This document shows, one piece after another, positions 1 through 33,502 of a stretch of DNA of 33,502 nucleotides; the stretch's first letter is position 1; every line of letters begins with the position of its first letter. The notes under the pieces are model-generated. The model was not told where the DNA came from, did no database searches, and saw only the letters and a list, made by a program, of their open reading frames with translations. The translations under genes were made by a program, and so were the position numbers. The DNA is taken from the NCBI GenBank assembly GCA_017650925.1, contig JAGCDY010000107.1, forward strand, positions 1 to 33,502, read 5' to 3'. Origin of the DNA: a bacterium. Lineage in GTDB: Bacteria > Auribacterota > UBA3054.

Positions 1-1238
1 ATGACGAGGCGGAACCCGTAGTCGGCGTAGGTGCTGCCGTTCATGGGCGCGCGGCGCGAGGAGATGCGCATATCGGTGGGGTTGCCGGAATAGCTGCCGG
101 CTCTCCTGCAGCGGCCCGAGCCTGACGACCCGCCGACAGGGTCGACCGTGGTTTGGGAAAGCTGCTGTCTCGAAAGTCCGTAGGAGTTCGCGAACCAGTC
201 GACGCACCATTCCCAGACGTTGCCGTGCATGTCGTAGAGGCCGACGAGATTGGGCTTCTTCAAGCCTACTTCATGCATGGCGCTGCCGGAGTTGCCGGAA
301 TACCAGGCAAGGTTGGCGAGATTGTCGTCTTTGGTCTTGTTGTTGTAAAGAGCGTACGGGCTGCCGTCGTTCCAACAGCCGGCTCCTATGAAGGTGCCGT
401 CGCCCTTGGAGCGGCAGGCCATCTCCCACTGCGCTTCGGTGGGCAGGTCAATTACGAGCGCGTTGCCCAGTTTGGCGCGGAAGACGCCCAGGAAGCTGTC
501 GCTGTCCACCCTGTGGTCGGTCTGGCTCGGCCAGGTGGCGCCGGCTGCGGCGCCCCTCAGGGCGTCGTAGCTCATGCGCGTCTTGGGCAGGCATGAGACG
601 CCCTGGGTGTCGCTTGCGATCCTGTCATACTGAGCCTCGGTGGTCTCGAAGATGGAGATGTAGAATTTTTTGCTGATCTCGACCGAGTGAAGCGGTTCGT
701 TGGCAGCGGTCGAGCTGTCCCATTCGTTGGTGGCGCAGCCCATCATGAAAGTTCCGGGCTCGATCTTCCTGAACCACATCTCGCTGATTTTGCTGTCGGA
801 GCCGACCGCTATGGTGGTCTGGTTGGTGCTGTTTGCGTAGGAGAAAGTCCAATCGTCGAGGTTTAGGATCATGTATTCGGGATCCTCGACGATCTCCTCC
901 ACCGCCAGGGCAACTTTAAAGTTGTCCGAGCTGGTGCTGGGGAACTGCGCGGAAGCGTCCCAGGTCACCCTTTTTTCGCCGGCGCCGACAACGAGCCCGG
1001 AGGAGCCGTCGCCGTTCAGGTTGGTAAGCCTTATGCTTTCGCCGTCGCCGATCTTGCCGTAGAAGATCACGTTGAACATCGGCTCCGCCGCGGAGCTTTG
1101 CAAAACGTAGTCGATGTCGACCTTCCCGTTCCAGGGCCAGCGCTGATGGCAGGAGACGCTTACGGCGGAGCTGCCGAAGCAAAGGCTGGAAAAGGCTGTG
1201 AGAGCCAGGAAAATTTTGAGGCGCGAAATCATAGTCAT
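1..1238 (-). CDS. exported FGE-sulfatase-fold protein, paralogue 1 (3' end outside window)
   Basis: The reading frame is open from the ATG at 1238 to the left edge (412 residues visible); by comparison with its paralogues only about 3-6 C-terminal residues are missing. A signal peptide (about 1-22) precedes the shared N-terminal module with the motif QRWPWNGKVDIDY. An FGE-sulfatase/SUMF1-like domain follows from about residue 150: PGTFMMG, DLPTEAQWEMACR, GLYDMHGNVWEWC and the C-terminal YADYGFRLV. Known FGEs carry two catalytic cysteines in the segment after GGSY; here the corresponding stretch is AGSYSGNPTDMR, with neither cysteine. I therefore infer a structural or binding role at the cell surface, not sulfatase activation. 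The ATG overlaps the stop of the upstream paralogue as ATGA, so translation is probably coupled. It is more similar to the 2502-3761 paralogue than to its direct neighbour. Confidence 0.85.
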   Translation of the reverse strand, partial: MTMISRLKIFLALTAFSSLCFGSSAVSVSCHQRWPWNGKVDIDYVLQSSAAEPMFNVIFYGKIGDGESIRLTNLNGDGSSGLVVGAGEKRVTWDASAQFPSTSSDNFKVALAVEEIVEDPEYMILNLDDWTFSYANSTNQTTIAVGSDSKISEMWFRKIEPGTFMMGCATNEWDSSTAANEPLHSVEISKKFYISIFETTEAQYDRIASDTQGVSCLPKTRMSYDALRGAAAGATWPSQTDHRVDSDSFLGVFRAKLGNALVIDLPTEAQWEMACRSKGDGTFIGAGCWNDGSPYALYNNKTKDDNLANLAWYSGNSGSAMHEVGLKKPNLVGLYDMHGNVWEWCVDWFANSYGLSRQQLSQTTVDPVGGSSGSGRCRRAGSYSGNPTDMRISSRRAPMNGSTYADYGFRLV

Positions 1239-2476
1239 TCCCCCACGATTATTACCATGCGGAAACCGTAGTCGGCGTGCGTCGAGGTGGGCGAAGCAGC
1301 GTTCCTGCGGGCGATACGCATCTCCCCGGGAGCGTTGCTGGCCGCGCCGCCGCGGCGCATCCTTTGACCGGAGTTGTTTTTCTGATGAAGCGGTCCGACG
1401 GGATCGGTGACGGGGGCGGTTCCCAGATTGTCAATGGTCCAGTCGAGGCACCATTCCCAGACGTTGCCGTGCACGTCGTAAAGGCCTATGCTGCTCGGTT
1501 CCTTCAAGCCGACTTCGTGGATCGTGCTCTTGTACCAGGCCAGGCGGAAAAGGTTGGTGTCCTGGTTCACGTTACCGTCAACTTTGGCATACGAGCTTCC
1601 GTCGGTCCAGTGGAGGTCGCCGTAGAAGGTGCCGTCGCCTTTGCTGCGGGCGGCCATCTCCCACTGCGCTTCCGTGGGAAGGTCGAAAACGACTTCATGG
1701 CCGGTTTTGGCGCGCAGCTTGCCGAGGAAGCTGTCGCTGTCCACCGCGTGGCCCAGTCCGGGCCAGTTCGTGCCGACGTTTTCGCCCCTGATGTCGGTGT
1801 AATCAAGCCCGGTCTTGGGGAGCATGGAAGAGTCGCTCGTTTCGCTGTCGATCTTCGCGTACTGCGCCTCGGTGGTCTCGTAGACCGAGATGTAAAACGG
1901 CTTGGTGATGGTGACTTCGTGGACGGTCTCGTTGTTCATGCCGACGTTGAAATAGGCGCGGTCATCGGAGCTCGCGCCCATGGTGAAAGTGCCGGGCTCG
2001 ATCCTCCTGAACCAGATCTGCGTCTGCTTCGTCGCGTTGTCGGAGGGGCTCGGATCGGTCCAGCTTTCCAATATCTGGTAGGTCTGAAGGTCAAGGATCA
2101 GGTACTTGGGAGGCATGGCTGACTCCCTCGCCACCACGGCCACTTTGACGTTGCCGGCGTCTACTGACGCGCCGCAGTCGGCGTAGGCGTCCCAGGTGAC
2201 CCTGTGCGCGCCCTCGCCGATGGCGATGCGGCTCGCGCCTTCGCCAAGGAGCGTTTTGATCGGGAAAGGCGTCCCGTCGCCGATTTTCCCGTAGTAGGCC
2301 AGATCGAAAACCGGCATGCCGTTGTTGTTTTCGGAGGCGAGCGTGAACTCGATGTCCACCAGCCCGTTCCAGGGCCAGCGCTGGACGCAGCTAATGTTCG
2401 AGACCATCTGCCCCATGGCGGCGGAGGCCAGGACAAACACGCTCAGTATCGCCGTTAATTTTTTCATTGTGGTCAT
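1235..2476 (-). CDS. exported FGE-sulfatase-fold protein, paralogue 2
   Basis: 413 aa. The start at 2476 is preferred because GAGG lies 9 nt upstream; the alternative ATG three codons later has no SD. The signal peptide covers roughly residues 4-23 (KKLTAILSVFVLASAAMG). The N-terminal module (QRWPWNGLVDIEF, YYGKIGDG, RVTWDA, YLILDL) is shared with both flanking paralogues. The FGE-like domain follows, with IWFRRIEPGTFTMG, DLPTEAQWEMAAR, GLYDVHGNVWEWC and DYGFRM. The catalytic-cysteine segment reads GAASNAPGEMR, so both cysteines expected of a true formylglycine-generating enzyme are absent. It lies 25 nt after the upstream paralogue and overlaps the downstream one by 4 nt. It is the most divergent of the three copies although it sits in the middle. 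Fold assignment is firm; function is unknown. Confidence 0.9.
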   Translation of the reverse strand: MTTMKKLTAILSVFVLASAAMGQMVSNISCVQRWPWNGLVDIEFTLASENNNGMPVFDLAYYGKIGDGTPFPIKTLLGEGASRIAIGEGAHRVTWDAYADCGASVDAGNVKVAVVARESAMPPKYLILDLQTYQILESWTDPSPSDNATKQTQIWFRRIEPGTFTMGASSDDRAYFNVGMNNETVHEVTITKPFYISVYETTEAQYAKIDSETSDSSMLPKTGLDYTDIRGENVGTNWPGLGHAVDSDSFLGKLRAKTGHEVVFDLPTEAQWEMAARSKGDGTFYGDLHWTDGSSYAKVDGNVNQDTNLFRLAWYKSTIHEVGLKEPSSIGLYDVHGNVWEWCLDWTIDNLGTAPVTDPVGPLHQKNNSGQRMRRGGAASNAPGEMRIARRNAASPTSTHADYGFRMVIIVGE

Positions 2477-2501
2477 ATGTGGTGTCCTCTTTTATGTCTG
2501 C

Positions 2502-3761
2502 TTAAGGATAGATCAAGGCCAGCCGGAACCCGTAGTCGGCGTAAGTCGTGACCGCGCTCTCGGCGGCGCGGCGCGGGATGCGGCAGTCTACGGGGTCGTT
2601 ATTGTAGCTGCCGCAGCGGCGCGAATTTTTGATTGTCCCGTCCGGGACGGCACCAACCGGATCAATGGTAAGGCCGGAGCGCTGGGCGCCGGTGAGACCG
2701 TAATTTCTGTCGAACCAGTCGACGCACCATTCCCAGACGCCGCCGTGCATATCGTAAAGCCCGATAAGGTTCGGCTTCTTTTCCCCGACCTCGTGGGGAA
2801 CGCTGCCGGAATTGCCTTTGTACCAGGCGACCTTGTCAAGATTGGCGTCCGTTGTCCCGTCGGCGGAATCGTAGGGGCTGCCGTCGTTCCAGCAGCCGAG
2901 CCCCAGGGAAGTCCCGTCGCCTACGCTGCGGCTGGCCAGCTCCCACTGCCCTTCCGTCGGCAGGTCTATTATGACGCTGTTGCCCACTTTGGCGCGCAAA
3001 CGCCCGAGGAAGCTGTCGGCGTCGACCCTGCGGTCTGTGTAAACGGGCCAGGTGGCGCCGAAATCCGTCCCCCTCAGCCTGGCGTAGGTAACGCGCGTTT
3101 GGGGAAGGCAGGAGGCGCCCGCCGTTTCCGAATCGGCCTTTTCGAACTGCGCCTCGGTCATTTCGAAAATGCCTATGTAGTGGCTTCTGGTGATCCGCAC
3201 TTCGTGACTGGGCTCGGTGTTTTTGCTGTTGAAGGAAGGATCGAAATAACCCCAGTCGCCGGAATCGGAACCCATAAAGTAGGCGCCGGGCGCTATCCTT
3301 CTGAACCAGATCTCGCCCGTCTTGCTGACGGATCCGGAAGCCACGGTATTAAGGTTCGTAGTGGCGGCGCAGGAGAAAGTGTAGTCGGACAGGTTAAGGA
3401 TAAGATACTCGGCCCGGCTCGTCACATCCTCGGCCGCCAGCGCGATCCTGACTCCGCTCACCTTGGAATTGGGAAACGCGGAAGCGGCGTCCCAGGTCAC
3501 TCTCTTGCTGCCGGAACCAAGAACGATCCCGGCCGCGCCGTCGCCGTCCAGGCCCGTCAGCGGAAAACTTTCGCCCTCCCCTATTTTCCCGAAGAACTTC
3601 ACCTCGAAGACCGGGTCGGCGCTGGGGCTTGAAAGGACGAATTCCACTTCGACCTTGCCGTCCCAGGGCCAGTGCTGATGGCAGGCGACGCTCTCGACGG
3701 TTTGCGAAAAAGCGCCCAGGCAGGAAAGGACGCCGAGTGTTGTAAGATAAGCGATTCTCAT
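2502..3761 (-). CDS. exported FGE-sulfatase-fold protein, paralogue 3
   Basis: 419 aa from the ATG at 3761. The frame is open further upstream, but that extension only overlaps the preceding gene antiparallel to no signal; the sequence MRIAYLTTLGVLSCLGAFSQ is a clear signal peptide and an AGGTGAAAGAG stretch precedes it. Domain order is as in the other copies: signal peptide, HQHWPWDGKVEVEF module, then the FGE-like domain (PGAYFMGSDS, DLPTEGQWELASR, GLYDMHGGVWEWC, YADYGFRLAL). The active-site segment reads CGSYNNDPVDCR: the position of the second catalytic cysteine of FGE is retained, the first is Asn, so full oxidase chemistry is not expected. It starts 8 nt after the PEP-CTERM-like gene and belongs to the same transcription unit. 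Confidence 0.88.
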   Translation of the reverse strand: MRIAYLTTLGVLSCLGAFSQTVESVACHQHWPWDGKVEVEFVLSSPSADPVFEVKFFGKIGEGESFPLTGLDGDGAAGIVLGSGSKRVTWDAASAFPNSKVSGVRIALAAEDVTSRAEYLILNLSDYTFSCAATTNLNTVASGSVSKTGEIWFRRIAPGAYFMGSDSGDWGYFDPSFNSKNTEPSHEVRITRSHYIGIFEMTEAQFEKADSETAGASCLPQTRVTYARLRGTDFGATWPVYTDRRVDADSFLGRLRAKVGNSVIIDLPTEGQWELASRSVGDGTSLGLGCWNDGSPYDSADGTTDANLDKVAWYKGNSGSVPHEVGEKKPNLIGLYDMHGGVWEWCVDWFDRNYGLTGAQRSGLTIDPVGAVPDGTIKNSRRCGSYNNDPVDCRIPRRAAESAVTTYADYGFRLALIYP

Positions 3762-3769
3762 CGTCTCTT

Positions 3770-4582
3770 TCACCTTTCCGTCGGCATTTGTCTCTTTCTT
3801 AGCGCGCAAAGGGACGCCAGGGCGAAAAGCGCGCAAATAAACGCCGGCTCGGGCAGTATGCGGATTGTCGGATTGGCGCTCCCCATGGTTATCACGCCGC
3901 TTCCCGTGATCTCGTAGTAAAGCGTATAGGTGACCGTGGAGGGCACATCCTCGCTCAAGTAGTTCCACCTGAAGGTGCCGTGCTCGTCGGTTTCGCTCTC
4001 GTAAAGGGGATACTCCTGGCCGGGAGACTCGTTGGAGACGGCGCTGACTTTTATCACCCTGTCCTCGCCCTCGGCCCAGCGGGCGTCGTAGACGATGTCG
4101 TCGGTCGTCAGAAGCGTCAGCGTGGTGCCCGGAGCGGTGCCAACGGTATCGAGGGAGAAATTGCCGGACCAGCTCGCCTCATCTTCCAGCGAGGAGGCGA
4201 GGCGCACCCTGACGGACTCCTCATCTATCACCTGGCCGCCGCTGGTTACCGTGTGAGTTATGATGTAGTCCTCTCCCGGGTCGGCGTTGGCGATGAAATA
4301 GTCCCAGCAGTTGCTGGACACACGGTTGTCGTCGTACAAGCGGGCGATCTCATAAGTGTCGCCGCTGCTGACGCCCTCCGCCGTGACGACGGCTTCCCTT
4401 CCGCTGCCGGCGATCCAAGCCGTGCTGTAAGTGATCGCGTCGTCGATTTTCACGTCGACGGGCGAGCTTTGGTTGGTGTCGAAGGAGAAGGTGTCAGACC
4501 AAAGCACCTCGTATTCGGCGCAGACCGTAACGGCCGCGGCGAAGGCGAGAAGAATCGCTAAAATTTTGGAATTTCCGATCAT
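3770..4582 (-). CDS. exported two-repeat protein with PEP-CTERM-like tail
   Basis: 270 aa. A signal peptide (about 1-22, ending TVCA) is followed by two copies of a roughly 100-residue beta-rich repeat. The first begins near TFSFDTNQSSPVDV and the second near NFSLDTVGTAPGTTL; both share a central Y..AW/RW element and a Y-x-I-T/YEIT-x-SG ending. The C-terminus is LPEP followed by a hydrophobic stretch (FICALFALASLCAL) and basic RKRQ. This is the architecture of PEP-CTERM signals that exosortases process; no exosortase gene lies in the window. It starts only 8 nt after argG without a good SD and is followed 8 nt later by the FGE-fold array, so it is probably co-expressed with that array as surface material. 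The repeats match no family I can name. Confidence 0.82.
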   Translation of the reverse strand: MIGNSKILAILLAFAAAVTVCAEYEVLWSDTFSFDTNQSSPVDVKIDDAITYSTAWIAGSGREAVVTAEGVSSGDTYEIARLYDDNRVSSNCWDYFIANADPGEDYIITHTVTSGGQVIDEESVRVRLASSLEDEASWSGNFSLDTVGTAPGTTLTLLTTDDIVYDARWAEGEDRVIKVSAVSNESPGQEYPLYESETDEHGTFRWNYLSEDVPSTVTYTLYYEITGSGVITMGSANPTIRILPEPAFICALFALASLCALRKRQMPTER

Positions 4583-4590
4583 GAGTTTTT

Positions 4591-5832
4591 TCAGTATTCG
4601 GTTACCTGCCCGGCCTTCGCCATGGAGCGCGCTTCCACGCTCTGTATCTCGGCGAAGCCCTGGGAGCTCACGGGGTTCAAGCCCTTGCTGGCTTCCATGG
4701 AAGCGTCCGCCTCGAAGTAGAGGCTGGCCTTGACGCCGGTCAGGGACTGGAAGAAGATGTTGCCTTTGTAAAGGCCGACTTTGACTTTGCCGGTGGCTTT
4801 GGCGGCGAAGGTGTCAACGGCTGCGAAAGCCGCCTTCGTGGCCAGGTCATAGTAGCGGCCGTCGTAGATCTGCACCGCGATGAAGCGGGAAAGACGATCG
4901 AACATGGTGGTGGCGCGCTTGTCAAGGATGGCGTGGTAGACGTAGCGCAGGGATCTTCCCAAGAGCTCCATGCCCGGGGCTTCGTAGACGCCGCGGCTCT
5001 TGGTGCCGATGATGCGGTTCTCAAGCGCGTGGCTCATGCCGACGCCGTTTCTTCCGCCCACTTCGTTGGCCTTGACCAGAAGGTCGAAGGGTTTCAGCTT
5101 CTCGCCGTTGATGGCCACGGGTCGTCCTTCCTTGAATTCTATTTCGACGCTCTCTATCTTGTTGGGGGCCTGCATGGGCCAGACGCCCATGGTCGGCTCG
5201 ACGATCGTCATGGCGGTCTCCATGCTCTCAAGGTCTTCCGCCTCGTGCGAGAGGCCGGCCACGTTGCAGTCGGTGGAGTAGCGCTTCTTGCCGCCCGGGA
5301 AGGCGATGATGCCGTGCTTGGCAAGGTATTCGCACATTTGCGTGCGGCCCGGGAATTCTTTCAGAAGCAGCGCGTCGCGCCAGGGAGCGTAGACGGTCAT
5401 CTTCGGCGCGAACTGGTTGGTGTATCTTTCGAACCTCATCTGGTCGTTGCCTCTTCCCGTGGCGCCGTGCACCAGGATGTCGATGCCGCGCTTCTTCATT
5501 TCCTGGACGAGTTTTTTGACGGTCACCGCGCGACCGATGCCGGTGGAGTTCCAGTAGCCGCCGTCGTAGGTGGCTTCTGCCATGATCGTCTTGAAGCAGG
5601 CTTCCGCCATCTCTTTCTTGACGTCCACTATGACGGTCTTGACGCCGCAGGGCGCCATCTTTTTCGCGACATCGCGGATGTCTTTCTCATCGGGCTGGCC
5701 GAGGTCAGCCGTGAAGCAGAGGACTTTCGCCCCCGCTTCCCTTAAGCGTACGGAAATGGTTTTGCTGTCCAGTCCACCGGACACACAGACGCCCAGTTTT
5801 TTGCCTTTCAGATCATTGACGGTCAGTGCCAT
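4591..5832 (-). CDS. argG: argininosuccinate synthase
   Basis: 413 aa. The enzyme joins citrulline and aspartate with ATP cleavage to give argininosuccinate, the penultimate step of arginine synthesis, in the cytoplasm. The PP-loop SGGLDSKT lies near residues 19-26, followed by TADLGQPDEKD, HGATGRGNDQMRFERY, STDCNVAGLSHEAEDLE and GVYEAPGMELL. The STDxNxxGxxHEAxDLE block and length match the E. coli type of ArgG rather than the SIDENLWGR type. The start has a strong SD (AAAGGAG, 7 nt spacing) and a sigma70-like promoter 34 bp upstream. It is the first gene of a run that continues with four exported surface proteins, an unusual partner set; argH is not in the window. Confidence 0.97.
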   Translation of the reverse strand: MALTVNDLKGKKLGVCVSGGLDSKTISVRLREAGAKVLCFTADLGQPDEKDIRDVAKKMAPCGVKTVIVDVKKEMAEACFKTIMAEATYDGGYWNSTGIGRAVTVKKLVQEMKKRGIDILVHGATGRGNDQMRFERYTNQFAPKMTVYAPWRDALLLKEFPGRTQMCEYLAKHGIIAFPGGKKRYSTDCNVAGLSHEAEDLESMETAMTIVEPTMGVWPMQAPNKIESVEIEFKEGRPVAINGEKLKPFDLLVKANEVGGRNGVGMSHALENRIIGTKSRGVYEAPGMELLGRSLRYVYHAILDKRATTMFDRLSRFIAVQIYDGRYYDLATKAAFAAVDTFAAKATGKVKVGLYKGNIFFQSLTGVKASLYFEADASMEASKGLNPVSSQGFAEIQSVEARSMAKAGQVTEY

Positions 5833-5865
5833 ATGTTTCTCCTTTATAAATTGTATTGTTTGTTT

Positions 5866-5894
5866 ATTATATCAAAATAAAGATGTTAATCCAA
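5866..5894 (-). promoter_or_regulatory. sigma70-like promoter of argG
   Basis: On the minus strand TTGGAT (5894-5889), a 17-bp spacer and a perfect TATAAT (5871-5866) precede argG. The expected transcript start near 5859 gives a leader of about 27 nt that holds the SD. No palindromic operator is evident beside it. It begins only 9 bp past the stop of the MATE gene. Confidence 0.7.
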
Positions 5895-5903
5895 CGATAT
5901 GAT

Positions 5904-7289
5904 TTATTGCTTTTCCATGACCTGGAATTTCTGCCATCTGCCGCTTCTGAAGCGTGCCCAGTAGATGATCGCGGAAATGGAAAACAGCACGCCCATTATG
6001 CACCAGACGGCGTAGACGTCGAGATGATATACTTCCGTGGACACGTACAGGGCCGGCACAAAAAAGAGCCAGCTGAGCAAAACGGAACAGACCATCGGAA
6101 AAATGGTGTCGCCAGCGGATCTCAGAGCATTGTTTAGACCAATGTTCACGACGTCAAGGAAATTGAAGAGCATGGTTAAGTAGAGGAGGTTCCTGGTCAT
6201 GACGTAAACTTCCTCCGTGTGCCTGCCGCCGCAGAAGATGTTGAAGATCTCCCTTGTGAAAAGTATGATGACGACCGCTATGACGACGACCATGACTTCG
6301 CCCAGCCACAGGCCCTGGTAGACCGCCTTCTTGCCGAGGTCTTTCCTGTCCATGCCGATATATTGCGCCATTATTATGGCGGCGCCGGCCGCCACGGAAA
6401 GGATGGGCATGAAGATCAGGTTCTGGATGCTGAAAGTGACGGTCGTGGCGTTCAGGGCGTCGTCGGATATCCTGCCGGTGAACATGATCTGCGCGGAGAA
6501 GGCCGCGTTGTCAAGCCCGAACATCAATCCGGTGGGCAGCCCGAACCTGAGAAGGTTTAGGAAGGAGGACTTCCTGAAACGCCATTCCCTAAAGAGGTGG
6601 TACTCCTTGGTGGACGGCATGAAGAGAATAAACATGACAAGAGCAAACGTCGTGAAAAGCCCGGCGATTATCGTGGCCACGGCCGCGCCCGTGATACCCA
6701 TTTCCGGCGCTCCGAACTTGCCGAATATGAAGACGTAATTTAAAAAGACATTGGCGGCGCAGCCGAAAACGTTTGAGATAGTCGAGACCCAAACCATCGA
6801 GCGACCGTTGAAAAAACTCGACAGAACGATGTTGGTCAAGGGAATGATCATGTAAAAAGCCATGTAAGAGAAGTAGGCTTTCTCCATGACCTGAATTTTT
6901 TCGGCATGATCGGCCAATTCGAGAACGTAGATACCGGCGTGTCTGGAGATCCATGGCACCGTGCAGCCGACCAGCCAAACAAAGTAAAGGCTCTGCCAAA
7001 TGCTGACCGAGACCATCTTCTTGTCCTTGGCGCCGAAATACTGCGCGACCAGCGTGGTGGTGTAAAGCGCCACGCCGGCGAAAAAGCTCTGAACCGTAAA
7101 GGAGAGGACGCCGGCGCCCATGGAGGCGCCCGCGGCGTCCAGTTCATAATGGGCCAGCATCATGCGGTCGCAGAACAAAAGGACCGCGAAAGAGGCGTTG
7201 GTTATGAGCATCGGGAAGGAGACCTTGATGATCTTCTTCATGATCTCCCAGCCTTTCACTTGCTCATTCGTGTTTATTTCATTATCCAT
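5904..7289 (-). CDS. MATE family multidrug/Na+ antiporter
   Basis: 461 aa, typical length of the family. It is an inner-membrane exporter of cationic or aromatic compounds driven by Na+ or H+. The sequence shows twelve likely membrane segments in two homologous halves: the first begins with VSFPMLITNASFAVLLFCDRMM and includes GAGVLSFTVQSFF, ALYTTTLVAQYFGA and GITGAAVATIIAG; the second begins RFGLPTGLMFGLDNAAF and includes AAGAAIIMAQYIG and LNNALRSAGDTIFPM. The ATG at 7289 has no SD but a TAGAAT box 8 nt upstream; an internal ATG at 7241 (MKKIIKVSFPM) follows GGGAG by 3 nt and is an alternative start. It is divergent from the nucleoside-gate gene. Substrate cannot be told from sequence. Confidence 0.93.
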   Translation of the reverse strand: MDNEINTNEQVKGWEIMKKIIKVSFPMLITNASFAVLLFCDRMMLAHYELDAAGASMGAGVLSFTVQSFFAGVALYTTTLVAQYFGAKDKKMVSVSIWQSLYFVWLVGCTVPWISRHAGIYVLELADHAEKIQVMEKAYFSYMAFYMIIPLTNIVLSSFFNGRSMVWVSTISNVFGCAANVFLNYVFIFGKFGAPEMGITGAAVATIIAGLFTTFALVMFILFMPSTKEYHLFREWRFRKSSFLNLLRFGLPTGLMFGLDNAAFSAQIMFTGRISDDALNATTVTFSIQNLIFMPILSVAAGAAIIMAQYIGMDRKDLGKKAVYQGLWLGEVMVVVIAVVIILFTREIFNIFCGGRHTEEVYVMTRNLLYLTMLFNFLDVVNIGLNNALRSAGDTIFPMVCSVLLSWLFFVPALYVSTEVYHLDVYAVWCIMGVLFSISAIIYWARFRSGRWQKFQVMEKQ

Positions 7290-7297
7290 ATTTATTT

Positions 7298-7303
7298 ATT
7301 CTA
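7298..7303 (-). promoter_or_regulatory. candidate -10 box of MATE gene (leaderless)
   Basis: TAGAAT on the minus strand lies 8 nt before the ATG at 7289, which would place the transcript start at or next to the start codon. No -35 hexamer is visible at 16-18 bp and no SD precedes the ATG. Confidence 0.35.
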
Positions 7304-7344
7304 CTAAATATGCCGTTTAAGAATATACAGCGTGATCTTTCCCC

Positions 7345-7373
7345 TTGTCTGGGGAGGCGATTTAAAATATAAT
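7345..7373 (+). promoter_or_regulatory. sigma70-like promoter of nucleoside-gate membrane protein gene
   Basis: TTGTCT (7345-7350), 17-bp spacer, perfect TATAAT (7368-7373). Transcription should start near 7380, leaving a leader of about 20 nt that contains the GAGGGG SD (7389-7394) with 6 nt spacing to the ATG at 7401. Confidence 0.7.
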
Positions 7374-7398
7374 ATCCCCCAAATAATTGAGGGGATAT
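7372..7398 (+). promoter_or_regulatory. 8-bp palindrome over -10/+1 region, candidate operator
   Basis: ATATCCCC (7372-7379) and GGGGATAT (7391-7398) form perfect inverted half-sites around an 11-bp centre. The site starts inside the -10 box and covers the predicted transcript start and the SD. That is a usual place for a repressor. Because the left half lies mostly upstream of the predicted start, an RNA hairpin is less likely than a DNA operator. Confidence 0.5.
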
Positions 7399-7400
7399 AT

Positions 7401-8555
7401 ATGCCTGAAAAGAAAAAACTGATACCGAAAGCGCTGGAACCTGTTATTTTCCTGATTCTTTTCTTCGCCGTCGCCGGACCGATGGCCCATATCATGGGCG
7501 CGAAGAACATGGTGAGGACGATCATGGCCACGGGCCACGATCTTATCATCAACACCTGTTTCTTTTTGATGGCGGTCTGCGTCATAGCCGGCGCTCTCAG
7601 CGCTCTTTTGATTGAGTTCGGCATAGTGGCCGCCTTGGAAAAAATCTTGAAGATCTTCATGAAGCCCGTTTTCAATCTCCCGGGCGCCGCGGCCCTTGGC
7701 GGAGTGATGACCTTCTTCTCCGACAACCCCTCCATCATCGCGCTGGCCCGCAACCGCGCCTTCGCGCGCTACTTCAAGAAGTACCAGCTCGTCTCGCTTA
7801 CCAACTTCGGCACGGCCTTCGGCATGGGGCTGATAGTCCTCACCTACATGATGAGCCTGGAGGGCGAAGGCTTCGTCACGGCCGCCGCGGTGGGCTTTTG
7901 CGGCGCTGTCTTCGGCGCGGTCATTTCAACCAGGATCATGCAGTTCCTTGTCAAGCCCATAGTCGGCGACGAGCCGGCCATAACGGAAGCTGAGATTGCC
8001 ATGATGGAGGAGAAAGAGACCGAGCAGGGCGTTTACAAAGAAGAGAACCTCTTCACCCGCTTTTTGAACGGCATCCTGGACGGCGGCAAGAACGGCGTGG
8101 AGGTCGGCATGGCCATCATCCCCGGCGTCGTCATAATCTGCACCTTCGTCATGATGATCACCTTTGGGGCGGACGAGAAGACCGGACTTTACACCGGCGC
8201 GGCCTACGAGGGCGTTGCCTGGCTGCCGAAGATCTGCGGCTATTTCAAGCACCCTATCTACTGGCTCTTCGGTTTCGAAAGTCCCGAGAACATCGCCTTC
8301 CCCCTGACCGCCATGGGCGCAGTCGGCAGCGCGCTTGCCCTCGTTCCCAAACTGAAGGTCAATCCCAACGACATCGCGGTCTTCACGGCCATCGGCATGT
8401 GCTGGAGCGGATATCTTTCGACGCACACCGCCATGCTGGACGCCCTGGGATATCGCAACGTCATTTCGAAGGCGCTGATCTCACATACTATAGGCGGCCT
8501 TTGCGCGGGCGTCTTCGCCCACTACGTTTACCTTTTGGTATCGATGATCTTCTAA
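7401..8555 (+). CDS. nucleoside-recognition (Gate) domain membrane protein, CD0519/CD1768-like
   Basis: 384 aa starting at the ATG at 7401, chosen because GAGGGG precedes it by 6 nt; an in-frame start at 7332 lies upstream of the promoter. About ten hydrophobic segments are visible. Conserved-looking blocks are MAHIMGAKNMVRTIMATGHD, INTCFFLMAVCVIAGALSAL, GGVMTFFSDNPSIIALARN, LVSLTNFGTAFGMGLIVLTY and, near the C-terminus, GYLSTHTAMLDALGYR. These resemble membrane proteins with the nucleoside-recognition Gate domain, as in the CD0519/CD1768 group of clostridia, whose substrate is not established. It is a single-gene unit closed by an intrinsic terminator. The palindrome over its start suggests dedicated repression. 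Confidence 0.8.
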   Translation: MPEKKKLIPKALEPVIFLILFFAVAGPMAHIMGAKNMVRTIMATGHDLIINTCFFLMAVCVIAGALSALLIEFGIVAALEKILKIFMKPVFNLPGAAALGGVMTFFSDNPSIIALARNRAFARYFKKYQLVSLTNFGTAFGMGLIVLTYMMSLEGEGFVTAAAVGFCGAVFGAVISTRIMQFLVKPIVGDEPAITEAEIAMMEEKETEQGVYKEENLFTRFLNGILDGGKNGVEVGMAIIPGVVIICTFVMMITFGADEKTGLYTGAAYEGVAWLPKICGYFKHPIYWLFGFESPENIAFPLTAMGAVGSALALVPKLKVNPNDIAVFTAIGMCWSGYLSTHTAMLDALGYRNVISKALISHTIGGLCAGVFAHYVYLLVSMIF

Positions 8556-8561
8556 GGAAAT

Positions 8562-8592
8562 AAAAAAAGCGGAGCGCAGGCTCCGCTTTTTT
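8562..8592. terminator. bidirectional intrinsic terminator
   Basis: A7 followed by a 7-bp perfect stem GCGGAGC/GCTCCGC (8569-8575 / 8580-8586), loop GCAG, then T6. The A and T tracts let it serve the plus-strand membrane-protein gene and the minus-strand lipoprotein operon. Confidence 0.93.
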
Positions 8593-8611
8593 ATCGCTTT
8601 AATTTTATTTC

Positions 8612-8932
8612 TTACTTCCCGTCGTAGCCCAGGAACCTCGCCTTGCGGTCGATGAGCTCCTCTTTCTTCCTCAGGGATCTTAAGGTGTCCTCTATCTCGT
8701 TCCCCAGGGAGAGCGCGAAGATCTCGCCTTCTTCCGGAGCAGCCGTGGCGGTAACATAGATCTCCTCGTCGCCATAATCCGAAATAGTTTCCTCTTTCGC
8801 GGTCGTTTCGACAAGGCAGACGTCGTCTATGACCATGGCCTGTTCTTCAAGGGAGTAAGCGATAACTTCAGGCGACTCGCTGGCGCAGCCGGCCAGGAGC
8901 ATTAAGGCGGTTAGGGAAAGCAGGAAACGCAT
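8612..8932 (-). CDS. small putative lipoprotein, function unknown
   Basis: 106 aa. The N-terminus MRFLLSLTALMLLAGC is a lipoprotein signal with lipobox LAGC (Cys16 would be lipidated), followed by an acidic, Glu-rich chain ending LRKKEELIDRKARFLGYDGK. No known domain is apparent. It is the last gene of the mutL-nfn operon, 9 nt after the MDR gene and without an SD, and is followed by the bidirectional terminator. The genuine signal and terminator-proximal position support a real gene. I cannot assign a role. Confidence 0.75.
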   Translation of the reverse strand: MRFLLSLTALMLLAGCASESPEVIAYSLEEQAMVIDDVCLVETTAKEETISDYGDEEIYVTATAAPEEGEIFALSLGNEIEDTLRSLRKKEELIDRKARFLGYDGK

Positions 8933-8941
8933 TTTATTTTT

Positions 8942-9781
8942 TCAGGGGAAATAGGGTTCGGGAAAACCTTCCTGGGCGAGCGTCACCATCGACCCTTCGC
9001 CCAAAGCCTCGAAAGCAGGATCGACATCATCCCAGATGAAGATCCGGCGTCCTGCGGCAAAGGAAAGACCGCTTCCTGTTAAGAGCTTTGCGGCCTCTTC
9101 GACTTCGGCTCTTCCAAAAGCAGTGTCAAAATTGAAGCATAATCCTTTTGGGAGAGCAAGCGGCCATTTTTCCCAAGAGCTATCATCGCCTATTGAAAGC
9201 ACTTGAACAAAACCGCCCCTGTTAGTAACTTCCAACGCCCTGTCGAGGATCACATGATTGGCGCGAACGCAGAAGGTGACATCCGAAGTTTCGCCCTCTT
9301 TCGCGAGGGAAAGGCCTTTCAAAGGCAGCAGCTGCCTTAGCATTTCACCCTGAGGCGAATCGCCCAAAACGGCGCAGCGTTCCTTCCCGGACGCTTTCCC
9401 GAGCGCGCCCAAGAGTTCAGCCATGACCGGCAAAACGGAAAGGTCGGCAAAGCTCACGGCCTCGCTTACTGGGAAAACGTTCTCAGAGGGAAGCGAAACG
9501 CTCTCGGCCGCCAGCCCCTGCGGAGCTCCCTTGGGAAGCCACGCTACGACCGGCTGCCCCGCTTTCAATTCGTCGCAGGTCGATTCGGTCACAAGACCGG
9601 CCGCGGCGCCTCCCACGATGGAAGGAACGGGCAGCATTCCCTTTAGATATGAATAACGGTCGAATTCCCCCAGCGTTACGGCGCGCACCTCGACTCTGAC
9701 GCTCCCGGCTGGAAGTTTTTTCTGACGCGGCCATTCCTCGTCGCGAATATCATTTTTTCCGTAGTAAGCTAAAACGCGCAT
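8942..9781 (-). CDS. degenerate medium-chain dehydrogenase/reductase-like protein
   Basis: 279 aa, shorter than the usual 320-350 aa of the MDR/zinc alcohol dehydrogenase family. The N-terminal half resembles the GroES-like domain: VRVEVRAVTLGEFDRYSYLKG corresponds to the segment normally reading GxCGSDxHxxxG, and VPSIVGGAAAGLVTE to the GHExxG segment. The catalytic zinc ligands (Cys, His/Glu) and the four structural cysteines are missing. The nucleotide-binding half is reduced: AVLGDSPQGEMLRQL stands where a GxGxxG loop would be, and DRALEVTNRGGFVQVLSIGD resembles the late Rossmann strand. It starts 3 nt after nfnB and is probably translated by coupling. Whether it still binds NAD(P)H is open. 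Confidence 0.7.
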   Translation of the reverse strand: MRVLAYYGKNDIRDEEWPRQKKLPAGSVRVEVRAVTLGEFDRYSYLKGMLPVPSIVGGAAAGLVTESTCDELKAGQPVVAWLPKGAPQGLAAESVSLPSENVFPVSEAVSFADLSVLPVMAELLGALGKASGKERCAVLGDSPQGEMLRQLLPLKGLSLAKEGETSDVTFCVRANHVILDRALEVTNRGGFVQVLSIGDDSSWEKWPLALPKGLCFNFDTAFGRAEVEEAAKLLTGSGLSFAAGRRIFIWDDVDPAFEALGEGSMVTLAQEGFPEPYFP

Positions 9782-9784
9782 AAT

Positions 9785-11185
9785 TTATAGATCCAGATCC
9801 TTGATGATCGTTTGGGCGGCGCTTTTGCCGGCGCCCATCGCTTTTATGACCGTGGCGGAGCCGGTGACGATGTCGCCGCCAGCGTACACGCCTTTCTTGC
9901 CGGTCCGCCCTTCCTCGTCGGCCACGATGTATCCGCGCTCGTTGCAGGGAAGGTCCGGCGTAGTCTGGCGGATAAGAGGATTCGCCTCGGTCCCCAGGGC
10001 CACGATCGCGGTGTCGATCTCCAATTCGAAGGTCTCGCCTTCGATTGGGACGGGCCTGCGGCGTCCGGAAGCGTCCGGTTCCCCCAGGGCCATCTTCTGG
10101 CAGACGACCGACTTTAAATTACCGTTCTCATCGCCCGTGAACTTGATAGGATTGCTGAGGAGCAGAAAACGTACGCCCTCTTCCTCCGCGTGGTGGATCT
10201 CCTCCTTCCTCGCGGGCATCTCTTCCCTAGAGCGGCGGTAAACGATGTTGACTTCTTCGAATCCCATCCTCAAGGCCGTCCTGGCGGAATCCATCGCGGT
10301 GTTGCCGGCGCCAAAGACCGCGACCTTTTTGCCCCTGATGGGCGGCGTCACGGCGTCCTCGCGGAAAGCCTTCATAAGGTTCACTCTCGTCAGGAACTCG
10401 TTGGAGGAATAGACGCCGTTCAGAGTCTCCCCCTCTATCCTTAAAAACTTGGGAGTGCCGGCGCCGCTGCCGATGAAAACGGCGGAATAGCCTTCTTCCT
10501 TCATGAGTTCGTCGATGGTGTAAAGGCGACCGATAATGGAATTGAGCTCGAACTTGGCGCCCAGTTTTTTCAAGCCTTCGATCTCGGAAGCGACGATCGC
10601 TTTCGGCAGACGGAATTCCGGAATGCCGTAAACAAGGACGCCGCCCGGTTCGTGCAGCGCCTCGAAGACCGTGACCTCCACTCCCGCTTTCAGAAGCTCG
10701 TAAGCGCAGGCCAGCCCCGAAGGGCCGGAGCCAATGATGGCGACTTTGGCAAGCTTTTTGTTTTCCGCTTTGGGCGTCTCTTCCGCTTTCGCGTTCTCGC
10801 GGTGCCAGTCGGCCACATAGCGCTCCAATCTGCCGATCGAGACCGGCTCCCCTTTTATGCCGACGATGCATTTGCTTTCGCACTGCACTTCCTGCGGACA
10901 AACGCGGCCGCAGACGGCCGGCAGACTGTTGTCCGCTATAAGGGAAGCGTAGGCGGAATCAAGATCTTTGTTGGCAATGCCGGCGATGAATTTGGGAATG
11001 TTGACGTGCACGGGGCAGCCCGTCACGCAGCGGGGATTCGGGCAAGCTAGGCAGCGCGTCGCTTCAATATAGGCGGTCTCAAAAGAGAAGCCCAAGGGCA
11101 CTTCGCTGAAATTATGCCGCCTGACTTCGGGCTTCTGCTCTGGCATAGCTTGCCTTTTTATCTGCATTCTCTCCTGGTTCGTCAT
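9785..11185 (-). CDS. nfnB: NADH-dependent ferredoxin:NADP+ oxidoreductase, large subunit (GltD-like)
   Basis: 466 aa starting at the ATG at 11185, which overlaps the nfnA stop (TGATG) and has GGAGG 7-8 nt upstream; longer in-frame starts would lie inside nfnA. Two [4Fe-4S] motifs are visible at Cys45, 48, 53, 57 (CLACPNPRCVTGCP) and Cys92, 96, 102, 106. An FAD-binding loop follows (IGSGPSG near 152-157), then an NADP-binding loop (FGAGNTAMD) with YRRSREEMPAR, and the C-terminal YAGGDIVTGSATVIKAMGAG. The sequence alone would also fit the GltD subunit of glutamate synthase, but pairing with the adjacent PyrK-like flavoprotein identifies NfnAB, which couples NADPH to reduced ferredoxin and NADH by flavin-based bifurcation in the cytoplasm. 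Confidence 0.9.
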   Translation of the reverse strand: MTNQERMQIKRQAMPEQKPEVRRHNFSEVPLGFSFETAYIEATRCLACPNPRCVTGCPVHVNIPKFIAGIANKDLDSAYASLIADNSLPAVCGRVCPQEVQCESKCIVGIKGEPVSIGRLERYVADWHRENAKAEETPKAENKKLAKVAIIGSGPSGLACAYELLKAGVEVTVFEALHEPGGVLVYGIPEFRLPKAIVASEIEGLKKLGAKFELNSIIGRLYTIDELMKEEGYSAVFIGSGAGTPKFLRIEGETLNGVYSSNEFLTRVNLMKAFREDAVTPPIRGKKVAVFGAGNTAMDSARTALRMGFEEVNIVYRRSREEMPARKEEIHHAEEEGVRFLLLSNPIKFTGDENGNLKSVVCQKMALGEPDASGRRRPVPIEGETFELEIDTAIVALGTEANPLIRQTTPDLPCNERGYIVADEEGRTGKKGVYAGGDIVTGSATVIKAMGAGKSAAQTIIKDLDL

Positions 11186-12012
11186 CACAGACCCTCCTCT
11201 TCGGCGCGCAGACGGCATTTGTGCTCATACTCCCTGTAGATGCCGCCTCTCCTTCGCAATTCGTCGAAGTCGATCTGATCGGCCGGGAACTCCGGGCCGT
11301 CCACGCAGGTGTAGCGGATCTTTCCACCGACCGTGACGCGGCAGCCGCCGCACATTCCGGTTCCGTCTATCATGATGGAATTGAGGCTGGCCGTCGCCGG
11401 GACGTTGTATTCTTTAACCAACTGCGCGCAGGCTTTCATCATGGGAATGGGCCCCACGATGTAAACGTGGTCGACTTTTCCCGCTTCAAGTTCTTTTTTC
11501 AGAACGGTCGTGACAAAACCCTTTTCACCGTAGGAGCCGTCGTCGGTGGCGATCTTCAGTTCGTGGCAGACTTCCAGCATCTCACTTTCGAGGATCAAAA
11601 GCTCGCGCGTCCTCGCGCCGATTATGCCGAGCACGCGGTTGCCAGCCGCCTTCAGGGCGGAGGCTATGGGAAGTATAGGGGCTGTGCCTATTCCGCCGCC
11701 TACGCAGACCACGGAGCCGTTTTCGGGGATCTCGGTAGGCTGTCCCAGAGGCCCGACCAGATCGTGCACGAAACCGCCTTCTTCGAGGCTCGCCAGTTCC
11801 ATGGTCGTATACCCCACGGTCTGGAAGATAAGCTTAACGCCGCCTCTCGGGTCGGAGCCAACCATCGTGAGCGGGATGCGCTCGCTCGCCTCTTTCGGCC
11901 TTACGATGACGAATTGACCGGCGCGGCGGACTTTCGCAAGCCTCGGGGCCTCCACCACCATGGAGTAGACCCTGTCGGCAAGCTTTCTTTTCTCTAGGAT
12001 CTTGTACGGCAT
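11185..12012 (-). CDS. nfnA: NADH-dependent ferredoxin:NADP+ oxidoreductase, small subunit (PyrK-like)
   Basis: 275 aa from the ATG at 12012; a TTG five codons upstream lies inside the preceding gene, while AGG within that gene's last codons serves this ATG. It is a ferredoxin-reductase-like flavoprotein: the FAD region includes RIPLTMVGSD and FQTVGYTTMEL, the NAD region CVGGGIGTAPILPIA and YIVGPIPMM. Near the C-terminus MIDGTGMCGGCRVTVGG with Cys221, Cys224 and Cys236 binds a [2Fe-2S] cluster; a nearby Asp is a candidate fourth ligand, as reported for Nfn. It is the subunit that exchanges electrons with NADH. It is 2 nt downstream of the zinc-ribbon membrane protein and overlaps nfnB by 1 nt. 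Confidence 0.9.
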   Translation of the reverse strand: MPYKILEKRKLADRVYSMVVEAPRLAKVRRAGQFVIVRPKEASERIPLTMVGSDPRGGVKLIFQTVGYTTMELASLEEGGFVHDLVGPLGQPTEIPENGSVVCVGGGIGTAPILPIASALKAAGNRVLGIIGARTRELLILESEMLEVCHELKIATDDGSYGEKGFVTTVLKKELEAGKVDHVYIVGPIPMMKACAQLVKEYNVPATASLNSIMIDGTGMCGGCRVTVGGKIRYTCVDGPEFPADQIDFDELRRRGGIYREYEHKCRLRAEEEGL

Positions 12013-12014
12013 TT

Positions 12015-12401
12015 TTAGTACCTGCAAAGGAATGAAAGCAATATTCCGTCGCCCAAAATTATGAGGGCGATCGTGGCGATCAGAACAAGAGGAACGCTAA
12101 GCTCGGAAAGCAGAGATGGCGTTTTGTAGTCCTTTCCGCAGGAGACGCAGCGCAGCGTGGCTTCGGTCCTCCTGATCCTCGGAACGAGGAAAGACAAAAA
12201 GCGCAGCCTGCGAGGGATCTCTTTCCCGGGATCGATTATCATCAGGGAAAATTTCTCGTGGCAGTGCGGGCAGTGAGATTCCAAGACGTCGTAGCCCAGA
12301 AGTTCAAGCGATTCGTGCCTCTGCTTTTTCTGCAGTTCAAGCAGACGTCTCTCCTCCTCCCTTTTGGTCGGTCCGAAAATGTTTTTCTCGCTTTCTGTCA
12401 T
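12015..12401 (-). CDS. small zinc-ribbon membrane protein, function unknown
   Basis: 128 aa. A charged N-terminus rich in Glu, Lys and Arg (about 1-35, probably helical) is followed by two CxxC knuckles, CPHC near residue 44 and CVSC near residue 85, forming a likely zinc ribbon split by a basic stretch. The C-terminus is one membrane helix (VPLVLIATIALIILGDGILL) with a short tail ending LCRY. The soluble part is probably cytoplasmic. It sits between mutL (16 nt) and nfnA (2 nt) in the same run. No named family is recognised; the pattern recalls small redox- or zinc-sensing membrane proteins, which is inference only. Confidence 0.8.
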   Translation of the reverse strand: MTESEKNIFGPTKREEERRLLELQKKQRHESLELLGYDVLESHCPHCHEKFSLMIIDPGKEIPRRLRFLSFLVPRIRRTEATLRCVSCGKDYKTPSLLSELSVPLVLIATIALIILGDGILLSFLCRY

Positions 12402-12417
12402 AAAGTGGTTCTTAAAA

Positions 12418-14241
12418 TTAAAGTCCGGCTCGTCCGAAACGTCTTTCCAGTTCGGAATAAGTCAGCATTATTATGGTCGGCCTGCCGTGGGGGCAGGTCC
12501 AGGGCGTTTTCGTTGCCATCAGTTCGTCCAAGATAGCCTGGCAGTCGGCCAGACTAAGCTGGTGGTGAAATTTTATGCTCTTCCTGCAGACCATGACGAG
12601 AGCCAGTCTTCTCCTAATTTCCTCCGACCTGGACGACGATCCCAGAAGTTTCAGATCATCGGCCATGTCTGTCATGAGCTCCCGGAGCGCCGAAGCTTCC
12701 AGGAAAGCGGGAACAGCGTCGATCTTTATGGTGTTCTTCCCGAATTCCTCCAGTGAAAAACCGCTTCTTCTCAGTTCGGGCAGGAAGGGTGAAAGGCTCG
12801 CCATCTGCTCCAATGAAAGCGTCAGAGTCTCAGGGATCAAAAGGCGCTGGCTCGGGGCGTTTTCGCTTTCAAACGCCAGGAGCGCCTTCTCGTAATTGAT
12901 CCTTTCGTGCGCGGCGTGCTGGTCGACTATGCCTATCCCTTTGCCTTCTATCTCAGCCAGAATGTACATCCCTCCGGCCTGGGCGAGAGCCTTCGCGCTT
13001 GAAAGCGCGCCTTGCCCTTTCGCTTCGTAAACTTCCTCCTCTTTTTCGGCCACGGCATTAGCTTGAACATCCGGCGCGGCGTAGATCTTCTTCCAGTCCT
13101 CGACGGAAAGCCGCTCTCCCCGCAGCATGGAAAGCTCCTGCGGCTTGGAGAACTCCGACTTGTAACCGAGTTCAGGGGCGGCTGGATCTTTCGCTTCTCC
13201 AAGCGAAAGTTCCGGCGGAGCCATGTCCGACCTCAAGGCGTCGGAGACCGTGCGCGCGATGAGATCCTGGACCAGATGCTCGCTGCGGAAACGGATGTCA
13301 AGCTTGGCGGGATGCACGTTTATGTCGATGGTGTTGGGAGCGACGGTCAGAAAAAGGAAGGAGTACGGGAAGCGCTCGGGACTGAGCAGGGTGCCGTAGG
13401 CTCTCTTCAGAAGCGCCGGAAGCCAAACGCATCTCACGGCCCTTCTGTTCACAAAGAGGAAGATCTCGGATCTCGTGGAACTGGCGACGGTCCAGGGAGA
13501 GACGAAACCCTCCACCAGGCGGCCTTCGGCGGATCCGCTGATTTCTATCAGTGAATTTGTGAAGTCCGTCCCCCTCAGCTGCCTTAACCTGGCCTTGACC
13601 GCTTCCATGAAGGGAACCGTTCCGTTCTGGGGAGGCAGATTGAAGACCTCCGTTTTGTCAACAAGATAACGGAAGCCCACGTGCGGATGAGTCAGGACAG
13701 CGTTCTGCATGAAGCGCGCTATGTGGCCCAGCTCGGTGACGTCGGTCTTCAAAAATTTCGCCCTGACCGGCACGCAGAAGAAAAGATTTTTTACGCTGAT
13801 GGTCGTGCCTTGGGACCTGGCGGCGTCGGAAACAGACACATCCTGTCCCCCCTCCACGCGGATGCAGGTCGGGGCCCCTCCGTCCTTGGGAGCCGTTACC
13901 ATCTCAAAACGGGATACGCTCGCGATAGAGGGAAGCGCCTCGCCTCTGAAGCCCAGGGTCATGACGTTGGAAATGTCCGTCGCGGTCCTAATTTTGCTGG
14001 TCGCGTGGCGCAGTATGGACATCTTCGCGTCTTCCCTCGACATGCCGCAGCCGTCGTCGGAAACGGATATCAGCTTGCGGCCGCCCTCCATTATTTCGAC
14101 GCAGACACGGCTGGCTCCCGCGTCCAGGGAGTTCTCTACGAGCTCCTTCACGACCGAAGCCGGACGCTCCACCACTTCGCCCGCGGCTATCTTGTTGGCC
14201 ACGTCTTCGGGTAGAAGCCTTATCTGTCTATCGTCTTTCAT
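12418..14241 (-). CDS. mutL: DNA mismatch repair protein MutL
   Basis: 607 aa, full length. The N-terminal GHKL ATPase contains VVKELVENSLDAGA, SDDGCGM and TLGFRGEALPSIASVSRFE. The C-terminal dimerisation domain keeps the endonuclease motif DQHA(x)2E(x)4E at about residues 440-451 (DQHAAHERINYE) and the zinc-site motif CPHGRP near the C-terminus. This MutL therefore probably nicks DNA itself, as in bacteria lacking MutH. It acts with MutS, which is not in the window. The start codon has no SD but TGCTATAAT ends 8 nt upstream, so it may have its own leaderless transcript in addition to read-through from the HAD gene 9 nt upstream. Confidence 0.97.
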   Translation of the reverse strand: MKDDRQIRLLPEDVANKIAAGEVVERPASVVKELVENSLDAGASRVCVEIMEGGRKLISVSDDGCGMSREDAKMSILRHATSKIRTATDISNVMTLGFRGEALPSIASVSRFEMVTAPKDGGAPTCIRVEGGQDVSVSDAARSQGTTISVKNLFFCVPVRAKFLKTDVTELGHIARFMQNAVLTHPHVGFRYLVDKTEVFNLPPQNGTVPFMEAVKARLRQLRGTDFTNSLIEISGSAEGRLVEGFVSPWTVASSTRSEIFLFVNRRAVRCVWLPALLKRAYGTLLSPERFPYSFLFLTVAPNTIDINVHPAKLDIRFRSEHLVQDLIARTVSDALRSDMAPPELSLGEAKDPAAPELGYKSEFSKPQELSMLRGERLSVEDWKKIYAAPDVQANAVAEKEEEVYEAKGQGALSSAKALAQAGGMYILAEIEGKGIGIVDQHAAHERINYEKALLAFESENAPSQRLLIPETLTLSLEQMASLSPFLPELRRSGFSLEEFGKNTIKIDAVPAFLEASALRELMTDMADDLKLLGSSSRSEEIRRRLALVMVCRKSIKFHHQLSLADCQAILDELMATKTPWTCPHGRPTIIMLTYSELERRFGRAGL

Positions 14242-14249
14242 AAGTTTAA

Positions 14250-14258
14250 ATTATAGCA
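14250..14258 (-). promoter_or_regulatory. extended -10 promoter of mutL (candidate leaderless start)
   Basis: The minus strand reads TGCTATAAT, an extended -10 element (TGn plus perfect TATAAT), 8 nt before the mutL ATG. It overlaps the last codon of the HAD gene. There is no SD in between and no convincing -35. Confidence 0.45.
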
Positions 14259-14922
14259 TATCCCTTAGGGCTTCCGTGACCGCGAAAAGATCGGGAAGTA
14301 TCATTAGAGCGCTCTGCTTTTCCTCGTGTCCGGGAGCGACGAGATCCGGGACCATGATGGAGATCATGCCGGCTCTTTTCGCCGCCTCTATGCCGGCCGG
14401 GGAATCTTCCAGGACAAGGCAGCGGGATGGTTCAACCCCGATCGTTCCGGCGGCCTTGAGGAAGATGTCCGGTTCGGGTTTGCTTTTGGGCACTTCCCAG
14501 CCGCTGGTAACGGAGTTCACGCGGTGCAAGAGATTAACCATTTTCAGTTTCTGCAGTATCTGGTCCCTCGGCGAACTACTTGCCACCACCCTCGGAACGG
14601 CGCGTTCGTCCAGATAAGCCAGCAGTTCCGTAAGTCCCGGCTTCGGCAGACCCTCTCCCCTGCCTATCGCCTCAACGATCAGAGAGGCGCAGCGGTCCCT
14701 TACGGAATTCGTCGTCTCCACATCGAAGCCGTACTCCTTCTCAAAGAATCCGTAGGTGTCGGAACGGGCGTGCCCGATCAGCTGCCTGAAGAAAGCTAAG
14801 CTCATATCCGCTCCGCACTTTTCCTTTATGGCTTGCCCCATGGCGCGCATGGCGACGGGCTCGGTATCCAGCATAAGTCCGTCCAGGTCGAAGATGACCG
14901 CTTCTATTTTTCTTTTTACCAT
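14251..14922 (-). CDS. HAD-superfamily phosphatase/phosphoglucomutase-like protein
   Basis: 223 aa from the ATG at 14922; the frame stays open upstream but that part overlaps the divergent gene and its promoter. The motifs of the beta-phosphoglucomutase/phosphoglycolate-phosphatase branch are in order: FDLDGLMLDTEP (nucleophile and acid Asp), ASSSPRDQI (motif II), KSKPEPDIF (motif III Lys) and VLEDSPAGIEAA (motif IV). A helical cap lies between motifs I and II. It hydrolyses or transfers phosphate on a small metabolite in the cytoplasm; the substrate cannot be read from sequence. It heads the operon leading to mutL and nfnAB. TAAAAT ends 7 nt before the ATG and the SD is poor, again suggesting a leaderless start. 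Confidence 0.9.
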   Translation of the reverse strand: MVKRKIEAVIFDLDGLMLDTEPVAMRAMGQAIKEKCGADMSLAFFRQLIGHARSDTYGFFEKEYGFDVETTNSVRDRCASLIVEAIGRGEGLPKPGLTELLAYLDERAVPRVVASSSPRDQILQKLKMVNLLHRVNSVTSGWEVPKSKPEPDIFLKAAGTIGVEPSRCLVLEDSPAGIEAAKRAGMISIMVPDLVAPGHEEKQSALMILPDLFAVTEALRDML

Positions 14923-14929
14923 ATCTTTA

Positions 14930-14938
14930 ATTTTAGCA
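14930..14938 (-). promoter_or_regulatory. extended -10 promoter of HAD gene (candidate leaderless start)
   Basis: TGCTAAAAT on the minus strand, 7 nt before the ATG at 14922. It has the same TGC extension as the mutL box. No good -35 is seen. Confidence 0.4.
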
Positions 14939-14954
14939 AACCGGGCCGGATAAA

Positions 14955-14963
14955 TGCTATCAT
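14955..14963 (+). promoter_or_regulatory. extended -10 promoter of exported-protein gene
   Basis: TGCTATCAT matches an extended -10 (TGn plus TATAAT with one mismatch). It would start a transcript near 14970, about 24 nt before the ATG, leaving room for the GGAG SD at 14984-14987. It is back-to-back with the HAD-gene promoter. Confidence 0.4.
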
Positions 14964-14993
14964 ATACCGAATTAAGCGTTTTTGGAGAATATG

Positions 14994-15713
14994 ATGAAAA
15001 AAATGTTCCTGCTGACATTTCTTTCCGCGACTTTCTGCCTTGGCGGCACGGAAAAGATGATACTGGGAGAACTTGTTTGGCCGAGCGGTGAGACAAACTC
15101 CTGCGTGGTCTACGTTATGTCCGGAAATCAAAACAAAGACGATCTTTTCTACAAGGTCGATTACAGCAGGAACGAAAAAATACTCTCCATGGTCTTCAAG
15201 GATTCCGGATCTTTAGGAGACACCATAATAGCAACCGACCCTACGGGAGAAAAGACGCTTCTCGGCAGCTCAAAGGACGACAAGTTCAGCGGATGCCTTC
15301 TCTGCGAAGAGAAGGAAAAGCCGGATGAAAACGACAAGCAGCCTGAAAACAGGAAAACGGACTTCAGCAAGATCAAGATCTACCGCTACGCCGGCGATGT
15401 CCGTTTCCACGAAGGCGAGAAAAAAGTTCAGGTGAGAGCCGTCATATCCGGAGAAAACGGGGACAGGATCCGTCTTGTTCTGCTTGTTGAAAACGGAAAA
15501 GACTCCTTCTACGCCAGGACTTTTTACGGCGGTATCAAGGGAAACATTTTCGCGACGACGGAATCAGGGATCAAAAAACCCTTGAAACGCTCGCTGCTGC
15601 GCGGCACCATAAGCGACGAGGAAATTTACGCTTCGATCGGCAAGCCGCTCGAGAGCAACCTCGTTTTTTTCAAGCTGAAGAGCGCCGGTCACTCCGGCAG
15701 CTTTTCCAAGTGA
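14994..15713 (+). CDS. exported protein of unknown function
   Basis: 239 aa. Start chosen at 14994 because GGAG lies 6 nt upstream; an ATG one codon earlier (14991) is also possible. MKKMFLLTFLSATFCLGG is a signal peptide. The mature chain is hydrophilic and Lys/Asp/Glu-rich, with a charged linker near residues 105-125 (EEKEKPDENDKQPENRK) joining two beta-rich halves that contain similar phrases (DSGSLGDTIIATDPTGEKTLLGS and FYGGIKGNIFATTESGIKK). No family is recognised. It is a single gene, divergent from the HAD-mutL operon, and its 3' end overlaps hisI tail to tail by 25 nt with no terminator visible. Confidence 0.8.
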   Translation: MKKMFLLTFLSATFCLGGTEKMILGELVWPSGETNSCVVYVMSGNQNKDDLFYKVDYSRNEKILSMVFKDSGSLGDTIIATDPTGEKTLLGSSKDDKFSGCLLCEEKEKPDENDKQPENRKTDFSKIKIYRYAGDVRFHEGEKKVQVRAVISGENGDRIRLVLLVENGKDSFYARTFYGGIKGNIFATTESGIKKPLKRSLLRGTISDEEIYASIGKPLESNLVFFKLKSAGHSGSFSK

Positions 15714-16099
15714 CCGTCGACAAGCCTACGGTAATAGCAGGAGCTTCTCGCGACGCCTGAGCTGTCCTTTGTGTGGCAGGCGCCCTTGCCCAATGGCCTG
15801 ACGAGGTAAAGCAGCGAATTCTGCTCGCAGTTCACCCTGATCTCGACGATCTCGAGAACGTCTCCGCTCGTCGCGCCCTTTTCCCAGAGCTCGTTCCTGG
15901 AAGTGCTCCAGAAGGTCGCGTGCCCGGTCTTCAATGTGTGATCTAGGGCGGCCTGGTTCGCGTAGGCTATGATCAAAAGTTCGCCCGTCTCAGCATCCTG
16001 CACGCCCACGGGGACGACGTCGGCGCCGCAGTTGGCGACTTTTTTAAGTTTCGTGAAATCGAGCTGCAGAGCGCTCCCCTCTTCCAATTCTTTAGACAT
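15689..16099 (-). CDS. hisI: phosphoribosyl-AMP cyclohydrolase
   Basis: 136 aa, monofunctional length without the HisE domain. It opens the purine ring of phosphoribosyl-AMP in histidine synthesis. Family blocks are all present: VQDAETGELLIIAYANQAAL, TGHATFWSTSRNELWEKGATSGD, GKGACHTKD and SSCYYRRL. The metal-binding stretch usually read as DCDxD is NCEQN here, so all three acidic positions are changed, while the Cys and His of the zinc site remain. A subfamily with this variant probably exists, so I do not call it inactive. It is the last gene of the pcrA-pyrK run, 13 nt after the O-antigen-ligase-like gene. Other his genes are not in the window. Confidence 0.95.
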   Translation of the reverse strand: MSKELEEGSALQLDFTKLKKVANCGADVVPVGVQDAETGELLIIAYANQAALDHTLKTGHATFWSTSRNELWEKGATSGDVLEIVEIRVNCEQNSLLYLVRPLGKGACHTKDSSGVARSSCYYRRLVDGHLEKLPE

Positions 16100-16112
16100 A
16101 AGCGATCTTTTT

Positions 16113-17561
16113 TCAGTTTTGAGTTGCCTCGTTCTCGTTGTAATTTTGGAAAGCCATGGCCATGACCGCCAGGGCCACGAGCGTCAAGCCGGGAACGTGA
16201 AAATCGAAATCCAGCAGATTGTGGACGAAGAAACCGCCGGACGCCAGAATGCAAGAGAGCTGCAACGGGTCTTTTTTGGCGGCGGCCTTGAAATTGTCCC
16301 AGCCGTTGACTATGGGAAGATAAGAGGCCAAAAGCCAGCCTATGCCCGCGAAGATCCCGAATTCCGCCCACATATGCAAAAGCGTGTTGTGGGCAAAAAG
16401 CGTTCCTTCATTGCCGGTATATTTGCGGGCGAAGGAGTCTACGCCATGACCTGTCAACACTCTCTTCCTGATCATATCGAGCGCGGTCTTCCAGTAATCA
16501 AGGCGCGCACCGCCGGACGATACAAGCTTGTTTTTCAAGCCCATGCCGTATCCCCAGACCATGTTGACCGTCGCGAAGACGGCTCCCACGATAAAAACGC
16601 CTATCAAAAAATAAAGCGAAAGCGCTTTCGCCCTGTACAGGACGAAAGACCAGAGCACAAAAAGCGCGAAGGTGATCATGATGACCGATTTCGAGCGCGT
16701 CAAAAAAAGTGTCGCGAGCGCCAAAACAGTGGCGAGCAGGCCAATTATCTTCACGACTTGTTTGATCCCGCTCTTGTAGAGTCCCAATCCCAGCAGGGAA
16801 ACGATCATGCAATAGGAAGCCAGGATGTTGGGATTGGTGAAATTGGAGTAGACTCTGTCGCTCAGAAGGCGGTTGATATTAAATTGTTCCGTGGGGGTGT
16901 GATTAGTCTTAAACCAGGCGTTGGTGAAAGCCGTGAGAGTCTCGTATCCCTGTTCCTGGGCAAAGAACGATCTCGTTTTCTCAAGTCCGCCGCAAAACTG
17001 GAACAAAGCGTTCTGCGCCACGAAAAGCATGCCAAGGCAGATGACGAGCGCCGCCAGTTCCCTTCTTCCCCGCGTAAGAAAACTTACCACGGCCGCGTAG
17101 AAAAAGGCGCCGTAAAGAACATAGAGCGCTCCTCCCCAGGGATCGGCCGGAACTTTCGACATTTTTCCCGAGGCGATGACAGCCATCATGAGAAGGGCCC
17201 AGCCCAAGCCGACATAAGTGACGCTGTGGTTCTTGCTCATCACGCGGCATCGCGATAAAAGCGCCAGTACCGTGAGGGCGCCTATCGCGAAAAGGCCGTA
17301 CTCCAGGTACTTGTTCGGATAAGTTATCTGAAAAAGGGCCACGTAGGCAAACGACACGTAGGAAGGGAAAGTATGCTCGTCGGGCTTCAAGTCTATGCTT
17401 TTTTCCACAAGCGTCTTCTGCAGCATGTTATGCTGGGGAGATCCGAACCACAAGGGCGACCAGAAAAGCGCGATCAGGATAGAAATGAAAAGTATTTTGC
17501 CGACCAGCCTGCCAAAAGACGTCTCCCTGTCGGTGATGACGCCTAGCGAATTTTGTTCCAT
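16113..17561 (-). CDS. O-antigen ligase-like polytopic membrane protein
   Basis: 482 aa with about ten to twelve membrane segments. The O-antigen ligase/polymerase (WaaL/Wzy_C) signature lies in the large loop before the last helices: SGGARLDYWKTALDMIRKRV, LTGHGVDSFARKY and FAHNTLLHMWAEFGIFAGIGW. An upstream loop contains the family-like NRLLSDRVYSNFTNPNILASY. Such enzymes join polymerised glycans to lipid A-core or to proteins on the periplasmic face. The ATG at 17561 has AAGGAG 5 nt upstream and overlaps pyrK by 19 nt. Ligase, polymerase and protein glycosyltransferase cannot be separated by sequence. No other glycan genes lie nearby. Confidence 0.85.
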   Translation of the reverse strand: MEQNSLGVITDRETSFGRLVGKILFISILIALFWSPLWFGSPQHNMLQKTLVEKSIDLKPDEHTFPSYVSFAYVALFQITYPNKYLEYGLFAIGALTVLALLSRCRVMSKNHSVTYVGLGWALLMMAVIASGKMSKVPADPWGGALYVLYGAFFYAAVVSFLTRGRRELAALVICLGMLFVAQNALFQFCGGLEKTRSFFAQEQGYETLTAFTNAWFKTNHTPTEQFNINRLLSDRVYSNFTNPNILASYCMIVSLLGLGLYKSGIKQVVKIIGLLATVLALATLFLTRSKSVIMITFALFVLWSFVLYRAKALSLYFLIGVFIVGAVFATVNMVWGYGMGLKNKLVSSGGARLDYWKTALDMIRKRVLTGHGVDSFARKYTGNEGTLFAHNTLLHMWAEFGIFAGIGWLLASYLPIVNGWDNFKAAAKKDPLQLSCILASGGFFVHNLLDFDFHVPGLTLVALAVMAMAFQNYNENEATQN

Positions 17562-18313
17562 ACGATCTCCTTAGCGTTGAAAACCGGACCTTCCTTGCAA
17601 ACCCTTTTCATGCCTTCCGCCGTCGGCACCGTGCAGCCTACGCACACTCCCATGCCGCAGCCCATGTAGGCCTCCATGCAGACTTCCAGCACGAGCCCTT
17701 TCTGTTCGGCGAAAACGGCCAGGGCTTTGAGCATCGGCAGAGGCCCGCAGGCGTAAAGCTTCGTATCTGTATCCCAGGCGGCCTTTTCCTCCAAAGCCGT
17801 CACGACGGTCCCCTTGACGCCCTTCGACCCGTTGTCGGTTGCGACCGTAGGCTCTATGCCTAGTTTTGAGAATTCGTCCAGCAGAAGCAGGTCGCCTTTG
17901 TCGCGCGCCCCCAGAACGACGGAGACTTTCTTTCCTTCTTTCTTCAGCTGCGATGCCAAATAAAGGAGAGGGGGCGTGCCTACGCCGCCGCCAATTAAAA
18001 GGGCGCTCTCGCAATCAGTGTCGAAGCCGTTGCCCAAAGGCCCTATTATGTCGAGTTCCGAGGAGGGTTCCAGGCTTCCCAAATATTCCGTGCCTTTGCC
18101 TATCATGCGGAAAACGAACGTCAACGTCCCCTTTTCCTTGTCGGCCATGGCGATGCTGATAGGCTTGCGCAGAAGGGTGGCGCCGCTAGTCGCGAGCTCG
18201 GCGAACTGGCCAGGGCGGGACTGCGCGGCAAGTTTCGGCGCTTTGACTACCAACATGCGGTGGTCATGGTTCAGCGCCCTGTTTTCCAAAACTTTTGTTA
18301 TTTCGCGATCCAT
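17543..18313 (-). CDS. pyrK: dihydroorotate dehydrogenase electron-transfer subunit (PyrK)
   Basis: 256 aa. It carries FAD and a [2Fe-2S] cluster and passes electrons from type 1B dihydroorotate dehydrogenase to NAD+. The FAD region shows RPGQFAEL and LRKPISIAMAD, the NAD region LLIGGGVGTPPLLYLA and YACGPLPMLKAL, and the cluster motif is MGCGMGVCVGCTVP followed by RVCKEGPVF (four Cys). The four-cysteine motif and EAYMGCGMGVCVGC favour PyrK over the NfnA paralogue at 11185-12012. pyrD is not adjacent; the gene lies 3 nt after a DUF362 ferredoxin-like gene and overlaps the O-antigen-ligase-like gene, so a different redox partner is conceivable. Confidence 0.88.
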   Translation of the reverse strand: MDREITKVLENRALNHDHRMLVVKAPKLAAQSRPGQFAELATSGATLLRKPISIAMADKEKGTLTFVFRMIGKGTEYLGSLEPSSELDIIGPLGNGFDTDCESALLIGGGVGTPPLLYLASQLKKEGKKVSVVLGARDKGDLLLLDEFSKLGIEPTVATDNGSKGVKGTVVTALEEKAAWDTDTKLYACGPLPMLKALAVFAEQKGLVLEVCMEAYMGCGMGVCVGCTVPTAEGMKRVCKEGPVFNAKEIVWNKIR

Positions 18314-18316
18314 TTC

Positions 18317-19498
18317 TCAAATGCTGAATTTAGATATAAATGTACCAAAAACCCGGCTCAAAAAGTTAAGCAGCGAATTGAAGTGGAAGATACGGTCCAA
18401 AAGAGAACGTTTCAGCTTGATTGCGTCCGCCGGGCAGAACTCGTGGCAGCAGTAGCAGCGGATGCAGTCTTTGCTCACGTTTCTTCCCCTTTCCGGATCG
18501 ATCGCCGGAGGCTTGACCGGGCAGCCGTTCCGGCAGCGGAAACACTTGATGCATTTCGTTGGATCTATCTGGGGATGCGGAGCCCACTGCGCTCCGAACC
18601 AACGCATGAACCACTTCGGCATCGGGAGCATCCTTATGATGTCTTTGCTGTGGGAGACCTGCTTGAAGTCTTTTACCTTAACTTCCTCCGGCTTAAGCAG
18701 CGGGAAAGTCGATTTTTCTTCGCCCTCGCCGTAACCCAGACGCAGCGCCGCCGTAACGGTCGGGACTTTCATGGGGTCCAATCCTATGATGCGGCAGGCC
18801 GCCATGTCGACAGCCAGAAGATCGTTTGAGGCCAGAAGCAAGCCAAGCTCTTTCGGGCTTCCGCCGGAGGGGCCGTCCCCTTCCATGGCGACGATGCCGT
18901 CCATTACCGCCAGGGCGACGTTCGCGGTCTTGTTGATCTCCACCATCAGTTCGCCCATGAGATCGTTGTTCCTCAGGCGCAAATGATAGTTGCTCTTCCT
19001 GACGCCGACCATCAGACCGTACTGGTTCTTTATGGCGCCGGTGAAATTCATCTGGACGTGCGTCTTCAGTTTCGGGAGCGTAATTATGACGTCGGCTTCC
19101 TTTATGGCCCTGGCCAGGACCAGCCTCTGCGAGACCCTGTTCTCAGGCCTGGGATAAACGTCCTCGTTCTCGAAGTCGGCGACCGGTACTTTCTCCCTTT
19201 CCAATATCTCTTCCAGACCTCCTGATCTGATGGCGGACGCGAGCGTTCCCATGCCAGGGCTGTCGCCGACGAAGGGAAGGCCTCCCGCTTCCTTGACAAG
19301 AAGTATCATGGCCTCCACCAGTCTCGGATCGGTGGTCACCGCTTTGGCGACGTTGTAGGAACCGAGAAGGTTGGCTTTCAAAAGGACCTTTTGTCCCGGT
19401 TTAACAAAGGCCTCTATGCCGCCCAGGGGCGCTAAAAGTTCGCGCAGCTTCGGAAGAACGTCCTCGTAAGTCGCGCGAACGATCGTTACTTGCGACAT
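18317..19498 (-). CDS. DUF362 protein with two C-terminal [4Fe-4S] clusters
   Basis: 393 aa. The DUF362 domain covers about residues 1-290, with GQKVLLKANLLGSYNVAKAV, FVGDSPGMGT, LPKLKTHVQMNFTGAIKNQYG and AMEGDGPSGGSPKELGLLLAS. A two-cluster ferredoxin module follows near residues 315-365 (CIKCFRCRNGCP and CIRCYCCHEFCP), and the tail LLDRIFHFNSLLNFLSRVFG is amphipathic or membrane-associating. DUF362 proteins are widespread in anaerobes and their reaction is unknown. The start overlaps the end of pcrA by 13 nt; pyrK begins 3 nt after its stop, so these two iron-sulfur proteins are very probably co-translated. Confidence 0.92.
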   Translation of the reverse strand: MSQVTIVRATYEDVLPKLRELLAPLGGIEAFVKPGQKVLLKANLLGSYNVAKAVTTDPRLVEAMILLVKEAGGLPFVGDSPGMGTLASAIRSGGLEEILEREKVPVADFENEDVYPRPENRVSQRLVLARAIKEADVIITLPKLKTHVQMNFTGAIKNQYGLMVGVRKSNYHLRLRNNDLMGELMVEINKTANVALAVMDGIVAMEGDGPSGGSPKELGLLLASNDLLAVDMAACRIIGLDPMKVPTVTAALRLGYGEGEEKSTFPLLKPEEVKVKDFKQVSHSKDIIRMLPMPKWFMRWFGAQWAPHPQIDPTKCIKCFRCRNGCPVKPPAIDPERGRNVSKDCIRCYCCHEFCPADAIKLKRSLLDRIFHFNSLLNFLSRVFGTFISKFSI

Positions 19499-21750
19499 GG
19501 CTTACCGGTACCTGGTTTGAGCGGTTTAAGTTTCGCGTATTTCGCCACCAGCACCTTGGGCGTCGGGAGATTCTCAAACTCTATGGTCAGTCTCGCCGAT
19601 TCCCCTTCGCCCGAAATGGAGGAGATCACGCCGTTGCCGAAGTGCGTGTGCACCACGGCCATTCCGACGGTGAGGTCGCCGGTGTCCACCGTGCCGGCCG
19701 GTTTGGAAGGAAGCTTCTGCGTGCCCGTGGATTCGCTCAGCAATATCTTGCGGTTGCTGAAGCGGCGCTCCACATGGTTGGGCGCGATCTCGCCCAAAAA
19801 GCGGGAGGGATCCCTCGACTGGTTGACGCCGAACATCACCCTCTTCAGGGCGCAGGACAAGAAGAGCCTTTCCTTGGCGCGCGTCATGCCGACGTAGCAG
19901 AGCCTTCTCTCCTCTTCGATCTCGTCTTTCACGCCCTTGGCGTTGATGTGCGGGAAGAGGTCCTCCTCCATGCCCATGATGAAGACGACCGGGAACTCCA
20001 AGCCCTTGGCGTTGTGGATCGTCATGAGCGTAAGCGTGTCGGCCTCGTCGTTCCATTTGTCGATATCGGCGGTTATGGCCACCTCGTTCAGGAAGCCTTC
20101 CGTCGAGGCCTTCTCGTCGGTCGTGGTGTTCTCATAATCGGCCACCGCGGAGATCAGTTCGCCGATGTTTTCCCGTCTCTCAACGTCTTCCTCGTCGTCG
20201 CCCGGGCAGATCTTCTCTATGTATTCGGTCTTCTCGAGAATGAAGTTCAAGAACTCCGTCGGAAGCATCGTCTTCTGCGCCTCCGTCAGCTCCTCCATCA
20301 GGTCGAGGAATTTCTGGAGCTTCTTGTGCACGGCATCCGTGAAGCGGTCGATGCGGCGGTGCTGCTGGATGGCCTCGAAGAAAGTTATGCCGGCCGTCTG
20401 CGCGAAACTGGCCAGCGTCTCCTGGGTCGTCTCGCCCAAACCCCTCGTCGGGCTGTTTATGATGCGGCGCAGGCTAACGTCGTCAAAATTGTTGAGGGCC
20501 GCCCGCATGTAAGCGAGCTGATCCTTGATCTCGCGGCGGCTGTAGAAGCCGGTGTCGCCCACCAGCTTGTAGGGAATACGGTTCTTGACCATCGCTTCCT
20601 CTATGAGGCGGGAGAGCAGATGCACGCGGTAGAAGACGACAATGTCATGGCGCTTGTAACCTTCCCTCAGGAGCTTTTTCACCTGCCTGATTATCTCTTC
20701 CGTCTCCTCGTGCTCGTCCTTGGCGCTGTAAAAGGAAACTTTCTTGCCGTTCTCGTTCTCGGTCGTCAGATTCTTCTCCCAGCGTCCCGTGTTCTGCGCT
20801 ATGACGTCGTTCGCCGCGTCCAGGATGGACATGGTCGAACGGTAATTCCTTTCGAGCACGGTCTTCTTAGCCTCGGGATAATCCTTTTCGAAGGAAAGGA
20901 TGTTGCCGATCTCGGCGCCGCGGAAACGGTAGATCGACTGGTCGGGGTCGCCCACCACGAAGATGTTCCTGTGTTTCGCGACGAGCATTTTGACGAGCTG
21001 GTACTGCGCGTAGTTAGTGTCCTGGTATTCGTCGACAAGAACGTAGTCGAAACTGTCCTGGTAATGCTTGAGCACCTCGGGATCACGCTTGAGAAGCAAG
21101 ACGGTGCGCATGATGAGGTCGTCGAAGTCCAGGGCCCTGACGCGTTTCAGTTCCCTCTCATATTCCCTGTAGACCTTGGCCACCAGTTCGTCGTTGTACT
21201 CCTTCGAACGCTCGGCCCTTTTCATATACTTTTCCGCGTTCTCAAGCCTATCCTTGGCCAAGCCTATGGCGTTGGCGAAATACTGGGGTTTCAGATGCTT
21301 GTCCGCGATGTCCTGGCGGCGCATGCATTCCTTCAGAAGCATCAGCTGATCGTTCTGATCGTAAATGACGAAGCCCTTTTCAAAACCGATCTTCTCGCGG
21401 TTGGCTCTCAAAACTTTCAAACAGAAGGAGTGGAACGTGGAGATCGGAACATATTTCCCGACCAATTGATCGACCCTGTTGGCCATCTCCTGGGCAGCCT
21501 TGTTCGTGAAAGTCACGGCTAGGATCCTTTGCGGCGCGATGCCCTTTGAGATGAGATAGGCTATGCGGTAAGTGAGAACTCTGGTCTTTCCGCTGCCGGC
21601 TCCGGCTATAACAAGCTGGGGGCCGTTTTCAGCGGTCACGGCAGAAAGCTGCGTGGGATTCAGGGACGACTTGAGATCGAAAGAACTTTTGGCGGCGGCC
21701 GCCTTGGCGGGAGCGTTTTTAGCCTTGGCAATTTTTTTCGTGGTTGCCAT
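19486..21750 (-). CDS. pcrA: UvrD/PcrA-type superfamily 1 DNA helicase
   Basis: 754 aa from the ATG at 21750; a TTG 16 codons upstream lies in the leader and is rejected. A Lys/Ala-rich tail (about 1-25) precedes the helicase core: Q motif LNPTQLSAV, Walker A GAGSGKT, VTFTNKAAQEM, ISTFHSFC, DEYQDTN (motif II), VGDPDQSIYRFRGAE (motif III), LERNYRST (IV), LTLMTIHNAKGLEFPVVFI (V) and RRLCYVGMTRAKERL (VI). The C-terminus (VGMAVVHTHFGNGVISSI to YAKLKPL) is the Tudor-like domain typical of PcrA/UvrD. It translocates 3'-5' on single strands in excision and mismatch repair and removes RNA polymerase. It is the first gene of a five-gene run. Confidence 0.95.
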   Translation of the reverse strand: MATTKKIAKAKNAPAKAAAAKSSFDLKSSLNPTQLSAVTAENGPQLVIAGAGSGKTRVLTYRIAYLISKGIAPQRILAVTFTNKAAQEMANRVDQLVGKYVPISTFHSFCLKVLRANREKIGFEKGFVIYDQNDQLMLLKECMRRQDIADKHLKPQYFANAIGLAKDRLENAEKYMKRAERSKEYNDELVAKVYREYERELKRVRALDFDDLIMRTVLLLKRDPEVLKHYQDSFDYVLVDEYQDTNYAQYQLVKMLVAKHRNIFVVGDPDQSIYRFRGAEIGNILSFEKDYPEAKKTVLERNYRSTMSILDAANDVIAQNTGRWEKNLTTENENGKKVSFYSAKDEHEETEEIIRQVKKLLREGYKRHDIVVFYRVHLLSRLIEEAMVKNRIPYKLVGDTGFYSRREIKDQLAYMRAALNNFDDVSLRRIINSPTRGLGETTQETLASFAQTAGITFFEAIQQHRRIDRFTDAVHKKLQKFLDLMEELTEAQKTMLPTEFLNFILEKTEYIEKICPGDDEEDVERRENIGELISAVADYENTTTDEKASTEGFLNEVAITADIDKWNDEADTLTLMTIHNAKGLEFPVVFIMGMEEDLFPHINAKGVKDEIEEERRLCYVGMTRAKERLFLSCALKRVMFGVNQSRDPSRFLGEIAPNHVERRFSNRKILLSESTGTQKLPSKPAGTVDTGDLTVGMAVVHTHFGNGVISSISGEGESARLTIEFENLPTPKVLVAKYAKLKPLKPGTGKPCRK

Positions 21751-21814
21751 AAGTTTGGGAACGGGGGAAGTGTTGGTTAAAAATTCAATAAATATCAAGT
21801 ACCTATATATGTTT

Positions 21815-21843
21815 ATTTTACCATATCAGACCCGAAATTTCAA
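21815..21843 (-). promoter_or_regulatory. sigma70-like promoter of pcrA operon
   Basis: On the minus strand TTGAAA (21843-21838), 17-bp spacer, TAAAAT (21820-21815). The predicted start near 21808 gives a leader of about 58 nt. No SD precedes the ATG. Confidence 0.65.
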
Positions 21844-21850
21844 GACGAAT

Positions 21851-21869
21851 TGTCGGTAAAAAACCGACA
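21851..21869. promoter_or_regulatory. 19-bp perfect palindrome TGTCGGT-N5-ACCGACA
   Basis: Half-sites 21851-21857 and 21863-21869 flank AAAAA. It lies 8 bp upstream of the pcrA -35 and about 55 bp upstream of the pilin-like gene, in a divergent intergenic region, so it could be a binding site for a dimeric regulator acting on either gene. It does not match the TGTTC-N4-GAACA LexA motif described for Verrucomicrobia. Confidence 0.5.
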
Positions 21870-21913
21870 CGCCGCCGCCCTTTTCCACTACATGTTAACT
21901 TGCTGGCAAAAGC

Positions 21914-21919
21914 TAGAAT
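21914..21919 (+). promoter_or_regulatory. candidate -10 box of pilin-like gene (leaderless)
   Basis: TAGAAT ends 5 nt before the ATG at 21925. There is no SD (only AGG 2 nt before the ATG) and no good -35 at 16-18 bp. Confidence 0.3.
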
Positions 21920-21924
21920 AGGTC

Positions 21925-24900
21925 ATGATTTTCAAAAAAAATAAAAAACGCGGATTTATCCTGCCGGCCACTCTGATTTTCCTCGCCGCCCTGGGCGCGC
22001 TGGCGACCTTTTTCGCACTTCAGATAGGGCTTGAGCAGCAGATATCCTCCAGTCTCATAAAAAGCGACCAGGAAAAACTGATATGCCTCTCGGCCCTGGA
22101 ACACGTAAGGGCCCTCATGGAGACCGCAGAAATAAGTTGTCCCGGCTCCTGGCTGGCCGCCGGAATGGCCGGACCCTACGACTTTGAAGGCAGGAACTAC
22201 AGGATAAAGATAAGCCCGCTGACGTCCAATGCCGCCTACCAGGAATTCTTCGACGGAACTTTTTGGCAGAACCAGACGCCCGTATCCCTGGCGGATCCAA
22301 AAGATATCCTCTCCGCCAAAAAGCGCGAAAATAAGAGCAAGACGCATGACGAACGTCTGAACGAACTGGCCCTCATCCTGAGCGACGCCTGCGACGAGAA
22401 CCGCGCCGTCAACGAAAACGCCGGGCAATACGGAGCGGAAGCAGTGGAGTTTTCAGAGATACTCAGCGACGACGGCAGCGAACTGCGTTTGGCTTACCGC
22501 GCCAACGCCGTCTACAAGGAAAGAGCCGTGACGTCTCTCCCCTACTTCTACGGGAACAGGGACTACGACTCAGCCGCTCCCCTTACGGAAGACTCCCCTT
22601 TTCAAAGGGAGCTCTTCGATCCTTCGACCGCCAGACACGTTCTAAGGGACGAATGCGAAAAAGGGAACGGCAGGATCAGGATCGCGCTCTCAAGGGATCC
22701 CGTAACGGACGGCAAGGAAAGCGCCATCCTGAAAGATTGGCAGCGGAAAAAAATGAGAGCGTTCCCTGTCGACGGCCTCTGGCGGAACTGCCGCATCGCC
22801 TTCTTTGGCCTGGCCGTCAAGGGCATAACGCCCAGGGCGGTCCATAACATAATCGACTCCGACGGCGACAGCGTTTACCTAAGGGACGAACAGGGCCTTT
22901 TCTGCGCGATAACTAACGCAAGCTACCGCTTCGCCCAGCTGAGGGGATGGGTGCACTCTGAGACCCTCTATTCGGAGGCGCCCTACCAAACGCTCTGGTT
23001 GGCGGCCGGCGACCTGCAGAAAGACAAATATTACTGCGTCCAGATCCAGGACGCCAATTTTCCGGTGCCCACGGCCGACAGCGCCTACGGGACGGTCCGC
23101 AACAAAAAACTGATTGCCGGAGGAGATCCCCTGAGTCTGGAGGAGACGGAAGCGAACGGCTACGTTACGGACTACGCGCTCTTAAAGCCTCAGAAGGCCG
23201 ACCGCGACGGAGGGATCGAACTTATCTTAAGGAGCCCGTCTGACTGTTCTCCCAAATGCCGCGTCAGGATCAACAGCGTCTATTTCCGCCGGCCCGACAT
23301 CGTGTCCGTCATCAACAGAAGCGACGAGCCCGTTTTCCTGTCCAACTGGAAACTCACGGCGCAGACCGGAGAAGGCGTGTATCTGTTGGGGACCCTTCCA
23401 AGTTACGCCGCGCTCCCGCCGGGAGGCAGGTTCTATCTTTCGGATCAGACGGAAATACTAAGGGAGGAATACGGCTTTAGGGAGCTAAAACACGACAGGC
23501 CGGAAAAAGAGGCGGCCATATCGCTCCTGGGCGGAAGCTGGGGGCTGGATTACGAAATAAGCTCGGTCAAAGAAACGAAAAAGGGCGCGCAATATTATAC
23601 CGTGATAAGCTGCAAAAACGCCTTTTGGGAAAAGGACGAGCTTATGGACGAGGTGGCGGAAATTAAAGACGGCCTGCGCTTCCCAATAGAAGGCGGCAAC
23701 ACAAGGGCGGCGCTTATCTTCTCCAACCTCAGGCTGGAGCGCTACGCCGGATTGAAGGAAGGAGACAAGCTCAGGATAGTCGGCCTGCCTCGCCATGTGG
23801 AGTACGCCTCCCTCACTCTGAAAAACGAGTATTCCCAGGTCGCCGCCAAAACGAAAGGCATAAAACACCCAAAAGACGCCAAGCGCTACTCGAGCCTTCT
23901 GAAAGAAAACGATGTCTGGCGGTCGAACGAGATGCCCTTCGAAAACTTTGCTCCCTCAGGTATCAGAAAATACTACGACCGTCCGCTGACCAATGACAGC
24001 GAGGTTTTCGCCGCGCTTTCAAGAAGCGTCCGGCACTCCGAAGAGCTGAAGAAACTTTATTCGGGATCCGACGCTCTGACGCTTTACGCGAAAGATTTTC
24101 CGGCGTCCGCGGCGGGATACAAGGGCGATTGGCAGCTATCCGGCGGAAAAGCCAAAAAAACGGAGGACGGGCTCGCGTTCTCCTCGTCATACTGGCCGAA
24201 AGATTTCTGGCGGGGGCAGAAGCTGCGCGTAATTGAGGGAGAATTAAAAGACGAGGTGTTCGCCGTGACAGGAAGCGTGAGAAATGTCGTATTGATCGGC
24301 GGCGCTTCCCTGCCGCGAAGGCTGCGCTTGGAGAATTTCACGGAAGGCCTTGCCGCGCTGGGGCCCGGGTACAGGAACATATTCTTCACCGCGCACAAAA
24401 ACAACGCCTGCGGGGAATGGACCTTCTCCAACCTTTGGGATTGCCTCGAGGGGGAATTGTACGCCAAGGGCCTTTCCGACGCGATCGATTCCGGGGAATT
24501 CCTGGAGGAAAACCACAACGCTCTCATAACCCCCGAGATCTTCGATTGGGAGAAAAACGCCTGGGAAAAATTCCCTCCCTTCCGTTTCCAAAAAAACGAC
24601 AGCGCTTATCTGACCACCGTAAAAAAGCGTCATCTCTCCGCAAGCGGCTGCCTGAAGCTTAAGCTGACTGCCAAAGGCTTGGACGACGCTTCCGGCTCGG
24701 GCCGCGCCTGGTTCCAAGGGATAGCGGTCTGCCCGAAGCTCAGGCCAGCGGCGGTAAGCGAAGAACCGATGGTACCGAAAGGGCCCATCCCCCTGACAGT
24801 TTACCCTAACCTCCTTTTCAACTTCCCCGCTTTGAAATTCTACCGTCTCGAAGTCACGGTCGGATCAAAAGTTTTCAGGTACATCCTGTCCATTGGTCAG

Positions 24901-24951
24901 GCGGATCCCGTTACCGGCAGGAGAAAACTGAATTTCCAAACGCTTCCGTAA
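21925..24951 (+). CDS. giant type IV pilin/GspK-like protein with lamin-tail-like segment
   Basis: 1008 aa. The N-terminus MIFKKNKKRG/FILPATLIFLAALGALATFF has the form of a class III (prepilin peptidase) signal: basic leader, Gly before the cleavage site, Phe+1 and a hydrophobic helix of about 22 residues. Glu5 of major pilins is absent, as in GspK/PilX-type minor pseudopilins, but those are only about 170-330 aa long. The rest is a very long extracellular part. Residues of about 446-515 (SVINRSDEPVFLSNWKLTA, LPPGGRFYLSD) look like a lamin-tail domain. Elsewhere no domain is recognised. It is a single gene with a strong terminator. No other pilus or type II secretion genes are in the window. 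A tip or surface adhesin-like role is inference. Confidence 0.78.
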   Translation: MIFKKNKKRGFILPATLIFLAALGALATFFALQIGLEQQISSSLIKSDQEKLICLSALEHVRALMETAEISCPGSWLAAGMAGPYDFEGRNYRIKISPLTSNAAYQEFFDGTFWQNQTPVSLADPKDILSAKKRENKSKTHDERLNELALILSDACDENRAVNENAGQYGAEAVEFSEILSDDGSELRLAYRANAVYKERAVTSLPYFYGNRDYDSAAPLTEDSPFQRELFDPSTARHVLRDECEKGNGRIRIALSRDPVTDGKESAILKDWQRKKMRAFPVDGLWRNCRIAFFGLAVKGITPRAVHNIIDSDGDSVYLRDEQGLFCAITNASYRFAQLRGWVHSETLYSEAPYQTLWLAAGDLQKDKYYCVQIQDANFPVPTADSAYGTVRNKKLIAGGDPLSLEETEANGYVTDYALLKPQKADRDGGIELILRSPSDCSPKCRVRINSVYFRRPDIVSVINRSDEPVFLSNWKLTAQTGEGVYLLGTLPSYAALPPGGRFYLSDQTEILREEYGFRELKHDRPEKEAAISLLGGSWGLDYEISSVKETKKGAQYYTVISCKNAFWEKDELMDEVAEIKDGLRFPIEGGNTRAALIFSNLRLERYAGLKEGDKLRIVGLPRHVEYASLTLKNEYSQVAAKTKGIKHPKDAKRYSSLLKENDVWRSNEMPFENFAPSGIRKYYDRPLTNDSEVFAALSRSVRHSEELKKLYSGSDALTLYAKDFPASAAGYKGDWQLSGGKAKKTEDGLAFSSSYWPKDFWRGQKLRVIEGELKDEVFAVTGSVRNVVLIGGASLPRRLRLENFTEGLAALGPGYRNIFFTAHKNNACGEWTFSNLWDCLEGELYAKGLSDAIDSGEFLEENHNALITPEIFDWEKNAWEKFPPFRFQKNDSAYLTTVKKRHLSASGCLKLKLTAKGLDDASGSGRAWFQGIAVCPKLRPAAVSEEPMVPKGPIPLTVYPNLLFNFPALKFYRLEVTVGSKVFRYILSIGQADPVTGRRKLNFQTLP

Positions 24952-24982
24952 AAAAAAGCGCGCCGTGCGGCGCGCTTTTTTT
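24950..24982. terminator. bidirectional intrinsic terminator
   Basis: An A tract overlapping the stop codon, a 7-bp GC stem GCGCGCC/GGCGCGC (24958-24964 / 24969-24975) with loop GTGC, then T7. It serves the plus-strand pilin-like gene and, from the other side, the acc operon whose last stop is at 25001. Confidence 0.93.
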
Positions 24983-25000
24983 GTTCGCTAGAAAAAGGCT

Positions 25001-26044
25001 TTAGAATTTGACTTTCTGGATGCCTTTGTTCAGGGAGTCGATGCAGGCCTGGGTCAGAGCCAGCGACTTGGCCGCGTCGCGGTAAGTCGAGGGGTTCTTG
25101 GACCAGTCGCCGCTTCTGACGGCGTCGATGAACTTCTCGTTTTCGTAAACGTACATCGTTCCGCTCCTCTGCGTGAAGAGCGTCTCTTCCCTGGCGCTTT
25201 CCACCTTGATGGTGCAAGTGCCGAGGTTGACGTGGTACTTTCTCTTCTCGCCGAAGAGGACCACTTCGTTGCGCCAGGTGTCGGCCAGCCAGGAGTGCGT
25301 GTGCGTTCCGGTGATGCCGTTGGCGAACTTCAGGGACATAGCGATCGTTTCGTCAATGGTGTAGTTGCCCTTTTTGCTCATGGTCTTTTTGCGGAAAGGA
25401 TTGGTCGCGAAGCCGCTTACTTCGACCACTTCGCCGAAGAGATATCTCAGCCAGTCGAAATTGTGGGTGGCCTGGTCGACCAGGGCGCCGCCCGAGAGGT
25501 CGTTGTCATAGAACCAGGCGGGCAACAGGTTCTGCGTGGAAGCGCCGCAGGCGTAGGCGGACATGAAGGTGTGGATCTTGTCGTCCGCCATCAATTCTTT
25601 GAGGCGCTGCGTCAGGGCCATGGAACGGAAAACGTAGCCGATCTGGACTCTCGCGCCCGGGATCTTGTCGAGCTTGTCAGCGATGCGTTTGGCGACGGAA
25701 ACCTTGCGTTCCGCCGGCTTTTCGCAGAAGACGGGAAGCCCCGCCTTGGTGCAGTTGACAAGAATCTCTTCCCTGGCAGTGGAAGGAGTGCAGACCCAGA
25801 CCGCGTCGAGCTTGGGGCCCTTTTTAAGCATGTCCACGTGATCAAGGAAGATCTCGCCGCCGAAGACGGCCTGTTTTTCCTTGGCGTGGTCGGGAACGAT
25901 GTCGCAGAGGGAAACTATTTTGATGTCTTTCCTTTTTTCAAGAATGCGCAGATGCGTCCAGGAAATGTTGCCGGTTCCGACGAAGCCGACCTTAAGAACG
26001 CCCTGGCTCTTAGCCTTGGCGCCGTATGCGGGTTGAGTGCTCAT
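25001..26044 (-). CDS. Gfo/Idh/MocA-family NAD(P)-dependent oxidoreductase
   Basis: 347 aa. The N-terminal Rossmann fold starts at about residue 17 (LKVGFVGTGNISWTHLRIL, SLCDI), with WVCTPSTAREEI and the family Glu-Lys-Pro motif in FCEKPAERKVSVAKRIAD. The C-terminal domain has SGGALVDQATHNFDWLRYLFG, in which the Asp and His (D-x3-H) are the usual catalytic pair. These enzymes oxidise or reduce sugar and inositol hydroxyls. The SD AAGGAG is 7 nt before the ATG. It follows the TIM-barrel isomerase by 11 nt; this pair is frequent in inositol and keto-glycoside catabolism and suggests one pathway. Substrate unknown. Confidence 0.92.
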   Translation of the reverse strand: MSTQPAYGAKAKSQGVLKVGFVGTGNISWTHLRILEKRKDIKIVSLCDIVPDHAKEKQAVFGGEIFLDHVDMLKKGPKLDAVWVCTPSTAREEILVNCTKAGLPVFCEKPAERKVSVAKRIADKLDKIPGARVQIGYVFRSMALTQRLKELMADDKIHTFMSAYACGASTQNLLPAWFYDNDLSGGALVDQATHNFDWLRYLFGEVVEVSGFATNPFRKKTMSKKGNYTIDETIAMSLKFANGITGTHTHSWLADTWRNEVVLFGEKRKYHVNLGTCTIKVESAREETLFTQRSGTMYVYENEKFIDAVRSGDWSKNPSTYRDAAKSLALTQACIDSLNKGIQKVKF

Positions 26045-26055
26045 TTATTTTCTCC

Positions 26056-26910
26056 TTATTTCGTAGCTTTTTTAGCGCGTTTGGCGGGGGTGTTGACGAA
26101 AAGTTTCCTAAGGTACTTCACGGTCTCGTTGATATCCTTGATCTGCTGATCGCCGTCGATCTCGCGCTCGATGATGAATTCGCCCTTGAAGCCTATTTCG
26201 CCCAGGCGCTTGACGAAGCGCGGGAAATCGACTTTGCCGGTGCCGACCTTGACTTCCTCGCCCAGATGCATGGGATCGGTGGGATAGAAGGCGTCCTTGG
26301 CGTGGATGTTCTTGACGTACTGTCCGAAGACGTCCAGGGCGTCGATGGGATTGGCCTTGCCGTAAAGGATGAGGTTGGCGGGGTCAAGGTTGATGCCGAG
26401 GTTGTCCATGCCGGTCTGCTGGATGAGCCTGAGCATCGTGACAGGCGTTTCCTGACCGGTCTCAAACCAGAACTGCAATCCCAGTCTCTTGTAATAGCGG
26501 GCGATGTATTTGACGGTGTCGACCAGATCGCCGAAGTCACGGTCTCTCGGCCACTCGGGGATGAAGCCCAGGTGCGTGATGACGGCCGGCAGACCGATCT
26601 TCTTGGCGAAGTCTCCGGCGGCCAGCATGGACTGCAGGCGCTGGAAGCGGAAGGCCGGGGGAACCAAGCCCAGCGTGGCGGGGCCGGAAAGCAGATCCCA
26701 GACCGCGGGGCCGGCCCAACCGGCCCAGAAGGCCGTCGGCTTAATGCCGGATTCCTTGATCTCTCTTTTGACCTGTTCGGCCATTTCGTCGGTCCAGTGC
26801 TTGGGATTCCAGCTGACCAGCTGGCAGGTGTCGAGCTTATGGGCGGCGACCTGTTTCAAAGTTCCGCCTTCGGGTCTCATAAAAGCGATAACGCCGATAC
26901 GATTTTTCAT
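26056..26910 (-). CDS. sugar phosphate isomerase/epimerase (xylose isomerase-like TIM barrel)
   Basis: 284 aa. The metal-binding residues of the AP endonuclease 2/xylose isomerase-like family can be placed: Glu in LQFWFETGQE, Asp in LGINLDPANL, His in VKNIHAKDA and Glu in GEFIIEREIDG. THLGFIPEW gives the usual strand-3 His. It probably isomerises or epimerises a free or keto sugar together with the downstream Gfo/Idh/MocA oxidoreductase. The ATG has GAGG 4 nt upstream; the C-terminus is a Lys/Ala tail (PAKRAKKATK). It lies 21 nt after the PHP gene. Confidence 0.9.
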   Translation of the reverse strand: MKNRIGVIAFMRPEGGTLKQVAAHKLDTCQLVSWNPKHWTDEMAEQVKREIKESGIKPTAFWAGWAGPAVWDLLSGPATLGLVPPAFRFQRLQSMLAAGDFAKKIGLPAVITHLGFIPEWPRDRDFGDLVDTVKYIARYYKRLGLQFWFETGQETPVTMLRLIQQTGMDNLGINLDPANLILYGKANPIDALDVFGQYVKNIHAKDAFYPTDPMHLGEEVKVGTGKVDFPRFVKRLGEIGFKGEFIIEREIDGDQQIKDINETVKYLRKLFVNTPAKRAKKATK

Positions 26911-26931
26911 GTTGCCTCTTGGTTATTTTTA

Positions 26932-27813
26932 TTATTTATTTTTTGATTTAAAGTCTAATCTGGCCTTGAGATCGTCGTAGACGGAATCGTTCACGTGCGT
27001 GTAGCCGAAACCGTAGCCCATCCTGATGTCGGGTTTCATCTTGCCGTGATAGTCCGAGCCGCCGGTCTTGATGAGCGAGAACTTCTCCGCCATCCTCTCG
27101 TAGCGCCTGATGTCGTTGGGAAGATGCACGGAGCAGTAGACCTCGATGCCTTCCAGCCCTTCGTCGACCATGCCTTTCAGGAAAGCTTCGAAATCAGCGT
27201 CCGAGAAGATGTGCAGAGCCTTGGGATGCGCCAGGACCGCGACGCCTCCGACCGAACGGATGAGCGAAATGGCCTCCGAGCTGTTGAACGTCCGGCGGTC
27301 AGTGAAGGTCAGGGCGCCGGGAACGAGAAACTCCTGGAAAGCTTCGCCCACGGAATGCGCGAAGCCCTTCTCCACCAGCCAGGCGGCGAAATGCGGACGC
27401 CCGACGTTGCTGCCGCCCGCCAGGGCGACCAGTTCCTCGTAAGTGATGGGAACGTTGTATCCCCTCAGCTTCTGAATGATCGAGCGGTTCCTTTCCTCAC
27501 GCCAAGCCTGGATCTGCCTCAATGGCTCAAGGGCTTTTTTGATCTCCTCGTCCCACTTCGGGAAATACCCCAGAATGTGCACTTCCCTCTGATGGTCTTT
27601 TCTCAGGGAGTAGATACCGGCGGACAATTCCACGCCGGGAATGAAATCCATCCTCTCTTTTTGGCAGGCTGATTGCAGCTCGTCCACGCCGTCAACTGTG
27701 TCGTGGTCAGTAAGAGCTATGGCCCTCAGTCCCAGCCTGACGCCCTGCTCGACCAGTTCGGCCGGCTTGTTCGTGCCGTCAGAAAATACGCTGTGAAGAT
27801 GGAGGTCGATCAT
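26932..27813 (-). CDS. PHP-domain phosphoesterase (nucleoside 3',5'-bisphosphate phosphatase-like)
   Basis: 293 aa. The ATG at 27813 overlaps the accC stop as ATGA, so coupling is likely; a GTG five codons upstream is less suitable. The four PHP motifs are present: DLHLHSVFSDGT, LTDHDTVDG, PGVELSAG and, late in the chain, GGSDYHGKMKPD, with VLAHPK before the last. The metal-binding His and Asp residues are intact. The closest functional group is the RNase AM/YciV-type phosphatase acting on nucleoside 3',5'-bisphosphates and short RNA 5' ends. Its place in an acc operon is not explained by that activity. Confidence 0.9.
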   Translation of the reverse strand: MIDLHLHSVFSDGTNKPAELVEQGVRLGLRAIALTDHDTVDGVDELQSACQKERMDFIPGVELSAGIYSLRKDHQREVHILGYFPKWDEEIKKALEPLRQIQAWREERNRSIIQKLRGYNVPITYEELVALAGGSNVGRPHFAAWLVEKGFAHSVGEAFQEFLVPGALTFTDRRTFNSSEAISLIRSVGGVAVLAHPKALHIFSDADFEAFLKGMVDEGLEGIEVYCSVHLPNDIRRYERMAEKFSLIKTGGSDYHGKMKPDIRMGYGFGYTHVNDSVYDDLKARLDFKSKNK

Positions 27814-29162
27814 TGCTTTTTGAGCCACTCCTCGACGAAGTTGGTGTTGTAGCGGTCGCCCCTGATGAAGGCCGGCTGCTTCAGAAGGTTCTTGAAAAGA
27901 GGAATGGTCGTCTTGATGCCGCCGATCTCGAACTCATCAAGGGCTCTCAGCATGCGCCTAATAGCCGCGATCCTGTCGCGGGAATGGACCATCAGTTTCG
28001 CCACCATGGAATCGTAGTAAGGCGAGATCTCGTAGCCGGCGTAAGCGATGGAATCGACTCTGACGCCCGGGCCTCCGGGCAGATTGTAAGTCGTGATCTT
28101 TCCGGGATTGGGACGGAAATCGTGCTCCGGATCCTCAGCGTTTATGCGGCATTCGATAGTCCAGCCGCTCAGGCGTATGTCTTCCTGCGAGAGTCCGAGA
28201 GGCTCGCCCGCCGCCACCATGATCTGGCGCCTGACGATGTCCACGTCGGCTTCCATCTCCGTGACGCCGTGCTCCACCTGGACTCTGGCGTTCATTTCCA
28301 TGAAGTAATATTCGTTGGTGTCTTCGTCGACTATGAATTCCACCGTGCCGGCGCCCACGTAATTCGCGGCCAGGGCAATGCGGCAGGCTGCTTCGCCCAT
28401 TTCCTTGCGGCGCGCTTCATCAACTATGGGAGAAGGCGATTCTTCCAGAAGCTTCTGGTGCCTTCTCTGCATGGTGCAGTCGCGTTCGCCAAGGTGGACG
28501 CAGGTCCCGTCCTTGTCAGCCAGGATCTGGACTTCCACGTGGCGGGATCTTTCCAAAAATTTCTCGATGTAAACTTCGGGGTTGCCGAAGGCCGCTTCCG
28601 CTTCTTTCCTCGCGGTCTCGAAAGCTTTCTGAAGCTCCTCTTCATTCCTGACGACGCGCATGCCGCGTCCCCCGCCGCCGGCGGAAGCTTTCACGATGAT
28701 GGGGTAGCCTATCCTTGTCGCTTCCTTAAGAAGCGTCGCGTAATCGTTGACGGGGCCGTCGCTTCCCGGCACGACGGGAACATGGTGCTTTACGGCCAGG
28801 TCCCTGGCGTTGGCCTTGTCGCCCAGGGCGGAGATGGCTTCGCTGGTGGGGCCGATGAAAGTCATGTCGCAGGAATTGATGATCTCGGCGAAATGCGCGT
28901 TCTCGGAAAGGAAGCCGTAGCCGGGATGCACGGCGTCCGCGTCGGAAACTTCGCAGGCCGCGATTATGCGGGGAATGTTCAAGTAACTGTCGGAAGCGGG
29001 AGCGCGGCCTATGCAGTAAGCTTCGTCGGCGTATCTGACATGCAGCGAGTTTCTGTCGGCCTCGCTGAAAACGGCTACGCTTGCTATACCCATTTCCCGA
29101 CAGGCGCGGATCACACGCAAAGCGATCTCGCCCCTATTGGCTATAAGTATCTTGCGAAACAT
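27810..29162 (-). CDS. accC: acetyl-CoA carboxylase, biotin carboxylase subunit
   Basis: 450 aa from the ATG at 29162; in-frame starts further upstream lie within accB. It carboxylates biotin on AccB using ATP and bicarbonate, the first half of malonyl-CoA synthesis. Visible motifs: MFRKILIANRGEIALRV, HPGYGFLSEN, ATP-grasp loop KASAGGGGRGMR, HLGERDCTMQRRHQK and the catalytic region MEMNARVQVEHGVTEM. The last is usually NTRIQVEHPVTE, so Thr to Ala and Pro to Gly changes are seen, with the catalytic Arg kept. It begins 4 nt after accB. accA and accD are not in the window. Confidence 0.96.
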   Translation of the reverse strand: MFRKILIANRGEIALRVIRACREMGIASVAVFSEADRNSLHVRYADEAYCIGRAPASDSYLNIPRIIAACEVSDADAVHPGYGFLSENAHFAEIINSCDMTFIGPTSEAISALGDKANARDLAVKHHVPVVPGSDGPVNDYATLLKEATRIGYPIIVKASAGGGGRGMRVVRNEEELQKAFETARKEAEAAFGNPEVYIEKFLERSRHVEVQILADKDGTCVHLGERDCTMQRRHQKLLEESPSPIVDEARRKEMGEAACRIALAANYVGAGTVEFIVDEDTNEYYFMEMNARVQVEHGVTEMEADVDIVRRQIMVAAGEPLGLSQEDIRLSGWTIECRINAEDPEHDFRPNPGKITTYNLPGGPGVRVDSIAYAGYEISPYYDSMVAKLMVHSRDRIAAIRRMLRALDEFEIGGIKTTIPLFKNLLKQPAFIRGDRYNTNFVEEWLKKQ

Positions 29163-29166
29163 CTTC

Positions 29167-29655
29167 TTATTCCGGGCGCACCAGGAAGAGAGTCTGGCCG
29201 AATTCCACGGGCTGGCCGTTGCCAACGCAGACCTTGGCAATGGTGCCCCTGACTTCCGCCTTGATCTCGCTCATGATCTTCATCGACTCGATGACGGCCA
29301 CCGTGGTCTCTTCCGAGATGCTCTGCCCTTCCGTGACGAGAGGAGGACTGTCAGGACTGGCGGCCGCGTAGAAAGTGCCGACCATGGGAGAATTGATGGG
29401 TATGAGCCCGCTCTCTTCGGAACTCTTTTTTTCGGCTTTCGGCGCCTTTTTCTCGACGGGCGGAACGGGAGCCTCGACAGGATTTTCCGCGGCTTCTTCC
29501 GGCATGGCCGGAACAGTGTTCACATACTGCACAGGCGCTGCCCCGTTCTGGGGTCTCTTCAAAGAGATCTTGCCGTCGGCGGTCTCGAAAGTGAATTCGC
29601 AGAGGCCGTAGGCGTCCATCAGTTTGAGAAAATGTTTGATTTCCTTGATATCCAT
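29167..29655 (-). CDS. accB: acetyl-CoA carboxylase biotin carboxyl carrier protein
   Basis: 162 aa. An N-terminal helical part (about 1-35) is followed by a Pro/Ala/Glu/Lys-rich linker (about 45-80) and the biotinyl domain (about 84-161), which begins INSPMVGTFYAAASPDSPP. The biotin acceptor is the Lys in VIESMKIM; the usual motif is EAMKM, here ESMKI. It carries carboxybiotin between AccC and the carboxyltransferase. First gene of the operon, with GGAG 10 nt before the ATG and a promoter within the GGCC array. Confidence 0.95.
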   Translation of the reverse strand: MDIKEIKHFLKLMDAYGLCEFTFETADGKISLKRPQNGAAPVQYVNTVPAMPEEAAENPVEAPVPPVEKKAPKAEKKSSEESGLIPINSPMVGTFYAAASPDSPPLVTEGQSISEETTVAVIESMKIMSEIKAEVRGTIAKVCVGNGQPVEFGQTLFLVRPE

Positions 29656-29684
29656 AGAAAAATAACTCCATTATTATCTTGGAT

Positions 29685-29713
29685 ATTTTATGAAATCAGG
29701 CCAAATTTTGCAA
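29685..29713 (-). promoter_or_regulatory. sigma70-like promoter of accB operon
   Basis: On the minus strand TTGCAA (29713-29708), 17-bp spacer, TAAAAT (29690-29685); the predicted start near 29678 gives a leader of about 23 nt. The same hexamers and spacing occur at 31615-31643. Confidence 0.6.
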
Positions 29714-29743
29714 ATATCAGGCCAAAATCGGCCGTTTTTGGCC
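29695..29743. promoter_or_regulatory. phased GGCC array, candidate operator of accB operon
   Basis: GGCC occurs at 29699, 29720, 29730 and 29740, that is, at intervals of 21, 10 and 10 bp, on one face of the helix. The first two belong to an exact direct repeat ATCAGGCCAAA (29695-29705 and 29716-29726). The last three form a near-perfect palindrome, GGCCAAAA (29720) to TTTTGGCC (29743), around CGGCCG. The array spans roughly -20 to -65 of the accB promoter. Confidence 0.5.
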
Positions 29744-29759
29744 ATTTTTTAGTGGAAAA

Positions 29760-30557
29760 CTAAAATTGGATGGGGGTGAACATCAGGCTGCCGTTGTCAA
29801 TTGAGATGTTGTTCTGCTTGAGCATCTCTATGGGGTTGGCTTCGGCGGAGTTGGAAGACGAGGCGTCTTCCTTGTGCCATTTGTTTTTCGGCGCGTTGTC
29901 AGCGAAAACGTTCCTGCCTTTCGCGCGGCCGGTGACGAACCCCTCTTTCTCCAGGACCAGGCCCTTTTCGGGGCTGACTTTAAGGGAGGCGACCAGGCTT
30001 TCCAAAGCCTTGGGGTTCATAACTTTGCGCTTAACTTTGATCAGGTCTTCCATCGGCACGTTCTCATAGCGGGCTTCGCCCTTGCAGGATATCTGCATCT
30101 GCAGGCTTATGATCCGCATGACTGTCCCGTCCGCGGGCTGGCAGACGATCGGATAGACCCTGAACATAAAGATCCTGAAACCGGATTCGTCGTACTGTTT
30201 GACGAATTCCACGCAGCTGGGAGGATAAAGTTCGGCCCCGGTCTTCTTGGCGGCGTTTTTATCCCTGACATAGAGGTTGTAGCGCTTGGACATCTGCTCA
30301 CGGCTGATCTTCGTGCGGCAGCCGGCGTATTCCGCACCTTTGGGAGCCGCGACGTAAATATGCTTGCAGGGCAGAACAGGGGCGCCCTGGCCGTGCTCAA
30401 CAAAGCTGACGTCGCTGTCGGCGTACGAGAAGAGAGTCGCGCCGTCCTTGTCTTCCTCCTTGAGTTTGGAAGAGTCGAAGGCGATCGTGGCGTCTATGCT
30501 GGCCGCCATAAGATTGGCGGAGACCAGAAGAATAAGAACCAGTAAACGCTTTGCCAC
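29760..30557 (-). CDS. exported protein of unknown function
   Basis: 265 aa with a GTG start at 30557, supported by AAGGGG 6 nt upstream. Signal peptide about 1-18 (RLLVLILLVSANLMAAS). The mature part begins with a segment (GQGAPVLPCKHIYVAAPKGA) resembling the start of gingipain-type C25 propeptides, where G-x-P-x-LP is followed by a strand; no protease domain follows, so the resemblance is weak. The C-terminus is Ser/Asn/Lys-rich and ends in SLMFTPIQF. Four cysteines may form disulfides. It lies 10 nt after the coiled-coil gene and is probably co-expressed. Function unknown. Confidence 0.75.
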   Translation of the reverse strand: MAKRLLVLILLVSANLMAASIDATIAFDSSKLKEEDKDGATLFSYADSDVSFVEHGQGAPVLPCKHIYVAAPKGAEYAGCRTKISREQMSKRYNLYVRDKNAAKKTGAELYPPSCVEFVKQYDESGFRIFMFRVYPIVCQPADGTVMRIISLQMQISCKGEARYENVPMEDLIKVKRKVMNPKALESLVASLKVSPEKGLVLEKEGFVTGRAKGRNVFADNAPKNKWHKEDASSSNSAEANPIEMLKQNNISIDNGSLMFTPIQF

Positions 30558-30567
30558 CCTTTTCCCC

Positions 30568-31575
30568 TTAGAGGCCTTCCCTCATTACGTCGGCCATGGT
30601 GCGCTTGCCCAGCGCGTTGTAATTCTTTTTGGGGATCCTGCGGACGCTTTCCGGCTTCCTGCGGAGCTCCTCCGCGCGAATGTCTTTCTCGACTTCCTCT
30701 TTGGCGGTCAGGGGAACGATGACTTCGGACGCCGGCTTCAGACTGGTAGTGCGCTGAACGACCGGTTCGGCAGGTTTCTCAGCATTCTGCGTCCAGGAGG
30801 GAGCGTCGCTGTGCACCGGCCTTATGACGTCTTTGGAAGAAGCGTAATTGTTCTCAACTTTCGTGGACAGGTTGTTAAGCCTCTGAGTGACGGATTCGTC
30901 GATGCTGACTACGGGCGTCGCTCCGGGAAGCTCGCTCTCGTTCTGCCAGGAGGGAGCGGAGACGGCCACCTTTTCCTCGACTTTTTCTTCGACCTTTTCC
31001 TCTTCTTTCTTCACTTCCTCAACCACTTTGAGAGAAACCTCTTCCTCGGCCTTCTTAGCTTTCTCTTCCTTTTCCAGTATCTGGGCGCCGTACTGGGCCA
31101 CCAGCTTTTCTTCCGCTTCCTTTATCATGGCGTCGACTTCGGACATGTCGATGGCGCGAGTGTCGTTTGTGACCGTTTCGGCCACGTCGATGATAGTCTC
31201 TTTGAGCGCCTGCTCCTTGACTTCTTCCTGGATGTCAGCCAAACTCTGGGCGAAATCGTTCGAGTCAGCCACGGAGACCAGGGAGCTCTTCGCTTCGGCG
31301 CCGGCGGGGCGGACGACGGAGGGAGGCGTCTTGGAAGGAGCCGTCACCGCTTCGGAGATGATCTTGTGTTCTTCCTTCTTCTCCTCTTCCTTGGCGACCT
31401 GAGCTTCCGCTTCCTTCTGCGCTACGCTTTGCTTTTCCACCTGCTTCTGCAGGTCATACATCTGGGCTTTCAATTTCTGCATCTCTCTTTCCGAACCGGA
31501 ATTTCTCCACAAAGCGAAGAACGCCACGGCAGCGAGCGCCAGAACGAGCAAAACGTAAAAGATTTTCTTGAACAT
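30568..31575 (-). CDS. single-pass membrane protein with coiled coil and Glu/Lys repeats
   Basis: 335 aa. One N-terminal membrane helix (about 5-22, FYVLLVLALAAVAFFALW) is followed by a predicted coiled coil (about 28-70, EREMQKLKAQMYDLQKQVEK) and a long, low-complexity region rich in Glu, Lys and Val, including the repeat KVEEKVEEKV. A phrase APSW(Q/T)QN occurs twice. There is no catalytic domain. The topology suggests an envelope-spanning scaffold. It has a good promoter (31615-31643) but a weak SD. The neighbour 10 nt downstream is exported. Function unknown. Confidence 0.75.
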   Translation of the reverse strand: MFKKIFYVLLVLALAAVAFFALWRNSGSEREMQKLKAQMYDLQKQVEKQSVAQKEAEAQVAKEEEKKEEHKIISEAVTAPSKTPPSVVRPAGAEAKSSLVSVADSNDFAQSLADIQEEVKEQALKETIIDVAETVTNDTRAIDMSEVDAMIKEAEEKLVAQYGAQILEKEEKAKKAEEEVSLKVVEEVKKEEEKVEEKVEEKVAVSAPSWQNESELPGATPVVSIDESVTQRLNNLSTKVENNYASSKDVIRPVHSDAPSWTQNAEKPAEPVVQRTTSLKPASEVIVPLTAKEEVEKDIRAEELRRKPESVRRIPKKNYNALGKRTMADVMREGL

Positions 31576-31582
31576 AAGCTAA
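31569..31582. repeat. 14-bp direct repeat, copy 1
   Basis: TGAACATAAGCTAA overlaps the start codon of the coiled-coil gene; an identical copy lies at 31787-31800 at the edge of the long palindrome. Confidence 0.6.
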
Positions 31583-31614
31583 AGGTACTTCCCGAAATTT
31601 AAAGTGGGATTGCC

Positions 31615-31643
31615 ATTTTATCATTTGCCTGTTCCAATTGCAA
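31615..31643 (-). promoter_or_regulatory. sigma70-like promoter of coiled-coil envelope gene
   Basis: On the minus strand TTGCAA (31643-31638), 17-bp spacer, TAAAAT (31620-31615), hexamers identical to those of the accB promoter. Predicted start near 31608, leader about 33 nt. Confidence 0.6.
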
Positions 31644-31648
31644 ACGTC

Positions 31649-31743
31649 TGTCGATAAATTGGGGATAATCCTCGTAAAAGTTCATAACTATCTATTTTAT
31701 CGGTGGTTAGTATCGGAAGCTGAACTTAGCTTCCTGTGGATAA
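31649..31743. other. cluster of three DnaA-box-like 9-mers in one orientation
   Basis: TGTGGATAA at 31735-31743 is the exact complement of the consensus box TTATCCACA. TGTCGATAA (31649-31657) and TGGGGATAA (31660-31668) each differ by one base and lie 11 bp apart. The surroundings are moderately AT-rich. No dnaA, gidA or other origin-linked gene is near, and both flanking genes point the same way, so an origin is not claimed. Confidence 0.4.
31715..31734. repeat. 7-bp perfect stem-loop next to DnaA box
   Basis: GGAAGCT (31715-31721), loop GAACTT, AGCTTCC (31728-31734), immediately beside the exact DnaA box at 31735. No T tract follows, so it is not an intrinsic terminator. Confidence 0.5.
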
Positions 31744-31786
31744 CTTGTAAATTTCCCGTGGTTGAGCACAGGATGTCCCCAGGATA

Positions 31787-31800
31787 TGAACATAAGCTAA
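31787..31800. repeat. 14-bp direct repeat, copy 2
   Basis: Exact copy of 31569-31582; its last six bases are the first bases of the long palindrome. Confidence 0.6.
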
Positions 31801-31892
31801 GGCGGCATATACCCCATAGCGAACTCACGGAGGACGCAAATCAAGGCCATGCGCGCGTAGTCCGTGAGCGAGGGGTATATGCCGCCTTAGCT
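31795..31892. repeat. 98-bp long imperfect palindrome with 21-bp perfect arms
   Basis: The outer arms 31795-31815 and 31872-31892 (AGCTAAGGCGGCATATACCC... and its complement) pair perfectly over 21 bp. Inside, CTCACGGA/TCCGTGAG (31824-31831 / 31861-31868) pairs over 8 bp and ACGC/GCGT (31834-31837 / 31855-31858) over 4 bp, separated by an asymmetric bulge (8 nt against 3) and a 2x2 mismatch; the loop is 17 nt. It begins 7 bp past the stop of the right-edge gene. There is no T tract and no clear target-site duplication. It could be a miniature mobile element, a 3' processing/stability hairpin or a protein-binding site. Confidence 0.75.
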
Positions 31893-31899
31893 AGATTCT

Positions 31900-33502
31900 T
31901 TATCTTTGCTTGAGGCCCAAGCAAGCCAGCGCGGCTAGCACAAAAATAGCCACCGCAGGTTCCGGGATCGGGTCGGTGGAGATGCCGAAGATGCCGGAAT
32001 AGTTGGTCACGTTGTGGCCGTGGAGGTCCTCGGCGATGATCCTGACGACCGCTCTGTCGGTGACCTGCCTGTAAGGGAAGGTGTTCCAGCTGAATTTTTT
32101 GTCCAGCTCGTAGTAGTAGTCCTCGCAGATGTCGATCCAGGGGCCTTGGAACTCGTTGGTGGAGTAAGAGAGGTAAAAGGCGCGCCAGCCGTCGGAGGGG
32201 GCCTTGTATTCCCACTCTATGGGCTCCGTCATGGTGCGGTAGATGTCCCCCGCCGCGGGCTTCGTCACTTCAACGTATTCCGTACCGTCCAAGGGCGCCG
32301 GCTTGGGCGAGAGCTCCATTTCGACGGTGTAGAAGGTGTTGGAGTTCAAAGGTCTGCTGGTGACCACGTTCCCGTGGCCGTAGGCGCTGCCGAAGGAGAT
32401 ATACCATCTGCCTTCCAAACCCTTGTCGTAGCAGTCGTCCTGGGTCAGCGTGAAGGTGTGTTCCGTCTCACGGCTTAAGGACAGATCGTCGTAAACGAAG
32501 CCGTCCTGCTGGTAGCGGTCAAAGAAGGGAATGTAATTTTTCCTGAGGCCGCAGAGCACGGGAAGCCCGGTCTTGACTCGCACGACCAGCTGCGTCGTGC
32601 CCTCCGGGACCTTCATCTCGAAGGAGAAGAAGCCCGCCAGATCGACGTCCTCCTGGCGGATCGTTTCATGGGATCCGATTGGGTAGGCCGCCACGTTGAA
32701 GTTCATGTATTTCGTTATCCAGTTCATCATGTGTCCGCGCCTTAATCCGACCTTCTCGGGCATATGCTTGAAGAACCAAATTTTGTGCTTGTAGTTGACG
32801 CCGTTGCCCCAGTCGGCGCAGGTCATGCTCCTGGGGACCCAGTTGGTCATGTTGGGATAGTCGTACCAGCAGTCGGCGTAGCTCATGACCGGCGTGGTGT
32901 TGCCCCAGTCGTAGTCCCTAACGGAGTTGGGGGCGTAGTGCACGTCGCCTATGTTGACGTTGTCGGTGCACTCGCTGCCGTGGGCCCTGTAAAGCGCCAT
33001 GTCGTGGGAATTGGTGTAGTCGATGCCGTTGTCGAAGGAATAGACGTAGTTGTGAAAGGCGCCGCCCAGGTGCCATTCGCAGCCGTGGCCGAAATTCTCC
33101 ATAGGCGTGTCGGATCTTTCGATGCTGGGCATGCACATCATGAACATCCTGTCGTTCATGAGCCGGCCGAAGCCGAAGGAATTGCAGCCGAAGGCGCCCT
33201 TGCCGAAAAGCCTGGTCTCGTTGGTGTCCATGCCGGGCCAGCCGTAGAGCCAGACCTGGTCGATGTCTCCCCTCTCAATGGCGGGGATCATCCAGGGCAC
33301 GTCGTTGGTCAGAAAGTGCGCGTAGTCGAAGGCGCCGCCGGGATGCTTGTCCTTCTCCCCTTTCTTCCAATAGTCGTAATAGCTCTGCTGGTTGAAGCGG
33401 CGGCCGCTGGTCATCAGCGGGAAAATGTCGAGGTTCGTGACGACCACGAAGTTGGCTTTGACCATGCCGAAGGTGGCTTCCTTCCACCAGGACTTCTGGT
33501 CG
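31900..33502 (-). CDS. exported PEP-CTERM-like protein (5' end outside window)
   Basis: The frame is open to the right edge; 533 residues are visible, and sequence before the internal Met at 33465 (WWKEATFG) is clearly coding, so the start and signal peptide lie outside. The first two thirds carry Trp/Tyr/Asn-rich blocks: VVTNLDIFP, WLYGWPGMDTNETRLFG, MENFGHGCEWHLGGAF, IGDVHYAPNSVRDYDWGN and FFKHMPEKVG. These resemble a group of secreted bacterial proteins of unknown function that I cannot name. A beta-rich region follows (about 270-500). The C-terminus is IPEP plus a hydrophobic stretch (AVAIFVLAALACLGL) and KQR, a PEP-CTERM-like sorting signal matching the tail of the 3770-4582 protein. His and Glu/Cys in FGHGCEWH could be a metal site, which is inference. 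Confidence 0.82.
   Translation of the reverse strand, partial: DQKSWWKEATFGMVKANFVVVTNLDIFPLMTSGRRFNQQSYYDYWKKGEKDKHPGGAFDYAHFLTNDVPWMIPAIERGDIDQVWLYGWPGMDTNETRLFGKGAFGCNSFGFGRLMNDRMFMMCMPSIERSDTPMENFGHGCEWHLGGAFHNYVYSFDNGIDYTNSHDMALYRAHGSECTDNVNIGDVHYAPNSVRDYDWGNTTPVMSYADCWYDYPNMTNWVPRSMTCADWGNGVNYKHKIWFFKHMPEKVGLRRGHMMNWITKYMNFNVAAYPIGSHETIRQEDVDLAGFFSFEMKVPEGTTQLVVRVKTGLPVLCGLRKNYIPFFDRYQQDGFVYDDLSLSRETEHTFTLTQDDCYDKGLEGRWYISFGSAYGHGNVVTSRPLNSNTFYTVEMELSPKPAPLDGTEYVEVTKPAAGDIYRTMTEPIEWEYKAPSDGWRAFYLSYSTNEFQGPWIDICEDYYYELDKKFSWNTFPYRQVTDRAVVRIIAEDLHGHNVTNYSGIFGISTDPIPEPAVAIFVLAALACLGLKQR

Follow-up and report, generated by a model that had tools for sequence, protein, structure and literature searches.

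A hairpin repeat with a nearly constant core and variable, complementary arms is confined to one genus of ruminant-gut bacteria

The window analysed here, a stretch of 33,502 nt, comes from an about 90% complete MAG of 1.98 Mb in 135 contigs (G000). It contains a 98-nt hairpin at positions 31795-31892 (Table 1), where the original prediction had placed a palindrome with 21-bp perfect arms; our analysis confirmed this structure, with correct coordinates and far beyond chance expectation, the arms being 100% complementary, 56 nt apart and the sole inverted repeat of such quality within the 33.5-kb window. The asymmetric 8/3 bulge that had been described was also exact (ATAGCGAA opposite CGA). 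The predicted RNA fold of the 98 nt has an energy of -59.9 kcal/mol, compared with a mean of -30.05 for shuffled sequences (z = -9.4), and none of 200 shuffles equalled it.

As had been claimed, the hairpin lies just behind a gene, with only positions 31893-31899 separating it from the stop codon of the minus-strand gene 31900..33465. The C-terminus encoded by this gene shows PEP, a hydrophobic stretch and a basic end, and is PEP-CTERM-like as judged by eye; comparison of the gene with Pfam and NCBIfam models gave no match. According to the list of open reading frames, the hairpin is situated between codirectional genes, both on the minus strand. A 13-nt direct repeat, GAACATAAGCTAA, occurs at 31569-31583 (start of gene 30568-31575) and at 31788-31800 (outer edge of the left arm), probably by chance. 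Elsewhere in the window, three paralogous secreted proteins are encoded side by side at 3-3968 (minus strand); the two that were scanned both contain an FGE-sulfatase (formylglycine-generating-enzyme-like) domain, and the third resembles them by eye and gave weak GldK/PvdO matches. A short perfect hairpin at 24951-24982 (AAAAAAAGCGCGCCG / CGGCGCGCTTTTTTT), behind the long gene 21925-24951, is an ordinary two-way intrinsic terminator.

Table 1. Coordinates of the hairpin components and of the adjoining genes in the window.
Feature	Position	Strand	Basis
Gene beyond the hairpin's other side	30568..31575	-	open reading frame list
Left arm, 21 nt, AGCTAAGGCGGCATATACCCC, locus-variable	31795..31815	+	varies among copies, right arm changing complementarily
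Conserved asymmetric internal loop, left side, 8 nt, ATAGCGAA (family consensus TAAGCGAA)	31816..31823	+	23-copy alignment
Inner stem (8 bp), left strand, CTCACGGA, almost invariant	31824..31831	+	fold and copy alignment
Apical part: GG/AG 2/2 mismatch, 4-bp stem ACGC/GCGT, 17-nt loop AAATCAAGGCCATGCGC	31832..31860	+	
Inner stem, right strand, TCCGTGAG	31861..31868	+	fold and copy alignment
Asymmetric internal loop, right side, 3 nt, CGA	31869..31871	+	conserved among copies
Right arm, 21 nt, GGGGTATATGCCGCCTTAGCT	31872..31892	+	
Neighbour gene, 3' end adjoining the hairpin	31900..33465	-	open reading frame list

No U tract follows the hairpin on either strand, as previously noted, and a terminator scan did not list it, the U run that follows the G+C-rich stem of intrinsic terminators being absent here. 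Likewise, no covariance model of Rfam 15 reached its gathering score anywhere in the window, and around the hairpin none matched up to E = 5.

Searching the window's own genome retrieved some 28-29 copies at E < 1e-4, and a covariance model built from 23 of these copies found about 30. The hairpin is thus multicopy, with about thirty copies at unrelated sites, which is what the proposed BLASTN comparison was meant to reveal; far from being a single copy whose arms decay independently, it occurs many times and its arms change jointly. In one and the same search, the model gave 44 matches in G000 and 43-61 in each of four sister species (G001-G004), counts that exceed those of copies because some matches are the reverse-strand echo of a single copy, and only 2-6 in three other members of the genus (G005, G006 and G007); outside the genus, none of 51 genomes contained a copy. 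The exact core pattern, searched in one genome for each of 84,980 species, was found in 97 stretches, all from ruminant-gut MAGs of the same genus, with organism names as in the MAG records and grouping at genus level by the tool. The repeat is therefore confined to one genus of ruminant-gut bacteria. A phage origin was rejected, since none of 2.9 million viral contigs contained the exact core, and an assembly foldback artefact was rejected as well, as the same sites and arms were found again in MAGs obtained independently from several host animals.

The family has an almost constant, asymmetric core of ~57 nt (core A, CTCACGGAGGA ... GTAGTCCGTGAG), its left side carrying TAAGCGAA and its right side CGA. 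Within genomes, identity was 0.90 in the core, a value inflated because copies were found through it, and 0.40-0.42 in the arms; even where two copies shared 95% or more of their core sequence, arm identity was only 0.37, although gap-free scoring, position by position, understates the arm values. Core and arms are thus decoupled. Retrieval through the core also under-counts palindromes with other cores, and a scan of the 594 kb analysed, consisting of stretches around copies, gave 32 other palindromes, mostly terminators.

In spite of their variability, the arms change in a coordinated way. Among the 116 copies whose arms could be aligned (22 of the 138 were left out), arm pairing comprised 2525 Watson-Crick pairs (about 97%), 29 G-U pairs (about 1%) and 48 others. 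Changes were two-sided in 11 of 13 arm pairs examined, and sliding the partner arm by 1-3 columns lowered pairing from 96% to 29-54%. The few mismatches in the arms show a slight excess of G-T (22) over A-C (9), which hints mildly that a folded nucleic acid is under selection. An extra base, mostly G, occurs 11-14 bp from the inner end of the left arm 50 times in the 116 copies and never at this place on the right arm, indicating that strand polarity is kept while arm sequence is not. It had been argued that arms this perfect must be of recent origin or under strong selection; in that form, the argument does not hold, because arms are perfect in widely differing copies and at sites shared among species, which indicates instead that perfection is continuously restored.

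Comparison of flanks sorted copies from different species into 36 same-site groups. The large two-sided counts of the unfiltered comparison include register shifts and whole-arm differences, and we relied only on a strict set (identical bulges, no more than 6 changed pairs, register-safe), which contained 25 two-sided versus 5 one-sided arm changes, six of the two-sided ones being transversions. The window copy and its counterpart in G001 differ at 2 compared arm positions, both compensated, one of them a T:A to A:T change. Furthermore, the core is inverted within kept arms (G000_L025 vs. G003_L162, and G000_L004_2 vs. G004_L198_97), with some inverted pair in 19 of 32 site groups, a maximum estimate given that adjacent copies may be mistaken for one another. 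Some copies have chimeric arms, with left and right of different origin (G000_L011, G003_L174, G003_L176 and G001_L134), and apical loops were swapped between identical arms (G000_L010 vs. G001_L132). At the window's own site, G004 carries an oppositely oriented copy whose apical loop contains a second one, and G002 and G003 carry other palindromes with an almost identical insert. No target duplication was seen at the compared sites, nor a clean empty site; the one candidate empty site, in G005, may also reflect a deletion.

The insert at the site of window 31790-31900 (L106/L143 in G002 C69; L105/L178 in G003 C92) is flanked by sequences that diverge clearly more than the insert itself, and contains a third palindrome type (GTCAG..CCTCTTGATTTTACTTCGTAACAAAATCTTGAGG..CTGAC). 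This type has also replaced the left half of a core-A copy in L210 / L013 (G000 C79:29900-30010), with the junction at a shared CTSACGG.

Arm homogenisation and spacer inversion are described outcomes of template switching between the arms of inverted repeats (PMC8604942), and template switching was proposed to create and maintain hairpin stems through multi-base compensatory mutation (PMC8794818). All three signs, namely homogenised arms, two-sided multi-base changes and inverted spacers, are seen here as in template-switched quasi-palindromes (PMC8604942, PMC8794818), with selection as an alternative cause of the symmetry. However, those quasi-palindromes are single sites or RNA genes, whereas ours is a dispersed family with a conserved core that stays imperfect. 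That the core mismatches were left uncorrected suggests that they are selected, as with the bulge of the Escherichia coli REP, which is needed for TnpA-REP (PMC8266576). Together, homogenised arms, inverted spacers and uncorrected core mismatches point to a DNA hairpin that would be recognised through its asymmetric core and would spread in trans.

The genetic context was examined for 125 intergenic copies with both neighbours, using as gene calls plain open frames of at least 100 aa, which are error-prone in a G+C-rich genome; at the window copy, this crude caller chose an overlapping plus-strand frame over gene 30568-31575. Copies are enriched between convergent genes, with 57 convergent, 54 codirectional and 14 divergent locations, versus 14, 24 and 18, respectively, for 56 control gaps (minimum length, 20 bp). 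Copies lie a median of 31.5 bp from gene 3' ends. A T5 run is present within the right arm in 44 of 116 copies, the window copy not being one of them, so that a terminator function is conceivable for some; about a third of the copies have A5/T5 runs at the base of their arms, as in two-way terminators. Compensatory change in a stem is usually taken as proof of a selected RNA. The proximity to stop codons, the enrichment in convergent gaps, the A5/T5 runs and the strong covariation of the arms could all reflect a selected RNA structure at mRNA 3' ends, either a stabiliser or a terminator, with the compensatory changes representing RNA covariation. We consider this unlikely: in spite of the asymmetric core, orientation with respect to codirectional genes is random (30 same, 24 opposite), G-U pairs are rare, cores invert and nest, there is no match in Rfam and the window copy lacks a T run, while selection against insertions in promoters would equally enrich copies behind genes. 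The covariation analysis that the original prediction had put forward as evidence of a selected RNA did yield strong covariation, but the scarcity of G-U pairs and the random orientation make such an origin less favoured; for the same reasons, together with the Rfam result, the mRNA 3' stability structure it had also proposed fits less well.

Copies of the repeat also occur inside one another. Nesting was seen for 11 of the 138 copies: each sits within another's apical loop, oriented alike and at a similar position, in most cases with 12-14 nt and about 5 nt between the inner copy and the two loop ends; this position corresponds to the apical part of the window copy, where its relatives carry other copies. 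G002 and G003 share an outer copy with identical arms, which has the nested form in G003 and a simple form in G002; the G002 loop is identical to the inner loop in G003 and looks like the product of a collapsed nested form. In addition, there is a second, smaller palindrome family with a different core (core B, GTAAGCAAACTYAGCGAAGCNTGTTTGCC; CCCGTAAGCAAACTYAGCGAAGC..TGTTTGCCAAGGG), usually placed beside core A, left end to left end, which shares with it an AAGCRAAC internal-loop motif (e.g., L087:4541-4610 in G000 C62). Core B is confined to the genus among 44 genomes searched, with 34 exact matches in seven of the eight genus genomes. Considering both families, 42 of 44 distinct close pairs are head to head, i.e., left end to left end (17 A-A and 25 A-B), two are tandem and none is right to right, with fewer than 44 independent events because some pairs are orthologous. 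The window copy is a singlet.

It is also conceivable that there was no transposition, and that the copies are old and their core was spread by gene conversion and template switching among resident palindromes. Some copies are indeed common to distant members of the genus (G005 and G006), the core varies independently of the arms, apical loops can differ where the arms do not (G000_L010 vs. G001_L132) and transposases are scarce. Nevertheless, the difference between 43-61 model matches in G000-G004 and 2-6 in G005-G007 shows that numbers have changed, and nested copies and doublets of fixed polarity are hard to produce by conversion alone, so we deem this explanation improbable. More speculatively, the repeat might target itself, with new copies entering resident apical loops on single-stranded DNA and then collapsing or shedding layers; the core would spread and each site would keep or rewrite its own mirror-image arms, driven either by replication alone or by a class of enzymes so far not linked to repeats in bacteria.

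Candidate mobilising enzymes were sought in the eight genomes of the genus. For Y1_Tnp (PF01797, RAYT), the copy-poor G006 gave a single weak match, and G000-G005 and G007 gave none; RVT_1 showed the same distribution, with one match in G006; DDE_Tnp_1 was absent from all eight; and rve was found only in G004-G007, and thus in one copy-rich genome. RAYT, reverse transcriptase and DDE transposase were therefore rejected as partners, being absent from copy-rich genomes. G000-G004 contain two tyrosine recombinases each, presumably XerC/XerD. A transposon bounded by two near-identical copies on C62 was also rejected, because they enclose a radical-SAM gene (HydE-like by eye) and no transposase. 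Since MAGs easily lose mobile genes that are repeated, the absence of an enzyme weighs less here than in closed genomes. The miniature element mobilised in trans of the original prediction is favoured by the many copies at unrelated sites, whereas no mobilising enzyme was found in copy-rich genomes.

In MITEs, ERIC and similar palindromic repeats, which are also short, non-coding, dispersed and presumably moved in trans, the conserved part is the termini; in our repeat, the termini are variable, the centre is conserved and target duplications were not seen, which sets it apart from MITEs. Integron attC sites are recognised as folded single strands with extrahelical bases, and it is the palindrome rather than the sequence that is conserved, as in our repeat, for which recognition as a folded single strand would also apply. 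However, in attC the base of the hairpin is conserved and the tip variable, the reverse of what we found, and each copy-rich genome contains only two tyrosine recombinases.

The closest resemblance is to REP, BIME and REPIN sequences, which are also intergenic imperfect palindromes in many copies, with a conserved bulge, opposite-orientation pairs and a location mostly behind coding regions (PMC3733652, PMC8266576, PMC3116915). By definition, REPs are palindromes of ~20-50 nt, one end of which bears an unpaired GTAG or CGTC tag (PMC3733652, PMC8266576), whereas our hairpin has 98 nt and carries its GTAG apically, within the core rather than at the foot. Unlike REPs, its arms are hypervariable yet complementary and its copies nest in each other's loop. 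The 42 left-to-left pairs reproduce the two-unit, opposite-orientation arrangement of REPINs and BIMEs, but the units are not REPs, so that this is a likeness of layout and not membership. REPs and REPINs are associated with RAYTs, and no such association was seen here, with MAG incompleteness as a caveat. The repeat could be a REP/REPIN- or IS200/IS605-type element whose Y1 (HUH) transposase was missed in assembly; its asymmetric bulge, opposite-orientation doublets and position behind genes are REP features (PMC3733652, PMC8266576, PMC3116915), and MAGs often miss repeated genes. We regard this as very unlikely, given the lack of Y1_Tnp in seven of the eight genomes, with the one weak match in a copy-poor genome, the GTAG motif inside the hairpin rather than as an unpaired tag, the length of about 100 bp and the hypervariable arms.

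We therefore favour, with a probability of roughly 0.6, the interpretation as a non-coding DNA-hairpin repeat of REP-like character, spreading in trans and with arms kept symmetric mainly by template switching. What spreads from one intergenic site to another would be the strand-asymmetric conserved core, which a putative activity would probably recognise in the form of a single-stranded hairpin. The outer arms would belong to the site, their mirror symmetry being kept mainly by replication template switching between them, which would also flip the core.

With more than 130 natural copies, the family displays arm complementarity with almost no G-U intermediates, independent of gene strand and accompanied by core inversions. 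It therefore provides naturally occurring cases for testing to what extent RNA covariation can be mimicked by template switching alone, and prompts the question of how a hairpin repeat becomes dispersed where the usual transposases are lacking.
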